NCBI GenBank assembly: GCA_038400315.1
Contig: CP151667.1
Span: 1,995,174 to 2,059,173 of the forward strand
Origin: Isosphaeraceae bacterium EP7
GTDB lineage: Bacteria; Planctomycetota; Planctomycetia; Isosphaerales; Isosphaeraceae
Length of the DNA stretch: 64,000 nt
Direction: 5' to 3'
Below are positions 1 through 64,000 of this stretch, piece after piece; the stretch's first letter is position 1, and each line of letters begins with the position of its first letter. The translations under genes and the position numbers were made by a program. The notes under the pieces are model-generated. The model ran no database searches. It was not told the origin of the DNA and was given only the letters and a program-made list of their open reading frames with translations.

Positions 1-2
1 AC

Positions 3-992
3 CTGTACTGGGCCACCGTCCTCGTCTCAGCGCTCAATGAGCGGCTGGAGCAGATGGATTTCGGCCATGCACGCAAGGTCTTCGTCGACGGCTTCCTTCG
101 CAACAGGGACGGTTACCAGGTCGAGATCCCCACGGTCCCCCTCGGCGATCTTTACGGCACCCGGCTCGAATCCTGGCTGGCCGACAACCGCGTCCAAGTC
201 CGACTCAAAACCGGCATCCGCTCGATCGATGCCGACCCCGCTGGCCCGATTCAAGGCGTCACGCTCCGCTCCGGCGAGACGATCGCAGCCGACCGCATCA
301 TCCTCGCCGTGCCGTTCGACCGCATCCTCGGCTTGCTGGACGACCCTCTCCGCGGCCGTCTTCCCTCGCTCGACGGGGTCGATCGACTCGAATCCTCACC
401 AATCACCGGGATCCATCTCTGGTTCGACCACGGCGTCTTCCCTCTGAATCATGCAACCCTCCCGGGCGGCCTGGTCCACTGGGTCTTCAACCACTCATCG
501 GACCGTCAGGACGAAGCCGAGGGCCAGTACCTCCAGCTCGTCATCAGCGCCTCATATGATCTCGTCCCTCTGAGCAACGACGCCATCCTCGACCTCGCGC
601 TCGCCGATCTATCCGTTCATTGGCCCGGAATCCGCAGGGAAGGTCTCCGCCGCTGGCGGGTCGTCACCGAGCACGGCGCCACCTTCGCAGTCCGGCCGGG
701 CGTCGACTCCTTCCGCCCCGACCAGCGTACCGAAGTGGCGGGACTCTACCTTGCCGGCGACTGGACCAGGACGGGATGGCCCGCCACGATGGAAGGGGCC
801 GTGCGCAGCGGCTACCTCGCGGCCGAAGCGGTCCTCACCGACCTCGGTACGCCCGAGCACCTCGTCCGGCCCGATCTCCCCGCCTCGTGGCTCAGCCGCC
901 TGCTCATCCCAGGCCTCACGCCCAATTCGCCGGCCGCACCGGGGCCAGGCTCTGCACGCGGCCCGACCGGCCGAGCCACAAACGACCCATGA
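3..992 (+). CDS. hpnE: Hydroxysqualene dehydroxylase HpnE, 3' part (FAD-dependent amine oxidase fold)
   Basis: The reading frame is open to the left edge, so the N-terminal part with the FAD dinucleotide-binding motif lies outside the window. The visible 329 residues match the substrate and C-terminal FAD-binding parts of the HpnE/phytoene desaturase family. The typical C-terminal signature GLYLAGDWTRTGWPATMEGA is present at about positions 742-806. HpnE is known to turn hydroxysqualene into squalene with FAD in hopanoid synthesis. The assignment to HpnE rather than a carotenoid desaturase rests on overall resemblance; no other hopanoid gene is visible here. The gene converges on the permease gene that ends at 1077. 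An internal ATG at 54 is not the true start because coding sequence continues upstream of it. Confidence 0.8.
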   Translation: MYWATVLVSALNERLEQMDFGHARKVFVDGFLRNRDGYQVEIPTVPLGDLYGTRLESWLADNRVQVRLKTGIRSIDADPAGPIQGVTLRSGETIAADRIILAVPFDRILGLLDDPLRGRLPSLDGVDRLESSPITGIHLWFDHGVFPLNHATLPGGLVHWVFNHSSDRQDEAEGQYLQLVISASYDLVPLSNDAILDLALADLSVHWPGIRREGLRRWRVVTEHGATFAVRPGVDSFRPDQRTEVAGLYLAGDWTRTGWPATMEGAVRSGYLAAEAVLTDLGTPEHLVRPDLPASWLSRLLIPGLTPNSPAAPGPGSARGPTGRATNDP

Positions 993-1048
993 CGCCAATG
1001 CATGCCGAGTTATCTTGGAATCCCCGCGTCGAATCAGGGGAGCCTGCG

Positions 1049-1065
1049 GATCGTCACGAACGATC
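1049..1065. terminator. Small hairpin between convergent hpnE and permease genes
   Basis: Six-base arms GATCGT and ACGATC with a 5-base loop lie between two converging stop codons. The stem is short and no T-tract follows on either strand, so a terminator role is only a guess from position. Confidence 0.25.
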
Positions 1066-1076
1066 GGCGCCCGCCT

Positions 1077-2855
1077 TCAGAATCGCCGTGGCCGTTCGAC
1101 GAACTCATCGAAACGCGCGTGGGATAGGCCGAACATCAACGCGGCTCCCGCCCCGTACCATAGGCTCCCCAGGACGCTGGCGAAGATGAGCTCGCCGAAA
1201 TCTCGCCGATAAGTAAAAGCCGATCCGTTCCACATCTGAGTGTATTCCGTGGGCGTCAGCAGGGCCAACGCAACCAGGAACGGCCCGAATCCGGCGAAGA
1301 GTTCCATGCGCTCGTTCCTCATCATCGGGACGATGCAAAACAGGTAAGCCCCGTTCAGGAAGATCATCGTCCCGACCGTCGCCGCCAGGGCCCTGGCCGA
1401 TGACTTCATCGTCAGCGAGAAGTAGACGCCGAGCGTCACCGCGAACGCGGTGAAGAGGCACAACTCCAGGAACGCGACGGCGGCCCCGAATGGGTGCACG
1501 GAGCCTACGGCCAGGCCGATGGCCCAGTAGACCATCATGAGCAGGGGGATCGGGAGGAGGCTCCAGATCGAACCCACGAGCTTGGCCCTCAGAACCTCGT
1601 GCGGATCGAGCGTCGAGGCCATCAGGCTGATCCACGTGTCGCCCTCGCGCTCCGACGTGATCGAGGCTGACGCGGCCGCCGCCACGGCCAGCAGCCAGCC
1701 CGCCGTGACGAAACCAGTCAGCACGCGCACGTACACATTGAAGTTATGCCTGGCCCCTCTCACCCCTCCATCCGAACCGAGAAAGTAGGCTTCGAGGGCG
1801 GCGTTCCTGATGAGTTCAATCGACGTAGCGATGATCGCGCCGATAATTCCCAGCGACACGAGCAGGATCAGGCCCTTGGTCAGGCCGCTGGTCCGGGCGA
1901 CGAAACGCTCCTTCCAGAGCATCGCGTCGTCTCCGCACGCCGGCCTCGGCAACAACCGCCTGGCCCTCGCCATGTTCTTCGCCAGTGATCCGACCCTCGA
2001 AGGTCCCCCTTCCTTTCGGAACCCCGGACGCAATCGCAGGACCGCCAGCAGCACGAAGACCGACCCGTAAACGATCTGGAGGCCAACCATCCAGGCCAAC
2101 GTCTCAACATATTGCCCCATGCTCGCGCGGAAGCTCATGTTGAGGAACGAAATCGGACTGATCACGCGGATCCAGTCATTGATGGGTCGGCACCACTCGT
2201 AGACCCAATCCCAGGGCCAGGCCAGCAATGCCCTCATCTGCTCGATCATCGGCGGCATCACGAGGCCGACGATCGCGAGCATGTACGCCACGGAGACCGC
2301 CTCGCGGGGGCTCCTTGACGTGGTGGAGACGAGGATCGAGAGCCCGCCGAGGAAGTAGGCCAGCGAGAGACTGAGGGCCGCCGAGAGGGCGACCAGTCGC
2401 GGGTCGATCCCGCCGAAGAGCGTCAGCAGGCTCATGACGGGAAGGCCCAGCGCCACGAAGACGGCGATGTGCAGGAGGCGGGCGAACAGCTTGCCCAGGA
2501 CGATCTCTCCGCTGGAGAGCTGGCTGGCCAGTAAATAGTGCAAGGTTTTACGTCGGCGTTCATCGGCGATCACCCCGGCCACCATCGCAGGGGTCAGGAA
2601 GACGATCGCGAGGATCTGGACGACGAGGATTGAGGAGAAGATATTGTAAGCATACGTGCTCATTTCTGCGATCGTCATCTCGGACGTATCGCCCCCGGGC
2701 ATCATCGTCCCGAAGCGGCGCGCGTTGCTCATCGAGTTATAAGCCTGACCGACGACCCAGAGAAGGATCAGCACGTAAAACGCGCGAAGCGCGAAATAGC
2801 GGGTCCGGCGGGCGCCCGTGATCAGTTCGATCCGGAAGACAGGTCCAGGCCCCAT
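1077..2855 (-). CDS. ABC-2 type transporter permease
   Basis: A 592-residue polytopic membrane protein. It starts with a short cytoplasmic stretch containing FRIELITGARRTRYFALR, then a first membrane helix. A conserved block follows in which the motif GVIADERRRKTLHYLLASQL is recognisable; this block is typical of planctomycete ABC-2 permeases. A second set of membrane helices follows a charged cytoplasmic segment, and a cognate block (SITSEREGDTWISL) recurs in the second half, so the protein looks like two related halves. The frame stays open upstream to 2969, but the ATG at 2855 has GAGGAGG at 2864-2870 with an 8-base spacer and gives a sensible N-terminus. It lies 52 bases downstream of a paralogous permease in the same direction. 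No ATPase subunit is seen nearby, and the substrate is unknown. Confidence 0.8.
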   Translation of the reverse strand: MGPGPVFRIELITGARRTRYFALRAFYVLILLWVVGQAYNSMSNARRFGTMMPGGDTSEMTIAEMSTYAYNIFSSILVVQILAIVFLTPAMVAGVIADERRRKTLHYLLASQLSSGEIVLGKLFARLLHIAVFVALGLPVMSLLTLFGGIDPRLVALSAALSLSLAYFLGGLSILVSTTSRSPREAVSVAYMLAIVGLVMPPMIEQMRALLAWPWDWVYEWCRPINDWIRVISPISFLNMSFRASMGQYVETLAWMVGLQIVYGSVFVLLAVLRLRPGFRKEGGPSRVGSLAKNMARARRLLPRPACGDDAMLWKERFVARTSGLTKGLILLVSLGIIGAIIATSIELIRNAALEAYFLGSDGGVRGARHNFNVYVRVLTGFVTAGWLLAVAAAASASITSEREGDTWISLMASTLDPHEVLRAKLVGSIWSLLPIPLLMMVYWAIGLAVGSVHPFGAAVAFLELCLFTAFAVTLGVYFSLTMKSSARALAATVGTMIFLNGAYLFCIVPMMRNERMELFAGFGPFLVALALLTPTEYTQMWNGSAFTYRRDFGELIFASVLGSLWYGAGAALMFGLSHARFDEFVERPRRF

Positions 2856-2907
2856 GCCGCTCGCCTCCTCACAATCGTGCCGTTCGGATCGAGAGACACG
2901 CCGAGAC

Positions 2908-4707
2908 TCAGGGGATGAACTCAATTCCATCCTCGTCGGCAGGCTTGAGCATCCGCATCCGCCGGGCATGGTCGGAAGGGCCGAGATCTCCGCGTTCCTC
3001 TTCCAGCGTACGAACCGACGAAACCCAGAGGAGGTAAGCCGCCACGCCGTACCCGGCCCAACCGACGAACCCCGCGACGAATCCCATTCCGTCGAATGCG
3101 TCGAACAGCGTGGGCAATTCCGACGAGCTAAACAGGCTGCCGCCCATCGCGACCAGCGGAGAAGCGGCCAGCATCCAGGCTGTGGCCATGATCAAGGGCG
3201 AGCAGCAAAAGATGCCGATGCTCAGCATGAGCATGATTCCCACCGCGAACGCCTGGGCCCGCCATGTCGTCCGACTCTTCAATGAGAGGAACAGACCGAG
3301 CGATGCCGAGAACGCGGCATAGACCAGGATGAGCAGCGTGAAGAGGATGACACCCAGGGGGTGCAAGGTCCCGAACCCACTCCCGATGGCGACGAGCAAG
3401 ACGAGCACGAGAGCGGGGATCCATGCCCCGGCGAGTGCGCCGGCCGCCTTTCCCGCCAGGATTTCGCGAGAACTGAGATCCGTCGCGATGAGGCTGAGCC
3501 AGGTATCCCCCTCTTTCTCCGACGTGATCGAGGAAGAGGCGGCACTGGCGACGGAGAGCATCAGAATGGCTCCCCACGCCGTCGCAAACGCCCGTATGCC
3601 CATCGTCAATGCGAAGTCGGGCCCAAACATTTGCGGTCCGGGGGGCGGATTCTGGCTCCACTGCTGGAAGACGACCGCCGCGAGATTGAACACGGTGATC
3701 CCCGTGAACGCGAGCATCATGACGCCGAGCAAGAGGACCAACAAACGGGCCACACCGCGGGTGTGGGCATGCCTCTCCTTCCAGACCATGGGCCAGTTGC
3801 CCACGGCCCTGGCGCGACGGAATCGGGCCGGGATCGGCAGCCTCCAGCGGCCATTCTCGACGGGCGATTGCGACTCTCTGCGGCGGAATGCAGGGCGGAG
3901 TTGGAACACCGCCAGCGTCGTGAACACCAGACCCAGGGCCAACTGCAACCCGACCATCAACCACAAGGCCCCGAAGAAGGCGGACGATTTCCCCTGATAG
4001 AGATCCCCGAATCGCGAGAAGACCGCGGACGGATTGATGGCCCATAGGGCTTCGGACACTATACCCAGGGCGACCAGCAGGGGGGGCCAGGCGAAATCCG
4101 AGATCATCCACATCAGCCAGGCGACGCACGCCGATCCGAGGAGCCAGATCGCCTCGATCGCATACGAGATGAGGACCGCGTCGCGCACCCGCCTCGCCAG
4201 GGTTGAGGCCAGGAGCGAGATCGAAGCCAGGAAGAATCCGGTCGCCGCCGACCCCACGATCAGGGCCATCTCCAGCCACGGGTCGACGCCCCCCGCCAGG
4301 CTGAGGATCGCCAGGATGGGGACGATGATCGCGATGAAGATGAAGATGTGGAGCAGCCGCGCCAGCATCTTCCCCAGGACGATTTCCGAGCTTGGCAGCG
4401 GCGTGGCGAGCACGAAATGGAGCGTCTTGCGCTGGGTCTCATCGGCGATTACACCGGCGACCAGGACCGGGGTCAGCCCCAGAACGGTGATGATCTCGAC
4501 ATAGGCGACCATCCCGAAGGTCGCCAGGCCGACCGCCGCGATCTCCTGAAAGGACATCTCAGCCCCATCCATCATCCGGCGGTACTGGCCGAACCACATC
4601 AGCATGAAGCCGAGGATGGCGGTGGCGTAGACCGTCCGGAAGACGTAGTAACGCCTTCGTCGTGCGGTCGTCAGCAGTTCCATCGCGAAGACAGGACCGG
4701 GGAGCAT
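2908..4707 (-). CDS. ABC-2 type transporter permease (paralogue of the next gene)
   Basis: A 599-residue polytopic membrane protein with the same plan as its downstream neighbour. It has an N-terminal segment FAMELLTTARRRRYYVFR, then a helix and the block GVIADETQRKTLHFVLATPL. A charged linker follows, with a second block SITSEKEGDTWLSLIATDL and further helices. The ATG at 4707 is preceded by GGAGG at 4718-4722 with a 10-base spacer. The two genes probably form a heterodimeric membrane unit transcribed together. ABC-2 permeases of this group are usually paired with an ABC ATPase that is not in this neighbourhood. The substrate cannot be inferred. Confidence 0.8.
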   Translation of the reverse strand: MLPGPVFAMELLTTARRRRYYVFRTVYATAILGFMLMWFGQYRRMMDGAEMSFQEIAAVGLATFGMVAYVEIITVLGLTPVLVAGVIADETQRKTLHFVLATPLPSSEIVLGKMLARLLHIFIFIAIIVPILAILSLAGGVDPWLEMALIVGSAATGFFLASISLLASTLARRVRDAVLISYAIEAIWLLGSACVAWLMWMISDFAWPPLLVALGIVSEALWAINPSAVFSRFGDLYQGKSSAFFGALWLMVGLQLALGLVFTTLAVFQLRPAFRRRESQSPVENGRWRLPIPARFRRARAVGNWPMVWKERHAHTRGVARLLVLLLGVMMLAFTGITVFNLAAVVFQQWSQNPPPGPQMFGPDFALTMGIRAFATAWGAILMLSVASAASSSITSEKEGDTWLSLIATDLSSREILAGKAAGALAGAWIPALVLVLLVAIGSGFGTLHPLGVILFTLLILVYAAFSASLGLFLSLKSRTTWRAQAFAVGIMLMLSIGIFCCSPLIMATAWMLAASPLVAMGGSLFSSSELPTLFDAFDGMGFVAGFVGWAGYGVAAYLLWVSSVRTLEEERGDLGPSDHARRMRMLKPADEDGIEFIP

Positions 4708-4863
4708 CTGCGCTGAACCTCCGCCGGCATTGATGGATCAACGAGCGATGCACTCACGTCGGGTGCCCGTCGTCGGATACCTCGAATGGACGCGCCTCTC
4801 TGGCGTCTGGAAATTCCAGGTTCGGCGAGACCCATGGCACCGCATGAGGGCATGATGACCGGT

Positions 4864-5538
4864 TCAGCGCGTCGTGGGAAGGGGGAGCTTTCGAGGGTCG
4901 GGGATGACCATCAGGCCCTCGTCGGCGATCCCCACGGTGCAGGTCTGCCGCTGCCGCCACATCAAGGCCGTGAGGGCGCAGACGACGGCATCGATCTGGT
5001 GTTCCGAGGCCCGGGGGTGATTCAGGCCGGGGACCAGCGGCTTCAAGGCTCGATGGATCTTCCGGCGTCCTAGCTTTGTCTTCTTCGCCTGCCAGGGGAG
5101 GCCCAGCAGCTTGAGCGTGGCGAACGGGTAGACCTCCAGGGGGTCGAAGCCACGTTCGCGGAGTGACGCGTCGAGGATTGCACCCCGGCGTGCCAGCACC
5201 TTGATGAGCGCGGTGGCCAGAGTGGGCACGCCCATCCGTCCGAGTTCGCGTTCCAGGGCCCTGCTGCGCGTACCCGGGTCGACCCGACATCGGCAGTCGT
5301 CTTCGAGGCAGCAACGACCCGCCGGTCGAGTCAGCGGTGCGTTGATCGCGATCGTTCCGCGGCGCCCCGCCCGGCTCGCGAGTTCGAGAATCTCGTCGTC
5401 GGTCGAAGCCGCGACGAGGAGGTCCAGCCGGCCATCCCGCAAGATCGCCACGCCGGTCTCGCGGTGCGGCACTCCGGCCAGGTCGATGCCGACGCAGATG
5501 CCCGGCACCCTGGGTCTCATCCGCGTGCGTGCGACCAT
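4864..5538 (-). CDS. DUF429 family protein (RNase H-like fold)
   Basis: A 224-residue soluble protein. Near the N-terminus it has the motif GICVGIDLAGVPHRETG, where the Asp of GIDLA is typical of RNase H/actin-like folds. Further on are TIAINAPLTRPAGR, a Cys-rich stretch (CCLEDDCRCRVD), and the C-terminal SEHQIDAVVCALTALM motif carrying a second conserved Asp. These are hallmarks of DUF429, a family with predicted nuclease-like fold but no settled function. The ATG at 5538 lacks a strong ribosome-binding site; ATG 5520 is an alternative. It lies 20 bases after the rarA stop codon in the same direction, so co-transcription with rarA is likely. Confidence 0.75.
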   Translation of the reverse strand: MVARTRMRPRVPGICVGIDLAGVPHRETGVAILRDGRLDLLVAASTDDEILELASRAGRRGTIAINAPLTRPAGRCCLEDDCRCRVDPGTRSRALERELGRMGVPTLATALIKVLARRGAILDASLRERGFDPLEVYPFATLKLLGLPWQAKKTKLGRRKIHRALKPLVPGLNHPRASEHQIDAVVCALTALMWRQRQTCTVGIADEGLMVIPDPRKLPLPTTR

Positions 5539-5558
5539 CGCCTGCGACCCTCACAAGG

Positions 5559-6914
5559 TCAAACTGCGTCGTCATCCAACGGTGACTGTTCGTAGTAGAC
5601 GTGCCCTTCCAGGGTTTCCGGGCGACAGGCCATCTCGCCACGCGCGGCGGGGTCGTCGTGGGCGTACCGATATCCCTGGCCGTACCCCTGCGCCTTCATC
5701 AGGTTTGTCACCGCGTTGCGCAAGTGCTTGGGAACCGGCTCGCTTGCCGTCGCGGAGGCGTCCTCGGCGGCGGCCTGGTAGGCTCGCTTGATCGCGTTCG
5801 ACTTGGGGGCGCCGGCCAGGTAGATGGTCGCCTGCGAGAGCGGATAGAGGCCCTCTGGCAGGCCGATGAGCTGCACGATTTGCGCCGCCGAAGCCGCCTG
5901 CACCATCGCCTGAGGATCGGCCATGCCGATGTCTTCCGAGGCCAGGATACAGAGCCTACGCGCGATGAAGACGGGGTCGGCCCCCCCTTCGATCAGGCGG
6001 GCGAGCCAGTACAGGCCGGCATCGACGTCCGAATTGCGCAGCGATTTAATGAGCGCGGAGGCGAGGTTGTAATGCTCCTCGCCCCCCTTGTCGTACGCGT
6101 AGCGGGCGCGGCCCATCGCCTCGATGAGCGTGGCCTCGCTCATGCGACGCGTGCCGTCCTCATCCGGAGGAGTCGCCCGGACGGCGGCCTCCAGCGAGGT
6201 GAGTGCTGAACGCGCATCGCCGCCGGAGCCCGCCGCAAGTCGGCCGATCAGGCCTTCCGCCATCTCGGGCGAGAGGTCCGCGAGGCCTCGGGCAGCGTCT
6301 GCGAGTGCCCGGCGAATCAGGGCGGCGATGTCGTCGGGGCTCAGGGGGTTGAGGACCATGACCCGGCAGCGGGAGAGAAGCGCACCGATGACCTCGAACG
6401 AGGGGTTCTCGGTCGTCGCTCCCAGCAGTGTGACGGTCCCATCCTCCACCGCGGGCAGGAGTGCGTCTTGCTGGGCCTTGTTGAACCGATGGATCTCGTC
6501 GATGAAGAGGATCGTCCGCTGGCCGCGGCGCCTGGCGTCGGCCGCCTCGCCGATGGCCTGGCGCAGGTCCTTGACCCCGGCCAGGACGGCCGAGATGGCC
6601 GCCAACCTCGCCCCGGCGTGGGCCGCCAGCAGCCGGGCCAGGGTCGTCTTGCCGGTCCCCGGCGGTCCCCAGAAGATCAAGGAGGGGGGGAGCGAGCCGC
6701 GTTCGAAGAGGCGGCGGAAGGCCCGGCCCTCGCCGACGAGATGTCCCTGGCCGACGTACTCCGACAGCGACCTCGGTCGCATCCGGTCGGCCAGCGGGGC
6801 CTCGCCCGGGTCGCCGTCGCCCGGGGCCGTGGCGTACGGCTCGCCCGCGGTGTGGCCCCTCGGCTCGGGCTCATCCGGGTCGCCGAAGAGATTCCTGTGG
6901 ATCGTCCTGGCCAT
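5559..6914 (-). CDS. rarA: Replication-associated recombination protein A (AAA+ ATPase)
   Basis: A 451-residue protein of the RarA/MgsA/WRNIP1 group, clamp-loader-like AAA+ ATPases that act at stalled replication forks. Visible elements are the RMRPRSLSEYVGQGHLVGEG box near the N-terminus, Walker A GPPGTGKT at residues 83-90, Walker B LFIDEIHRFNKAQQDALL, sensor 1 GATTENPSFEV, and the C-terminal tetramerisation region with YDKGGEEHYNLASALIKSLR. The ATG at 6914 is preceded by GGAGGG with about 10 bases of spacing and gives the typical basic N-terminus MARTIHRNLFG; the frame remains open to 6965. The gene appears to be followed in an operon by the DUF429 gene. Confidence 0.93.
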   Translation of the reverse strand: MARTIHRNLFGDPDEPEPRGHTAGEPYATAPGDGDPGEAPLADRMRPRSLSEYVGQGHLVGEGRAFRRLFERGSLPPSLIFWGPPGTGKTTLARLLAAHAGARLAAISAVLAGVKDLRQAIGEAADARRRGQRTILFIDEIHRFNKAQQDALLPAVEDGTVTLLGATTENPSFEVIGALLSRCRVMVLNPLSPDDIAALIRRALADAARGLADLSPEMAEGLIGRLAAGSGGDARSALTSLEAAVRATPPDEDGTRRMSEATLIEAMGRARYAYDKGGEEHYNLASALIKSLRNSDVDAGLYWLARLIEGGADPVFIARRLCILASEDIGMADPQAMVQAASAAQIVQLIGLPEGLYPLSQATIYLAGAPKSNAIKRAYQAAAEDASATASEPVPKHLRNAVTNLMKAQGYGQGYRYAHDDPAARGEMACRPETLEGHVYYEQSPLDDDAV

Positions 6915-6968
6915 CCGCGTCTCGCCCTCCATCCTGGCGTGGCGTTGCAGGCCAGATTGTCGCAAGTC

Positions 6969-7184
6969 TCAACCGGCGTGGACAGGTGAAGCAGCGTCCG
7001 GCTCGGCCTGACCCGGTTCGGGGAAGAGGGGGAGATCCCTGGACGCCCGAATGGAGAGTGCCTTGAGCTTCCGACCCAGCCTTGCGCTGACGCCGGCGTG
7101 CGCGGCCTGGCTCTGGAGGAGGTGATACAGCTTGGGCCCCGCGACCGGGCCATACTTCGACGCATAGCTGGACAACCGCCGCAT
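6969..7184 (-). CDS. Small basic protein with YGPxAGPKLYH motif, copy A (71 residues)
   Basis: I do not recognise this family. The 71-residue product begins MRRLSSYASKYGPVAGPKLY and aligns without gaps with the 70-residue product of 30224-30436: 21 of the first 35 residues are identical, including YGP, AGPKLYH, QS and GVS. The C-terminal halves diverge. The start at 7184 is preceded by GGAGA with a 6-base spacer and matches the start position of copy B. An open frame continues to 7325, but the homology and the upstream element both argue against that extension. No signal peptide or membrane helix is seen. The stop codon is 54 bases upstream of the rarA start, so this gene may be the first of a rarA-DUF429 transcript. 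Confidence 0.75.
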   Translation of the reverse strand: MRRLSSYASKYGPVAGPKLYHLLQSQAAHAGVSARLGRKLKALSIRASRDLPLFPEPGQAEPDAASPVHAG

Positions 7185-7217
7185 TCGTCGTCTCCAAATC
7201 AGCCCCATTCGTCGACC

Positions 7218-7259
7218 GTTTTCCACCCCTATTCTACGACCAAAGATCGCCGCAAGTTC
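7218..7259 (-). promoter_or_regulatory. Conserved upstream element of the 71-residue gene; possible ECF-sigma-type promoter
   Basis: Read on the minus strand, this 42-base stretch is GAACTT, 15 bases, CGTAGAA, 2 bases, GGGGTGGAAAAC. The same three blocks with identical spacing lie at 30158-30199 ahead of the paralogous gene. The GAAC block upstream and the CGTA block downstream resemble promoters recognised by extracytoplasmic-function sigma factors; the third block would then lie near or after the transcription start. The match between loci is seen directly. The promoter reading is inference. Confidence 0.55.
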
Positions 7260-7394
7260 GTTTGGCACCAACAGATTTCGTCGATTTTTCCCTTCCTTGA
7301 AAGTCAGGCCCCCGTTCACGGGCATGGGTGTGACGGTATAGTCTCAACAAGGCCCGACCGCGTCCAACCGACCGAGATCCTGGAGCTGCGTTTG

Positions 7395-8645
7395 ATGGCG
7401 ACCGCGTCGAACTCTCTGCTGGTGGTCGACGATGACGAGAACAACCGCGACATGCTCTCGCGCAGGCTCGCCCGGCGTGGCTATGACGTGACCTGCGCCG
7501 TCGACGGCCAGCAGGCCCTCGAGATGATCGCCGCGCGTCCGTTCGACCTGATCCTGCTCGACGTGATGATGCCGGGCATCAGCGGCTTCGAGGTGCTGAA
7601 GATCCTCCGCGAGACGTACTCGGTCACCGACCTGCCGGTCATCATGGCGACCGCCAAGGACCAGAGCGACGACATCGTCGCCGCGTTCCAGGCGGGGGCG
7701 AACGACTACGTCACCAAGCCGCTCGACTTCCCGGTGGTGACCGCGCGGGTGCAGACGCAGCTCGCCTTGAAGAATGCGGTCGACCAGGTGCTGGAACTGG
7801 AGAAGCACCTCAGCGAGCGGAATCGCGAGCTTGAGCAGGTCAATGGCAAGCTGGCGACGACCAATGCGAGGATGGAGAAGGACCTGAGATCGGCCGCGAG
7901 GATCCAGGAGTCGACCCTGCCCCGTTCGGTCCCCAAGGCGCCCGAGGCCGAGTTCGCCTGGCACTTCCGCCCCTGTGACGAGCTTGCCGGCGACGGCCTG
8001 AACGTCTTCAGGCTGGATAAACACCTGATCGGGCTCTATGTCCTCGACGTGAGCGGGCACGGGGTCGCGTCGTCCCTGCTGTCGGTGGCCCTTTCACGAC
8101 TGCTGACGCCGATCATCGACCCGACGGCCCTTCTGCGACAGCCGGTGGAAGGTTCGGACGAGTTCCGCGTGGTGCCGCCCGCCGAGGTGGCCGACCAGCT
8201 CAACCGGCGGTTCAGCTTCGACGACACGACCGAGCAGTATTTCACGATCCTCTACGGCATCCTCGACCTATCCACGGGTCTGCTGAAGTATGCCTGCGCC
8301 GGTCATCCGGGGCTGGCCCTGCTGCCGGCCGATGGGACGCCTCGGATCCTAGAGACGCCAGGTTTCCCGATCGGATTCTCCGAGGAGGGCTACCCCGAGC
8401 ACACGGTGCAGATGCACCCCGGGGATCGAGTGTTGCTCTACTCCGACGGAGTGAACGAGGCCATGGCCCCGGGCAACGAGCAGTTCGGCGGCGGCCGGAT
8501 CCTGGAGTCGATGTCCAGGGCCAGGCAAGAGCCGCTCCAGCAGAGCCTGCTCAGCCTGATGAGCGACGTCGAGACCTGGGTGGCCGGCGCCAGCCTTCGT
8601 GATGACATCTCGATGCTGGCCGTCGAGTACAAGGGGCCCGCCTGA
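7395..8645 (+). CDS. Response regulator with SpoIIE-type PP2C phosphatase output
   Basis: A 416-residue cytoplasmic signalling protein. Residues 1-125 are a receiver domain with acidic pocket DDD at 12-14, phospho-acceptor Asp56 in LILLDVMMPG, the conserved Thr of VIMATAK and the Lys of VTKPLD. Residues about 125-170 look like a coiled coil rich in Glu, Leu and Arg. Residues about 175-416 are a SpoIIE/RsbU-like Ser/Thr phosphatase with AGDG, DVSGHG, CAGHPG and YSDGVNEAM motifs. This family dephosphorylates STAS-domain anti-sigma-factor antagonists in partner switching. The frame is open upstream to 7098, but ATG 7395 gives the standard receiver start and has GGAG at 7382-7385. The gene is divergent from the small gene at 7184. 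Confidence 0.88.
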   Translation: MATASNSLLVVDDDENNRDMLSRRLARRGYDVTCAVDGQQALEMIAARPFDLILLDVMMPGISGFEVLKILRETYSVTDLPVIMATAKDQSDDIVAAFQAGANDYVTKPLDFPVVTARVQTQLALKNAVDQVLELEKHLSERNRELEQVNGKLATTNARMEKDLRSAARIQESTLPRSVPKAPEAEFAWHFRPCDELAGDGLNVFRLDKHLIGLYVLDVSGHGVASSLLSVALSRLLTPIIDPTALLRQPVEGSDEFRVVPPAEVADQLNRRFSFDDTTEQYFTILYGILDLSTGLLKYACAGHPGLALLPADGTPRILETPGFPIGFSEEGYPEHTVQMHPGDRVLLYSDGVNEAMAPGNEQFGGGRILESMSRARQEPLQQSLLSLMSDVETWVAGASLRDDISMLAVEYKGPA

Positions 8646-8657
8646 CCTACGGGCCCC
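8633..8657. terminator. GC-rich hairpin between convergent genes (bidirectional)
   Basis: Perfect 8-base arms GGGGCCCG and CGGGCCCC with a 9-base loop. The stop codon of the response-regulator gene lies in the loop, and the convergent DUF1501 gene ends at 8669. No clear T-tract follows. Confidence 0.45.
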
Positions 8658-8668
8658 CGAGCGGCGAC

Positions 8669-10135
8669 TCAGGCGAGCAGGGGTTGGACCACCTTGCCGC
8701 TGATGTCGGTGAGGCGGAAGTCTCGGCCCTGGAACCGGAACGTCAGCTTGGTGTGATCCACACCGAGAAGGTGGAGCACCGTCGCCTGGAAGTCGTGGAC
8801 GTGGACGCCGTCCTTGACGACGTTGTAGGCGAAGTCGTCGGTCTCGCCGTGCGTGATGCCGGGCTTGATCCCACCTCCGGCCATCCAGATGGAGAAGCAG
8901 CGGGGATGATGGTCGCGGCCGAACTTCTCGGCCGTGATGGCCCCCTGGCTGTAAGCGGTCCGGCCGAACTCGCCTCCCCAGATGACGAGCGTCTCATCCA
9001 GAAGACCCAGGCGCTTGAGGTCCTTGATGAGGGCGGCGGCGGGCCGGTCGGTGGCGTCGCACTGCCGCTTCAGCTCCTTGGGCAGGTCGCCGTGGTGGTC
9101 CCAGTCGCGATGGTAGAGCTGGACGAACCGGACGTCTCGCTCGGCCAGGCGACGGGCCAGAAGGCAGTTGTTGGCGAATGAGGCCTTGCCGGGTGTGGCG
9201 CCGTAAAGCTCGAGGACTTCCTTCGACTCCTGGCCGATGTCCATAAGCTCGGGGACGCTCGACTGCATCCGATAGGCCATCTCGTAGGCGCTAATGCGGG
9301 CCGCGATCTCGGGATCGCCGACGGTGTCAAGCTCGATCTGGTCGAGGTCGCGCACGCCGTCGATCAGCTTGCGTCGAGTCGCGGCGTCGATGCCCTCGGG
9401 GTTCGACACATAGAGCACCGGGTCGCCGGACGAACGGAATTGCGTCCCCTGATACTTGCTGGGGAGGAAGCCGTTGTGCCAGTAGCGCGAAAGCAGCGGC
9501 TGGCCGCCGCCGCCCGAGAGGAGCACGACGTACTCAGGAAGATTCTTATTGACGCTGCCCAGCCCATAGCTCAGCCACGAGCCGAGGGTCGGCCGGCCCG
9601 GCTGCTGGTTCCCCGAGAGCAGGAACGTGACGGCCGGGTCGTGGTTGATCGGGTCGGTGTGCATGCTGCGGACGATGGCGATGTCGTCGGCAACCTCGGC
9701 CAGCCTCGGCATCAGCTCGGTCAGCTCGGCGCCCGACTTGCCGGCCTTCACGAACTTGTTCGACGGCCCGACCATCAGGAGTTGCGACTGCCCGCTGGTC
9801 ATCCCGGTGATACGCTGGCCGTTCCGCACCGAGGCGGGCAGCTCCTCGCCGGTGCGCTTGGTCAGGACCGGCTTGGGGTCATACAGGTCGATGTGGCTGG
9901 GGCCGCCCGACATGAACAGGTAGATGACCCGCTTGGCCTTGGGGGCGAAGTGCAGGTGCCCGAGCGCGCCGTCGGCCGGGAACAGGCCCGACGACGCGGC
10001 GCCTGCGCCCGCCCCGGCGAAGACGTCGCCGCCACGCAGCAGCGAGGCCAGGGCCATGGTGCCCAGGCCGGCGGTCGACCGGCCCAGGAGGGTCCGGCGA
10101 GTGATGGATCGGCTCAGCTCGTCACGCGGGTCCAT
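8669..10135 (-). CDS. DUF1501 domain protein, exported (Tat-type signal)
   Basis: A 488-residue member of the planctomycete-expanded DUF1501 family, which has a sulfatase/alkaline-phosphatase-like fold. The N-terminus carries a twin-arginine-like signal (SITRRTLLGRSTAGLG followed by a hydrophobic stretch). The family's hallmarks follow: VIYLFMSGGPSHIDLYDPKP, MHTDPINHDPAVTFLLSG, LGSWLSYGLGS, then DWDHHGDLP, and the C-terminal WGGEFGRTAYSQG and GRDHHPRCFSIWMAGGGI. It is the second gene of a pair with the DUF1549/DUF1553 gene, whose stop codon lies 4 bases upstream. This pairing is very common in planctomycetes; the enzymatic role is unproven, though a link to degradation of sulfated or complex polymers is often proposed. 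Confidence 0.9.
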   Translation of the reverse strand: MDPRDELSRSITRRTLLGRSTAGLGTMALASLLRGGDVFAGAGAGAASSGLFPADGALGHLHFAPKAKRVIYLFMSGGPSHIDLYDPKPVLTKRTGEELPASVRNGQRITGMTSGQSQLLMVGPSNKFVKAGKSGAELTELMPRLAEVADDIAIVRSMHTDPINHDPAVTFLLSGNQQPGRPTLGSWLSYGLGSVNKNLPEYVVLLSGGGGQPLLSRYWHNGFLPSKYQGTQFRSSGDPVLYVSNPEGIDAATRRKLIDGVRDLDQIELDTVGDPEIAARISAYEMAYRMQSSVPELMDIGQESKEVLELYGATPGKASFANNCLLARRLAERDVRFVQLYHRDWDHHGDLPKELKRQCDATDRPAAALIKDLKRLGLLDETLVIWGGEFGRTAYSQGAITAEKFGRDHHPRCFSIWMAGGGIKPGITHGETDDFAYNVVKDGVHVHDFQATVLHLLGVDHTKLTFRFQGRDFRLTDISGKVVQPLLA

Positions 10136-10139
10136 TGCA

Positions 10140-13100
10140 TCATCCCTTCGTGATCGTCTCGTCGAGATTCAGGAGCACATTGCCGATGGCCGTCCAGGCA
10201 GCAAGCTCGGCCTCGTCCATGTTCGCCGGCCGGGCCGACTCACCGATCGAGATCAGGGCCTTGGCGGCCTTGGGGTCGGCCTTGAAATGGTCGAGTTGCT
10301 CGCCGAAGACGCGGGCCAGGACTTCCATTTCGCGGGGCTTGGGCGGGCGAGCGAGGCAGAGCCTGAAGGCGTATTCCAGGCGACGCTCGGTGCCGTCGCC
10401 CCCCTCGGCGATAATCCGCTGACCCAGGGCCCGGGAGGCCTCGACGTAGGTCGGGTCGTTCATCAGCACCAGGGCCTGGAGCGGGGTGTTGGTCCGGGCC
10501 CGGCTGACGGTGCAGGTCTCGCGGTTGGGGGCGTCGAAGGCGCTCAGGCTGGGGTGTGGCAGCGACCGCTTCCAGTAGGTGTAGAGGCCGCGGCGGTTGA
10601 GGTCGGTCCCCTTGCTGGGGGTGTACTTCTGCGAGCTGAAGTCGCCGCCGAAGGAGACCTCTTCCCAGAGGCCGGGCGGCTGGTAGGGGTAGACGCTGCG
10701 TCCGCCGACGGCCGGGTTCAGCAGGCCGCTGACGGCCAGGGCGTTGTCGCGGATCGCCTCGGCGTCGAGCCGGAACCGGGGGCCTCGGGCGAGGAACCGG
10801 TTATAGGGGTCGCGCTCGAGCAGGTTGGCGTCCACCTTCGAGACCTGACGGTAGGCGGCGCTCGTCACGAGCAGGCGCTGCATGGCCTTCACGTCCCAGC
10901 CGGTGCGGATGAACTCGGTGGACAGCCAGTCGATCAGCTCGTGGTGGGTGGGCCACTCGCCCTGCGAGCCGAAGTCGTTGGCGGTCTTCACCAGGCCGGT
11001 GCCGAAGTAATGCTGCCAGTAGCGGTTGACCGTCACGCGGCTGACCAGCGGGTTGGCGGGGTCGACCAGCCAGCGGGCCAACGCCAGGCGGTCGGCCTTG
11101 ACCCCGGCGGGCAGGGGGGGAAGGCTCTCGGGCACGCCGGCGACGACCTCGTCACCCTTGGACCGATAATCGCCCCGGACGAGGATGAAGGTCTTGCGCG
11201 GCTTGGGCATCTCCTCCATGACCATCGTGGTCGGGATGCTCGCCTCGAAGTCGGTCGCCGCCTTCTTCTTCGCGGCCAGGTCGGCGACGAGGGCCTTGGC
11301 TTCGGGAGAGATCTCGGCCCGGAAGTAGTCCTTCGCCGCCTTCGCCTGCTCGGGCGTACGCGTCTCGGGGGCAACCGCCAGGGCCTTCTCGACCGGCATC
11401 GGGTACAGCGGCACGATGGCGGGTGAGGGGGCCGAGGTGAGCGCCAGGCGGAATCGGCCGATTGTGTGCTGGCTGTACGGCGCCTCGAACTTCAGGCGGA
11501 CCCGCAGGATCGTCCCGCCCGGGAAGCCGAACGGCTGCGAGGCGGCGACGGCCAGGTAACGCGGATCCTTGTACTGGTCGCCCTGAACGGACCACCCCGA
11601 CTTGGCGTCGGCGTCGATCACCTTGACCGCCTGGAAGTTGCCCGGCTGGACGAAGTCGGCGGTGGCCGATGCGAGCGAGACGGGCTGGGCGACGTCGAGC
11701 TGGTCGGCGGGTGTCGCCTCGATTTCCAGGCCCGAGAGGACAAAGTTGCCGTTGCCCGAGCGGGAAAGGCTTTCCTTCGACAGACTCGGATCGGGCAGGG
11801 CCTCGACCCGCAGGCCGGTCAGGTCGGTGGCGTCGGTGCGAAGAACCGCCTCGTAGATGTCCCGGCTGGGGTTCTCGCCCGAGGCCAGCACCGATCCGTC
11901 GGCCTGCTTGGTCAGCGTGGCTCCGTTGCGGGAGAGGACGCTGGTGGGCTCGACCGTCTTCCAGATCGCGGCGGCCTGCTCGCGGGCGGCCTTGCGGTCG
12001 GCTTCCCACTTCACCTGGGCCGCGTCGATCTCGGGGAGGGGGCCGGCGATCCTGGCTTCCAGCGAGGCAACCTCACCCTTCAGCTCGTCCAGCCGCTTCG
12101 TCTGGGCGACGACCGGGACGGCCATGCGCGGGGCGGGCGACTCTTTGCTACCGTCCAGCCCCTTCTCCGGCACGTTGTGGAAGAAGGCGTAGAAGCGATA
12201 GAAGTCCTTCTGCGAGAACGGGTCGTACTTGTGGTCATGGCACTCGGCACATGCCAGGGTCGATCCCAGGAAGACCTGCGACGTGGTGGTCACGCGGTCG
12301 ATGACGTACTTGCTCAGGTACTCATCTGGGTCGGCCCCGCCCTCGAAGTTGACCATGCCCGCGCGGTTGAATCCGGTGGCGATCTTCTGATCGACCGTCG
12401 GGTTGGGCAGCAGGTCGCCGGCCATCTGCTCGACGGTGAAGACGTCGAACGGCTTGTTCTTGTTGAAGGCGTCGATGACCCAGTCGCGGTAGAGCCAGAT
12501 GTCGCGATGGTTGTCGATGTGATAGCCGTTGGTGTCGGCATACCGGGCCAGATCGAGCCAACTCTGCGCCATCCGCTCGCCGTAGCGGTCGCTGGCAAGC
12601 AGGCGGTCGACCAGCCGCTCATATGCATCGGGGGCGGAGTCGGCGAGGTAGGCGTCGACCTCGGCGATGGTCGGGGGGAGGCCGGTGAGGTCGAGCGTCA
12701 GGCGGCGGATGAGGGTCGCTCGGTCGGCTTCGGCCGCCGGGGCCAGGCTCATGTCCTCCAGTCGCTTCAGGATGAACTGATCGACCGGGTTCCTGACCCA
12801 CTTGCGGCCGCGAACCTCGGGAGGCTCGCCTCGCTTCGGCGGCAGGTAGGCCCAGTGGCCGTCCCACTTGGCTCCTTGCTTGATCCAGGTCCGCAGCGTC
12901 TCGACCTGAGCCTTGGAGACGGCCTTGCCGAACTTGGGCGGCGGCATCATCTCCTCGGGGTCTTCGGAGACGAGCCGCTCGATGAGGGCGCTATCCTCGA
13001 CGTTGCCCGGCACGATCACCGCGTGGCCGTCGCGGTCGCGGAACGGATCGTCCTTCAGGTCGAACCGCAAATCGGCCTTGCGCACGTTCTTGTCGGGCCC

Positions 13101-13253
13101 GTGGCAGGCATAGCAGTTCTCGGAGAGGATCGGCCGGACGTCTCGATTGAAGTCGATCACGGGCCCGTCGTCGGAGGCCGCCCGGAGACCGGGGCCCGAA
13201 CCGAATACGACAAAAGCCATCGCGAGGATGAGCGTGCGAGTCATGGCGAGCAT
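10140..13253 (-). CDS. PSCyt1/DUF1549/DUF1553 planctomycete cytochrome-like protein
   Basis: An exported protein of about 1037 residues. A signal peptide at residues 1-25 is followed by a planctomycete cytochrome c domain with CYACH at 47-51. Then come DUF1549 (region around RNPVDQFILKRLEDMSLAPA and ADTNGYHIDNHRDIWLYRDW) and a central region with a carbohydrate-binding character. The C-terminal DUF1553 contains NRYWQHYFGTGLVKTANDFG and FDAPNRETCTVSRARTNTPL. ATG 13253 was chosen because it directly precedes the signal peptide; ATG 13244 is equally possible. The frame stays open to 14291, but that extension runs antisense through the P450 gene and is rejected. It is the first gene of the DUF1501 pair. 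The family is presumed to be an exported redox or hydrolytic system; the substrate is unknown. Confidence 0.88.
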   Translation of the reverse strand: MLAMTRTLILAMAFVVFGSGPGLRAASDDGPVIDFNRDVRPILSENCYACHGPDKNVRKADLRFDLKDDPFRDRDGHAVIVPGNVEDSALIERLVSEDPEEMMPPPKFGKAVSKAQVETLRTWIKQGAKWDGHWAYLPPKRGEPPEVRGRKWVRNPVDQFILKRLEDMSLAPAAEADRATLIRRLTLDLTGLPPTIAEVDAYLADSAPDAYERLVDRLLASDRYGERMAQSWLDLARYADTNGYHIDNHRDIWLYRDWVIDAFNKNKPFDVFTVEQMAGDLLPNPTVDQKIATGFNRAGMVNFEGGADPDEYLSKYVIDRVTTTSQVFLGSTLACAECHDHKYDPFSQKDFYRFYAFFHNVPEKGLDGSKESPAPRMAVPVVAQTKRLDELKGEVASLEARIAGPLPEIDAAQVKWEADRKAAREQAAAIWKTVEPTSVLSRNGATLTKQADGSVLASGENPSRDIYEAVLRTDATDLTGLRVEALPDPSLSKESLSRSGNGNFVLSGLEIEATPADQLDVAQPVSLASATADFVQPGNFQAVKVIDADAKSGWSVQGDQYKDPRYLAVAASQPFGFPGGTILRVRLKFEAPYSQHTIGRFRLALTSAPSPAIVPLYPMPVEKALAVAPETRTPEQAKAAKDYFRAEISPEAKALVADLAAKKKAATDFEASIPTTMVMEEMPKPRKTFILVRGDYRSKGDEVVAGVPESLPPLPAGVKADRLALARWLVDPANPLVSRVTVNRYWQHYFGTGLVKTANDFGSQGEWPTHHELIDWLSTEFIRTGWDVKAMQRLLVTSAAYRQVSKVDANLLERDPYNRFLARGPRFRLDAEAIRDNALAVSGLLNPAVGGRSVYPYQPPGLWEEVSFGGDFSSQKYTPSKGTDLNRRGLYTYWKRSLPHPSLSAFDAPNRETCTVSRARTNTPLQALVLMNDPTYVEASRALGQRIIAEGGDGTERRLEYAFRLCLARPPKPREMEVLARVFGEQLDHFKADPKAAKALISIGESARPANMDEAELAAWTAIGNVLLNLDETITKG

Positions 13254-13451
13254 CCGCGGGGAAGGCGGGTCGGGCAGGAGAGACCCGTCGGGTTGCGGTG
13301 AGTCGCTCAATTCTAGGGCCTGGACGGTCGATGTGCAACAAGCGTCCATCACAGGAGCGGTCGTCCGACTGCCGAAGGGGCGGATTTTCGCGGTCGTGCC
13401 GGGCCGGTTAGGATGGGTGCTCACCGAACCTCTGAAGTTCAGGAGCCCCGC

Positions 13452-14804
13452 ATGGCCAGCACGACCAAGAGCGATCCCCGGCCGCCGGGTCCCAAGGGCG
13501 GTTGGCTCAAGGGGAATCTGCCCGAGTTCGCGGCCGGCCGGCTGGAGGCCATCACACGCTGGTCGCAAACCTACGGCGACGTCGTCTCGGCGCGGTTCGG
13601 CCCCCGACCCATCTGGATGCTGAACCACCCCGACCTCGTCGAGGACGTGCTCGTCACCCAGAACAAGAGCATGAACAAGCACTTCGCCCTGAAGATGACC
13701 GGCGAGACGCTGGGAAACGGGCTGCTGACCAGCGAAGGGGACTTCTGGCGGCGGCAGCGACGGATGGCCCAGCCGGCCTTCCACAAGGAGCGGATCAAGG
13801 CCCACGCCGCCGTGATGGTCGACTATGCCGAGCGGATGATGGAGGGCTGGGACGACGGCCAGGCTCGCGACGCCCAGAACGACATGATGACGCTGACCCT
13901 GGAGATCGTCGCCAAGACGCTCTTCGACGCCGACGTGTCGGACGAATCGCGCGAGGCGAGCCATGCGATGGAGGTCGGCCTGGCCGCGTTCACACGCCGG
14001 GTCAGCGGCCTGATCCAGATCCCGACGTGGCTTCCTACCCCCGCGAACCGGCAATTCAAGAAGGCACTCGCGACGCTGGATCGGATCATCTACCGGATGA
14101 TCGCCGAGCGGCGGGCCAGCGGCGAGGATCGGGGCGATTTGCTCTCGATGCTGCTGCACGCCAAGGACGAGGACGACGGCCGGGGGATGACCGACCGCCA
14201 GCTCCGCGACGAGGCGATGACCCTGTTCATGGCCGGACATGAGACCACCGCCAACACACTGGGCTGGGCCTGGTTCCTGCTGGCCAGGCACCCCGAGGTC
14301 GAGGCAAGGCTACACGCCGAACTGGACGAGGTGCTGGGCGGTCGGCCGCCGACACTCGATGACCTCCCCAGGTTGGTCTACACCGACCACGTGATCACAG
14401 AGACCTTGCGGCTCTATCCGACGGTCTGGCTGCTGGGGCGCGAGGCGATGGAGCCGATCGAGGTGGGCGGTTACCGCGTCCCGGTCGGCACCACGCTTTA
14501 TATGAGCCAGTGGGTGATTCAGCGTGATCCGAGATTCTTCGACGACCCGCTCGCCTACAGGCCCGAGCGCTGGGAGGGGGGGCTGGCCAGGCGGATCCAC
14601 CGCTACGCTTATTTTCCGTTCGGGGGCGGGCCGCGCATCTGCATCGGCAACAGCTTCGCGACGATGGAATCGGTGCTCTTGCTGGCCACCATCGCAGGCC
14701 GTTACCGGCTGACGATGGAGCCCGGGGCCGATGTCCAGAAGCTTCCCACGATGACGCTGCGGGCCAAGGGGGGCATCCCGGTGAGGCTACAGAAGAGGCG
14801 CTAG
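13452..14804 (+). CDS. Cytochrome P450
   Basis: A 450-residue soluble P450 monooxygenase. The proline-rich start is followed by the C-helix WRRQRRMAQPAF, the I-helix oxygen-activation motif AGHETT, the K-helix ExxR motif ETLR, the PERW meander, and the heme-binding loop FPFGGGPRICIG with the axial ligand at Cys397. The ATG at 13452 follows AGGAG at 13441-13445 with a 6-base spacer; an in-frame ATG at 13413 lacks such a site. The overall look is that of bacterial relatives of fatty-acid or alkane hydroxylating P450s, but the substrate cannot be inferred. No ferredoxin or reductase gene adjoins it. It is divergent from the DUF1549 gene and its stop codon directly abuts that of the next, convergent gene. 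Confidence 0.92.
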   Translation: MASTTKSDPRPPGPKGGWLKGNLPEFAAGRLEAITRWSQTYGDVVSARFGPRPIWMLNHPDLVEDVLVTQNKSMNKHFALKMTGETLGNGLLTSEGDFWRRQRRMAQPAFHKERIKAHAAVMVDYAERMMEGWDDGQARDAQNDMMTLTLEIVAKTLFDADVSDESREASHAMEVGLAAFTRRVSGLIQIPTWLPTPANRQFKKALATLDRIIYRMIAERRASGEDRGDLLSMLLHAKDEDDGRGMTDRQLRDEAMTLFMAGHETTANTLGWAWFLLARHPEVEARLHAELDEVLGGRPPTLDDLPRLVYTDHVITETLRLYPTVWLLGREAMEPIEVGGYRVPVGTTLYMSQWVIQRDPRFFDDPLAYRPERWEGGLARRIHRYAYFPFGGGPRICIGNSFATMESVLLLATIAGRYRLTMEPGADVQKLPTMTLRAKGGIPVRLQKRR

Positions 14805-17800
14805 CTATCGGCGGGGGCGGGTCGAGCCCCGTCGTCCGCCGACTGGCACGAGCGGGAGCAGGCGGACTCCCTGGAGGAACCTCGGTGGGGTCTGGCCCAT
14901 CAGGTCGCGTTGCCAGGCGAGCACCCAGCGCTCCCAGGGGACCTCGACCTTGGAGAAGAGAAGCCTTGAGGCCTCGAACGTCGGCAGCGAGATGGTTGGC
15001 CGGCCGTTGAGGGCTCGGGGGGTGAGCACCGGCGCGTCGAGGTCGTAAAGCGCCTCGGCGGCGGCATTGGTGGCGGGCCGGACGACGAGGCCCTCTTCGA
15101 TCAGGTCGAACTGCGGATCCTGGGCGCCGAAGCTGGCTCGGACCTGTTCCGCGACCACCTCGACACCGGCCATCTTGTACAGGCCGGCGAGCACGGTGGT
15201 CAGCGACCGACGGCGAGCCTCGGTCAGGCTGGCCGACCAGCCGGGCTCGACGACCCGGGCGAAGAGCCAGCCGTGGCGGACCTCCAGGGCGAGCCAGAGC
15301 CCCGCCGACCCATGGCCGGCGCCCCCCGCGGTCAGCTCGATCAGGATCCGGTTGGTCGCCAGGTGCACCTCGCCCAGGGCGATGCCCAGCGGGCCCAGCG
15401 ACCGGCTGCGCCGGACCAGGGCGATCAGCTCGCGCTCGACAAAGTGGCCGACCCCTTCTTCGATGTGATGCAGCGTGGCCTCGTGCTTGCGCGCCGACTT
15501 GCCCAGCCCGCCGAGCAACTCGTTGCGCTCGGCCCTGCGGAGCTTGGCGAACAGCTTGGGGAGCGTGCCCGAATGGAACCCCGGGCGGAGCAGCCGCGCG
15601 ACGGTCTCGCCGTGGCTCCCCACCAGGACCGGCTGGAGCGACCTCGGCCGGTTGGCGCGGTACAGCCGCCAGTTCTCCTTCAGCTCCCAGGCCATGAATC
15701 CGAAGACGCCGGGCAACAACAGAACGGTGGAGACCGCGACGAACCGGGCGAGGTAGAGCCCCAGAAGCGGCATGAGCGCGGCCGACATCACGCGGGTCAG
15801 GGTGATCGACATCGGCAGGATCACCTTGTGCGAGACGGTGACCACCGGGAAGTGCTTGATCGGGTTGATCTGGGGCTCGATCAAGAGGTTGACATAAATC
15901 CGGACGAGATAGGCGACCGAGAACCAGAAGACCCCCAACGTCGCCTTGACCACCAGCGAGGCGCGGGACTCTCCGCCCCGGAAGCGAAGCCACTCGTCGA
16001 CCGCATACAGCAGGCGTTCGACCCACTCCAGCAAGCGGTGGAAGGTGGCGATGATCCAGAGGACGAGGCCGGGGATCACTTCGAGGAAGAACCGCCGCCA
16101 GTTGCGGGCGATCGCCTCGGCGGTAATCTCCTGGAGGTCGCGGCCGTGCCTGGAATTCAACGCCAGGCTGAACACGCAGAAGAGGCCGCCCGTGGCCAGC
16201 CAGGCCCTCGGCCCGGTCAGGATGGGCGGCGGGCGCAGCAACAAGAAGGGCACCGCCCAGATCGGAGCCCCGGCCAGCGTGAGCCTCGACAGGAACGCCT
16301 CGGCGGCCACGAGGGGGGCGACGTACAGCGCAGGCTTGATCAGATAATTCCAGGCGTGATGGGCCGCCCGGCTATCGAGCAGGTCGCGGACCCAGGGAAG
16401 TCTCAGGAATCGGGCCGGCCAGACGAGAACCGCCTGCTTGAGCGTCAGGCCCGCGCGCCGCACGCCCCTCACGACCTTCCTCCGCACCGAGGGCAGGTTG
16501 ATGAGCGTCATCACCAGCGTGCCCAGCAGCAGCAGCGAAGCGGGGGTGAGAAGGTGGATATGGATGTGGGCGATCCAGTTCAGCACCGGCCCGACGAGGT
16601 GCTGGAGCCCCTCGAGCGCCACGAAGGCGCCGCCGTAGGGAAGGAGGACGTACTTGGTGAGCACCCGCCCGGCGTGGGTGGCGAAGGCCAGCGAGCTGAC
16701 GCGTTGGAGGGCGCGCAGATAGATCTCGCCCCGCCGATAGACGCCGTCGAGTGAGTCGTCCAGCGAGTGGTCGATGCGCAGGAGCCGGTCGCCGCGGAGG
16801 AACTCGCCCGGGCCGGAAAGGTCGGGCAGCTTGAGCTGGCTGCGCGAGCACGAGTCGCGCAGGTCGCCCATGGCGATGAAGCCGCGGTCGCTGATCTTGT
16901 CGAGTAGTTCCTCGACGAGCTTGTCCCGGGCAACCTCCTCGGGCAGGTTCGTCGGCACCAGGTCGTTCTCATCCAGGGCCTGCCGCAGCAGGGGCCTGAA
17001 CCGCGACCTCAGGCTCTCGTGGGCCCGGTGCAGGGCCTGGTCGAGCAGCGCGGCCAGTGGGACTCGCTCGGCCTGGTCGAGCCTGGCGGCGCGGAGCCTT
17101 CGGGAGGCACCGCGGAGGTGGTTGGAGACCAGGACCTCGCGGAGATGGGGCAATGCCCTTCGCACCGGCTTGCGGCCGAAGGATAAGGCCCAGGCGACGA
17201 GGTCGACCTTGTAGACCTCGCGTTCGTGGTCCAGGCAGACTCGTTGGACGTCGTAGAGCACCCTCGCTTCGGGGGTCCAGAACCCGCGTGCGGCGCCGTC
17301 GAGCAGGGAGGGAAGGGCACGCCACCAGCGACCGGCCTCGGCGTCGTCGAAGCCGAGCGCGACCTGAAGACGGTCGACCAGCCGACGGATCTGGCCGAGA
17401 GCGGCCTGCCTGGCCTGGTCGTCCAGCGGCGATGAGCCGAACCGGGCGGCGCGAGTCCAGAGCACCGCCGATCGAGCCGCGTTGCCCCGCAGATCGGCCG
17501 TGTCGGCCCGGCCGATCAGGCGCTGGAATGAGGCGGCGAGCATCGCGCCGGCGGGGGGCTGGGGGAACCGCTCTGTATGCAAGGTAGGCGGCGGTTCATC
17601 GTCGCCGAAGTCTTCGCCCGAATCGGCATGCGGATCGGGCGCCCCTTCTGGCCGGGTCGTCAGGAAGTGGTCATGGTCGGCCACGTCCTCGCCGAAAACC
17701 TGGCGAGGGATCTCGCTGTCGGTGGCGGCCGGGAAATAATGCGGCACCAGGGCGGGCGCGAATCGGTCGAGTGTCAGATAGAGGGCGGCGAATTCGAGAT

Positions 17801-18392
17801 AAATCTGGAAATCGTCGCCAGGAGGGAGAAGCAGCCCCTCCTGCGTCAGGACGATCCGGGCTTCTTCGAAGATCGTCCGGCCCATCCGGTCGACCCGGCC
17901 GGCCAGGGTCGCCGAATCGAGACGACCCGACTCGATCTTGTCGAGGATCGAACGCTGGATGGACGCGTAATAAAGCCTCGACCAGGACTCGATCAAGGAG
18001 TCGGCGGCGGGCTGTATCGCGAGCTCCGAAGGGTCGGGCCGGGGCAGGAGGGTCACCAGCTCAGGCCAGGGGCCGGCGCCGAGCGAGGCCAGCTCGTCGG
18101 CCTCGACGATCGATCGCAGGGTGGCGCCGCGGATCAGATAACAGGGGCGACGGAGGCTACGCCAGCCGACGAACCGCAGGCCACGATCGCGGCGGATCAC
18201 CCGGGCCATGATCCGCGACGGCACCAGCACGGCCGAGGGTTCGACGGCCCGGATCAGACGCTCCAGCTCGATGAGGTCGATCGGAGCCGGCAAGGGTCCG
18301 CCGATTTCCGACGGGCGCGAGCCGGCCCAATCCGCGCCGGGATCGGCGGGACTTGAGGAGGCCGAGGGATGCCAGTCGATCGGCGTGGACAA
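14805..18392 (-). CDS. Large orphan membrane protein, 1195 residues
   Basis: I do not recognise this protein. It has an N-terminal region of about 570 residues that looks soluble and mostly helical, with an acidic stretch near residues 235-270. A membrane domain of perhaps eight or nine helices spans about residues 570-905 (for example WIAHIHIHLLTPASLLLLGT and FFLEVIPGLVLWIIATF). A C-terminal soluble region of about 290 residues completes it. The start is a TTG at 18392 with GGAG at 18401-18404. The coding potential over the whole length is clear and there is no competing gene on the other strand. No catalytic motif stands out. It is flanked by a convergent P450 gene and by the PhzF fusion gene 33 bases upstream in the same direction, so the latter two may be co-transcribed. 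Confidence 0.8.
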   Translation of the reverse strand: MSTPIDWHPSASSSPADPGADWAGSRPSEIGGPLPAPIDLIELERLIRAVEPSAVLVPSRIMARVIRRDRGLRFVGWRSLRRPCYLIRGATLRSIVEADELASLGAGPWPELVTLLPRPDPSELAIQPAADSLIESWSRLYYASIQRSILDKIESGRLDSATLAGRVDRMGRTIFEEARIVLTQEGLLLPPGDDFQIYLEFAALYLTLDRFAPALVPHYFPAATDSEIPRQVFGEDVADHDHFLTTRPEGAPDPHADSGEDFGDDEPPPTLHTERFPQPPAGAMLAASFQRLIGRADTADLRGNAARSAVLWTRAARFGSSPLDDQARQAALGQIRRLVDRLQVALGFDDAEAGRWWRALPSLLDGAARGFWTPEARVLYDVQRVCLDHEREVYKVDLVAWALSFGRKPVRRALPHLREVLVSNHLRGASRRLRAARLDQAERVPLAALLDQALHRAHESLRSRFRPLLRQALDENDLVPTNLPEEVARDKLVEELLDKISDRGFIAMGDLRDSCSRSQLKLPDLSGPGEFLRGDRLLRIDHSLDDSLDGVYRRGEIYLRALQRVSSLAFATHAGRVLTKYVLLPYGGAFVALEGLQHLVGPVLNWIAHIHIHLLTPASLLLLGTLVMTLINLPSVRRKVVRGVRRAGLTLKQAVLVWPARFLRLPWVRDLLDSRAAHHAWNYLIKPALYVAPLVAAEAFLSRLTLAGAPIWAVPFLLLRPPPILTGPRAWLATGGLFCVFSLALNSRHGRDLQEITAEAIARNWRRFFLEVIPGLVLWIIATFHRLLEWVERLLYAVDEWLRFRGGESRASLVVKATLGVFWFSVAYLVRIYVNLLIEPQINPIKHFPVVTVSHKVILPMSITLTRVMSAALMPLLGLYLARFVAVSTVLLLPGVFGFMAWELKENWRLYRANRPRSLQPVLVGSHGETVARLLRPGFHSGTLPKLFAKLRRAERNELLGGLGKSARKHEATLHHIEEGVGHFVERELIALVRRSRSLGPLGIALGEVHLATNRILIELTAGGAGHGSAGLWLALEVRHGWLFARVVEPGWSASLTEARRRSLTTVLAGLYKMAGVEVVAEQVRASFGAQDPQFDLIEEGLVVRPATNAAAEALYDLDAPVLTPRALNGRPTISLPTFEASRLLFSKVEVPWERWVLAWQRDLMGQTPPRFLQGVRLLPLVPVGGRRGSTRPRR

Positions 18393-18425
18393 AGGGGAAG
18401 CTCCGCTCGATTCGTCGAAAGAAGA

Positions 18426-20117
18426 TCAGGCGTCGATCATAGCCGCGTCGGACAGCTCGCCCGCGAAAACCGTGACGGCCTGGCCTTCCAGGTCGACCCG
18501 GTCGCCGCGCAGCTCGACCCGCACAACGCCCCCTCGGGCCGAGATCTGTCGGCCGGTCATCCGGGTCTTGCCCAGCTTGGCCGACCAGTACGGGGCCAAG
18601 GCGCAATGGGCCGAGCCGGTGACGGGGTCTTCGGCGATGCCAACCGCCGGGGCGAAGAATCGGGAGACGAAGTCTTCATTCTGACCATCGCCGGCTGCCG
18701 TGACGAGGAAGCCGCGGGCCGGGATGTCTTTCAGAAGAGCCTGATCGGGGTTGAGGGCGAGCAGCGATTCAGCCGAGTCGACCTCGATGAGCCAATCATC
18801 TCCGGCACGCCCAGACCAGGTCGGGCGTGCGCCGAGGGCTTCGGCTAGGCCTTCCGGCAAGGCTTCGGCCGTGGAGACGACGGAGGGGAAATCCAGCCGG
18901 ATCCAGTCGCCGTGATGGGTGGCGTTCAAGGTGCCGCTGCGCGTCAGGAACCGGGCGGGCTGGCCAACGTGCAGGTGGCCTTCTTCCCAGAGGACGTGGG
19001 CCGACGCGAGCGTGGCGTGGCCGCAGAGGTCGACCTCGACCATCGGGGTAAACCAGCGGAGACGGTAGGTTCCGGGTTCACCTTCGGAGTGGAGAAAGGC
19101 GGTTTCCGAGAGGTTCATCTCGGCCGCGACTCGCTGCATCCATCGGCCCGTCGCCTGGGTCGCAACGACGCAGACGGCGGCGGGATTCCCACGGAACGGG
19201 CGATCGGTGAACGCATCGACCTGGACAATTCGCTGACGCATCGGCGTAAAGTCCTTTCCAAAACCTTCGAGAGTATTCGGTGCCTCGGTCGGTGCTGCCC
19301 GATACGCCAGGCCCACTGCCGCGCCCAGCAGCACCGCGACTCCCAGCAGGCCCAGGGCGAATCGGATGGGCGTTCGAGCCGGCGTCACCAGGCCGAGCCA
19401 GGCACCGGCGGGGGCCGCGAGCACCAGGATGGCCGGGACCGCGGCGAGATTGCCGTAAACCTGGCCGATCAGGCAGAAACTCGCAAGTGCCGATCCCGCG
19501 ACCGCCACGGCCCCAAGGCCCAGCCTTGCTGGTGGTTCCAGCGAGGAGATGAGGGAGATTCCAGCTACCGAAGCGGCAAATCCCAAGCCGAGTTGTCCGA
19601 GGACGAGATTCCCGGAGTAGGCCGCCTGGATCAAGCTGAGAATCAGGGCGGCGGCCAGCAGGATCAAGCCCAGGATCCAGCCGTCAAGCCGGCGCGACAA
19701 CGCGGCGAGATTGCACCAGGACGCGGTGATCAGCAGTCCGATCACGGCGAACTGGGCGACGGATTCCCGACTGGACCACGTGTTCAGGGTCATCGGCCGC
19801 AGGAGCACGGCAAGGGTGCCGACGAGGAGTGCCGCATTCAGGCAGAGGCGGGCCCGCAGGCTGGGCATCCAGGCCGACTCGAACACGCCGACGACCGTGG
19901 CCGCACCGGCGATGAAGGGGAGCCAGTCCAGCAGGTCGAGCGGCGGGAACGGCGGGATCCCGCGGACGAACAGGTGCGAGACGATCCAGCCAAGGCCCAG
20001 CCCGAGCGCCAGGCCAATTTCCAGGCCGCGGCCGCGGCCGATCCGCCAGCCGACAAACGCGACGCCGCAGGCGAGCGCCAGCGGCGACAGGGCACCCAGG
20101 AGCAGGTAGTTGATCAC
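18426..20117 (-). CDS. Membrane protein fused in frame to a PhzF-family isomerase-like domain
   Basis: One uninterrupted 563-residue frame. Residues 1-275 form about nine hydrophobic helices of unknown family. Residues 293-563 are a full-length PhzF domain beginning MRQRIVQVDAFTDRPFRGNP, with ETAFL, the CGHATLASA motif and the C-terminal GIAEDPVTGSAHCALAPYW motif. PhzF proteins act as isomerases or epimerases in secondary metabolism or are of unknown role. Met293 (position 19241) has its own ribosome-binding-like AAAGGA at 19252-19257, so the soluble domain may also be made separately. The long frame starts at GTG 20117 with GGGAGC upstream. A membrane-anchored PhzF is unusual; a recent in-frame joining of two genes is possible. 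Confidence 0.8.
   Translation of the reverse strand: MINYLLLGALSPLALACGVAFVGWRIGRGRGLEIGLALGLGLGWIVSHLFVRGIPPFPPLDLLDWLPFIAGAATVVGVFESAWMPSLRARLCLNAALLVGTLAVLLRPMTLNTWSSRESVAQFAVIGLLITASWCNLAALSRRLDGWILGLILLAAALILSLIQAAYSGNLVLGQLGLGFAASVAGISLISSLEPPARLGLGAVAVAGSALASFCLIGQVYGNLAAVPAILVLAAPAGAWLGLVTPARTPIRFALGLLGVAVLLGAAVGLAYRAAPTEAPNTLEGFGKDFTPMRQRIVQVDAFTDRPFRGNPAAVCVVATQATGRWMQRVAAEMNLSETAFLHSEGEPGTYRLRWFTPMVEVDLCGHATLASAHVLWEEGHLHVGQPARFLTRSGTLNATHHGDWIRLDFPSVVSTAEALPEGLAEALGARPTWSGRAGDDWLIEVDSAESLLALNPDQALLKDIPARGFLVTAAGDGQNEDFVSRFFAPAVGIAEDPVTGSAHCALAPYWSAKLGKTRMTGRQISARGGVVRVELRGDRVDLEGQAVTVFAGELSDAAMIDA
19252..19257 (-). promoter_or_regulatory. Internal ribosome-binding site ahead of the PhzF domain
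   Basis: On the minus strand AAAGGA lies 10 bases before ATG 19241, the exact place where a stand-alone PhzF protein would begin. It would allow separate synthesis of the 271-residue soluble domain from the fused frame. Confidence 0.4.
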
Positions 20118-20200
20118 GGCGGTGAGGCTCCCACGGTCAAGGGATGGCGACGGCCCCAGTTCGCTCGGCGGGGCCGCCGCGGCCTGGGCTCGGTCCTTGG

Positions 20201-20767
20201 TCAGGGGCGGTTGCCTTCGATGCTGACGATCAATCGGACGTCGTCGCCGATGGCCCCCGTCATGTTGGTCATGCCAAATTCGCTGCGCTTGATCGAGAAC
20301 GTGGTCTCGAACCCGGCGAGCTTCTCCCCCTTCATCCCTTTGCCGGTGCCGCTGGGCTCGATCTTGAGGGTGAGGGGCTTGGTCACGCCGTGCAGGGTCA
20401 GGTCACCGGTCACGTCGAAGGCACCTTCGGAAGTCTTGGCCACCTTGGTGCTCTTGAAGCTGATGATGGGGAACTGCTTGGCGCTGAAGAAGTCGGGTCC
20501 TTGCAGGTGGCCTTCGCGGGCCTTGCTGGCGGTGTCGATGCTGGCGGTGGCCACCTTGATGTCGAGCTTCGACTGCGCCGGGTTCGTTTCGTCGAGGTCG
20601 AACGTGCCGACGATCTCGTTGAACCGGCCGTAGGCGTAGCTGACATTCATGTGCTTGACGCGGAAGATGACCGACGAGTGGACGGTGTCGACCTTGTAAG
20701 GCTCGGCGGCCTGGACCGGGGAAGCGGCGACGACCAGGGCAGCGACGGCCAAAATCTTGCGAAGCAT
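20201..20767 (-). CDS. YceI family exported lipocalin-like protein
   Basis: A 188-residue protein with a cleavable signal peptide (hydrophobic core after MLRKILAVAALVVA, probable cleavage after VQA at about residue 22). A YceI domain follows: YKVDTVHSSVIFRVKHMNVS at the start, then GTFDL, HLQGPDFFSAKQFPIISF, and the C-terminal IKRSEFGM. YceI proteins form an extended antiparallel beta barrel that binds polyisoprenoid or other amphiphilic chains in the periplasm. ATG 20767 has GGAG at 20777-20780; the frame runs open to 20848 without merit. It is divergent from mug across a 495-base gap and separate from the PhzF fusion gene downstream. Confidence 0.9.
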   Translation of the reverse strand: MLRKILAVAALVVAASPVQAAEPYKVDTVHSSVIFRVKHMNVSYAYGRFNEIVGTFDLDETNPAQSKLDIKVATASIDTASKAREGHLQGPDFFSAKQFPIISFKSTKVAKTSEGAFDVTGDLTLHGVTKPLTLKIEPSGTGKGMKGEKLAGFETTFSIKRSEFGMTNMTGAIGDDVRLIVSIEGNRP

Positions 20768-21262
20768 GGATGCAGGCTCCGGTGGGCAATGAACAGGCGA
20801 CCGCGGGCCTCCCGCGTCCCATGGGAATGAGGTTAGCCGGGTCGTCACTCCGTTGTCGACCGACCATCACCGCCAAGGTGTCGTCGATCGCCGGAGTCGC
20901 GCCGGGTTCGTTTCGTTTTCTGAGTTTTCGAGCGTTCGGGACGGTTGAGGTTTCTCGGGGACTTTGATTCAATCCTTCTTAAGGCGATTTCCAACAAAGG
21001 TTTACAGAAAACGTCTCATTCGAGAACCATGAGCGGCTCGGGCAGTTCGGTCGATCGAGAGACTCCAGATTCGCCCGAGGGGACGTTGTCGAATCGAGGA
21101 CAATCGCCAAGGTTGGGCCGACCGAGAGAGCCCTTCCTAGAAACCATCGTAACTTTTTGAGATTTCGTCCTCTGTTTTTCGAAATTTTCTCAAGTTTTGA
21201 CGAGTGGGGCTTCAACAGAACTCCCGTCGGCATGGGTTTCCTACTCGGCTTGGAGGTCGGAC
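20768..21262. other. Intergenic region between yceI-like gene and mug, 495 bases
   Basis: This divergent intergenic region is noticeably poorer in G+C than its surroundings, especially 20970-21010 and 21140-21205, where runs of A and T occur. It must hold promoters for both flanking genes. I find no convincing open reading frame, no RNA gene and no clear matched promoter hexamers in it. A short palindrome TTTCGAAA lies near 21177. Confidence 0.5.
21252..21256 (+). promoter_or_regulatory. Ribosome-binding site that fixes the GTG start of mug
   Basis: GGAGG lies 6 bases before GTG 21263. The frame is open further upstream to a TTG at 21197 that has no such site, so the GTG is preferred. Confidence 0.6.
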
Positions 21263-21823
21263 GTGGAACGATTGGGGCCATGGAAGCCGTCGAAGGCGGA
21301 GGTTGCGGCGGCGCAGGATGCCTCGGTTGCGGACGTGATCGGGCCGGGGCTGTCGGTGGTCTTCTGCGGGATCAACCCGAGCCTTTACTCGGCCGCCGTC
21401 GGACGGCACTTCGCCAGGCCGGGCAACCGGTTCTGGCCGGCCCTGCACGCGGCGGGGTTCAGCGATCGTCGGCTGTCTCCCTGGGATCAGGACGAGTTCT
21501 TGCGTATGGGCTTCGGCATCACCAACATCGCCGGCCGGGCGACGGCCACCGCCGCGGAGTTGTCCGCCGACGAACTGGTCGAGGGGGGACAGCTCCTCCG
21601 CGAACGCATGGAACGGTATCGCCCTCGGTTCCTGGCGGTGCTCGGCGTCACGGCGTATCGGGGCGCGTTCGGCCGGCCCAAGGCGGTCCTCGGGTTGCAA
21701 GCAGAACGGATGGGAGAAACCGGGATCTGGGTCCTTCCGAATCCGAGCGGACTGAACGCCCACTATCAACTGGCCGATCTCGGTCGGCTCTACGGCGAGG
21801 TCCGGCGGGCTGCGTTAGGATGA
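21263..21823 (+). CDS. mug: G/U mismatch-specific uracil-DNA glycosylase
   Basis: A 186-residue protein of the Mug/TDG branch of uracil-DNA glycosylases, which removes uracil or ethenocytosine from mismatched DNA. The catalytic motif FCGINPSLYSA is present with the Asn typical of Mug, and so is the second motif LPNPSGLNAHY. The PGNRFWPAL segment between them is also family-typical. The GTG start is supported by GGAGG 6 bases upstream; a TTG at 21197 would add 22 residues of unlikely sequence. It is followed after 57 bases by the GspE-like gene in the same direction, so it may share a transcript with the secretion-like operon, although a functional link is not evident. Confidence 0.9.
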   Translation: MERLGPWKPSKAEVAAAQDASVADVIGPGLSVVFCGINPSLYSAAVGRHFARPGNRFWPALHAAGFSDRRLSPWDQDEFLRMGFGITNIAGRATATAAELSADELVEGGQLLRERMERYRPRFLAVLGVTAYRGAFGRPKAVLGLQAERMGETGIWVLPNPSGLNAHYQLADLGRLYGEVRRAALG

Positions 21824-21880
21824 GCGGCGGGCGGCCTTCGCTTCGATCGAACGCCACCACCTCAGACGATCGGAGCCACC

Positions 21881-23104
21881 ATGGCAGACACCCACGAAGA
21901 CGAGTTTCGCAACGCGCTGACGGCCCTTGACGCGGCGGACCCCAGATTCGCCACTGACGTGGTCGAACTCGCCCTTCGGCTGGCCAGGGAGGCGGAGGCC
22001 AGCGACGTTCACCTTCTGCCGACGCCCGACGGGCTGGAGATGCGGTGGCGGGTCGACGGCGTCCTGCGTCCGGTGGCCATGCTGCCGGCCAGGCTTGGCC
22101 CGAACGTGGTGGCTCGCTTGAAGGTGATGTCCGACCTGCTGACGTATCGGACCGAGGTGCCGCAGGAAGGGCGGATCCGGGGTGAGGCCGGCGAGGTCGA
22201 GGTGCGGGTGAGCACCTTCCCCAGCCTTCACGGCGAGAAGGCCGTCGTCCGCATGTTCGCCGCGGCGGGCCGATACAACACGCTCGACGACCTGGGCTTG
22301 CCGGCCGAGATTTTGGCCGCGATGCGTCGCCTTCTGGCCGAGACCTCGGGGGCCATCCTGCTGGCGGGGCCAGCGGGAAGCGGCAAGACGACGACGCTCT
22401 ACGCTTGCTTGCGCGAGCTGGTGGGACACGGCGGCGGCGGTCGCTCGCTGGCGACGCTGGAAGACCCGGTCGAGGTGGCGGTGGCCGGCGTGGCGCAATC
22501 TCAGGTGAACGAGGCCGCTGGCTTCACGCTCGAACTGGGCCTGCGATCATTGCTGAGGCAAGACCCCGAGGTCATCGCGGTGGGGGAGGTGCGCGACCGG
22601 ACCACGGCCGAGGTCGCGTTCCAGGCCTCGCTGACTGGCCACCTCGTGTTGACGACCTTCCACGCGGGCAACGCCGCGGGAGTGCTGGGTCGGCTGGCCG
22701 ACATGGGCATCGAGCCCTATCTGCTGCGTAGCGGGGTGCTTGCCGTCCTATGCCAACGGCTGGCCCGGAGACTCTGCGACTGCGCCATCTCCTGCGAGCA
22801 CCCGGCCGCGAGGCTGGGCCTGCCGGTCTCGCAATGCCGCGAACCCGTCGGCTGCCCGCTCTGCGGCGGTACCGGCTATCGCGGACGGCTCATGCTCGCC
22901 GAGTTACTCTTGCCCGACATGGGAGACGTGGGCGCGTCGATCCTCCGTCGCGAAGACGTGGCCAAGATCGAGGCCGCGGCGCTCGCAGGCGGGATGGTCG
23001 GCCGTTGGCGGCGAGCCATCGACGCGGTCGAGGAAGGAATCACTAGCCCGGCCGAGATCCGCCGTGTTCTGGGTGTGGGCGAGCCGGTGCTGGAACCGTC
23101 CTGA
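21881..23104 (+). CDS. GspE/PilB-type secretion or pilus assembly ATPase
   Basis: A 407-residue hexameric-type ATPase. It lacks the N-terminal domain that docks GspL or other partners and starts almost directly with the N2 domain (SDVHLLPTPDGLEMRWRVDG). Walker A GPAGSGKT sits at 163-170, the Asp box at ATLEDPVEV, Walker B at DPEVIAVGEVRD and the His box at LTTFHAGNA. The zinc-binding cysteines of GspE-type ATPases are present (Cys299, Cys301 and Cys305, then Cys325 and Cys328). Family knowledge says that such ATPases power assembly of a pseudopilus from the cytoplasmic face. ATG 21881 has GGAG upstream. It is the first machine gene of an operon running to 30106. Confidence 0.9.
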   Translation: MADTHEDEFRNALTALDAADPRFATDVVELALRLAREAEASDVHLLPTPDGLEMRWRVDGVLRPVAMLPARLGPNVVARLKVMSDLLTYRTEVPQEGRIRGEAGEVEVRVSTFPSLHGEKAVVRMFAAAGRYNTLDDLGLPAEILAAMRRLLAETSGAILLAGPAGSGKTTTLYACLRELVGHGGGGRSLATLEDPVEVAVAGVAQSQVNEAAGFTLELGLRSLLRQDPEVIAVGEVRDRTTAEVAFQASLTGHLVLTTFHAGNAAGVLGRLADMGIEPYLLRSGVLAVLCQRLARRLCDCAISCEHPAARLGLPVSQCREPVGCPLCGGTGYRGRLMLAELLLPDMGDVGASILRREDVAKIEAAALAGGMVGRWRRAIDAVEEGITSPAEIRRVLGVGEPVLEPS

Positions 23105-23232
23105 CCCCCGGGAAATGGTCCGACGCAGGGGAGACGGACGGAAAGTGACGCGAGGCCCTCGACATCCTTCGACAAACGTCGTAGACTCACGAACCATGCA
23201 TCGTCGGAGCATGCTTTCGGGGGGGGTGGGCC

Positions 23233-24294
23233 TTGGGCAAGGCGGGCGGATCGGTCGACCTGACTCAGTTGATCGCGCTCAATGATGAGATTGCGGCGTT
23301 GGTGCGGGCCGGTGTGCCGCTGGAGCGGGGGCTATCGGCTGCGGGCGGGAGCCTGCCCGGACGGCTAGGCGCGATCTCGTCGAAACTCGCGGCACGAATG
23401 GAGCAGGGTGAAGGGCTGTCGGAGGCGCTTGCGGCGGAAGGCGACAGCTTCCCGCCCATCTATCGGAGCGTGGTCGAGGCCGGGGTCAAGTCGGGGCGAT
23501 TGGCGGCGGCGCTGGAAGGCCTCGCGGGGTTTGCCCGCGGTTATGCGGAGATGAGGCGGGAGGTGGGGCTGGCGTTGCTCTATCCCGCGATTCTCCTGGT
23601 GGTGGCGACGGGATTGTCCCTGGTCTTAGTCGTCGGGGTGACGCCCCGGCTGGTGGCGATTTTCGGCGAATTGGGGTTGCGCTCGCCGGGGTTCCTGGTT
23701 GGTCTGGCGGGGCTTCGGGAGTGGGCCTGGGTCTGGGGTCCGCTGGTGCCGGCGTTGGTGGCCCTGGTGACGCTGGGATGGTTCGCTTCGAGGAAGTCGG
23801 CGAGCTTGCAGCCCGGGTGGTCCGGAGGCGTGCTCCGATGGGTCCCCTGGATGGGGGGGATGCTGGCGGCGGCGCGGGCGGCGAATTTCGCCGAGATGCT
23901 GGCGCTCCTGCTCGATCACGGCGTCCCGTACGCGGAGTCGTTGCGGCTGGCCGCGAGGGCGACCGGAGATGTCGCGCTGGCACGTCACTCGGGGCGACTG
24001 GCCGAGGCGGACGAGCGGGGCGAGCCGATCAGCGTGGCGATGGCCGCGGAGCTTCCGCCATTGCTGGCCTGGTTGATGTCGTCGGGCGGCGGTGGTGAAC
24101 GAGGCCGAGTCGGGGCCCTGCGGGCGGTGGCGGCGAGCTACCGCAGGCGGGCGATCGAGCGGGCCTCGCTGATTCGCGTGTTCCTGCCGACGATCCTGCT
24201 GCTTGTGGTGGGAGGGACGACGGTGCTCGCCTACGGCCTGACGCTGTTCGTGCCGGTTTCCGAGCTTCTCTCGCGCCTGTCGAGCCCCGATTGA
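23233..24294 (+). CDS. GspF-like inner-membrane platform protein 1
   Basis: A 353-residue protein with two T2SSF domains. The first begins IALNDEIAALVRAGVPLERG and carries FPPIYRSVVEAGVKSGRL; the second begins ANFAEMLALLLDHGVPYAESL. Hydrophobic helices follow each domain, giving the three-helix layout of GspF/PilC. These proteins form the rotating or anchoring platform under the ATPase. The start is a TTG at 23233 preceded by a G-rich purine stretch. It is separated from the ATPase gene by 128 bases, the largest gap in the operon, in which I see no gene. Confidence 0.85.
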   Translation: MGKAGGSVDLTQLIALNDEIAALVRAGVPLERGLSAAGGSLPGRLGAISSKLAARMEQGEGLSEALAAEGDSFPPIYRSVVEAGVKSGRLAAALEGLAGFARGYAEMRREVGLALLYPAILLVVATGLSLVLVVGVTPRLVAIFGELGLRSPGFLVGLAGLREWAWVWGPLVPALVALVTLGWFASRKSASLQPGWSGGVLRWVPWMGGMLAAARAANFAEMLALLLDHGVPYAESLRLAARATGDVALARHSGRLAEADERGEPISVAMAAELPPLLAWLMSSGGGGERGRVGALRAVAASYRRRAIERASLIRVFLPTILLLVVGGTTVLAYGLTLFVPVSELLSRLSSPD

Positions 24295-24342
24295 GTCGGT
24301 TCCAGTGATACGAATTCGACGTCGATAAAGGACAAGCCGAGG

Positions 24343-25434
24343 ATGACTCCCGACGAGGAAAAGCGGCCCGACGTGGGGGCGAACGGGATCTCGGGCCGGC
24401 TGACGGCGGCCGAATCGGCGGAGTTCGCGCGGGGGCTGGCGAGCCTGACCGAGGGGTCGTTGCCGCTGCCGGGCGGGCTGCGGGCGTTGGCCGGCGAGCT
24501 GACTCAGGGCCGGGTTCGCTCGGCCTTGCTGGCGGTGGCCTCGCGGATCGAGCAGGGCGAACCGCTGCACGACGCGATCGACGCGGAGGGGAGGAGGTTC
24601 CCCGGCCATCTCCGGGGCCTGATCCTGGCGGGGGTGAGATCGGGACGGCTGGCCGAGGTTCTTGGCGGTTATGTGGCCGCGCACCTGACGGGGGCCGACT
24701 TGAAGCGTTCGATCTGGCTGGGCCTGGCGTACCCCGCGATGTTGCTCGTGGGAATGACCGGGGTGCTCGTGTTCGTCTGCGTCTCGGTGGTGCAAGACTA
24801 CGATGAGGTTTTCCAGCAGTTCGGCGTCGCCCTTCCGGTGATCACGCGCAGGCTCCTGACGATCTCCCGATGGGTCAACGGGGTGACTGCGGGGATGGTG
24901 GCGGGGCTGGCCGTGCTGGTGCTGGCAATTGGCCTGATCGCTCGGTTCGCGATGGACGCGGTGCAGCGTCGGCAATTCCTGGTGGGCCTACCGTTATTCG
25001 GGCCTGCCTGGCGATTGCTCTCCCTGGCGGAATTTTCCAGGGTCCTGGCCCTGCTTCTGGAAGGGCAGGTGCCCCTGAAGGAGGCCTTACCTCTGGCCGG
25101 GGAAGGGTCACTGGACTCCGAGTTGGAAGAAGCCTGCCGAGAGGTGGCGGAACGGGTCGAGCGCGGAGAATGGCTGTCGGAGGCAATGTCCGACGTGAAT
25201 GCGTTCCCGCCCACCTTGACGCAAGTCGTGGTCTGGGCCGAGGGACGCCGGACGCTGCCGGAGGCGTTGGGGATGGCGGCGGAGATGTTCGAAGCGCGGG
25301 CGCGGTCCCGGGTCCGGTTCGGGCAGATTCTCGTGGGAATCGTCGTGATGGTGCTGGCTCTGGTCGAGATCGGCTTCCTGCAACTGTCATTGATGCTGCC
25401 GATGACCCAGATCATCTCCAAGCTGTCGGGCTGA
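24343..25434 (+). CDS. GspF-like inner-membrane platform protein 2
   Basis: A 363-residue protein with two T2SSF domains: SAEFARGLASLTEGSLPLPG with FPGHLRGLILAGVRSGRLAE in the first half, and AEFSRVLALLLEGQVPLKEA with FPPTLTQVVVWAEGRRTLPE in the second. Membrane helices follow each domain as usual for GspF. It resembles its upstream neighbour in layout but not closely in sequence, so the two are old duplicates or independently acquired. It starts at ATG 24343 and lies 48 bases after the first GspF-like gene. Having two separate platform proteins in one operon points to a heteromeric platform or to two sub-machines. Confidence 0.85.
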   Translation: MTPDEEKRPDVGANGISGRLTAAESAEFARGLASLTEGSLPLPGGLRALAGELTQGRVRSALLAVASRIEQGEPLHDAIDAEGRRFPGHLRGLILAGVRSGRLAEVLGGYVAAHLTGADLKRSIWLGLAYPAMLLVGMTGVLVFVCVSVVQDYDEVFQQFGVALPVITRRLLTISRWVNGVTAGMVAGLAVLVLAIGLIARFAMDAVQRRQFLVGLPLFGPAWRLLSLAEFSRVLALLLEGQVPLKEALPLAGEGSLDSELEEACREVAERVERGEWLSEAMSDVNAFPPTLTQVVVWAEGRRTLPEALGMAAEMFEARARSRVRFGQILVGIVVMVLALVEIGFLQLSLMLPMTQIISKLSG

Positions 25435-25468
25435 GCGGCGGAAAAACCATCGCAGGGGGAGATCGACC

Positions 25469-26845
25469 GTGGGAAACGAGGCAAGGCCGGGACAACGCAG
25501 ACGAACGAGCCGGAAGCATGGGCTCCAGACCTTGATGCTGGTGATCGTCTATTGCGCGCTGACCTTCCAGATCGCCCGGCCTGCGGTGGAGACGGGGACG
25601 CCCGACGCCATCGCGTTGCTCGCCGCCTGGATCGGCCTGGGGATCACGCTGTTCGGAACACTGGGCCTGGCTCGTGCCTCGTCCGACGCGAGTCGCGTCC
25701 TCGCGTCGTTCGCGATCTTCCTGGGAATCATGCTGACGTGCGGCTCGGCTCTCGGGGTCTTCGGCCTGTTCGTGGGGCTCGCGCTGGTGGTTGCCCTGGT
25801 TGCGGCCATCATCCTGGGCCAGCGGGCCGAGTCTGAGTCGCTGCTCTGGACGATCGCGATCGCGGCCAGGCACGGAATGCCGCTGGCGGACGGGGTGTCG
25901 GCCTTCGCCCGGCAGAGCGGACGATGGGGTCGGGCCAGGGGGCTTGCCCTGAGCGACCGACTCAGAGAGGGCATCCCGCTGCCGCAGGCGATGCGGATGT
26001 CCAAAGGACTGATCCCCCAGGAAGGGGTACTGGCCGCGGCGATCGGGCTGGAGACGAACACGCTGGCCGAGAGCCTCGGCGAGGCCGCCGCGAGGCTGAC
26101 CGGCCGAGGCACGGTGATCGGCCCCGCGGTGCGACGTCTGGTCTACCTGGGTCTCCTCGTGGTGGTGGGACAGTCGATCCTCGGATTCCTCGTCTACTTC
26201 ATCCTGCCCAAGATGGACGCGGTCATGAGGGACTTCTCCATGCCGATGACAAACGGGACGATGCTGGTCCGGCAAGGGCTCGGCATCGTGACGGGCAATC
26301 AATTCACGGTGCTGGTGCCGTTGGCGGTGCAGTTCGGGCAATTGATGCTGGTGGCGGCGGGGCTGTTGCGGCTGATGGGCTGGCGGCTGGAGAACTCGTG
26401 GGCGTTCGCCTGGATCAACCCGGGCCGTCACTCGGCGGTCGTGATGCGATCCCTGGCTCTGGGGATCGAGGCGGGCCAGCCCCTGCGTGAGACGATCAAC
26501 TCCTTGCGCAGGTGGTATCCGCCCGCGGGAGTGAGGCGACGCCTGGCGGGTGTGGACCAGGGCCTGGAACGGGGCGGAGACTGGATCGAGCTGTTGCGGA
26601 CGACCCGCTTTCTCCGCCGGGTCGACTGCGCCGTGCTGGAGTCTGCGGTGCGTGCGGGCAACGTCCCCTGGGCCCTGCGCACCCTGGCCGGCCAGCGCGA
26701 GCGGGCGTTCTTCAACAAGCTGGAGTTCTGGACCCAGGTGCTCTTCCCGCTGGCGATGATCGCGATCGGGGCCGGCATCATGATGGTCGGCATGATCTGC
26801 TATCAGCCGATGGTCGAAATTATGGAGGTCCTGAGTAAGCCATGA
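25469..26845 (+). CDS. GspF-like protein 3 with extra N-terminal membrane helices
   Basis: A 458-residue, more divergent GspF-like protein. Residues about 15-125 hold three or four hydrophobic helices absent from the first two platform proteins. A degenerate first T2SSF domain follows (WTIAIAARHGMPLADGVSAF, then EGVLAAAIGLETNTLAESLG), then a helix pair, and a second T2SSF domain (VMRSLALGIEAGQPLRETIN, then VDCAVLESAVRAGNVPWALR). A C-terminal helix ends the protein. The start is GTG 25469 with GGGGGAG upstream. Its stop overlaps the next start in ATGA. The assignment to GspF is by domain pattern; the extra helices suggest a specialised partner role. Confidence 0.75.
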   Translation: MGNEARPGQRRRTSRKHGLQTLMLVIVYCALTFQIARPAVETGTPDAIALLAAWIGLGITLFGTLGLARASSDASRVLASFAIFLGIMLTCGSALGVFGLFVGLALVVALVAAIILGQRAESESLLWTIAIAARHGMPLADGVSAFARQSGRWGRARGLALSDRLREGIPLPQAMRMSKGLIPQEGVLAAAIGLETNTLAESLGEAAARLTGRGTVIGPAVRRLVYLGLLVVVGQSILGFLVYFILPKMDAVMRDFSMPMTNGTMLVRQGLGIVTGNQFTVLVPLAVQFGQLMLVAAGLLRLMGWRLENSWAFAWINPGRHSAVVMRSLALGIEAGQPLRETINSLRRWYPPAGVRRRLAGVDQGLERGGDWIELLRTTRFLRRVDCAVLESAVRAGNVPWALRTLAGQRERAFFNKLEFWTQVLFPLAMIAIGAGIMMVGMICYQPMVEIMEVLSKP

Positions 26846-27258
26846 CCGGACCGGCAGGGCGCGGACAACGCCGCGCGGGATTCACCCTGATCGAGATCGT
26901 CGTCACCGGGGCTCTTGTGCTGGCGGGACTGACGCTCCTGGCGCAAACGCTCCTGCATGTGGCCGCCAGCCGCAAGCTCGTGGAGCGCCGCACGCTGGTG
27001 CAGCACGAAATGGGCAACCTGATGGAACGTCTGACCGCCGACGACTGGACGCGAGGGACGCCCGCGTGGGCTCAAAAGCCCGAGCTATCGGAGGACGCGA
27101 GGCGGCGACTCCCCGGCGCGATCCTGGCAGTCGCGGTCGACACGCCCGCCGGAGACCCGACGGCGAGGCGCATCTCGGTGACGCTGCGGTCGGGGAATCC
27201 GGAAGAGAAACCGGCCGGGCTGGTGAGCTGGATCTACCCGAGGGAGGCCGAGCGTTGA
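26842..27258 (+). CDS. Minor pseudopilin, GspI/PulI-like
   Basis: A 138-residue prepilin-like protein. A basic leader ends in the cleavage motif GFTLIEIVVTGALVLAGL, where a prepilin peptidase would cut after Gly and the Glu at position +5 is present. One hydrophobic helix and a small soluble domain of about 100 residues follow. By size and place it corresponds to GspI-type minor pseudopilins, but the soluble part is not diagnostic. Start and upstream stop overlap as ATGA, which suggests translational coupling with the third GspF-like gene. No prepilin peptidase gene is present in the window. Confidence 0.8.
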   Translation: MTGPAGRGQRRAGFTLIEIVVTGALVLAGLTLLAQTLLHVAASRKLVERRTLVQHEMGNLMERLTADDWTRGTPAWAQKPELSEDARRRLPGAILAVAVDTPAGDPTARRISVTLRSGNPEEKPAGLVSWIYPREAER

Positions 27259-27770
27259 AGACTCGACGGCGCGGATTCACCCTCTTCGAGCTGCTGATGG
27301 TCTTGAGCCTGGGGATGGCCTGCCTGGGGACCATCGCGACGGTCATGCATGTGCTGCTCCGTCTCGACCGATCGGGCCGCGACCGGGTCGCCGAGGCGTC
27401 GAGCCTGATGAGGCTGGGCCGTGTTCTGAAGGCCGATGCTCATGCCTCGACGCGGCTCGAACCCGCCGAAGGGGGCATGGACCTGCACGGGCCGAATGGC
27501 CTGGTCGCGCGTTATCGATTGAAACAGGCCGGGATGGAGAGGGCCACCGAGGGAGCCGACGGCAAGGTGACGTCGCGGGCCTGGCACAGGCTGCCACCGG
27601 GCTGCAAGGCGTCCCTCGATGCGACGGATGCGAATGGGATCAGGCTGCTGGTGCTGACCGTGGCGAACGGAGGGGGCGGGCCGGGGAAGGCCAGGCCGCG
27701 CGTCGACCGGATCGAGGCGGCGCTGGGACGCGACTTCCGCTTCGTGCATCAGAAGGAGGTGGGCCGATGA
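27255..27770 (+). CDS. Minor pseudopilin, GspJ-like
   Basis: A 171-residue prepilin-like protein with the leader LKTRRRGFTLFELLMVLSLG (cleavage after the first Gly, Glu at +5) and one N-terminal helix. The soluble domain is of a size fitting GspJ. The start is a TTG at 27255 that overlaps the preceding stop codon as TTGA and follows GGGAGG at 27242-27247; the ATG-based frame opening at 27066 is an artefact inside the previous gene. Translational coupling is likely. The exact GspJ assignment is by size and order only. Confidence 0.75.
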   Translation: MKTRRRGFTLFELLMVLSLGMACLGTIATVMHVLLRLDRSGRDRVAEASSLMRLGRVLKADAHASTRLEPAEGGMDLHGPNGLVARYRLKQAGMERATEGADGKVTSRAWHRLPPGCKASLDATDANGIRLLVLTVANGGGGPGKARPRVDRIEAALGRDFRFVHQKEVGR

Positions 27771-28195
27771 CTCCAAGAGGGACGATCGGCAGGCCGGCAA
27801 TGATCGCCGTTCCCGCGATGGTCTGCCTGGTTCTGACCTTGATGCTGGCCGCCTCGCTATTACGCACCGGGCTGGCGGCGCGCGAGGTAACCCGCGAGGC
27901 CGAGCGTCGCCTCCAGGCCGACTGGCTGGCGGAAGCGGGCCTGGAGCGTGCTTCGGCCCGGCTGGCGGCGAGCGAGGATTATCGCGGCGAGACCTGGACC
28001 CTGTCGCCCGAGGATATGGGCGGTGCGGACGCAGGTCGGGTGACAATCGCGATCGAGGAGGCGGGAGATCGGCCGGGTCTGACGCTGGCGAAGGTGGTGG
28101 CCGAGTTCCCGGCGGGGGGCGCCTCGGTGGCGCGTTCGAGCCGGTCGGTGCGAATGGAACGGGTCAAACGAGACGACGAGGGAGGCGCCCCATGA
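27767..28195 (+). CDS. GspK/PilX-like minor pilin-like protein
   Basis: A 142-residue protein with one N-terminal hydrophobic helix (MIAVPAMVCLVLTLMLAASL) after a short basic leader. It lacks the GFTLIE cleavage motif, but the segment LQADWLAEAGLERASARLAA resembles the region after the helix in GspK and PilX proteins. GspK is normally about twice this long, so the domain that caps the pseudopilus tip is largely missing. Its ATG overlaps the previous stop as ATGA and its stop overlaps the next start the same way. Confidence 0.65.
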   Translation: MTPRGTIGRPAMIAVPAMVCLVLTLMLAASLLRTGLAAREVTREAERRLQADWLAEAGLERASARLAASEDYRGETWTLSPEDMGGADAGRVTIAIEEAGDRPGLTLAKVVAEFPAGGASVARSSRSVRMERVKRDDEGGAP

Positions 28196-29130
28196 GAGGT
28201 CGACGCGAGGGCTTCACCCTCATCGAATTGCTGGTCGTGATCTCGATTATCGCGGTGCTGATCGCGCTGCTGCTTCCGGCCGTCCAGAGCGCCCGGAGCG
28301 CGGCCAGGCGGGTCCAGTGCGTGAACAACATGATGCAATTGGGCCTGGCCCTGCAATCGTACGAGTCGTCGCACGAGGCCTACCCGCCGGGCGTGACGGA
28401 CCTGGCCGGGCCGGTGGCCAACGCCCCGACTGGGATGCATCACAACTGGATCATCCGCATCCTTCCTTATATGGATCAGAGGAACGCCTACAATCGATTC
28501 AACTTCGATGTGTCCGTCTACGACGGCCGGCACGACACGGTCCGCGCCCTGAAGATCAGCACGCTGCTCTGTCCCAGTGAAGGCTTCCCGAGCATCGGCG
28601 GCAAGACGAACTACGCCGCCTGCCACAACGACGTCGAAGCGCCCATTGACGTGACCAACAACGGGATGTTCGTCCTGAACAGGAGCGTGCGGCACGACGA
28701 GATTACCGACGGCGCGGCGTTCACGATCTTCCTGGGCGAGATCACGCACAATCGCGAGGACCTGGGCTGGGCCTCGGGGACACGCTCAACGATCCGGAAT
28801 ACGAACAGCACGCCTAACCACCCGATCCTCAGTCTGATCGACGCGGGATACCAGGCGACCGTCCCCAAGGGAGAGCTCCCCGACGAGCCGGTGAATCCAC
28901 TTGGGACGGCCGAGGTCGACGAGAATGGAGAGTCGATCGTCTCAGGACCGCTGGCCGGGCCCATCGTCCCGGGGCTGGTGGGAGGATTCAGCAGCACGCA
29001 CGAGGGCGGGGCCGACTTCTCGTTCGGGGACGGCTCGGTCCGGTTCCTCAAGAATTCGATCAACCCGAAGGTCTTCCGCAACCTGGGCAACCGGGCCGAC
29101 GGAGACCTGATCGGTGCCGACATGTTCTGA
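28192..29130 (+). CDS. DUF1559 protein with prepilin-type N-terminus, 1
   Basis: A 312-residue protein. It has a type IV prepilin leader ([20 protein letters not shown], cleavage after Gly, Glu at +5) and the planctomycete-typical continuation [20 protein letters not shown]. The DUF1559 domain ends in the segment GGADFSFGDGSVRFLKNSIN. DUF1559 proteins are expanded to dozens of copies in planctomycete genomes; their prepilin-like N-termini suggest that they build or decorate pilus-like fibres, but this is unproven. Its presence inside a GspE/F operon supports this idea. Start ATG 28192 is coupled to the previous gene by ATGA overlap. Confidence 0.9.
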   Translation: MRGRREGFTLIELLVVISIIAVLIALLLPAVQSARSAARRVQCVNNMMQLGLALQSYESSHEAYPPGVTDLAGPVANAPTGMHHNWIIRILPYMDQRNAYNRFNFDVSVYDGRHDTVRALKISTLLCPSEGFPSIGGKTNYAACHNDVEAPIDVTNNGMFVLNRSVRHDEITDGAAFTIFLGEITHNREDLGWASGTRSTIRNTNSTPNHPILSLIDAGYQATVPKGELPDEPVNPLGTAEVDENGESIVSGPLAGPIVPGLVGGFSSTHEGGADFSFGDGSVRFLKNSINPKVFRNLGNRADGDLIGADMF

Positions 29131-29146
29131 ATCGAAGGGGAGACCG

Positions 29147-30106
29147 ATGAGAAGGCCGGGACCTGGGGTGGGCCGCGGATTCACGATGATCGAGCTGCTG
29201 ACCGTCATCGCCATCACGATGGTCCTGTTCGCGCTGCTGGTCCCCGCGGTGCAGTCGGCACGCGAGGCCGCCAGGCGGATCCATTGCGTCAACAATCTGG
29301 CTCAGCTAGCCCTGGCGTTGCAGCATTACCAGTCGGAACATCAGGTCTTCCCATCCGGGGTGGTCGACGGTGCCGGCCCGATCGCCAACAGGCCGCCGGG
29401 TTATCACATGGGCTGGATCGTTCAGATCCTGCCGGAGATCGAGCAGGGGCCGGCCTATCACCACCTGAACTTCCAGCACGGAGTTTACGCGGCGGCGAAC
29501 TCGACCATCGCCGGCGTGCGAATCGCGACGCTCTCCTGCCCGTCGGACCCGTACAGGCCGATCTTCGAGCCCGACGAACCGGGGGCCCCGATTGCGGTCG
29601 AGCACGAGCAGTCGAACTTCGCGGGATGCCACAACGACCGCGAGTCGCGGATTCGCGTCACGGATCGGGGGATGCTGTTCCTGAACAGCTCCATCCGGCC
29701 GGAAGACGTCGGCGACGGGACGAGCCAGACGATCATGCTCGGGGAGAAGCTCCGGAATTACGGCGGACTTGGTTGGATGTCGGGTACCCGGGCAACCTTG
29801 CGAAACACCGGGTCGCGGCCCAATGCGAGGTCCTCGGTCGGGATCGACCAGATGGGACAGATGGAGGCCGACGACCCGCTCGACGAGCCGGTGCCGGATG
29901 CGATCATCAAGCTTCCCGACGGCACGATCACCCGTCGCTCGCAGATTGACCCTGTGGGGGGCTTCTCCAGCAGTCACCCCGGGGGGGCGAATACCGCATT
30001 CGCCGACGGGTCGGTGAAGTTCCTCAAGGACACGATTTCCAGGCCGGTGATGTGGTATCTCGGCAACCGCGACGATGGCGAACTGTTGGACTCCAGCAGC
30101 TATTAG
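29147..30106 (+). CDS. DUF1559 protein with prepilin-type N-terminus, 2
   Basis: A 319-residue paralogue of the previous protein, with leader GFTMIELLTVIAITMVLFAL, then [20 protein letters not shown] and the C-terminal GGANTAFADGSVKFLKDTIS. The +5 Glu is present. ATG 29147 follows GGGGAGA and gives a 15-residue basic leader; the ATG at 29114 lies inside the previous gene and has no suitable site. This is the last gene of the operon that begins at 21881. A weak hairpin lies just behind it at 30112-30126. Confidence 0.88.
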   Translation: MRRPGPGVGRGFTMIELLTVIAITMVLFALLVPAVQSAREAARRIHCVNNLAQLALALQHYQSEHQVFPSGVVDGAGPIANRPPGYHMGWIVQILPEIEQGPAYHHLNFQHGVYAAANSTIAGVRIATLSCPSDPYRPIFEPDEPGAPIAVEHEQSNFAGCHNDRESRIRVTDRGMLFLNSSIRPEDVGDGTSQTIMLGEKLRNYGGLGWMSGTRATLRNTGSRPNARSSVGIDQMGQMEADDPLDEPVPDAIIKLPDGTITRRSQIDPVGGFSSSHPGGANTAFADGSVKFLKDTISRPVMWYLGNRDDGELLDSSSY

Positions 30107-30111
30107 GAGAC

Positions 30112-30126
30112 CGGCAAAATTTGCCG
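30112..30126 (+). terminator. Short hairpin after the secretion-like operon
   Basis: Arms CGGCAA and TTGCCG with a 3-base loop start 6 bases after the last stop codon of the operon. The stem is short and followed by a pyrimidine-rich but not T-rich stretch, so it would be a weak terminator. Confidence 0.3.
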
Positions 30127-30157
30127 CAACTCCTTTCCCTGGAACAACGAATCGATC

Positions 30158-30199
30158 GAACTTTGAGGCCCGTTTTGACGTAGAAGGGGGGTGGAAAAC
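30158..30199 (+). promoter_or_regulatory. Conserved upstream element of the 70-residue gene; possible ECF-sigma-type promoter
   Basis: The stretch reads GAACTT, 15 bases, CGTAGAA, 2 bases, GGGGTGGAAAAC, exactly the pattern at 7218-7259 on the other strand. It ends 24 bases before the start codon of copy B of the small-protein family. Between the blocks the two loci differ, so the blocks themselves appear to be under selection. Confidence 0.55.
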
Positions 30200-30223
30200 T
30201 CGGCACGTCTGGGGGAGATCGGG

Positions 30224-30436
30224 ATGAGTCGCCTCGACCGCTACATCGAACGATATGGCCCGATCGCCGGGCCCAAGCTGTACCACGCGATCCAGAGCCG
30301 GTCGGCCTATATGGGAGTGAGCAGCCGGCGCCGCAAGGCGATTTCCGAGCTGACCGGTCGGCCGATCCGGGTCAGGCGCAAGGCCGAGCCAGCATCGGTC
30401 CAACCCCTTCTGGGCGGGATGGCCGAGGAGGGCTGA
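30224..30436 (+). CDS. Small basic protein with YGPxAGPKLYH motif, copy B (70 residues)
   Basis: I do not recognise this family. The 70-residue product begins MSRLDRYIERYGPIAGPKLY and shares 21 of its first 35 residues with copy A at 6969-7184. The C-terminal half is Arg/Lys-rich and differs. ATG 30224 follows GGGGGAGAT; an in-frame ATG-less extension to 30191 would overlap the conserved upstream element. The N-terminal half looks like one or two short amphipathic helices with a Gly-Pro rich turn. It lies directly after the secretion-like operon but seems to have its own promoter. Confidence 0.75.
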   Translation: MSRLDRYIERYGPIAGPKLYHAIQSRSAYMGVSSRRRKAISELTGRPIRVRRKAEPASVQPLLGGMAEEG

Positions 30437-30529
30437 CCTCGGCCGGTTGTGGGCGTCGGCCCCGTGGGTTACGATCCGGTCGGCGGTTGAGGGATGGTCC
30501 CGACGTCCGCCGACACGAGGATCCGCCGC

Positions 30530-31264
30530 ATGCGACGCTTGACACCGGGAATCTGGGCGACCGTGGCCCTGCTTTCGGCCCTGGCAGGAAGCCCCGCCCG
30601 GGGACAGTTCGACATCATGTTCCCCTGGCCGATGCAGAATCAGCAGAGCCCCGGCGACTTCCTGAACGATCGGGCCCTTCAGAACGCCGCGACGGCACGG
30701 ACCGCGCAGCAAGGGGGGGGCTCCGGCGGGGTCCAGCTCAACTCCGGGAACATGTACTGGAACAACCTGCGAGATCCCGCGTTCGTCGAGCGCTACGGCG
30801 CCGCGGACCGGGCTCCGCTCAGCCGCAGGACGACCACGCCGTTGAACCGTGCGCCCGCGGTCGCGGCCGCCGCGACACCCGCGGCGAGGCCGGCCGCGGC
30901 CCAGCCGAGCACCGCGGCGACGTCGATCATGGCCCCGGCGATCGTGCTGGATGCGTACTTCGACAGCATGGGTCGGTTCCGCTGGCCGGCGGACGCGGAG
31001 ATCGCAGAAGACCTGGCGTCGAAGCGGCAGCGGGCCGAGGCCGAAGTCGTCGCGGCGCTCCGCGAGTGGCAGGCGTCGCGGGTCACCCGGTTGCAGACGG
31101 CAACAACGGCCAGACAGGCGCTGCTGGAGTTCGGGCAACCGACCTTGCAGAGGCTCCGGGAAACGACCTCGTCGCAGGTGGCCGAGACCTTCCATGTCTT
31201 CCTGCTCGGCCTGTACAACGGGCTCGAGCAGGCGACCATCCCCCCGCCCCCGCCGGTTCGCTGA
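30530..31264 (+). CDS. Exported protein of unknown function, 244 residues
   Basis: I do not recognise this protein. A signal peptide (MRRLTPGIWATVALLSALAG, probable cleavage after ARG) is followed by an Asn/Gln-rich segment, an Ala/Pro-rich linker at about residues 100-130, and a C-terminal helical region. That region contains FDSMGRFRWPADAEIAEDLA and a long Arg/Glu/Ala-rich helix, and the protein ends in a short proline run. ATG 30530 has GAGG at about 9 bases; the ATG at 30494 has no usable site. It converges on the TlpA-like gene ending at 31308. Similar small exported helical proteins are common in this phylum. Confidence 0.65.
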   Translation: MRRLTPGIWATVALLSALAGSPARGQFDIMFPWPMQNQQSPGDFLNDRALQNAATARTAQQGGGSGGVQLNSGNMYWNNLRDPAFVERYGAADRAPLSRRTTTPLNRAPAVAAAATPAARPAAAQPSTAATSIMAPAIVLDAYFDSMGRFRWPADAEIAEDLASKRQRAEAEVVAALREWQASRVTRLQTATTARQALLEFGQPTLQRLRETTSSQVAETFHVFLLGLYNGLEQATIPPPPPVR

Positions 31265-31307
31265 TCCGCGACACGGGACCGGGGGCGAAGAGACGATCGA
31301 CCGGACG

Positions 31308-32354
31308 TTAGCGGGCTTCCAGGGCCTTCGAGATCGATCCGGTCATCGTCTGGCGGGTGAGGTCGAGATCGAGGACGTTCCCGTCGCGGCCGATCAGGAC
31401 GTTGGCGGGGACCTCGGCCACGTGATAGGCCGCGGCGTGATTCTTCGGACCTTCGCCGTTGATGAGCGTGGGCCAGGTGACGTTGTTGTCCAGGGCATAG
31501 CGACGAACCAGCGCCAGGACCTTGGCGGGGTCGTCGTTGCCCGCCTGCAAGGCGTCGAGGTTCACGCCGATGACCTTCAGGCCCTTGGCTTGATAGGTCG
31601 CCAGGGCGTCGCGGATTGATCGGACGTCCTCGGCGTTGGAGAGCTGCCACGTCGTCCAGAACACGACGAGTACAGCCTCGCCCTTGAAGTCGGCCAGGCT
31701 CACGTTCTTGCCGTCCAGGTCGGGGCCGGCTAGCGCGGGCGCGGGCTTGCCCACCATCTCCAGGCGTTCAAGGCGGCCCTTGAGGTAGTCGACCACGACG
31801 GGGTCGGACGCGGCGGAGAGGGCCAGGGCGAAGTCTCGACGGGCGACGTCGAGGCGGCCTGCCCGCAGCAGGCGCTGGTAATAGGCCTCGCAGAGGGTGG
31901 TGACGATCGAAGAAGGGGGATACTCGGACGAGCGACCCGCCTTCGTCTTGGCGATGTCGATCGCGGCTCGCAGGTCGCGCGACGCCTCATCGAAGGCGCC
32001 CCGGTCGGCCTCGGCGATCAGGTTCACCAGCGACGCGTAGAAGCTGACGAGGGCCGGAGCGTCCCCTCGGGCGAGGATCTGGTCGGCGAAGGGCTCGGCC
32101 TGGCGGTACAGGTCGCCGTTCACCGCCATGCGCAGCAGGTGCTCGTTGGTGCGGGCCGCCTGGTCGGCGGGCTGGGTCGCGGCGAGTGCGGCCAGGCTCT
32201 CGAGTCGGCGCACTTCGAGGGCGGTCCTGGCCGTTTCGAACGCGCCATCGATGGCCTCGACGGAATTCGCCGGTGCGGCCTGCTGGGCCATGGCGGCCGG
32301 GGTCAGCATCAAGGCCAGAGGGGCCAGGCCCAGGGGCCATCGTGTCCATCGCAT
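31308..32354 (-). CDS. TlpA/thioredoxin-like exported protein lacking the CxxC motif
   Basis: A 348-residue protein with a signal peptide (to about residue 24). A helical region at 30-200 resembles tetratricopeptide-like helices, and a C-terminal AhpC/TSA-Redoxin type thioredoxin fold spans 200-348. At the place of WCPPC it has WQLSN (236-240), so both redox cysteines are replaced; the rest of the fold (VGKPAPALAGPDLDGKNVSL, LKVIGVNLDA, VAEVPANVLIGRDGNVLDLD) is intact. The cis-Pro of the fold is present in EVPANV. It is a paralogue of the protein at 44756-45817, which keeps the cysteines. ATG 32354 precedes the signal peptide; the open frame to 32621 is rejected. The lost active site implies a binding or structural role. 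Confidence 0.85.
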   Translation of the reverse strand: MRWTRWPLGLAPLALMLTPAAMAQQAAPANSVEAIDGAFETARTALEVRRLESLAALAATQPADQAARTNEHLLRMAVNGDLYRQAEPFADQILARGDAPALVSFYASLVNLIAEADRGAFDEASRDLRAAIDIAKTKAGRSSEYPPSSIVTTLCEAYYQRLLRAGRLDVARRDFALALSAASDPVVVDYLKGRLERLEMVGKPAPALAGPDLDGKNVSLADFKGEAVLVVFWTTWQLSNAEDVRSIRDALATYQAKGLKVIGVNLDALQAGNDDPAKVLALVRRYALDNNVTWPTLINGEGPKNHAAAYHVAEVPANVLIGRDGNVLDLDLTRQTMTGSISKALEAR

Positions 32355-32572
32355 GGTCGTTCTTTGCTCCGGTTTGGGGCAGATCTGTCTCGGCGGTTTC
32401 GGGGAGTTTAACAGGTCGTTCCGGGGCCCGCCAACCGACCGGGTCCCCAGGGACAGCCGCTTGCCGCACGATCCGGGCTCCGCTACGGTGACGGCCGATG
32501 TCCAACGCCGGTCGGTCGCATGGGGCCACGCGAAGAGGGCCCACGCCGGCCGGTCATGAGGAAGCCACCACG

Positions 32573-34603
32573 ATGCATTTCCAGGCAGGCCTGTTTCGCT
32601 CCTTGATGGTCTCGGCCGCAACCGCGGCGGTCCTGGCCTCCTCGCCGGGGGCCAGGGTTCACGGGCAGTCGGACAACTCGCCCGCCAACGTGAGGCCCGT
32701 CCCCAAGCCCGGCGTCGATGTGCCGGCCGCCGACCGCGAGGCCCTGGATGCGGGCCTGACGCAGCTCGGCGATGCGCTCAAGGAGCTGGGCGGGAAGAAG
32801 GGGCTGGATGACCTCATCCCCGACGTCGAGATCTATCACAAGGCGGTCCGCGACGCCCTGAAATACAACGAGTTCTTTGCGCCGGGCGACATCGCCAAGG
32901 CGCGTGCCCTGCTTGCCCAAGGACTTGAGCGTGCCAGGGCGCTGGCCAAGGGCGAGACGCCCTGGGCCACGCAGGCCGGTCTGGTCGTCCGCGGCTATCG
33001 GTCGAAGATCGACGGCTCCGTGCAGCCCTATGGGTTGGTGATCCCCAAAAGCACCTCCCCGACGGGACCGAGGCAGCGGCTGGACGTCTGGTTCCACGGC
33101 CGAGGCGAGTTGCTGAGCGAGGTGAACTTCATCGACGATCGCCAGAAGTCGCCCGGGACGTTCACGCCCGAAGACACGATCGTGCTGCACCCGTACGGCC
33201 GCTATTGCAACGCCTTCAAGTTCGCCGGCGAGGTCGACGTCCTGGAGTCGATCGACGCGGTGAAGCGGCAGTATCGCATCGATGAGGATCGGGTCTCGTC
33301 GCGAGGATTCTCGATGGGCGGGGCCGCCGCCTGGCAGCTCGGCGTGCACTATCCCGACATGTGGTTCGCCACCAATCCGGGCGCCGGGTTCTCCGAGACC
33401 CCGCGATTCCTCAAAGTCTTCCAGAACGAGACCCTGACCCCGACGCCTTATGAGAAGACCCTCTGGCGGATGTTCGACTGCAATGACTGGGCGATCAACC
33501 TGATCGGCCTGCCGGTGGTCGCCTACAGCGGCGATCAGGACTCGCAGAAGCAGGCGGCCGACGTGATGGAAGAGGCGTTACTCTCTCTGGGCGTGCGGAT
33601 GACTCACATCATCGGCCCGAACACCAAGCATTCGTACGAGCCCAAGGCGCGGCTCGAAGTCGATCGCCGGATGGCGAGCCTGGCGGCGCATGGCCGTGAC
33701 CGGACGCCCGAGGTTGTCAATTTCGTCACCTACACGCTGCGTTACAACAAGAGCCACTGGGTCGTGGTGAACGGCCTGACCGAGCACTGGAATCGTGGAC
33801 TGGTGAATGCCAGACTGACCGGGCCGAGCCAGGTCTTGGCGAACACGAAGAACCTGACCGCGCTGAGCTTCGACATGGCCGCCGGAGAATGCCCGTTCCC
33901 GACCGATGCGCCGGTCGTCGTGACCATCGACGGCCAGTCATTTCAGGTGCCGGGCCCGATGTCCGATCGCTCGTGGAATGTGGCGTTCGCCAAGGACGGA
34001 TGTCAATGGGTCGTCGGCACGATCGATGCTTCGAAGCCGCGCAAGGTGCACGGGCTGCAAGGGCCGATCGACGACGCATTCATGGATTCGTTCGTCTTCG
34101 TCAGGCCGACCGGAACGCCCGACAATGCAAAGGTCGGGGAGTGGGCCTCGAAGGAGATGGAGCGGGCGACGAAGCGGTGGCGGACCCAGTTCAGGGGCGA
34201 GGCCCGGGTCGTGGACGACTCGGCCATTTCCGACTCCGACATCGCCGGATCGAACCTCATCCTCTGGGGCGATCGGGCGAGCAATGCGGTCCTGAGGAAG
34301 ATCGCCGACAAGCTGCCGATCGTCTGGACGGCGGCGACGATCAAGGCCGGGTCGCAGGAGTTCCCCGCCGCCGATCACGCCCTGATCCTGATCGCGCCAA
34401 ATCCCCTCAACCCTTCGAAGTACGTCGTCCTGAACAGCGGATTCACCTTCCGCGAGTACGACGACCTGAACAACGCCCGCCAGGTGCCGAAGCTGCCCGA
34501 CTGGGCGATCGTCGACGTGAAAACGCCGCCGGACAACCTGACGCCCGGGAAGGTGGTCGCGGCCGACTTCTTCGACGAATCCTGGCTGATCCGGCCCCGC
34601 TGA
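32573..34603 (+). CDS. Exported alpha/beta hydrolase (prolyl-oligopeptidase-like)
   Basis: A 676-residue exported protein. A signal peptide ends near residue 35 and is followed by a helical segment. An alpha/beta hydrolase domain comes next, with the oxyanion region LDVWFHGRGE and the nucleophile elbow GFSMGG (Ser247). The catalytic-His region is probably around GPNTKHSYEP, and the acid is likely in AYSGDQD. The last 250 residues form a second, beta-rich domain of unknown kind. It resembles planctomycete esterase/peptidase proteins of the prolyl oligopeptidase group; the substrate is unknown. ATG 32573 follows GAGGA about 10 bases upstream, while the frame opens earlier at 32498. It is divergent from the TlpA-like gene and converges on the antiporter gene. 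Confidence 0.8.
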   Translation: MHFQAGLFRSLMVSAATAAVLASSPGARVHGQSDNSPANVRPVPKPGVDVPAADREALDAGLTQLGDALKELGGKKGLDDLIPDVEIYHKAVRDALKYNEFFAPGDIAKARALLAQGLERARALAKGETPWATQAGLVVRGYRSKIDGSVQPYGLVIPKSTSPTGPRQRLDVWFHGRGELLSEVNFIDDRQKSPGTFTPEDTIVLHPYGRYCNAFKFAGEVDVLESIDAVKRQYRIDEDRVSSRGFSMGGAAAWQLGVHYPDMWFATNPGAGFSETPRFLKVFQNETLTPTPYEKTLWRMFDCNDWAINLIGLPVVAYSGDQDSQKQAADVMEEALLSLGVRMTHIIGPNTKHSYEPKARLEVDRRMASLAAHGRDRTPEVVNFVTYTLRYNKSHWVVVNGLTEHWNRGLVNARLTGPSQVLANTKNLTALSFDMAAGECPFPTDAPVVVTIDGQSFQVPGPMSDRSWNVAFAKDGCQWVVGTIDASKPRKVHGLQGPIDDAFMDSFVFVRPTGTPDNAKVGEWASKEMERATKRWRTQFRGEARVVDDSAISDSDIAGSNLILWGDRASNAVLRKIADKLPIVWTAATIKAGSQEFPAADHALILIAPNPLNPSKYVVLNSGFTFREYDDLNNARQVPKLPDWAIVDVKTPPDNLTPGKVVAADFFDESWLIRPR

Positions 34604-34606
34604 GCG

Positions 34607-36478
34607 TCAACCAGGGGGGTGATCATCACCCCTCTCGGTCAGGCCTCCGGCCACTTCCTCCGGATCGGTGGCCCGGGCCTCGGCCTCGCCGATCTCATCG
34701 GACCAGAGTCGGTTGGCGGGGATCTCCTCGGGGTCTGGCGACGCGATGAGGAACTCGGCGCGGATGCGTTCGCGTTCGCGGTCGATCTGATCGCCGCCGG
34801 CGTGGAGCTGGCGGAGGAGGAACTCGGTCATCGACATGGCGACCTCCCCCTCGCCCGAGAAGACGACGTCGGCACCCCGATTGCGCAGCGCGGCCATCTC
34901 GCGGACGTAGTTGGTCCGCACGAAGATGAGGATCTTGGGGTTGATCTCGCGAGCCAGGCGAATCACCTCGGGGGTCCCGGCCATACTCGAGCTGGTGAGG
35001 AAGAGGGCGACGGCGTGCTCCAGGCCGGCGCTCTCGAGGATCTGGCGGTGGATGGCGTCGCCGTAGATCGCCGAGGTCCCCTCGCTGTTGAGGCGGCGGA
35101 CCGTGAGGTGATTCAGCTCGATCACGACCGGGTCGAACCGGTTGGCACTGAGGAGGCGAAGGAGCGTCCGGCCGACCGGGCCGTGGCCGACGATGACCGC
35201 CCGGTGCCGCGGCCTGTGCCCGCGCCTGGTCCGCCTGCGGTCGGTCCGGCTGTTGGTCTCGTCGACGTGTGTCGGCGTATCCCGCGGCCCCGGTAATGTG
35301 ATGTGACGGCCGAGGAACCGCTCAATACGGCCGGCATTGCGATAGAGCGGCGGGTTCACGGAGATGGAGGCGATGGAGCAGACGACGAGAAGGCTCTCGA
35401 CGGACTCGCCGAGTACGCCCAGGCCCTGGGCGGCGGAAGCCAGGATGAAGGAGAACTCGCCGATCTGTGCGGTGGCCAGGGCCACGGGCACGGCGACGCT
35501 GAGGGGATAACGCATCAGGAGCATGAACGCCGCGGCGATGGCGGGCTTGGCCAGCAGGACGATGGCCAGCGTGACGGCCACCGTGCCGGGGGCCTCCAGG
35601 ATGTACGCGGGGCGGAACATGATGCCGACGGAGACGAAGAAGAGGACCGCGAATGCATCTCGCATGGGGAGGGCTTCGGTCGCGGCGCGGAGGCTGAAGT
35701 CGGTCCGGCCGACGATCATCCCGGCGAGGAACGCGCCTAGGGCCATCGAGACGTCGAAGATCCTCACCGATCCGACGGCGATGCCAAGCGCCAGCACCAG
35801 GACGGTGAGCGTGAACAGCTCGCGCGAGCGGGTGAGGGCCGCCTGCTCGAGCAGCCAGGGGATGAATCGCTTGCCCAGCACGAACGTCAACGCGATCATC
35901 CCGCTAACCTTGAGCAGGGCCAGGCCCGCAGCCCGGGCCAGGTCGACCGGCCCCGAGTGCTCGCCGAAAGCCAGGGGGAGCATGACGAGCACCAGGACGG
36001 TGAAGAGATCTTCCACGACGAGCCATCCCACCGCGACGTGACCGGACGGGGTGTGCAGCTCGTTGAAGTCTGCCAGGACACGCATCAGGACGACGGTGCT
36101 CGCCACAGAGAGCGACAGCCCGAGCACGACGCTCGCCGGCCAGCCCCAGCCCAGGGCCAGGCCCGCCAGAGCGCCCAGAATCGTGACGACAAGGCTGCGG
36201 GCGATCGCCCCGGGCACCGCGACGTGCCACACGGCCAGCAGTTCCTCCAGGTGGAATTGCAGGCCGACGCCGAACATCAGCAGGACGACGCCGATCTCGG
36301 CGAACTGGTCGGCTATCTCGGTGTCGACGACGATTCCCGGGGTATGGGGGCCGATGACAATGCCCGCGAGCAGGTAGCCGACGATCGGCGAGAGGCCGAG
36401 CCGGAAGGCGGCGTAGCCGCAGGCCAGAGCCGCGGCGAGGCCATAGGTCAGCGTGACGATCAGGTCGGGATGCGCCAT
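34607..36478 (-). CDS. Kef-type monovalent cation/proton antiporter with TrkA-N domain
   Basis: A 623-residue membrane protein of the CPA2 family. About twelve helices occupy residues 1-385, starting with LIVTLTYGLAAALACGYAAF and the GLSPIVGYLLAGIVIGPHTP motif of Kef/YbaL proteins. A basic linker near residues 395-424 is followed by an NAD-binding TrkA-N (RCK) domain at about 425-545, starting HRAVIVGHGPVGRTLL, and an acidic tail. Such proteins exchange K+ or Na+ for H+ under control of nucleotide or redox ligands. ATG 36478 gives the family N-terminus; the open frame to 36769 is rejected. It is divergent from the creatininase-family gene across a 289-base gap. Confidence 0.88.
   Translation of the reverse strand: MAHPDLIVTLTYGLAAALACGYAAFRLGLSPIVGYLLAGIVIGPHTPGIVVDTEIADQFAEIGVVLLMFGVGLQFHLEELLAVWHVAVPGAIARSLVVTILGALAGLALGWGWPASVVLGLSLSVASTVVLMRVLADFNELHTPSGHVAVGWLVVEDLFTVLVLVMLPLAFGEHSGPVDLARAAGLALLKVSGMIALTFVLGKRFIPWLLEQAALTRSRELFTLTVLVLALGIAVGSVRIFDVSMALGAFLAGMIVGRTDFSLRAATEALPMRDAFAVLFFVSVGIMFRPAYILEAPGTVAVTLAIVLLAKPAIAAAFMLLMRYPLSVAVPVALATAQIGEFSFILASAAQGLGVLGESVESLLVVCSIASISVNPPLYRNAGRIERFLGRHITLPGPRDTPTHVDETNSRTDRRRTRRGHRPRHRAVIVGHGPVGRTLLRLLSANRFDPVVIELNHLTVRRLNSEGTSAIYGDAIHRQILESAGLEHAVALFLTSSSMAGTPEVIRLAREINPKILIFVRTNYVREMAALRNRGADVVFSGEGEVAMSMTEFLLRQLHAGGDQIDRERERIRAEFLIASPDPEEIPANRLWSDEIGEAEARATDPEEVAGGLTERGDDHPPG
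34616..34632. terminator. Hairpin at the convergent ends of hydrolase and antiporter genes
   Basis: Arms GGGGTGA and TCACCCC with a TCA loop lie 12 bases after the stop codon of the hydrolase gene and inside the last codons of the antiporter gene on the other strand. Confidence 0.35.
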
Positions 36479-36767
36479 ACGTCGGGTCTTCCATTGGCAA
36501 CGCGGCGAGGGGGGGCGGCGGCCAACTTTCGAAGACTGCTCCCGCATCTTCCAGTCTCGACAATTGGCCGGCGAATGGCGAGGCTTACGGCCCGGTTGTC
36601 GAGAACTCCGACTCGATGACTCCTCGCCCCGGCGGAGGCGGCCGGCACGCTTGACAGCGGGCCCCGGCGGGTCCAAGCTGTTCGGCACCGTGAGTCGGGC
36701 CGCGTCCTCTCTGGGAGAATCGTGGCCGACCGGACCCCGACTACCCTCCGACCGACGGCCCGCCCCC

Positions 36768-37646
36768 ATGCCATCCCGCGCATCGACCGAACACCGCTAC
36801 GAAAAGTTGACCTGGCCCGAGATCAACGACGCCGTCGAGATGGGGCCGGTCTGCATCATCCCCTGCGGCGCCGTCGAGCAGCACGGCCCGCACCTCCCGC
36901 TGGACGTCGACCTCGTCTGCCCCAACGGAATCGCGCACGGCGCGGGCCGGCTCTTGCCCGGATCGATCAAGGTACTGCCCATCGTGGCCTACGGCTACAC
37001 CGGCCACGTGATGGACTTCCCCGGCACGATCAACGTCGACTACGACCACTTCATCCATCAGGTGCTGGACATCACCAAGAGCCTGGCCTACCACGGGTTC
37101 AAGAAGATCGTGCTCCTGAACGGGCACGGGTCGAACATGCCCAACCTCGACCTGGTGGCGAGGCGGACGAACCTGGAGACCGACGCCGAGTGCGCCCTGG
37201 CCGCCTGGTGGAACCTCCTGACGGTGGACAAGGAATTCCTGCCCAGCTGGCGCGAGAGCAAATTCCCCGGCGGGTGCAGCCACGCCTGCGAGCTGGAGAC
37301 GTCGCTCTATCAATATCTGGATGGCGACGACGTGAGGACCGACCAGATCAAGAGCGGGACCATTTCGTTCAATGACGAAGGGAGCCCGTTCAACTGGGTC
37401 GACCTCTTCGGCGCCGGCCCCGCGACGACCGTGTCATGGACCAGCTCCTACTCCGACACCGGCGTGCTGGGCGACGCCGAGCTGGGCAGCGCCGAGAAGG
37501 GGAAGCGGGCCTACGACGAGGCGGTCAAGCAGCTCTGCCGGTTCGTGACCTGGTTCAAGGACCGGCCCAAGGACGTGCGCAAGGATATGCACCGGACCCC
37601 GCCGACCATGCCGATTCCCTGGGGACAGCGTTCGTTCGGGGGCTGA
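36768..37646 (+). CDS. Creatininase family metal-dependent amidohydrolase
   Basis: A 292-residue protein of the creatininase/MftE family, Zn- or Mn-dependent enzymes that open cyclic amides. The metal-binding motif PCGAVEQHGPHLPLDVD is present (Glu37, His39, Asp46). So are YGYTGHVMDFPGTI, the LNGHGSN loop, and GGCSHACELETS with the second metal-binding Glu. A few residues before the C-terminus the family's conserved regions end and a charged tail follows. Start ATG 36768 has no strong ribosome-binding site, but an earlier start is not supported by the family. The substrate is unknown, and no mycofactocin cluster or creatine-pathway gene is seen nearby. Confidence 0.88.
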   Translation: MPSRASTEHRYEKLTWPEINDAVEMGPVCIIPCGAVEQHGPHLPLDVDLVCPNGIAHGAGRLLPGSIKVLPIVAYGYTGHVMDFPGTINVDYDHFIHQVLDITKSLAYHGFKKIVLLNGHGSNMPNLDLVARRTNLETDAECALAAWWNLLTVDKEFLPSWRESKFPGGCSHACELETSLYQYLDGDDVRTDQIKSGTISFNDEGSPFNWVDLFGAGPATTVSWTSSYSDTGVLGDAELGSAEKGKRAYDEAVKQLCRFVTWFKDRPKDVRKDMHRTPPTMPIPWGQRSFGG

Positions 37647-37651
37647 CCTGA

Positions 37652-38599
37652 TCAGGCGCGACGAGGTTCCAGGCCGAGCATCAGCTCCAAGTTCTGCACG
37701 GCTGCACCCGAGGCACCCTTGCCGAGATTGTCGAGCCGGGCGACCAGCAACACCTGGCGCTCGGCCGCATTCTCGAAGACGAACAATTCCAGGTCATTCG
37801 TGTCATTCAGAGCCTCAGGCTCCAGGTCATTGACCGGCCGGGGGTCCAACGGCATGACTCGCACGTGATGCGTGCCGGCATAATGCGCGACCAACGCCTG
37901 ATGAATGGCCCGCCCGCTCACGTCGCCGGGCAAGGTGCGCAGATGGAGCGGAATCTGCACGAGCATCCCCTGGCGGAAGCGCCCCACGGCGGGAGTGAAC
38001 AGGGGTTTAAAATCGAGATGCGCGTGTGCCTGGATCTCGCGAACATGCTTGTGCGAGAGTTCAAGTGCGTACATCTTATGGGCCGCGGCCGAGGCACCCG
38101 GGCCGGTTAATTCATAAGCCTCGATCATCCCCCGGCCGCCTCCGCTGTAGCCGGAGATGGCCTGGATGGTGACGGGAAAATCCGTCGGGACGAGCCCGGC
38201 GTCAATCAATGGGCGAAGCAATCCCAGCGCCCCGGTGGGGTAGCAGCCGGGGTTGGAGACACGAGCCGAGGCGGCGATGCGATCGGCCTGGCCGGGGGAA
38301 AGCTCGGGGAACCCGTAGGTCCAGTCGGGATGGACGCGGTAGGCCGTGCTGGCGTCAAGAATACGTGTCGTCGGGTTGTCGACGAGCGCAACGGCGGCGC
38401 GAGCCGCGTCGTCGGGCAGGCAGAGGATCGCCAGGTCGACGTCGTTGAGAATCCGCTTCCGCTCGGCGTCATCCTTGCGGCGCTCGGGGTCGATGTGGAC
38501 GAGTTGCAGGTCGTCGCGACCTTCGAGCCGGGTGCGAATTTGCAGGCCGGTCGTCCCCGCCTCGCCGTCGATGAAGATCCTTGGCCGGCTCACGCTCAA
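37652..38599 (-). CDS. argC: N-acetyl-gamma-glutamyl-phosphate reductase
   Basis: A 315-residue NADPH-dependent reductase, third step of arginine synthesis. It belongs to the shorter ArgC type. The N-terminal nucleotide-binding motif reads [18 protein letters not shown]. The catalytic Cys119 is in SNPGCYPTG, and the C-terminal half carries [14 protein letters not shown] and the His residues of [14 protein letters not shown] 38599 is at a natural place. It lies 21 bases downstream of an M20 deacylase gene in the same direction; together they fit two steps of the linear arginine pathway, though the rest of the pathway is elsewhere. Confidence 0.92.
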
Positions 38600-38620
38600 C
38601 GTCTCCAGGTTCGCGAATGA

Positions 38621-39799
38621 CTACTGGCAGAAGACGAGTGCCGCCGTCGCATACAGGTTGGCCACGCGCACGAGGTCTTCCACCGAGACCCACTCATCGA
38701 CGGTATGCTGCCCCCCCGCGCGAGGCCCGTGGGTGATCGCCGGGACGCCCGCGAGGGCGTAGACGCTGTTCCCGTCGTCGACGAATGGCTTCGGGCCGTC
38801 GGGCAGCCCGACGTTGCCCGGCGAGGTTTCGCGATAGGCGTCGCGGAAGACGGACACGAACGGGTGATCAAGGTTCAGGCGGAAGGCGTCGCGGATGAAC
38901 CGGAACTGGACATCGGCGGTGGTGCCGGTCTTGGTCTCAACTTCGGCGATCAAGGCGCGGAACTCGGTCTCGACGTGCTCGCGGGACGTGCCGGGAAGCC
39001 AGCGTCGGGTGCCCTCGACGAAGCAAGAGACGGGCGCCTGATTGTAGATCTCACCGGCGTGGATCTGGCCGACGAAGACGGACTCGGCGCCAGCGACCGG
39101 GTCGGACTTGGCGGAAAGTCGGTCGTTGAGTTCCCAGGCCAGTTCGACGAGCCTGGCTCCCGCCGCGATGACGCTAGGCTGGCCAGCGGGGCGCATGACC
39201 TCGTGGACAGGAATCCCTTCGCGGCGGAAGGTAACCGTCCATGTGGCGGCGCCTCGGCCGGCGGTTGGTAGGCGGTCGAAAAGAGGTTCCGGGATCAAGA
39301 CGGCGTCGCCCACGATGCCGTCGCGAATCAGACGGTCGAACTGGCGGCCGTCGCCCCAGGGGGCTTCATGATGGTCATGAGCGGTCAGAAGAATTCCGCC
39401 TGCGGCGAGCAGGCCCGAGTCTCGCACGGCACGTAGGGCCTCGACCGCGGCAGCCAGTCCACCCTTCATGTCGCACGACCCGCTCCCTTTCAGGAGATCG
39501 CCTTCGAGGGTGGGGGCGACATACGGGAGGTGGACGACGTCGATGTGGCCGTCAAACTGGAGGGTCCGCCCCGGTTTGGACGCCGAGAACCGGACGACAA
39601 CGGCCGGGCTGGCGGGGTGATCGGCAACGGGTCGTTCGACCTCGAATCCGTCCTCGGCCAGGATTTGCGCGAGCATGTCGGCGGCGGGGCCGGCCTCGGC
39701 GGTGCGGCTGGGGACGGCGACCAGGCGCCTGGCGGTGTCGACCAGGCGATCGGGCCGGATGAAGGGTCGGATGGCGGCGGCGAATGCTTGGGCGTCCAT
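38621..39799 (-). CDS. M20 family metallopeptidase/deacylase (ArgE/DapE-like)
   Basis: A 392-residue di-zinc hydrolase. Metal-ligand motifs are QFDGHIDVV (His85, Asp87), GSGSCDMKGG (Asp110), the catalytic Glu region HDHHEAPWGDG (Glu145), and the C-terminal GPRAGGQHTVDEWVSVEDL. The dimerisation domain lies between about residues 185 and 300. Members deacylate N-acetylornithine, N-succinyl-diaminopimelate or other acylated amino acids. Being directly upstream of argC makes an N-acetylornithine deacetylase (ArgE) role attractive, but that is inference from context. It starts at ATG 39799. Confidence 0.85.
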   Translation of the reverse strand: MDAQAFAAAIRPFIRPDRLVDTARRLVAVPSRTAEAGPAADMLAQILAEDGFEVERPVADHPASPAVVVRFSASKPGRTLQFDGHIDVVHLPYVAPTLEGDLLKGSGSCDMKGGLAAAVEALRAVRDSGLLAAGGILLTAHDHHEAPWGDGRQFDRLIRDGIVGDAVLIPEPLFDRLPTAGRGAATWTVTFRREGIPVHEVMRPAGQPSVIAAGARLVELAWELNDRLSAKSDPVAGAESVFVGQIHAGEIYNQAPVSCFVEGTRRWLPGTSREHVETEFRALIAEVETKTGTTADVQFRFIRDAFRLNLDHPFVSVFRDAYRETSPGNVGLPDGPKPFVDDGNSVYALAGVPAITHGPRAGGQHTVDEWVSVEDLVRVANLYATAALVFCQ

Positions 39800-39989
39800 G
39801 GGGCGGCATTCTATCCGCGAACGGGCGGCGACTCTAGTGCTCGACCCGATCCGGTCCTTCGGATAAAGTCATTTGCTGGATCGGGATCGGGCCGGCGGCC
39901 CGATCACCCCGACCGCCCCACCGCGCGGGATGCGAGCCCGCGAACGAGCCGCCCTGACGGCCTTCCTTACAGACCCGGAGGATTCCCCT

Positions 39990-41216
39990 TTGAAACGCAC
40001 CACGGCCCTGGCGCTGGCCCTGGCGTGGCTGGCCACGTCGCCGGCCCAAGCCGCAGGCCCGGCACCCATCGAGCTGAAGGACGGCGACCGCGTCGTCCTG
40101 GTCGGCGGCACGTTCGTCGAGCGCGACCAGTCGTTCGGCTACTTTGAGACCGAAGTGACCCGGCGTAATCCCGGCAAGTCGATCCTCTTCCGCAACCTCG
40201 GCTGGAGCGGCGACACCGTCTGGGGCGAGTCGCGCGCCGGCTTCGGCACCGCCGAGGACGGATTTCGCCAGCTCAAGGGGCAGGTCGCCCTCATCAAGCC
40301 GACCCTGATCCTGGTGCACTACGGCGCGAACGAGTCGTTCGCCGGCTCGCAGGGCCTGCCGCACTTCGTCGAGGGGCTGGACAGGCTGCTCGACATGCTC
40401 GCGGAGACCAAGGCGCGAATCGCCCTCGTCTCGCCCATCAGGGCCGAAGACCTGGGCCGGCCTCTCCCCGACCCGTCGCGACATAATGCCGACCTGGCCC
40501 TGTACTCGGCCGAGATCAGCAAGGTGGCCGCGCGCCGGGGGTTGCCGTTCGTCGATATCCTCGATGTCGATGGGTCGAAGCTCAACCCGCCCGCCAAGCT
40601 GACCCAGGACGAGATCCAGCTCAACGCGCTGGGCTCGTGGCTGACCGCCCGCACCCTGGCCGATCGCGCCTTTGGAGCGGTTGAAGATGGCTGGCAGGTG
40701 GAACTGGAGCCCGGGAAGGCTATGTCGAAGGGGGCCGAGGTGGCGGTGGCTCCGGCGCCTTCGGATGGCTGGAAGTTGGGTCCGAAATTCCGCCTAACTG
40801 ATGCCGTCCTGGCCGCCCCCGCGAGCCCGGCCGGCGGCCATACGGGCCGAAAACTGGCGGTGAAGGGCCTCGACGATTCGGCGAAATACACGCTCAAGGT
40901 CGACGGCAAGGCGCTCGTCACGGCCAACGGCAAGGCCTGGGCCGCCGGAATCGCGATCGAAGGGGGCCCCGACGCCGCCCAGGTCGAGACGCTCCGGTCC
41001 ACGATCGGCCGCAAGAACTCGCTCTACTTCTACCGCTGGCGGCCCCAGAACGAGACCTACCTGTTCGGCTTCCGCAAGCACGAGCAGGGGAACAACGCCC
41101 GCGAGATCCCCATGTTCGACCCCTTGGTCGCGGAGCAGGAGTCGGCCATCGCCGGGCTCCGCGTCCCGACCCCCCGCACTTATGAGCTCGTCCGCGAAGG
41201 CGAGGTGAAGTCATGA
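39990..41216 (+). CDS. Exported GDSL/SGNH-like protein lacking the usual serine
   Basis: A 408-residue exported protein. A signal peptide (LKRTTALALALAWLATSPAQA) precedes an SGNH-hydrolase-like fold. The block-I position reads RVVLVGGTFVERDQSFGYFE, with GGT in place of GDS. The Gly block is HYGANESFAG and the C-terminal His block reads TQDEIQLNALGSWL, without a His. The canonical catalytic Ser and His are therefore absent, as in some planctomycete relatives. The start is TTG 39990 with GGAGG at 39977-39981; the ORF opens at 39873. Its stop overlaps the start of the PVC heme protein (ATGA), so the two are translationally coupled. Confidence 0.8.
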   Translation: MKRTTALALALAWLATSPAQAAGPAPIELKDGDRVVLVGGTFVERDQSFGYFETEVTRRNPGKSILFRNLGWSGDTVWGESRAGFGTAEDGFRQLKGQVALIKPTLILVHYGANESFAGSQGLPHFVEGLDRLLDMLAETKARIALVSPIRAEDLGRPLPDPSRHNADLALYSAEISKVAARRGLPFVDILDVDGSKLNPPAKLTQDEIQLNALGSWLTARTLADRAFGAVEDGWQVELEPGKAMSKGAEVAVAPAPSDGWKLGPKFRLTDAVLAAPASPAGGHTGRKLAVKGLDDSAKYTLKVDGKALVTANGKAWAAGIAIEGGPDAAQVETLRSTIGRKNSLYFYRWRPQNETYLFGFRKHEQGNNAREIPMFDPLVAEQESAIAGLRVPTPRTYELVREGEVKS

Positions 41217-44200
41217 TCAAGCGCACTCATCCGTCGGGCCTTTGCCTGACGCTTGCCCTGGCGTGCGGGCTGCTCGCCGCCACCACGGCCCATGCCCAGC
41301 GGCCCCCGTTCGAGATCCCCAATCCGGACCCCGAGATCGAGCGCAAGTCGTTCCAGGTGGCCGACGGCTTCGAGGTGAACCTGTTCGCCGGCGACCCGCT
41401 GCTGGCCAAGCCGATCCAGATGAACTTCGACGCCAAGGGGCGGCTCTGGATCGCGAGCTCGGAGGTCTATCCGCAGATCCAGCCGGGGCAGACGGCCAAT
41501 GACAAGGTCCTGATCCTGGAAGACAAGGACGGGGACGGCAAGGCCGATACCACCACCGTCTTCGCCGACGGGCTGCTGATTCCGACCGGGGTCGAGCCGG
41601 GCGACGGGGGGGCCTATGTCGCCAACAGCACCGAGCTTCTGTATATGAAGGACACCGACGGCGACGGCAAGGCCGACGTCCGCAAGGTGGTCCTCTCCGG
41701 GTTCGGCACCGAGGACACCCACCACATCCTGCATACGCTGCGATGGGGGTTCGACGGCCGCCTGAACATGAGCCAGTCGATCTACATTCATAGCCACGTC
41801 GAGACTCCCCACGGCGTCAGGCGCCTCAACGGCGGCGGGACCTGGCAGTTCCGCCCCGAGACGATGCAGCTTGATATCCTGATGAAGGGGCTGGTCAACC
41901 AGTGGGGCCACGCCTTCGACCGCTACGGCCAGTCGTTCGGCACCGACGGCGCCGGCGGCGAGGGGATCAATTACCTGCTTCCGGGCGCCTACTACGTCAC
42001 CTCGCCCGAGGCCGTGCGCATCGTCCGTGGGCTCAACCCCGGCAGCCCGAAGCATGCGGGGCTGGAGATCGTCAGTGGCCGGCATCTGCCGGACGACTGG
42101 CAGGGGAACTTCATCACCAATGACTTCCGCGGCAATCGGGTCTGCCGATTCGTGGTCACCGAGGACGGCGCAGGCTTTGCCTCGCGCGAGCTTGGCGAAC
42201 TGATCAAGACGTCTCACATGGCCTTCAGGCCGATCGACGTGAAGATGGGGCCCGACGGCGCGATCTACATCGCCGACTGGTACAACCCGATCATCCAGCA
42301 CGGGGAGGTCGACTTCCGCGACCCCAGGCGCGACCACACCCGCGGCCGAATCTGGCGCGTGACGGCCAAGAACCGGCCGACCGTCGAGCGACCCAAGCTG
42401 GAAGACGCGCCCGTGACGGCGCTGCTCGACAAGTTGAAGTCGCCCGAGGATGCCACCCGCCACTTCGCCAGGCGCGTGCTCAAGGAACGTGGTGCGACCG
42501 AAGTGATTCCGGCACTCGCCGCATGGACTGCCGCGCTGGCGCCCGACGCCCAGGAGTTGCGGCTGGAAGCCCTCTGGACGTACCAGTCCCTCGACGTCGT
42601 CGAGCCCGCATTGCTGTCCGCGATGCTCGACGCCAAGGACGGCCGGATCCGCGCCGCGGCGGTTCGCGTGACGCGGAACTGGGCCGACCGGGTCTCCGAT
42701 CCGCTGGCGCTGCTGGCCCCGCGCGTGCTCGACGAGCATCCTCGCGCCAGGCTTGAAGCTGTGCGTGCGCTGGCCCACATCCCCGATTCGCGGTCGGCGG
42801 GCCTGGCGCTCAAGGCGCTGGACAAGCCGCAGGATCGTTATCTCGACTACGCCCTCTGGCTGACGGCCCGCGAGCTTGCCCCGCAATGGCTGCCGCAGGC
42901 ACAGTCTAAGGAAGGTCGCGAGGCGGCGTTCTCGAACCCGTCGCACCTGGTCTTCGCGCTCATCTCGCTGGGGAACAAGGACTCGGTGGCCCCCCTGATG
43001 GCCATGATCGCCGAGGGACTCGTGCCGGCCGACCGCGAGGACGCCGTGATGGACCTGATCGCCACCCAGGGAGGGCCGGCCGAGCTGACCAAGGTCTTCG
43101 AGATGGCGGTGGTCGACGGCCCGACGGCCGATGCACGACGGGCCTCGCTGCTGCAAGGCCTGATGAAGGCGACCCGCCAGAACAAGGGCCAGCCGACCGG
43201 CGACCTCGGCCGCCTGGCGAACCTGGCCAAGGCCGACCGCGACCCCGCCCTGAGGGCCACGGCCACCCGCGCCGCGGGCCTCTGGAAAGTCGAGCCGATC
43301 CTCGCCGCTCTCCGCGAGCAGGCCGGCAAGAATGTGGATGTCTCGCTGGCTCCCGCCCTGGTCGAAGCCCTTGCTTCGGCCGGCGACGTGCCGACGCTGG
43401 CGAAGTTGGCCGGCTCGGGCGACGTCCTGAGCAATCGATCGCTGGCCGTCGCCGCATTGGCGGGCCTTGATGCAACCCAGGCGGCCAAATTGGCCTCGGG
43501 GCTGATGGCCGGCGACTCCGCCGCGCCGGCGGTTCCGGTGCTGATCGGGGCCTTCTTGAACCGCAAGGGAGGGGCCGACGTCCTGGCCGGCGCCCTGAAA
43601 GAGACGACGCTTCCGGGCGACGTGGCCAGGGTCGCGGTGCGGCTGGCCCGTGGCTCGGGTGCCGAGAATCCCGGGCTGGTCAAGGCCCTGACCGTCGCGG
43701 GCAAGCTCGACGCGGCGCGCGAGCCGCTGGCGGGACCCGAGTTGACGGCGTTCCTCACGGACGTCGCGGCCAAGGGCGATGCGGCGCGGGGCGAGGCCCT
43801 CTTCCGCCGCGCCGAGCTGAACTGCATCAAGTGCCACGCCGTCGCTGGCGCAGGCGGACAGGTTGGTCCGGGTCTTGAAAGCATCGGGGCAAGCGCCCAG
43901 CCCGACTACCTGGTCGACTCGCTGCTCCAGCCCGCCAAGGCCGTCAAGGAGAACTACCACGCGACCGTGGTGGGAACCGTCGATGGCCAGGTCAAGACCG
44001 GCATCAAGGTACGACAGACCGACTCGGAACTCATCCTGCGAGACGCCGAGGACGCGGAGATCGCCATCCCGCTGTCGTCGATCGAGGACCAGAAGCCGGG
44101 CGGCTCGCTGATGCCCGCCGGCCTGACCGACTCATTGACCCGCGATGAGCTGCTGGACCTGGTCAAATTCCTGTCGTCGCTGGGCAAAGTGGGACCGTAC

Positions 44201-44680
44201 TCGGTGGGCAAGGCCCGGCTGGCGCGGCGGTGGAGGGTGCTGGAGCCAAACGCGGCGACGGAAACTCTGCTCAGGCGCAACCGGCTGGACATCGCCGCTT
44301 CGGCCGACCCGGCCCTTCGGTTCCTGCCGGTCTACAGCATGGTCTCGGGGGTTCTTCCCCTGGCCGACCTCGCCCCGATTAACCTGACGATGAAGCTTGC
44401 CGGCCAGGATTACGGGTCGAAGTTCGGCTTCGCCCGGTGCGAGATCGACGTCTCGACGGCCGGGGCGGTGAAGCTGGGCCTGGAGGACATCTCCGGCCTG
44501 ATGCTCTGGGTCGACGGCCGAGTGGTCGAGCCCAAGCCCGAGCTGACGCTCGACCTGCCTGCGGGCGTCCGGACCTTGACCATCGGCGTCGACCTTCAGA
44601 AGCGACTGACCCCCGTGCGGGTCGAGCTCGAGGAAGTCGCCGCGTCGCCGGCCCGTGCCCAGTTCGTCCTGGGCAAGTGA
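41213..44680 (+). CDS. PVC-type propeller/HEAT/heme c protein, exported
   Basis: A 1155-residue exported protein. A signal peptide ends near residue 28 (AHA). A six-bladed propeller of the sorbosone-dehydrogenase type spans about 40-400, with KSFQVADGFEVNLFAGDPLL and two Asp-rich Ca-binding loops of the form DKDGDGKAD. HEAT-like repeats follow at about 405-850. A single c-type heme site CIKCH lies at 871-875, then the PVC-specific C-terminal region (YLVDSLLQPAKAVKENYHAT). The last 170 residues form an additional beta-rich domain. Such proteins are abundant in Planctomycetes and Verrucomicrobia and are presumed periplasmic sugar- or alcohol-oxidising enzymes. Translational coupling with the GDSL-like gene suggests joint work on one substrate. 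Confidence 0.88.
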   Translation: MIKRTHPSGLCLTLALACGLLAATTAHAQRPPFEIPNPDPEIERKSFQVADGFEVNLFAGDPLLAKPIQMNFDAKGRLWIASSEVYPQIQPGQTANDKVLILEDKDGDGKADTTTVFADGLLIPTGVEPGDGGAYVANSTELLYMKDTDGDGKADVRKVVLSGFGTEDTHHILHTLRWGFDGRLNMSQSIYIHSHVETPHGVRRLNGGGTWQFRPETMQLDILMKGLVNQWGHAFDRYGQSFGTDGAGGEGINYLLPGAYYVTSPEAVRIVRGLNPGSPKHAGLEIVSGRHLPDDWQGNFITNDFRGNRVCRFVVTEDGAGFASRELGELIKTSHMAFRPIDVKMGPDGAIYIADWYNPIIQHGEVDFRDPRRDHTRGRIWRVTAKNRPTVERPKLEDAPVTALLDKLKSPEDATRHFARRVLKERGATEVIPALAAWTAALAPDAQELRLEALWTYQSLDVVEPALLSAMLDAKDGRIRAAAVRVTRNWADRVSDPLALLAPRVLDEHPRARLEAVRALAHIPDSRSAGLALKALDKPQDRYLDYALWLTARELAPQWLPQAQSKEGREAAFSNPSHLVFALISLGNKDSVAPLMAMIAEGLVPADREDAVMDLIATQGGPAELTKVFEMAVVDGPTADARRASLLQGLMKATRQNKGQPTGDLGRLANLAKADRDPALRATATRAAGLWKVEPILAALREQAGKNVDVSLAPALVEALASAGDVPTLAKLAGSGDVLSNRSLAVAALAGLDATQAAKLASGLMAGDSAAPAVPVLIGAFLNRKGGADVLAGALKETTLPGDVARVAVRLARGSGAENPGLVKALTVAGKLDAAREPLAGPELTAFLTDVAAKGDAARGEALFRRAELNCIKCHAVAGAGGQVGPGLESIGASAQPDYLVDSLLQPAKAVKENYHATVVGTVDGQVKTGIKVRQTDSELILRDAEDAEIAIPLSSIEDQKPGGSLMPAGLTDSLTRDELLDLVKFLSSLGKVGPYSVGKARLARRWRVLEPNAATETLLRRNRLDIAASADPALRFLPVYSMVSGVLPLADLAPINLTMKLAGQDYGSKFGFARCEIDVSTAGAVKLGLEDISGLMLWVDGRVVEPKPELTLDLPAGVRTLTIGVDLQKRLTPVRVELEEVAASPARAQFVLGK

Positions 44681-44704
44681 TCGACGAATCCTGATGAAAT
44701 CGAA

Positions 44705-44744
44705 ACGGCCGGGGGAAGTCGCCGAAGGGCGGCCCCCCGGCCGT
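44705..44744. terminator. Strong bidirectional terminator-like hairpin
   Basis: Perfect 11-base arms ACGGCCGGGGG and CCCCCGGCCGT enclose an 18-base loop that can itself pair in part. It lies between the convergent stop codons of the PVC heme protein gene (44680) and the TlpA-like gene (44756). Confidence 0.65.
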
Positions 44745-44755
44745 GTTCGTTCAGG

Positions 44756-45817
44756 TCACTTCGGGCTGGACTTCAGGGCCTTCTCGACTGCACTCCGGAC
44801 CCGGTCGGGGCCAACTTCGATGTCGATGATCGTGCCATCACGGTCGACGAGGAAGCTGGCAGGGATCTCGTCGACGCCGTAGAGCTTGGTCGGGCACTGC
44901 TCGCTCGGTTCGCCATCAAGGACGATATTCGGCCAGTCGATACCCGCGGCGATGAGCAGCCTGCGGACGGCGGGGAGGGCCTTGGCCCGGGTGCCAACGT
45001 CGGACTTCTTGCTGTCGACGTTCACGCCGAGCACGACGAATCCGTCGCCCTGGTACGCGGCACTGGTGGAGGCCAGGGCCGGCATGGCTTCCAGGCAGGG
45101 GGGGCACCAGGTCGCCCAGAAGTCGACCAGGATGACCTTACCTTTGAAGTCGGACAGGTGAATGTCCTTGCCGTCGACATCCTTGCCGATGATCTCGGGG
45201 GCCGACTTGCCGAACATCGCCAGGCGGGCGCGACGGGCGGCGAAGTGGGCGCGGACGGGCTTCGACGGGCTCTCGCCGGTGATCTCGCAGACGAGGCGGG
45301 CCTGATCGAAGCGGCCGGCGCGGACGAGGCGTTGGATGGCGGCCTCGCCCAGGCTGATCAGGGTGGCCGCATCGGAGGAGTCGCCCTCGTCATCCGGGCT
45401 CGCCTTGAACGCGGCGGTGAGATCGGCGACCGCCGTCTTGTGATCGCCGCGATCGATCCTGGCGATGATCTTCACCAGCACCGCGAGGGCCCGGACGGCG
45501 GGGTCGCCTCCGGTTTTCGTCAGTCGGGCCTCGGCGGCGGGAAGGGCCTCTGCGTAGAAGTTGCCGGCGACGGCCACCTCGAACAGCTCGCGATAGGCGA
45601 GCTCGGATTCCTCGCCCTGGGCCTTGGCGGCCAGGGCCGTCAGTGCGACGATCCGGCCTCGTTCGAGTTCGGCGAGTCGCCTGGAATGCTCGGCGTTCAG
45701 GGCCTCGAGCCCGGCGAACGGGCTCTTCGAGGCCACGCCGGGCTCGTCGGCTCGGGCTGTGCCAGCCATGGCGAGTGCGGAGGCGGCGAGGAGCACGGCG
45801 CTGCGGGCGAGTCTCAT
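44756..45817 (-). CDS. TlpA-family exported thiol-disulfide oxidoreductase
   Basis: A 353-residue protein with a signal peptide (cleavage near ARA at 21-23), a helical tetratricopeptide-like region at about 30-200, and a C-terminal TlpA-type thioredoxin domain. The redox motif WCPPC is at 237-241. The cis-Pro is in DEIPASFLVDRDGTIIDIEV. It probably reduces periplasmic protein or cytochrome disulfides. It shares the same two-part layout with the Cys-less paralogue at 31308-32354. ATG 45817 has AGGAGC 5 bases upstream; the open frame to 46174 is rejected. It is divergent from the exported protein at 46119. Confidence 0.9.
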   Translation of the reverse strand: MRLARSAVLLAASALAMAGTARADEPGVASKSPFAGLEALNAEHSRRLAELERGRIVALTALAAKAQGEESELAYRELFEVAVAGNFYAEALPAAEARLTKTGGDPAVRALAVLVKIIARIDRGDHKTAVADLTAAFKASPDDEGDSSDAATLISLGEAAIQRLVRAGRFDQARLVCEITGESPSKPVRAHFAARRARLAMFGKSAPEIIGKDVDGKDIHLSDFKGKVILVDFWATWCPPCLEAMPALASTSAAYQGDGFVVLGVNVDSKKSDVGTRAKALPAVRRLLIAAGIDWPNIVLDGEPSEQCPTKLYGVDEIPASFLVDRDGTIIDIEVGPDRVRSAVEKALKSSPK

Positions 45818-46118
45818 GGTTCGCTCCTGAGTTCGCAGGGTGTCAAGGCCCGGCCGGGCCGCCTGGGACGGGCCATTGTCGCATGGATTGGTGACTTTTA
45901 CTTGCCCTGAACCCAGGCGCGGGATACGTTTATCATAGTGCATTCCACGGCAGAAACCTGCCACCGATCGCCGGCGATCGAAGCCCTGAGAATCACCCTC
46001 AGGGAGCTCGACCGCGAGACCGGCGGCGGCGGGGCCGATGGGCATAAACCAACTCGTCGCGCCCGGGTCGTTGGCCGGTCGCTTCAGAATGAATGAAACC
46101 CAACAGGGAGTTGTCCCC
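45818..46118. other. Divergent intergenic region, 301 bases
   Basis: No gene is seen. An inverted repeat of 7-base arms CCCTGAG and CTCAGGG with a 7-base loop lies at 45984-46004, inside the probable leader of the gene at 46119. An A/T-richer patch near 45925-45940 (containing TATCATAG) could hold -10 elements for one or both directions, but I cannot pair it with a convincing -35 box. Confidence 0.4.
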
Positions 46119-47216
46119 ATGATCCGACGACCGATTGCCTTTGCAACTCTCGCGGCGGGCCTGGCGTTTGCCATGCCGGCCCAGGCCCAGTTTGGCGGCT
46201 ATGGCTGGGGCGGCTGGGGCGGGGCCAGCACCGCGCAGGGCGACTACGCGCGCGGGATGGGCATGTTCGCGGAAGGTGCCGGAATCTACAACCAGCAGAC
46301 GGCCGTCGCCAACTCGATCAATGCCGACACCGCCATGCGGTTCAACCAGTACCTCTGGGAGTCGCAGCAGACGCTCAATCAGGAGCGTCAGGCCCGCGTG
46401 ATCCGCACGCGCAACCTGAAGAACGAGTCGGTCAACTCGATCGCCAAGCGCCTGCGAGAGAACCCGTCGACCAGCGACATTCATAGCGGCGACGCCATGA
46501 ACTCGATCCTGGACGAGTTGAACAACCCGAAGCTCTATGTCCGGGGCGTCTCATCGGCCAAGCAGACCGTGCCCGGAACCTTGATCCGCGAGATCCCGTT
46601 CCAGAAGGCCGCGGCAATGATCACGGCCAGCTATGACGAGCTGACCAAGGGCGGGCCCCCCGACTCGCTCAAGACCCCCGAGTTCGAGGCCGAACGGACC
46701 CAGTTCCGGGCGATTGCCGCGAAGATTCGCAAAGAGGAGCAGGAGCAGGGCAACCCGAATGTCGCGACCGTCGACGAGGCCCTGGAAATTATCCGCAAGA
46801 CCCGCGCCAAGGTCGAGACGGTCTACCCGAACAGGACCAGCCGCCAACGCCAGCAGGCCGACCGCTTCCTGAAGGCGACCTATGGCCTACTGAAGATGCT
46901 GGAATCTCCCGGGATCGACGTCCTGCTCGCGGGCGTGGACAAGCGGCCCGAGGTCAGCCTGGGCGAGTTGCTCGCGTTCATGAACGCCTACAACTTCCGC
47001 TTCGGCTCGGCAAATACCTCGGCCCAGCGCAAAGCCTACTCCGACCTGTACCCGGCCCTGGTCAAGCTGAGGACCGAGGCCACCGAGGGCGTGCAGGGCG
47101 TGGCCGCCGCCGACACGCCGGCCCCCCCGGCACCCGACCGGACCAGGCACCCGCAGGAATTCTTCGAGAAGATGGAATACGAGCACGTCGCCCCGAAGGC
47201 GGTCCCGAAGAACTGA
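46119..47216 (+). CDS. Exported helical protein of unknown function, 365 residues
   Basis: I do not recognise this protein. A signal peptide (MIRRPIAFATLAAGLAFAMP, cleavage after AQA) precedes a Gly/Trp-rich stretch of about 14 residues. A long helical region with many Gln, Arg and Asn follows (QQTLNQERQARVIRTRNLKN), and a central segment with IRKTRAKVETVYPNR leads to an Ala/Pro-rich tail. Related Gly/Gln-rich exported proteins occur in other planctomycetes. ATG 46119 follows AGGGAG with 8 bases of spacing; the frame opens at 46038. A very strong hairpin lies 40 bases after its stop codon. Confidence 0.7.
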   Translation: MIRRPIAFATLAAGLAFAMPAQAQFGGYGWGGWGGASTAQGDYARGMGMFAEGAGIYNQQTAVANSINADTAMRFNQYLWESQQTLNQERQARVIRTRNLKNESVNSIAKRLRENPSTSDIHSGDAMNSILDELNNPKLYVRGVSSAKQTVPGTLIREIPFQKAAAMITASYDELTKGGPPDSLKTPEFEAERTQFRAIAAKIRKEEQEQGNPNVATVDEALEIIRKTRAKVETVYPNRTSRQRQQADRFLKATYGLLKMLESPGIDVLLAGVDKRPEVSLGELLAFMNAYNFRFGSANTSAQRKAYSDLYPALVKLRTEATEGVQGVAAADTPAPPAPDRTRHPQEFFEKMEYEHVAPKAVPKN

Positions 47217-47255
47217 CCGGGCCGGAATTCTCGGCCGGAACGCCTGACGCAAACA

Positions 47256-47303
47256 CCCCCTGGGCCCATCCATTGGCCAACGTCAATGGATGGGCCCAGG
47301 GGG
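47256..47303. terminator. Bidirectional terminator with perfect 20-base arms
   Basis: Perfect 20-base arms (47256-47275 and 47284-47303) with an 8-base loop lie between the convergent genes ending at 47216 and 47320. Three T follow on the plus strand, and the minus strand continues TGTTTG. It is the strongest hairpin in the window. Confidence 0.85.
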
Positions 47304-47319
47304 TTTCCGTCGACGGGGC

Positions 47320-49002
47320 TCAGGACGTTACGGTCTCGGCGAGGCGTCGGGGCTCGGCGGCGACCGAGGGACGCAGGACGACGTGCCTGGCCCACTCGGG
47401 CCGTGTCGTCGGGAAGTCGGATCGGGTGTGGACCCCGCGCGACTCCTCACGGGCAGTCGCCGCGGCGATCATCAGCCTCGCGATGGTGAGCATGTTCTGA
47501 AGGGTCCAGCCCGAGGGATCATCGAAGGTGGCGTTCAGGCCGTAGCGGCACCAGGCGTCGACCTGTTCGGCGGCGTCCCGCAGGCCGCCGGATTCGCGGG
47601 TGATCCCCACGGATCGCCACATCAGCGCGCGGAGCGATTCCCGGACGTCTGCAAGATCGAGAATCGACCGCTGGCCGTGAGATGAGAGGGACTCGACGGG
47701 GGGGACTTCCAGGCGGGCGGCCCCGGAGGCGAGCAAAGTCCGGCTGATGTCGTCGCCGGCGCGGGCGCCGTGGACGAGCCCTTCGAGCAGGCTGTTCGAC
47801 GCGAGCCGGTTGGCCCCGTGCAGGCCCGAGCTAGTGACCTCGCCCGCGGCCCAGAGCCCAGGGACGGCCGTCCGGCCGTCGTCGTCGATGATCACCCCGC
47901 CGACCATGTAATGGGCGCCCGGGCGCACGGGGATGGGGTCCCGGGTGATATCGAGATCGAAGTTGCGGCAGAGCTTGTCGATTCCCGGGAAGCGGCGGCG
48001 GATGAATTCGGCGTCGAGATGCTTCAGATCCAGGTAAACGCACGGGTGCTGGGTCTTGGCCATCTGGGCGGTGATGGCACGCGACACGTCGTCGCGCGGG
48101 GCGAGCTCGGCCAGGCGGTGGGCGGCGGGCATGAACCGCTCGCCGTGGCGGTCGCGGAGGTAGGCCCCTTCGCCGCGGAGGGCCTCGGTGAGCAGGTGCC
48201 GCGACGACCCGGCGATGTAGAGCACGGTCGGGTGGAACTGCATGAATTCCATGTCGCGCAGGTCGGCCCCGGCCCGAAAGGCCAGGGCGTGGCCGTCGCC
48301 GGTTGCGATCGGAGGGTTGGTCGTCTCGCGGTAGAGCTGGCCGGCCCCGCCGGTGGCGAGCACGACGGCCCGCGCCCAGATGAGGCTGAGCCCTCGGCGG
48401 CGGTCCCAGACCAGGGCACCCCGGCACCGCCCTTCGTGGGTGAGCAAGTCGACGGTGAAGCTGTTCTGCCAGATGCGGATCCCGGCCCGGTGGCGGACCC
48501 GTTCGATGACGGCGCGCATGATCTCGCGGCCAGTGGCGTCGCCCATGGCATGGACGATCCGGGCATGCGAGTGGCCGCCTTCGAGCCCGAGCGACACGTG
48601 GCCGTCGACCTCGTCGAAGTGGGTGCCCCACTCGACCAGTTCGGCAATGCGCCTGGGGGCTTCGCGCACAACCAGGGCGACAACCTCGGGGTCGCAGAGT
48701 CCTTTGCCCGCGGCAAGGGTGTCGGCGATGTGGTCGGCGAAGCAGTCCTCGGGGTCGAGCACCCCGGCGATCCCCCCTTGGGCGTAGCTGCTGTTGCTCT
48801 CGCGGATCTCGTCCTTGGTGACGACCAGGACGCGCAAGGACTCGTCGATTCCAAGGGCCGCTCGCAGGCCGGCGACCCCTCCGCCGATGACGAGGACATC
48901 GGCGAAGTGGTGGGGGAGGTCGCGCGGGTCGAAACCGGCCAGATAGCGACGGAGCGGAGGCAGGGGGGTCAGGATCTCGGGTTCGAGCGGCTTGGGGTCC
49001 AT
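47320..49002 (-). CDS. nadB: L-aspartate oxidase
   Basis: A 560-residue FAD flavoprotein of the succinate dehydrogenase/fumarate reductase family that oxidises L-aspartate to iminoaspartate in de novo NAD synthesis. The FAD motif VLVIGGGVAGLRAALG is at about 37-51. SNSSYAQGGIAGVLDPEDCF and EGGHSHARIVHAMGDATGRE are typical of NadB, followed by FMQFHPTVLY, EALRGEGAYL and the C-terminal GEVTSSGLHGANRLASNSLL. ATG 49002 is the last start before the conserved region; no strong ribosome-binding site precedes it. The open frame to 49260 overlaps the hairpin and the next gene and is rejected. nadA and nadC are not in the window. Confidence 0.93.
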   Translation of the reverse strand: MDPKPLEPEILTPLPPLRRYLAGFDPRDLPHHFADVLVIGGGVAGLRAALGIDESLRVLVVTKDEIRESNSSYAQGGIAGVLDPEDCFADHIADTLAAGKGLCDPEVVALVVREAPRRIAELVEWGTHFDEVDGHVSLGLEGGHSHARIVHAMGDATGREIMRAVIERVRHRAGIRIWQNSFTVDLLTHEGRCRGALVWDRRRGLSLIWARAVVLATGGAGQLYRETTNPPIATGDGHALAFRAGADLRDMEFMQFHPTVLYIAGSSRHLLTEALRGEGAYLRDRHGERFMPAAHRLAELAPRDDVSRAITAQMAKTQHPCVYLDLKHLDAEFIRRRFPGIDKLCRNFDLDITRDPIPVRPGAHYMVGGVIIDDDGRTAVPGLWAAGEVTSSGLHGANRLASNSLLEGLVHGARAGDDISRTLLASGAARLEVPPVESLSSHGQRSILDLADVRESLRALMWRSVGITRESGGLRDAAEQVDAWCRYGLNATFDDPSGWTLQNMLTIARLMIAAATAREESRGVHTRSDFPTTRPEWARHVVLRPSVAAEPRRLAETVTS

Positions 49003-49052
49003 GACGAAGCGTACCAAGGTCGACACGTCGAGGCCGCGGCTGGGCCAAGACG

Positions 49053-49092
49053 GCGGAGGCCGGCCCGGCACGAGCGTGGGGCCGGCCTCCGC
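49053..49092 (-). terminator. Terminator-like hairpin behind the giant low-complexity gene
   Basis: Perfect 14-base arms GCGGAGGCCGGCCC and GGGCCGGCCTCCGC flank a 12-base loop, which can pair further (CAC with GTG). On the minus strand the hairpin begins 40 bases after the stop codon of the gene ending at 49133 and lies just ahead of nadB. Confidence 0.65.
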
Positions 49093-49132
49093 GAGGATTC
49101 TACGAACGGGCCGATGCGGCAGGGGGCCGGCT

Positions 49133-52100
49133 TCAGCGGCTTCCCCCCTGCGGCGTGGCGGGGGTCCGGGCCGGGGGAGACGGCCGTGACAGGCTGCTGC
49201 GGTACGCCTCGACACGCGAGCGAACTTCGGCCGGGGCCACTGAGCGGGTGCCCTGGACATTGCCCTGGACGGTGTCCTGAGGCAGACCCTTCGTCGACAC
49301 GGTCGACCGGCGATTGAACGACGTCCTGGGGTCGAGAGGCGGCAGGTCCGAAGCGGGAGTGGCCGCGCGACCCTGACCGGGCTTCACGGACAATTCGCGG
49401 CCTTCGCCCGCGGCGGCACTTTCCTTGGGCTTCTTGTAAGACTTGACGAACTGCTCCATCTCGCCGCGGGTCATCCCGGTCTCCTGCTCCATCTGTGGGG
49501 TGACCTTGTCGTTCTTCAGCAGATCGTCGAGTTTGCGCAAGACGAGCTCACTCTGGGGCATGTCCGGGGCCACCTGTTCACCGTCGTTGCCCGCGGGGGG
49601 CTCGGGCGCCCTGGGGCTGGGGGTGGTGGTGTCTGCCTTTGGCGTGCCGCCGTTGGCCTGTCCGCGCCCCCCATTCTGAGGATTGCCCTGGCCTTCTCCG
49701 GCCTCACCTTGCTGGTCTTTCGACTCGCCTTGCTGCCCATCGGGCTGACCCGGCTGAGGGCTGCCCGCCTTGCCGCCCGGCTGGCCCTGGCCACCGGCCT
49801 TCTGACCACCCAATCCGTCCTTGGGCTGACCCTGGCCCGGCTTGCCGCCGGCCTGAGTTGACGAGCCGGGCTGGGTTCCCCCGGGCTCGGACCCACCTTT
49901 TGCCTGTCCTTGTTTCTGGCCCGTCGAGCCGGAACCCTGAGAATCTCCGGCCGCCTCGCCCCCGGTCTTCCCGCTGGGAGTGCCTTTCGAAGAGGAAGAG
50001 TCGCCTTGTCCAGGCTTTCCGGGCTCACCCTGACCTTGTTGGCCCTGACCCGCCTGCTGCCCTAGACCCTCGCCCGCTTGACCCTCTCCCGCCTGGTTTT
50101 CACCAGCTTTGCCCTGACCTTGGCCGGACTGACCTTGGCCGGACTGACCTTGGCCGGACTGACCTTGGCCGGACTGACCTTGGCCGGACTGACCTTGGCC
50201 GGACTGACCTTGGCCTTGTCCCTCACCCTGACCTGTTTCTTGGCCCTTAGATTTTCCCTGTTGCCCCTGGCCCTGCTGGGCTTTTCCTTGTTGTCCCTGA
50301 CCTTGTTGCCCTTGCCCCTGACCTTGCTGATCCTGACCTGATTGTGCCTGCTGACCCTCAGTTTGTTGACCCTGGCCCTGTTGGCCTGTCGCATTCTGAC
50401 CCTCGCTCTGCTGACCCTGACTCGCTTTGCCCTGCTGGCCTTGTTGCCCTTGCTGTCCCTCTGCCTTTCGTCCTTGCTGGCCTTGCTGACCCTCGGACTT
50501 CTGACCCTGCTGGCCTTGGCTCTGCTGTCCTTGTGGACCTCGCTGCGGGTTGCTCTGATCCTGCTGACCCTGATCCTGCTGGCCCTCGGACTTTTGACCT
50601 TCCTGACCCTGCTGCGGTTGGGTCGACTGACCGGGAGGTTTTGAGGCTTCCGGGGTCTGCTGAGCTGGCTGCGAAGACGGTTTCGGCTGCACTCCGGTCT
50701 GGGCTTGCGGGTTCTTAGGCTGGCTGGAAGACGACTTCGGATCGGCCTGGGACGGATTCTCGGGGGCGGAAGGATCCTGCGACTTCTGAGTTGGATCCTG
50801 GGCACCAGGCTGACCTGGCGGCGTGTTTTCAGACTGGCGGCCGCCTTGCGGATTTGTCTGCGACTCACCCGGCTCGGGCTGGGCCTGAGCGGGGGAAGTC
50901 GGCAGGCCGGGCTTCGTGCCTGGTTGCGGCTGGTCGCCGAGCTTCGGGGGTTGGTCGCCGGTTTTGGGGGGCTGGCCGCTGGATCCGGGGGCGGGAGGCT
51001 TGGTTTCCGCTCCGGGCTTGCCGGATTGAGCCTGGGCCGAGTCCTGTGACTTGGTGCCGGACGGAGAGTCCTGATTGCGAGTTCCGGGCGTGCCGGACTT
51101 CGAGTCGGGATTGCCCGCTCCCTCCGGATTCTTCGAACCATCGGCGTTGGGCGACGCCTGCTTCGTGGGGTCGGCCTTCTCGGTCGCCGGCTGGCCGGGC
51201 TTGGTGGCCGGCGTCGTCCCCTTGGGCTGACCAGATTGCGTTGCGTCTGGCGAGGCACCCGGATTGCCGGACTTGGAGTCCTGTCCGGCTTGCGTCTTCG
51301 CGGAATCAGCGGGGCCACCGGGCTTGGCTTCGCCGCTGGCAGATGGCTGGTCAGCCTGAGGCTTGCCATCGGGACTGGCCTGGGAGGCTCCCTGACCCTC
51401 GGGGGTTTTCGCCTTCTGCGAGGCATCTCCGGGGGCCTGATTTCCCTTGGGCTGATTCGAATTCGAGGCCGAAGGGGAGCCGGCCTTGGAGTCGCCGGGA
51501 GCCTGAGCTTGATCGACTCCCTCATTCGCTCCACCGGGGGACTTCTGGGATTCGCCCTTGGCGGTTTCGCCGGACTTGGCCTGGGGATTCGACGACTTGG
51601 TCGCGTCCTTCGAGGCCGCAGAGCTTGCCCCGGATTTGCCAGGCTCGGCGGATTTCAATCCGGACTTGGTGTCGGCCGGATTCTCGCCGGGCTCGGGGGA
51701 AGTTGACTGGCCCGATTCTCCGGGCTGGCCGGCCTGAGGCTTCGTGGTCGAGCCTTCGGCGCCTGGATCCTTGGACTTCGTGGGGTCGGCCCCGGCGGGC
51801 GAGTCGGTCCCCTTGGGCTGGGCTGCAGAGCCGGACTGGTCGCCGCCAGCGGGAGGGTTGCCGGCTTTTGCACCGGACTTTGATGGATCCGTCTTCTGGG
51901 TTCCGTCCTCGGGCTGGGCACCGGTGGGCTTGGGGGCTCCGGTCTGATCGGCAGAGGAGCCTTCGGGCGTCTGGCCCGGCTTCGTTGTAGGCTTCGTTTC
52001 GCCCGGAGCGGTCCCGGATTTCGACTTCTCGGAGTCCGGACCCTTTTGGGAATTCGAGGGCTGACCGGCCTGGTCCTTAGCCGAGCTGGCTCCACCTTTA

Positions 52101-54940
52101 GTGGGGTTGGCTCCGCTCTGGCCGGTCTTGCTGGCGTCCCCGGACGGCGGAGTCTGTTCGCCAGTTTTGGTCTTCTGGGAGTCGGGTCGAGCGGCGGGGT
52201 CGGAACCCTGGGGTTGCGTTCCCTGCTGGCCGTCCTTCGAGTTCTTCGGGTCGCCCGATTGGCCCGGCTTGGTCGACCCAGTTTGACCAGAAGTGCCCGG
52301 CCTCTGGGGCTGCTGGTCGGGCTTGCCAGGTTGGCTCTCATCTCGAGTCGTGGAGTTCTGGCCCTGGGCGCCTTGCTGGCCGGGAGCCTGGTCCTTCACG
52401 TCACCCGGCTTTTTCGGCTCGCCCTTCTGCGGCCTTGTTTCGTCGGACTTCTGCCCACTCTGGGGCTGGGTTGTGCCCGTTGAGGAAGGCGGGGAGGTCT
52501 CGCCCGAGGGTTGCTGGGGTTTCGAAGAGTCGCTATTTGCCGACGGCTTCGACTCGTCCTTGCCTTGTTGGCCCTGACCAGCACCGTTGGGAGGCGATTG
52601 TTGCTTGGAATCAGCGGGGTTGGGCTTATCGGTCTTGGACGGCTCATTCGCCTGATCTTGCTTTGCGCCAGGCCGTTGCGCTCCCTGGCGGTTCTCCGCG
52701 CGGGAGACGGGCGACTTCCCGGAGTCGCCGTTCTGAGGCTGGTCTGTCGAAGTGCTTGGCTTGCCCTGCGGTTCGCGGGGCTCGCCAGGGTTCGCCGGAT
52801 CGCGGGGCGCTGGGTCGGCCCTCTGGACTTGCTCATCCTGGGAACCAGGGGCGCCGGGAGGATTGGGTTGCGGCGGCGTGGGGTTGGACGAGCCGGGGTC
52901 GCGTCGCGGCTGGTTGGCAGCCTGAGGAGTCCCGGGCGGCTTGCCCTGGTCGCCGTTACGGGGGGCCTGCGGCTTGGAGTTTTCTCCCCCCTGGTTGGCG
53001 GGGGGGTTGCCCGACTGGGCGCCTTGCCGGTCATTGGCCGGATTGCCCTGCTCGGGAAGCTGCGGCCGGGGAGGGGTTCCGAGGGCTCGTTCGAGGCGTT
53101 TGAGCTTGTCCTCGAACTTCTGACGCTCCTGGGGGGTCATCTCCGGTTCGGACGGCGCTGGCGCGTTATTGCCCGGGTCGGCGCCTTCCTCGGGCTGGCC
53201 TTGATCCTGGCCTGTCTGCTCGACCTTGTCCTGATTGCCGGCCTGGCCTTCGCCGGTCTTGGCCGGTTCGCCGGGCTTGGGCTGGGGTTCTTCGGCGGGA
53301 GTCTGGTCAGGAGCGGGTTCTTCGGGTGCGGGCTGGGGTTCGGGCTCGGCCTGATCCTTGTCGAGCTGCGCCAGCTCGGCCGGGGGCTTGGGGGGGCCAA
53401 CCTCGATGACCCGACGCGAGGTCTCGAACTTGTTCGACTGCGGCTGCTTGCTGTCGCGGACGGTCAGCCAGTACTCGATCTTCGAACCCGGCTGGACCTT
53501 GAACGCCTCCAGGTCGAGCACCTCGGAGCGGCGGAAGATGGGCTCGGGCTTGGCCTGAGTTTCCAGGAAGTTGGCGGCCGTGCGGAGGATCTCGTTCCCC
53601 TGGACGACGTGCAAAGTCACGTCCTGGAGCCCGAAGTCGTCGCCGGCCTCCATGTTCAGGCGGACCCGCGCGTTGGCGGGGGCCTTGAAGGGGTCTTCCG
53701 GCTGGGTGAATCGGGCCGTCGGCGGGTTGTCCTTGATCGACCGGATGTCGTAGACGACCGGGTCTGGATTCACCTGCCCGCCGGTGGTCGTGAACTTGAT
53801 CGTGTAGGAGCCGGGCTTGGTGATGCCGAACTTGCCCACGAGGACGTCAGGGTCGTCGGGCGAGACGGACATCAGGGCCGGCGGGATGTTCTTGCCGAAG
53901 TCGAGCTGACCCGAGCGTGCGGGCTGGTTGGTCCGAGCCCTGACGGTCACCAATGTCCCTTCGAGCGCCTCGACGTTGCCCCCCTCGACGGCCGCTCGTC
54001 GTGCGACCCCGGCATAGGCGGGGAAGTCGAGGTCGTGCGTGACCCCGGTGACCATCGGGGCGGGGAGGACTTCGAGCTGATACCGGCGCGACTCGGCGTC
54101 GCCGGCGGTCAGGTAATACTCCATCCCCTGCTGCACGTTGCGGACGGTCGTCTGCCAGGGGTCGTAGCGGTTCGAGCCGGCGGCCAGCTCAATGGGGGCG
54201 AAGAAGTTGCCGCCGTCGGTGCTGACATGCAGGACGACCTTCTCGGGGGCGTTGCCTTGCACCTCGACGGAGAACGGAACATGCGTGCCGGCGACCACCC
54301 TGGCCAGCTCGGGATTGTCGCCCGGCTTGATCTTCTCCAACCGCGTGTTGGTCGGCCGGACGACGTCGGAGAGCAGGGCCCGCTTGGCCGAGTCGAGCAG
54401 GCTCTTGGGGGTCCAGAGCGCATAGAAGCAGTACAGGACGACGACGGCCGCGAGTGCGTAGGCCATCTGGGTGAGGCGGCCCTGGTTGACGACGCTCTCG
54501 ACCTCGATGCGCGTCAGGTCATTGACCGCCTTGCGCTCGATCGCCGCCATGACCGACTTGGGCATCGTCTCGCGATATTTGCGGAGCTCGAGATAGTTGA
54601 TCAGGCTATTCTTGAACTCGGAGTCGGTCTCCTCGATCGCCCGCGCGGCGTACAGCCCGTTGATCTTGAACAGCGATGGGCGGATGACCTGACGCCAGAG
54701 GTAATAGCCGGCCGCGGCAAGGCCGCCGTAGAGCATGATCCGCCTGGACCAGATGGGCAGGCCGAAGCGGTGGTCCAGGACGATCTCGACGAGCAAGACC
54801 GCTAGGGTGGCGAAGAGCAGGGTGAGCCCCGCGGTGATCAGGTCGGTGACCTTGATCCTGGCCCTGGTGCGGCCGATCTGGTGGTCGATGTACTGCTCGT
54901 AGTCGAGCAGTTTCCCTTGCGGCTGCGTTCCCAGGGCCAT
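49133..54940 (-). CDS. Giant membrane-anchored protein with Gln/Gly/Pro-rich low-complexity region (DUF4175-like N-terminus)
   Basis: A 1935-residue protein in one frame. Residues 1-170 include two hydrophobic pairs of helices near 35-90 and one near 160-175. The region up to about residue 515 has extracellular-looking beta domains. This N-terminal part resembles DUF4175-like planctomycete proteins. Residues about 520-1785 are low complexity, rich in Gln, Gly, Pro, Lys, Ser and Thr, with motifs such as GQQGQ, PGKPGQ and SGQGQ and almost no aromatic residues. The only island is a short helix-like segment around PEMTPQERQKFEDKLKRLER. The last 145 residues include LVLRKLDDLLKNDKVTPQME. ATG 54940 has GGAAGGAG upstream. 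Codon use stays coherent throughout, so it is a real gene. Function unknown; a cell-envelope or matrix role is a guess. Confidence 0.85.
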   Translation of the reverse strand: MALGTQPQGKLLDYEQYIDHQIGRTRARIKVTDLITAGLTLLFATLAVLLVEIVLDHRFGLPIWSRRIMLYGGLAAAGYYLWRQVIRPSLFKINGLYAARAIEETDSEFKNSLINYLELRKYRETMPKSVMAAIERKAVNDLTRIEVESVVNQGRLTQMAYALAAVVVLYCFYALWTPKSLLDSAKRALLSDVVRPTNTRLEKIKPGDNPELARVVAGTHVPFSVEVQGNAPEKVVLHVSTDGGNFFAPIELAAGSNRYDPWQTTVRNVQQGMEYYLTAGDAESRRYQLEVLPAPMVTGVTHDLDFPAYAGVARRAAVEGGNVEALEGTLVTVRARTNQPARSGQLDFGKNIPPALMSVSPDDPDVLVGKFGITKPGSYTIKFTTTGGQVNPDPVVYDIRSIKDNPPTARFTQPEDPFKAPANARVRLNMEAGDDFGLQDVTLHVVQGNEILRTAANFLETQAKPEPIFRRSEVLDLEAFKVQPGSKIEYWLTVRDSKQPQSNKFETSRRVIEVGPPKPPAELAQLDKDQAEPEPQPAPEEPAPDQTPAEEPQPKPGEPAKTGEGQAGNQDKVEQTGQDQGQPEEGADPGNNAPAPSEPEMTPQERQKFEDKLKRLERALGTPPRPQLPEQGNPANDRQGAQSGNPPANQGGENSKPQAPRNGDQGKPPGTPQAANQPRRDPGSSNPTPPQPNPPGAPGSQDEQVQRADPAPRDPANPGEPREPQGKPSTSTDQPQNGDSGKSPVSRAENRQGAQRPGAKQDQANEPSKTDKPNPADSKQQSPPNGAGQGQQGKDESKPSANSDSSKPQQPSGETSPPSSTGTTQPQSGQKSDETRPQKGEPKKPGDVKDQAPGQQGAQGQNSTTRDESQPGKPDQQPQRPGTSGQTGSTKPGQSGDPKNSKDGQQGTQPQGSDPAARPDSQKTKTGEQTPPSGDASKTGQSGANPTKGGASSAKDQAGQPSNSQKGPDSEKSKSGTAPGETKPTTKPGQTPEGSSADQTGAPKPTGAQPEDGTQKTDPSKSGAKAGNPPAGGDQSGSAAQPKGTDSPAGADPTKSKDPGAEGSTTKPQAGQPGESGQSTSPEPGENPADTKSGLKSAEPGKSGASSAASKDATKSSNPQAKSGETAKGESQKSPGGANEGVDQAQAPGDSKAGSPSASNSNQPKGNQAPGDASQKAKTPEGQGASQASPDGKPQADQPSASGEAKPGGPADSAKTQAGQDSKSGNPGASPDATQSGQPKGTTPATKPGQPATEKADPTKQASPNADGSKNPEGAGNPDSKSGTPGTRNQDSPSGTKSQDSAQAQSGKPGAETKPPAPGSSGQPPKTGDQPPKLGDQPQPGTKPGLPTSPAQAQPEPGESQTNPQGGRQSENTPPGQPGAQDPTQKSQDPSAPENPSQADPKSSSSQPKNPQAQTGVQPKPSSQPAQQTPEASKPPGQSTQPQQGQEGQKSEGQQDQGQQDQSNPQRGPQGQQSQGQQGQKSEGQQGQQGRKAEGQQGQQGQQGKASQGQQSEGQNATGQQGQGQQTEGQQAQSGQDQQGQGQGQQGQGQQGKAQQGQGQQGKSKGQETGQGEGQGQGQSGQGQSGQGQSGQGQSGQGQSGQGQSGQGQGKAGENQAGEGQAGEGLGQQAGQGQQGQGEPGKPGQGDSSSSKGTPSGKTGGEAAGDSQGSGSTGQKQGQAKGGSEPGGTQPGSSTQAGGKPGQGQPKDGLGGQKAGGQGQPGGKAGSPQPGQPDGQQGESKDQQGEAGEGQGNPQNGGRGQANGGTPKADTTTPSPRAPEPPAGNDGEQVAPDMPQSELVLRKLDDLLKNDKVTPQMEQETGMTRGEMEQFVKSYKKPKESAAAGEGRELSVKPGQGRAATPASDLPPLDPRTSFNRRSTVSTKGLPQDTVQGNVQGTRSVAPAEVRSRVEAYRSSLSRPSPPARTPATPQGGSR
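50116..50215 (-). repeat. Tandem repeat of a 15-base unit inside the giant gene
   Basis: Six exact tandem copies of the unit GACCTTGGCCGGACT (plus strand) run from 50116 to 50205, followed by two thirds of a further copy. On the coding strand each unit adds the five residues Gly-Gln-Ser-Gly-Gln in register. Exact identity of all copies indicates recent expansion by slippage or unequal exchange. Confidence 0.95.
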
Positions 54941-55118
54941 GCGGGGCTCCTTCCGATCCGGGCGAGGCCGCCCGGTGCGGTGCGTGGCGAAGGCGAGACG
55001 GGGCATCCGCGGGCGATGCCCAGCTATTATACGCCGCTCACGGCGGCCGGGAACAACCCTCAGACGAATGTCATGCGTGCATCGCCCGGGTCGGGGCCGC
55101 CGGCGTGGTCGGCGGGCC

Positions 55119-56222
55119 TCAACGGCCGGTCATCGCGGCTTCCTGGATCATCCGGGGGGTGACGGTGGCCAGCGGCTTGCCCGTCTTGGCCAGGACTCGG
55201 GCGGACGCGAAATAGGCTCCCGGGACGAATTCATCCACGGGCCATTTCGCGACGGCGCGGACGAACTCCCACTTCTCGGGCCCGAACGGCTCAATCGTGG
55301 CGGGGACCGTCTTGACGATGTGACCGCTGGAGTCGTGCAGGCGGAATTCGACCGAGCCGACGTAGGGGACGAACGTCGGAGGGATGGCGACCACCCCCAC
55401 CACCTCGGCCCGCTCGGCCTGGACCCAGGGAGTCTCGACCCAGCAAGGGAACGACGCCGGGCCGGCCTGCGTGAAATAGTCGGGGTCGAACACATCGACC
55501 AACTGCATCGTGGCCTGGGAGGCCGGCTGCTGGACGGACAGCGGCGAGCCGAAGGCGAAGGTCCGGTCGACCCGGCCGGCGCCGTCGGCGCTGCAAAGCT
55601 CGGCGTCCAGGGCGATCAGCGATCCCGCTTTCGGCGTGAAGCCGGGGAAATTGATCCAGGGGATCTTCAGCTCCAGCTCATACCCGTCGGGGTTCCCCTT
55701 CGCCGCGATCTCGACCCCTTCCAGCACGACGTCGCTGGTGGCAATGCCCTTGCGCATTTCCCAGCGGGGCTTGACCTTGGTGCCCTCGAACGCGGAGAAG
55801 AAGAAGTGGATGGCCCCCTCGGACCAATCCTTGCTGCGGAATTTCTCGCCGGTGCGGGTGTCGAGATAGAACTCCACCGCGTCGCCATTCCAGAGCGAGC
55901 CCGGCTCGCCGATGTCGATCGGCCTCCGATCGAGAGACCGCAGCCCGATGTACAGCGAGCCCTCATCCCATGCGTAATAAAACTGGGCCGCTCGATCGTT
56001 GAGCTTGCCGTGGTTGTAGTGCACGGGGGTGCAGAACGCGTGCGACCACTCGTCGAGCTTGCCGTCGACCGCGATCGGCTTCTTGGCCCGGGTCACCAGC
56101 CCCCTGACCCCCTTGCCCAGCGGGGGTTCGTCGGCAACCGCCACCTTGCCCCCGACCGAGCCGAGGCAGGCAACCAACCCGAGGAGTAAGGTGAAACCGC
56201 GAAAGAGTGTCCGGTTGCTCAT
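55119..56222 (-). CDS. Exported protein with CBM9-like sugar-binding domain
   Basis: A 367-residue exported protein with a signal peptide (MSNRTLFRGFTLLLGLVACL; probable cleavage after VADE or nearby). A carbohydrate-binding-module-9-like domain follows, recognised by KPIAVDGKLDEWSHAF, AQFYYAWDEGSLYIGLRSLD, WNGDAVEFYLDTR, and GYELELKIPWINF. The last 100 residues are an additional beta-rich part. Proteins of this kind bind sugars or polysaccharides at the cell surface; no catalytic domain is visible. ATG 56222 precedes the signal peptide; the open frame to 56543 is rejected. It lies between the SGNH hydrolase gene upstream and the giant gene downstream, all in one direction but with gaps of 163 and 178 bases. 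Confidence 0.8.
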   Translation of the reverse strand: MSNRTLFRGFTLLLGLVACLGSVGGKVAVADEPPLGKGVRGLVTRAKKPIAVDGKLDEWSHAFCTPVHYNHGKLNDRAAQFYYAWDEGSLYIGLRSLDRRPIDIGEPGSLWNGDAVEFYLDTRTGEKFRSKDWSEGAIHFFFSAFEGTKVKPRWEMRKGIATSDVVLEGVEIAAKGNPDGYELELKIPWINFPGFTPKAGSLIALDAELCSADGAGRVDRTFAFGSPLSVQQPASQATMQLVDVFDPDYFTQAGPASFPCWVETPWVQAERAEVVGVVAIPPTFVPYVGSVEFRLHDSSGHIVKTVPATIEPFGPEKWEFVRAVAKWPVDEFVPGAYFASARVLAKTGKPLATVTPRMIQEAAMTGR

Positions 56223-56385
56223 GGGAAATTCTCGAGCGGAGGGTGCAGCAGAATCGGCCCGCGGGGGCGGGAAACCCGCGAGGGGCGTGGGCCGACGCCC
56301 TGAGATGCTAGAGCGTTCGCCCAGAATTCTCAATGGCCTGAAATGTCCGGGCCGGATCACTTCCGACCGACGCGACCGGCCCGGT

Positions 56386-57159
56386 TCACTTCGAGCCTCG
56401 CTCGCGGATGACCGCCCAGATCGCCTCGGCGATGGCCTGCATCCCGCGGTCGCCCGGATGATTCGCGACGCCCGCATGGTCGATCTTTCGTTCGGCACCC
56501 GCCATGTTTTGGGGGTCGGCTCCGAGTTTCCCGAGGTCGACATGAAGGCCGCCCATCTCCTTGCAAATCGACCGCATGATCTCGTCTTTTGCGGGGTCGG
56601 CCCAGAAGCAACTCCGGACCACGATCGTGGGCTTGCCTTGACCCTGGATCGCGGAGATCAGACTGCGAAAGGCATCGCCGTACTCGGTCTTGAGCGCGTC
56701 TGACGTGAGGGCGGGGACGTTCTCCCCAATCGCGAGTACCACGAGATCTGCCTTGAATTCCAGTTCGCTCTTCAGGCTCTCCGCGGGGCGATAAGACTGG
56801 AAACCGCGTTCGAAGTCGGCGATATTCTTCGCCAGGATCCGCGGCTGTCCTTTCGCTTTCGTCGCGATCGTTGCCGTCAACAGATGGACGTAATCCTTCG
56901 TCTCCTCGCTGGCCGCCATGCCCCAGTTTCCCGTCCAGCCGATGTCCGGCTTCGGGCCATGCAACGTGATGCTGTTGCCGAGAAAGAGGATCTTGTTGAC
57001 CCGAAGGCTCCCGACATGCAAGTCGGTGGGCTCGGCAGCCTTCTGGGGCAAGGCCATCGCTTGCAAGCCCATGAATCCCGCGAAAATGAGCGCCACGCCT
57101 ACCACGACAATCCGACGCCGTCGGCCCACAAGGCCGGCCATCATTCCGTTCATCGCCAT
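56386..57159 (-). CDS. Exported or membrane-anchored SGNH hydrolase
   Basis: A 257-residue protein. An N-terminal basic segment and one hydrophobic helix (RIVVVGVALIFAGFMGLQAM) look like a signal peptide or anchor. The SGNH fold follows: block I KILFLGNSITLHG with the nucleophile Ser, block III VLAIGENVPAL with the Asn, and block V AGVANHPGDRGM with the catalytic His. All expected catalytic residues seem present. Family members are esterases or lipases acting on lipids, acylated sugars or the like; the substrate is unknown. ATG 57159 has GGAG 5 bases upstream; ATGs at 57153 and a few codons later are alternatives. It is divergent from the GDPD gene. Confidence 0.82.
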   Translation of the reverse strand: MAMNGMMAGLVGRRRRIVVVGVALIFAGFMGLQAMALPQKAAEPTDLHVGSLRVNKILFLGNSITLHGPKPDIGWTGNWGMAASEETKDYVHLLTATIATKAKGQPRILAKNIADFERGFQSYRPAESLKSELEFKADLVVLAIGENVPALTSDALKTEYGDAFRSLISAIQGQGKPTIVVRSCFWADPAKDEIMRSICKEMGGLHVDLGKLGADPQNMAGAERKIDHAGVANHPGDRGMQAIAEAIWAVIRERGSK

Positions 57160-57521
57160 CGACGCTCCAATCGGACATTCGGGCCCTGAAACGCTTCTCA
57201 CGCGGCCGACCTTGCGATCGAGTCGCGGATGAAAGCCCGCATCATAGAACGGACCTCGCAGGAAAGACATCTTCGGGATGCGGCTCGCGTTGGTTGGTGG
57301 CGGCTGCCCCAGGCGGCGGGCCCGACCCCCTCAATTTTCTGATCATCTTCCATGCTGGCCTACGGACTGATCTAAGGTGGTGATCGGATCTGGGTTCGAG
57401 TCGGACTCGATCACCTTCCCTTGCTCATCGGATCGACGGACCCGAGAGTCTTATCCCTTCGCCTTGATTCGGAATCCTGTCGAATCGTTGGCACGACATG
57501 ACACGAACGGAGCGATTCGCG
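57160..57521. other. Divergent intergenic region, 362 bases
   Basis: No gene is seen between the SGNH hydrolase and GDPD genes. An inverted repeat with perfect 8-base arms GGTGATCG (57379-57386) and CGATCACC (57408-57415) lies about 100 bases before the GDPD start and could be an operator. No convincing promoter hexamers were matched. Confidence 0.4.
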
Positions 57522-59081
57522 ATGAGAGCTGGATCGAGTCGACACCCGACCACGCTGGCGATCGTATGCACGGCGAGCGTCCTGGGAGCAATCCGGGCCG
57601 GGGCCGGAGAATTTCCGTTCGTCCGGCCCGTTCATCCCACCGGCCGGGTCCAGGTGGTGGCACGACGCGGCGCCGAGGGGCTTGCACCCTACGCGACCGC
57701 ACCGGCCATCGAACGCTCGATCGACAACGCCGTCGACTGGATCGAGGTCGAGGTCCGGTCGAGCCGCGACGGCCGGCATGTTCTCGTGGGAGACGATGAC
57801 CTGTCCCACTCGACGGACGGGAAGGGCCCGGTTTCGAGACTCACGCTCGCGGAGCTGAAGCGACTGGATGCGGGATCGCACTTCGCCCCGAGATACGCCG
57901 GCACCCTGATCATGGAGCTGGGCGAGGCCCTGAAGCTGGCGAGGGGACGGATCAATGTCTTGCTCGAATGCGAAAAGGTCGACGCGGCCCGGCTCTCGGC
58001 CGAGGTGGTCGCGGCCCGCATGCAAAACCAGGTGGTCTTCGCCGGCACTCCCGACGTCTTGAAGAAACTGCGTGCAACCCAGGACGGCGGCCAACTTGGT
58101 CTGTTGCTAGGCAACCGCGCGGGGGGGCTTACCGACGCGAATTTCGATGGCCTGAGCCCCGCGGTGGTCTCGATCCCGGCCTCAGACGCGACGGCCGGTC
58201 GCTGCCGCGGCCTTCATGAGCGAGGGATTGTTGTGTTGGCGGAAGCGATCGGTGACGCGGATCGGCCGGAGGTCTGGGACCGGGCAATCGAGGCCGGGGC
58301 CGACTGGATCTTGAGCGACCGGCCCGAGGAGATCGTGGCCCGCGAGTCGATCCTGGCGGCGGGGGCGTCCCGCGTGAAAATTTCACACCACCGGGGGGCC
58401 TCTCATGACGCGCCCGAGAATACGCTCACGGCCTTCGACAAGGCGGCGAGGCTGGGCGCCGACTTCGTGGAATTCGACATCCGGACGTCGCGTGACGGCA
58501 TCCCGTTCCTGCTCCACGACGCCCTGCTCGACCGCACAACCAATGGGCGCGGGCCGATTCGTGAGTGGGATTCTGCCGAGATCAACAAGCTCGATGCGGG
58601 GGCCTGGTTCGGGCGCCAGTTTGCCGGCACGCCCGTCCCCACGCTCGACGCGTTCCTCGGGTCAGTCCCCGCGGGAGTTGAGCTTTATGTCGACGCCAAG
58701 GACGTCTCGCCGGAGAACCTCGTCGCGGCATTGCGGAAGCATGCCTTGATCGAGCGATCGGTCGTCTATCAAGGGGCCGACTACCTCGCGAAACTGAAGG
58801 CGATCGAGCCGACATTGAGGCGGATGGCGGGCCTGGGCGACGCATCGGACGTCGAAGGGCTGGCGGTTCGCCTCGAACCTTATGCGTTCGACGCCCGCTG
58901 GAGCCTCCTCTCCAAACCGCTGATTGACGACTGCCACGCGCGGGGGATTCTCGTCTTCAGCGATGCGCTCGGGCTCCACGAGACCGCCGCGGAATACCGC
59001 AGGGCGATCGACGCCGGGGTCGACCTGATCCAGACCGATCACCCAATCCGGGTCCTGCGAGCCATCGCGGGCGGTCGTTGA
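57522..59081 (+). CDS. Two-domain glycerophosphodiester phosphodiesterase, first domain degenerate
   Basis: A 519-residue exported protein with a signal peptide (MRAGSSRHPTTLAIVCTASV; cleavage near AGA). Two GDPD domains follow in tandem. The C-terminal one (about 286-519) has the full catalytic set: HHRG at 289-292, PENT, EFDIRTSRDG and LLHDALLDRTTNGRG. The N-terminal one (about 45-280) aligns with it (VEVRSSRDG; STDGKGPVSRLTLAELKRLD) but has RRG instead of HRG and VGDDD instead of LHDAL, so both catalytic His are lost. The active half probably splits glycerophosphodiesters in the periplasm. ATG 57522 follows GGAG by about 9 bases; ATG 57498 has no such site. Confidence 0.88.
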   Translation: MRAGSSRHPTTLAIVCTASVLGAIRAGAGEFPFVRPVHPTGRVQVVARRGAEGLAPYATAPAIERSIDNAVDWIEVEVRSSRDGRHVLVGDDDLSHSTDGKGPVSRLTLAELKRLDAGSHFAPRYAGTLIMELGEALKLARGRINVLLECEKVDAARLSAEVVAARMQNQVVFAGTPDVLKKLRATQDGGQLGLLLGNRAGGLTDANFDGLSPAVVSIPASDATAGRCRGLHERGIVVLAEAIGDADRPEVWDRAIEAGADWILSDRPEEIVARESILAAGASRVKISHHRGASHDAPENTLTAFDKAARLGADFVEFDIRTSRDGIPFLLHDALLDRTTNGRGPIREWDSAEINKLDAGAWFGRQFAGTPVPTLDAFLGSVPAGVELYVDAKDVSPENLVAALRKHALIERSVVYQGADYLAKLKAIEPTLRRMAGLGDASDVEGLAVRLEPYAFDARWSLLSKPLIDDCHARGILVFSDALGLHETAAEYRRAIDAGVDLIQTDHPIRVLRAIAGGR

Positions 59082-59094
59082 GCTCCGTCGGAAC

Positions 59095-59484
59095 TCAGGC
59101 GGCGTTGATCTCCAGGAGCTGATCCATGCGGGTGATCCGGAAGATCTCTTGCAGGTCGGGGCCGACGTTCCGCAGCTTCAGGCGTCGCGACGCGGACTTC
59201 TGCGTGCGATTGAGGCGGAGGAGCACGGCCAGCGTCCGGCTGCCCAGGAACGGGATCTGCTCCATGTCCAGGATGATCGCGGCCTTGGGATTGTCGGCCG
59301 ACCAGGCGGCGAGGCCGGTGAGGGTGTCTGCCACGTCGACCTCGAACGCTCCCTCGAAGGCCGAGAGGCGGACGAGCAGGGTCGGGACACCCTCGGACTC
59401 GTCAAGAATCGAGGCCTGGCGGCAGGTCTGGCAGGGGACGGCGTAGGGCTGGCCGCAGATCGGGCAGAGGGTGAGCGGGAGCAT
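59095..59484 (-). CDS. STAS-domain protein with N-terminal zinc-ribbon-like motif
   Basis: A 129-residue protein. Residues 7-21 have the pattern CPICGQ-x5-CQTC, which looks like a small zinc ribbon. Residues about 35-125 are a STAS domain of the anti-sigma-factor-antagonist type: VRLSAFEGAFEVDVADTL, then AAIILDMEQIPFLGSRTLAV, where a Ser remains in the loop that is DSSG in classical SpoIIAA. Such proteins bind anti-sigma kinases and are switched by Ser phosphorylation and SpoIIE-type phosphatases; the 7395-8645 protein is of that phosphatase class, but a link is only inferred. ATG 59484 follows AAGGA by 8 bases. The gene converges on the GDPD gene, 13 bases from its stop. Confidence 0.75.
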   Translation of the reverse strand: MLPLTLCPICGQPYAVPCQTCRQASILDESEGVPTLLVRLSAFEGAFEVDVADTLTGLAAWSADNPKAAIILDMEQIPFLGSRTLAVLLRLNRTQKSASRRLKLRNVGPDLQEIFRITRMDQLLEINAA

Positions 59485-59705
59485 TGGCGGTGTCCTTCAG
59501 CCCGGCGGGCGAGGTCTGGCGTGGCCCGACGCGAGCAATCCTACCGCGGATGTCCAGCGCAGCGGGGGGCCGGACGTCGTTCGTGACGCGGCGTCGTTCC
59601 CGGGGCGTCGGCTTCTGGGTTATGCTCGGCCAACGAGGCGTTGGGTGCAGGACCCGCGCGAACGACCGAAGTTGGCCGCTTGCCCGCACGCCCAGGAGGC
59701 CCGCC

Positions 59706-60872
59706 GTGGCCGTCCCGATCAAGTACGACATGCTCATCCGGGGTGCCCGACTGATCGACCCCGCCACCAGGATCGACGCCGTGCGAGACGTCGCCTTCGC
59801 CGGCGGACTGGTGGCCGAGGTCGGCACTTCGATCGACCCGGCGACCGCCTCCGAGGTGATCGACGCCCGTGGCAGGTTTCTTAGCCCCGGCTGGATCGAC
59901 CTGCATACGCACGTCTATCACAAGGTGAGCCACTTCGGGGTCGACCCCGACGTCACCTGCCTGCCCAATGGGTGCACCACCGTCGTCGACGCCGGGACCG
60001 CGGGATCGCTGACCTTCGAGGGCTTCCGCTCCTTCGTCATCGACCGAGCAAAGACGCGGGTCAAGGCATTGGTGCACATCAGCGGGATTGGCCTGATCGC
60101 CGGAATTAACATGAAGCCCGCCTTCGGCGAGATTCAGGACCCGCTGTTCCTTTCCGCGGAGGGGGCCGTCGAGACGGCGCTCGCGCATGCCGACGTGGTG
60201 CTTGGCATCAAGGTCAGGCTGATGGACAACATCAGCGACGACGGCCGCGTCGAGCGCGAGGCGCTGCGCCAGGCGCGGGCCGCCGCCGATGCGATCAAGA
60301 AGCCGTTGATGCTGCACCCGACCCTGGCCGTCACGCCGACCGAGGAGATGGTCGAGGCGCTCAGGCCCGGCGACGTCTTCACCCACTGCTATCACGGCCT
60401 GTCCGGTTCGATCCTGGACGGGCGTGGCCTGGTCCTCGACTCGGTGCGAGCGGCCATCGAGCGGGGCGTTCGAATGGACGTGGGGCACGGGCAGGGGAGC
60501 TTCCATTTCGACGTGGCGGCCCGATGCCTGGAGCAGGGGGTCAGGCCTCACACGATCTCCACCGACCTGCACACCTACTGCGTCGACGGGCCAGTGTACG
60601 ATCTGGCATGCACGATGACGAAGTTTCTGGCCCTGGGCCTGTCGGTGCGGGACGTGCTTGAAATGGTCACCTCCGAGCCCGCCTCCTGGATGGGTGAGGC
60701 CGGCGTGCTGGGCACCCTGGCCGTCGGGGCCGAGGCCGATGCCGTCCTCTTCGACCTGGAAGACGGGGACTGGGAGCTGGTCGACTCGATCGGCCAGGTC
60801 CGCCGCCATCCCACGAGGTTCGCCGTACGCTCCGTCTTCAAAGGCGGTCGGAAGGTGGGCGACACGCCCTGA
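59706..60872 (+). CDS. Metal-dependent amidohydrolase (dihydroorotase/deacetylase-like)
   Basis: A 388-residue TIM-barrel amidohydrolase. Metal-ligand features are DLHTHV (His67, His69), a Lys in LGIKVRLM (Lys169, probably carbamylated), HPT (His204), a His in VFTHCYHG (His227) and the Asp of STDLH. This resembles the group annotated as amidohydrolase/deacetylase of the EF_0837/AHA_3915 type, which acts on N-acylated or cyclic amino-acid-derived amides. The start is GTG 59706 with AGGAGG at 59694-59699 and a 6-base spacer; the open frame to 59484 is rejected. The substrate is not shown by context. It is divergent from the STAS gene. Confidence 0.85.
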   Translation: MAVPIKYDMLIRGARLIDPATRIDAVRDVAFAGGLVAEVGTSIDPATASEVIDARGRFLSPGWIDLHTHVYHKVSHFGVDPDVTCLPNGCTTVVDAGTAGSLTFEGFRSFVIDRAKTRVKALVHISGIGLIAGINMKPAFGEIQDPLFLSAEGAVETALAHADVVLGIKVRLMDNISDDGRVEREALRQARAAADAIKKPLMLHPTLAVTPTEEMVEALRPGDVFTHCYHGLSGSILDGRGLVLDSVRAAIERGVRMDVGHGQGSFHFDVAARCLEQGVRPHTISTDLHTYCVDGPVYDLACTMTKFLALGLSVRDVLEMVTSEPASWMGEAGVLGTLAVGAEADAVLFDLEDGDWELVDSIGQVRRHPTRFAVRSVFKGGRKVGDTP

Positions 60873-61012
60873 GCCGGGACCCGGCAGGGAGTGGCGGAAG
60901 ACACTCGTTGGCATTACGTTCGAACGGTATGCGACGGGGCGCCGGCTCGGCGGCGACCCAAGGCCCTCTCCGGCCCGCCCGTCCGCCGGTTCAATAGGCA
61001 GGAATCCACTCG

Positions 61013-62341
61013 ATGAGCGACCGTATCCGACACGCAGCCCGCACCCTGGCCCTGGTATTGGCCGGCTGTGGGGGGGTGATCATGATGGCCGCCGCCCGGC
61101 CCGTCGCGCCGGCCGACACCCGGACGGGCAAGGACGCGCTGGGGGACTGGACGACCGACGCCCCCGGCGTCCGCCGCAAGATCACCCTGGACGACCTCGC
61201 CACGCCGTATGAGACCCCTTCGGCCAAGAACCACCCGAAGGTCATCAAGCGACCCGAAGGGGCCTGGCCCAAGGCCCCCGCAGGATTCAAGGTCACCGAG
61301 TTCGCCACCGGCCTGGACGCGCCGCGAGTCATCGTCCGGGCGCCCAACAACGACCTCTTCGTCGCCGAGAGCAAGGCCAAGCGCGTTCGCATCCTCCGCG
61401 ACGCCGACGGCGACGGAAAGCCCGAGATCAACGCGGTGTTCGCCGAGGGCCTCGACCGCCCCTTCGGCATCGCCTTCCACCCGCCCGGGCCCAATCCCGA
61501 GCACGTCTACATCGCCAACACCGGCTCGGTCATCCGCTACGACTACAAGAACGGCGACACCAAGGCCGATGGCGAGGCCGAGGCGATCGTCCAAGATATC
61601 CCCACCGGCAACGAAGCGGTGGGCGGCGGCGGCCACTGGACCCGCGACATCGAGTTCTCGCCCGATGGCAAGACCCTGTTCGTCTCGGTCGGCTCGCGGT
61701 CCAATGCCGAAGATGACGGCCGCGAGAACCGACGCGCGAACATCCTGGCATTCGACGCCGACGGCAAGAACGAGCGCATCTACGCCTCGGGCATCCGCAA
61801 CCCGGTGGGACTGGCCAAGGACCCCAAGACCGGCGAGATCTGGACATCGGTCAACGAGCGCGATGGCCTGGGCGACCAGCTCGTGCCCGACTACATCACG
61901 CACGTCAAGGAAGGGGGCTTCTACGGCTGGCCCTGGTACTACCTCAGCGGCAAGCATGACCCCCGGCACGAGGGGAAGCATCCCGAGCTGAAGGACAAGG
62001 TCATCACCCCCGACGTGCTGCTCCAGTCGCACTCGGCCTCGCTCGACCTGACCTTTTACGACGGCAAGAGCTTCCCCGACGAGTACAAAGGCGACATTTT
62101 CGCCGCCGAGCACGGGTCGTGGAACCGCGCCCGCCGCACCGGATACAAGGTGGTCCGCGTCCCCCTGAAGGACGGCAAGTCGGCCGGAGAATATGAGGAC
62201 TTCCTCACCGGCTTCGTGAGCAATGACGGCGACGTCTGGGGCCGGCCCGTCGGCGTGGCCGTCGACAAGGACGGCGCGCTGCTCGTGACGGATGACGGCT
62301 CGGGAACCATCTGGCGGGTCAGCTATGCCGGGACGAATTAG
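61013..62341 (+). CDS. L-sorbosone dehydrogenase-like lipoprotein (PQQ-type propeller)
   Basis: A 442-residue protein with a lipobox LAGC ending at Cys19, so it is probably a lipoprotein. A six-bladed propeller of the GDH/sorbosone dehydrogenase type follows: [20 protein letters not shown], then [29 protein letters not shown], the central [33 protein letters not shown] and AAEHGSWNR. Such enzymes oxidise sugars or sugar aldehydes with PQQ in the periplasm; the substrate is not known here. ATG 61013 has AGGA about 13 bases upstream. It is followed after 31 bases by a DUF1559 gene in the same direction. Confidence 0.88.
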
Positions 62342-62372
62342 CCCCCGCTTCAACCCCGGCCGGAGGGCACCC

Positions 62373-63515
62373 ATGCGGCGCATACCCATGCCCTTTATGC
62401 CGGGGCCCATGCGATTCGGACGCGGAGGATTCCCCCCCGGTGTGGGGCTCCTCCTGTTCGTCGTGGTCGCGATGGGCGCGTTCGCGCTGCGTGCGCGATC
62501 CAGGAACGCCCAGGAGCCACCAAGGGGCTTCACGCTGATCGAGCTATTGGTCGTCATCGCGATCATCGCCGTCCTCGTCGCGCTGCTGCTCCCCGCGGTG
62601 CAGTCGGCACGCGAGGCCGCGCGGCGGGTCGAGTGCGTCAACCACCTGAAGCAGGTCGGCCTGGCGATGCACAACTACCACTCGGCCGTCGGCAGCCTCC
62701 CGGTCGGGTTCCTCTCCCCGACCGGGCCGGTCCCGGCTTACACCTCGGCCTTGCAATATCGGTGGTCGGCCCTGTCGCAAATGTTGCCGTATCTGGAGCA
62801 GTCCGCGCTCGCCCAGTCGATGAACTTCAATCTGCCTCTCGCCACGAAGCCGGCCGGAGGAGGCTCGGCGTTCTGGCCGTTCACGTCGGCCAATACCACG
62901 GCGATGGCCACGCGCGTCGCCGGCTTCGCCTGCCCCAGCGACGGTGCGCCGGCCCCCGCGACGGACACCGGCCCGACGAGCTACGCGTTCAGCTCGGGCG
63001 ACGGTTCCAACGGCGGCGACGCCACCGGGGCCAACGGCGCGTTCATCCTGGGTCGGGCCCTCTCCCTGGCCGACCTCCAGGATGGATCAAGCCTGACCGC
63101 GGCGGCGTCCGAGCAGATCGTGGGCATCGCCGGCCCTTACACCCAGACCACGCCGACGCCCGTGCCCACGCCGCTCGCCCGTTCCTTCGCACGCGTGGCG
63201 GTTGCCCCGCTGACCGACGAGGCCTGCGCGAATGCGCCCGCCGGCTGGCTGCTGAACAAAGGGGCGGCCTGGTTCGACGGCAACTACTTGAACACCCTTT
63301 ATAATCACCACTCAACGCCTAACGCCCGCCGTGCCGACTGCATCACCTACCACAACCCCGGCTGGAAGGCACCCCGCAGCGTCCATCCGGGAGGGGTGAA
63401 TCTGCTCTTTTGCGATGGACACGTCACCTTCGCCCGGGACACCGTCGACCTTTCCGTGTGGCGTGCCCTCGCCACGAGAGCAGGCGGCGAGGTGGTCTCG
63501 GCCGACTCTCTCTAG
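62373..63515 (+). CDS. DUF1559 protein with prepilin motif after an extra N-terminal helix
   Basis: A 380-residue DUF1559 protein. The prepilin motif [20 protein letters not shown] starts at residue 52, far from the N-terminus chosen, because ATG 62373 (with GGAGGG and 5 bases spacing) yields a leader with its own hydrophobic stretch ([20 protein letters not shown]). A start at ATG 62472 would give a 25-residue leader but has no visible ribosome-binding site. The typical [20 protein letters not shown] follows. The C-terminus has [20 protein letters not shown]. It is likely co-transcribed with the sorbosone dehydrogenase-like gene. Its stop codon shares CTAG with that of the convergent ligase gene. 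Confidence 0.85.
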
Positions 63516-64000
63516 GATCGAGGCATCTCCGGAAGCTGGGCTCGCAACGCTTTGAGCTGATCGGCTTCGGCCGGGACCTTGTCTTCGCGCCAGCGGACGA
63601 TCCTCGGAAAGCGGACGGCCACGCCCGACTTGTGGCGGGGGGAGCGCTGGATCCCCTCGAAGGCGAGCTCGAAGACGAGCAGCGGCTTGACGCTGCGGAC
63701 GGGCCCGAATTTGTCGACCGTGTTCCGCCTGACGAAGTTGTCGACCCGGCGGATCTCCGCGTCGGTGAGGCCCGAATACGCCTTGGCCACCGGCACGAGA
63801 TGGCCCTCGTCCCAGAGGGCAAACGTGTAATCGGTGTACAGGCTGGCCCGCTTGCCGCTGCCTCGCTGGGCGGCGGTGAGCACTGCGTCGACGGTCAGCG
63901 GCACGATCTTCCACTTCCACCAGTCGCCGCGCACCCGTCCCACGCGATAGGGCGACCCTTTGCGCTTGAGCATCAAGCCCTCGACATTCCGGCCACGGCT
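63512..64000 (-). CDS. ATP-dependent DNA ligase, C-terminal part
   Basis: The frame is open to the right edge, so only the last 162 residues are visible. They include nucleotidyltransferase motif IV ([17 protein letters not shown]) and motif V (RGDWWKWK), then the OB-fold domain with the regions TLDYTFALW-like [10 protein letters not shown] and [20 protein letters not shown] and [16 protein letters not shown]. This is the pattern of bacterial ATP-dependent ligases of the LigB/LigC-like DNA repair type often found with a Lhr-like helicase and an exonuclease-fold protein. Whether those are nearby cannot be told. The frame continues through an internal TTG and ATG, so neither is the start. Confidence 0.9.

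Follow-up and report, generated by a model that had tools for sequence, protein, structure and literature searches.

TolA, TonB, and the vWA force transducers have an anchor in the inner membrane, a flexible region that crosses the periplasm, and a C-terminal domain (PMC12204202, excerpts). The planctomycete protein that we describe here is similar in its reach-across layout of anchor, flexible region, and C-terminal domain, but TolA and TonB have a single transmembrane helix and our protein has three. Also, domain II of the vWA transducers is ~100 residues long (PMC12204202, excerpts), and the linker of our protein is about tenfold longer. The SHLS motif that marks the single N-terminal helix of TolA/TonB transducers is absent from our protein and, in 54 orthologues, from residues 1–250, and no TonB or TolA C-terminal domain is among the Pfam matches listed. 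Motor genes of the TolQR/ExbBD type adjoin the genes of TolA/TonB transducers. AdvA of Acinetobacter is a membrane protein that carries the DUF4175 label, is essential for division, and is reported to have two transmembrane helices (PMC7481262, excerpts), versus three in our protein; the likeness lies in the DUF4175 name only.

In the parts of the open-licence literature that we covered for DUF4175, TIGR02302, planctomycete disorder, and envelope tethers, there was no description of this protein. Nor did the parts of the open-licence literature that we covered describe what keeps the planctomycete inner membrane in position with respect to the outer layers. A near-universal protein of the class, with conserved ends joined by a polymer of variable length, would be a direct candidate for holding the inner membrane. 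As judged from its sequence, ours is a well-conserved, uncharacterized, and predicted envelope protein.

The TIGR02302 model is named “aProt_lowcomp”, and this family comprises alphaproteobacterial proteins with two or three N-terminal transmembrane helices and a long Gln/Gly-rich low-complexity region. Our protein is alike in that its N-terminal transmembrane helices are followed by a long low-complexity region. We rejected TIGR02302 as the formal family of the gene because the score was below the cut-off: nothing in 21 genomes scored above the NCBIfam cut-off of 394.3 bits, and the gene itself had no match at E ≤ 0.01, or even at E ≤ 1. RSP_0730, which is a TIGR02302 protein, appears in the CenR table of a study of division and envelope control in Rhodobacter sphaeroides (PMC9275681, excerpts). 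Because there was no match over the TIGR02302 cut-off, this link to the envelope is an analogy only.

The gene and its conserved ends

The gene lies at 49133..54940 on the reverse strand of the window (the whole stretch of 64,000 nucleotides that we analyzed, from the 7.2 Mb genome of Isosphaeraceae bacterium EP7). The parts of the gene given below are all on the same strand. A reading of the letters alone had described a membrane-anchored protein of 1,935 residues with a very long low-complexity region; the 1,935-codon gene is confirmed as genuine, and the region comprises 1,277 amino acids (506–1782). A Shine-Dalgarno-like sequence that we read directly, GGAAGGAG (54947..54954), sits 6 nt upstream of the start codon at 54940, and residues M1, A2, Q6, and P7 of this start are invariant across eight aligned sequences, so this start is correct.

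The folded N-terminal part that the sequence-only reading described proved to have three transmembrane helices and about three beta domains, with the strands taken from a low-confidence model. Helix 1 (amino acids 37–55; 54776..54832) has a Kyte-Doolittle peak of 2.45 and is a helix in the model, and helix 3 (159–177; 54410..54466) has a peak of 1.83. Helix 2 (~66–84; 54689..54745) was placed from the family’s hydrophobicity and from a helix at 63–90 in the model; in the window protein itself, it has no peak above 1.4. Among the 54 rows, peaks above 1.4 were present for helix 1 in 54, for helix 2 in 50, and for helix 3 in 54. Helices 2 and 3 are separated by a helical segment (85–158; 54467..54688) that appears in the low-confidence model and is probably cytoplasmic. 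The roughly three tandem beta domains (200–515; 53396..54343) are Ig/FnIII-like, as indicated by the model’s strands, Foldseek, and Pfam.

The model of the N-terminal part has helices up to residue ~190 and strands from 200 to 515, with a mean pLDDT of 59.3 (25–82 by block in the beta region). Given such a model, Foldseek returned only generic tandem FnIII/Ig arrays, with TM-scores of at most 0.32, so we do not claim any specific structural relative. A sequence search of the PDB with the N-terminal part gave nothing below E = 0.38. The family’s mean net charges are +0.6 for the N-terminal tail, +0.3 for the first loop, +2.0 for segment 85–158, and +1.4 after helix 3, which is a weak positive-inside signal and too weak to serve as proof of topology. 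Instead, it is the odd number of helices together with the Ig-like beta domains that suggests an orientation with the N terminus inside and the C terminus outside.

Within the beta-domain region, residues 307–447 match DUF4175 (PF13779); the match leaves out the long linker and the C-terminal module. The scores were 21.7 bits for the 565-residue N-terminal part and 17.9 bits for the full protein, which are below the gathering score of 27.3 bits. Across the 54 members that we scanned, 26 match DUF4175 at E ≤ 0.1 (the best at 6.6e-12). A profile-profile comparison (hhalign) with five paralogues gave a probability of 100 and E = 6e-45 over 511 columns, and one of these paralogues, L087, passes the cut-off with 46.2 bits. 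Because of this comparison, the N-terminal part is, on profile evidence, related by homology to DUF4175 over the membrane and beta regions, despite missing the Pfam cut-off. The genome has two paralogues of the gene. L087 (243–11018), the DUF4175 paralogue in the same genome, has 1,299 amino acids and a low-complexity share of 234 residues, which is smaller than that of our gene. It adjoins BatA-VWA, VWA, and squalene-hopene-cyclase-like alpha/alpha-toroid genes; the paralogue L088 likewise adjoins a gene for an alpha/alpha-toroid protein.

At the other end of the protein, the “short structured C-terminus” of the sequence-only reading is indeed structured, but it is better described as a conserved module, with ~40 residues in three helices and a terminal helix. 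The three-helix module (1796–1835; 49436..49555) was identified from the alignment of orthologues and has a pLDDT of 84–89 by block. The terminal helix (1904–1917; 49190..49231) carries a PxEYRxxxEAYxxSLS motif that is found in both the alignment and the model and recurs in outgroups. In the model of the last 150 residues (overall pLDDT 61), the three helices lie at positions 11–50 and the final helix at 119–132.

A profile of the C-terminal module has one match in the genome, which is the gene itself. We rejected a relationship to PDB entry 8VD6: its E value of 2.5e-6 is a sum over five copies of a repeat, and the best single stretch has an i-Evalue of 16. (The paper that cites 8VD6 is a protein-design study.) Matches to SAM_SMF in 9 of 32 members are compatible only with a small helical bundle. 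Similarly, when the genome was searched with a 21-column profile of the C-terminal motif, the gene scored E = 3.9e-6, and five further matches were weak (E = 0.27–3.4). We rejected the idea that other proteins share the motif: three of the weak matches (L127–L129) are far from the C terminus, and the other two (L130 and L131) are not informative.

Orthologues across the Planctomycetia

We searched 59 genomes for orthologues: 37 from the same family and 22 from other relatives in the class. Every genome had some match, and 35 of the 37 genomes in the family had a strong orthologue (E < 1e-100). The other two (G010 and G024) had weak matches only, and both of these assemblies are 81% complete. 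We fetched 54 loci, of which 34 are from the family and 20 are from the 22 class relatives. The loci left out were the weak matches in G010, G024, and G054, as well as G042, which belongs to the same genus as G046. (The relative in Singulisphaera acidiphila DSM 18658 is 58% identical over the N-terminal part.)

For 40 of the 54 loci, the end of the gene lies inside the fetched stretch. The other 14 run off the contig: one (L052) before the linker and 13 inside it (L035, L037–L040, L045, L046, L048, L050, L055, L064, L065, and L076). Repeat-rich linkers of this kind seem to interrupt draft contigs frequently, as these 13 of 54 loci illustrate, so this class of proteins is probably under-reported.

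The C-terminal module is in frame, by alignment, in 37 of the 40 loci. In the remaining three (L034, L042, and L060), it lies downstream in another frame, and L060 is beside a run of Ns. Because the linker holds repeats, assembly error is a plausible explanation, and real breaks are also possible. The profile of the module matches 34 of 38 intact proteins, including the window’s, but it was built from 32 of the 34 full-length rows, so their matching is partly circular. The four that it missed (L081, L082, L083, and L086) have tails that align with those of the other proteins. To analyze linkers, we set aside L034, L042, L060, and L052 beforehand and also dropped the four proteins without a match to the module. 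The remaining set comprised 47 rows, with the window among them, and 34 of the rows were full length.

All 34 of the readable loci with a recognized C-terminal module (the window included) have a linker, of 342–1483 amino acids. The median length is 1,204 in 19 Isosphaeraceae (including the window) and 673 in 15 other Planctomycetia (Mann-Whitney p = 0.002, ignoring relatedness). The sequence-only reading had named orthologues without the region, or frameshifts in other assemblies, as findings that would count against it. No readable orthologue lacks the linker, and just 3 of 40 loci have the module in another frame.

We also sampled 246 Planctomycetota more broadly. The N-terminal profile matched 221 of them at E ≤ 1e-10 (scoring the best 5 candidates per genome), and the profile of the C-terminal module matched 22 at E ≤ 0.001 (scoring the best 15 candidates per genome), with one match in each. 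As 16 of these 22 genomes belong to the same class and the remaining 6 to other classes, the module appears, by this profile, to be mainly confined to the Planctomycetia. Among six outgroup stretches that we fetched, three have N- and C-terminal matches in one frame, 368, 390, or 751 residues apart, and these three proteins terminate in a motif of the PxEYRxxxEAYxxSLS type. Two others (L124 and L125) have N-terminal frames without a C-terminal match, and L123 has a C-terminal match only. A search of a plasmid collection gave no match.

Composition and turnover of the linker

The low-complexity, disordered linker (506–1782; 49595..53425) was delimited by a hydrophobicity threshold. At its N-terminal edge, ~10 residues are shared with the final strand of the beta domains as modeled. 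It is 17% G, 17% Q, 14% P, 11% S, 9% A, and 8% K. Just 1.7% of its residues are hydrophobic (VILMFYWC), there is a single aromatic residue (0.08%) and no cysteine, and the net charge per residue is -0.013. Residues 621–1790 have no aromatics and 21 arginines in 1,170 residues. The C-terminal third of the linker is rich in Gln and Gly (28.5% Q and 27.2% G).

Several lines of evidence show that the linker is translated. Its frame is the only one of the six that is free of stops (the other five have 4–60), and shuffled DNA with the same bases would encode 2.1% aromatics on average, with a minimum of 1.27% across 200 shuffles, versus the 0.08% that we observed. Tandem arrays are present in the linker DNA of 36 of 47 loci and in none of the 47 N-terminal parts, and 214 of 215 linker arrays have a period that is divisible by three. 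For example, the window’s linker contains an exact 15-bp tandem repeat (50114..50215; 6.8 copies with 100% matches) that encodes a five-residue unit of Gln, Gly, and Ser. In four hand-picked pairs from the same genus, dN/dS was ~0.20, 0.10, 0.11, and 0.56 for the linker and 0.08, 0.03, 0.05, and 0.22 for the N-terminal part; the linker alignment of the fourth pair is poor, so 0.56 is unreliable. Together, the sole open frame, the arrays with periods of three, and the dN/dS ratios indicate that the linker is translated, is constrained at the amino acid level, and turns over in frame by duplication. GC3 drops from 0.906 in the N-terminal part to 0.697 in the linker (621–1790) and is 0.828 in the C-terminal part. 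Codon bias is thus weaker in the linker, and by itself this drop would argue against a strong coding bias there. Overall, the claim that coding is consistent throughout the 5.8 kb holds up, with this qualification.

Conservation is concentrated at the two ends. Among ten hand-picked pairs, comparisons of the window protein with orthologues from three other genera (L033, L036, and L049) gave identities of 56–60% for the N-terminal part and 47–49% for the C-terminal part, and of 30–35% for the linker, versus 29–31% if the linker was shuffled. Even within a genus, linkers differ by many indels. The dominant residues (Q, G, P, S, K, N, A, and E) change freely between orthologues, and glutamine varies from about 6% to 34% of the low-complexity residues. 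Across the 47 linkers, aromatics make up 0–0.65%, hydrophobic residues make up at most 5.4% in 45 (the exceptions are L080, at 11.3%, and L085, at 7.9%), and cysteine is absent from 46 (L036 has four). Arginine is scarce in most of them, and the net charge per residue is near zero (means of -0.023 and -0.058). A comparison of length and composition among orthologues, which the sequence-only reading had proposed as a check, thus gave linkers of 342–1483 amino acids that are near-neutral and have at most 0.65% aromatics. As judged by alignment and composition, it is the bulk polymer properties of the linker that are conserved and not its sequence. Not every member of the class shows this clean pattern: L081, L082, L083, and L086 are not matched by the C-terminal profile, and the linkers of L080 and L085 are more hydrophobic.

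Possible function and neighboring genes

We give about an even chance to the reading that the gene product is a periplasmic tether, anchored in the inner membrane, that presents a C-terminal docking module over a periplasm of large and changing width. The three N-terminal helices would fix the protein to the inner membrane; the short N-terminal tail and the helical segment would be inside, and the tandem beta domains would be on the membrane’s outer face. The long, neutral, and non-sticky disordered chain would let the C-terminal helical module find or reach a distant partner, which might be peptidoglycan, the outer membrane, or some other complex of the envelope. The length of the chain changes by in-frame tandem duplication, and selection would maintain the chain as hydrophilic, neutral, aromatic-poor, and long enough, while also maintaining both ends.

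We favor a tether because both ends are conserved while the linker keeps only its length scale and its blandness; because a linker that is neutral and has at most 0.65% aromatics is present in all 34 readable loci; and because of the three transmembrane helices across the family, the array of beta domains, the single-copy C-terminal module, and the in-frame repeats. Under textbook polymer scaling, we computed that self-avoiding chains of 342–1483 residues would span ~17–40 nm from end to end when free, with contour lengths of 123–534 nm. The planctomycete periplasm is described as variable and, in some cases, greatly enlarged (PMC5394234, excerpts). The BatA-VWA and VWA genes beside L087, and the listing of RSP_0730 in the CenR table (PMC9275681, excerpts), provide an envelope context. 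Points against a tether are the weak positive-inside signal, a second helix that is below threshold, the poor models (pLDDT of 59 and 61), the non-uniform linkers, a conserved neighbor (nadB) that is uninformative, and the reliance on analogy for TIGR02302.

More speculatively, the protein might be a single-copy envelope tether throughout the Planctomycetia, whose repeat-built and evolvable length is matched to an expandable periplasm and whose unnamed C-terminal module docks to a fixed partner; we consider this broader proposal unlikely as a whole. Transposon data are available for Planctopirus limnophila, a tractable laboratory planctomycete (PMC10632474, excerpts).

The sequence-only reading had suggested a spacer, a condensate-forming function, or an adhesive matrix. 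A spacer fits best because the linker is neutral, is nearly free of aromatics, cannot be aligned between genera, and always lies between conserved ends. Alternatively, the linker itself could do the work, as an entropic brush of hydrated, neutral polymer that sits on the inner membrane’s outer face and keeps membranes or polymers apart, with the C-terminal module as a mere end cap or assembly handle. The bland composition, with nothing to bind, would suit such a brush, as would the greater weight of length and composition over sequence. However, a brush leaves unexplained why the C-terminal module is conserved nearly as well as the N-terminal part and why it is still weakly recognizable in other classes, so we regard it as a minority possibility.

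We are also doubtful that the linker is a permissive loop that was inflated by replication slippage and has little function of its own. The restriction of tandem arrays to linkers (36 of 47, versus 0 of 47 N-terminal parts), the more than fourfold variation in length, and the many indels between same-genus pairs are what tolerated expansion would produce. Yet none of the readable linkers in the 34 Planctomycetia loci is shorter than 342 amino acids, dN/dS is ~0.1–0.2 in three close pairs, and the linker stays neutral and aromatic-poor, versus 2.1% aromatics in shuffled DNA.

A condensate-forming or adhesive matrix protein, which the Gln/Gly-rich C-terminal third of the linker might bring to mind, is improbable and poorly supported: the linker lacks the conserved aromatic or arginine stickers of condensate-type proteins (aromatics are at most 0.65%, residues 621–1790 have none, and arginine is scarce), glutamine ranges from ~6% to 34% and is not conserved across orthologues, and three transmembrane helices hold the protein in the membrane. 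Finally, we reject the idea that a shorter genuine gene has merely run on into a frame that is open by chance; its probability is close to nil: despite the many overlapping open frames, the reduced GC3, and the 3 of 40 relatives that are out of frame, the arrays have periods of three (214 of 215), alignment places the C-terminal module in frame at 37 of the 40 loci, dN/dS is below 1, and aromatics are far scarcer than in shuffled DNA.

The only widely recurring neighbor of the gene is nadB (L-aspartate oxidase), which lies downstream on the same strand (47320..49002, with a probable start at ~49002). It is downstream in 32 of the 40 orthologous loci in which we see the gene’s end (31 on the same strand and L069 on the opposite one) and was absent from the fetched flank in the other eight (L047, L057, L070, L071, L072, L074, L075, and L086). 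The linkage spans several families of the class and is old, but it offers no functional clue: nadB is a metabolic gene and is silent on a role in the envelope. There is no obvious reason for it to adjoin a gene for a membrane protein. No upstream cluster recurs widely among the fetched orthologous loci. In the window, the upstream gene (55119–56543) encodes a carbohydrate-binding domain that resembles CBM9 (Pfam CBM9_1, E = 3.2e-10) and is not a recurring neighbor. Elsewhere in the window, at 41180–44680, a long forward-strand frame of 1,155 amino acids overlaps a long reverse-strand frame of 926 amino acids.
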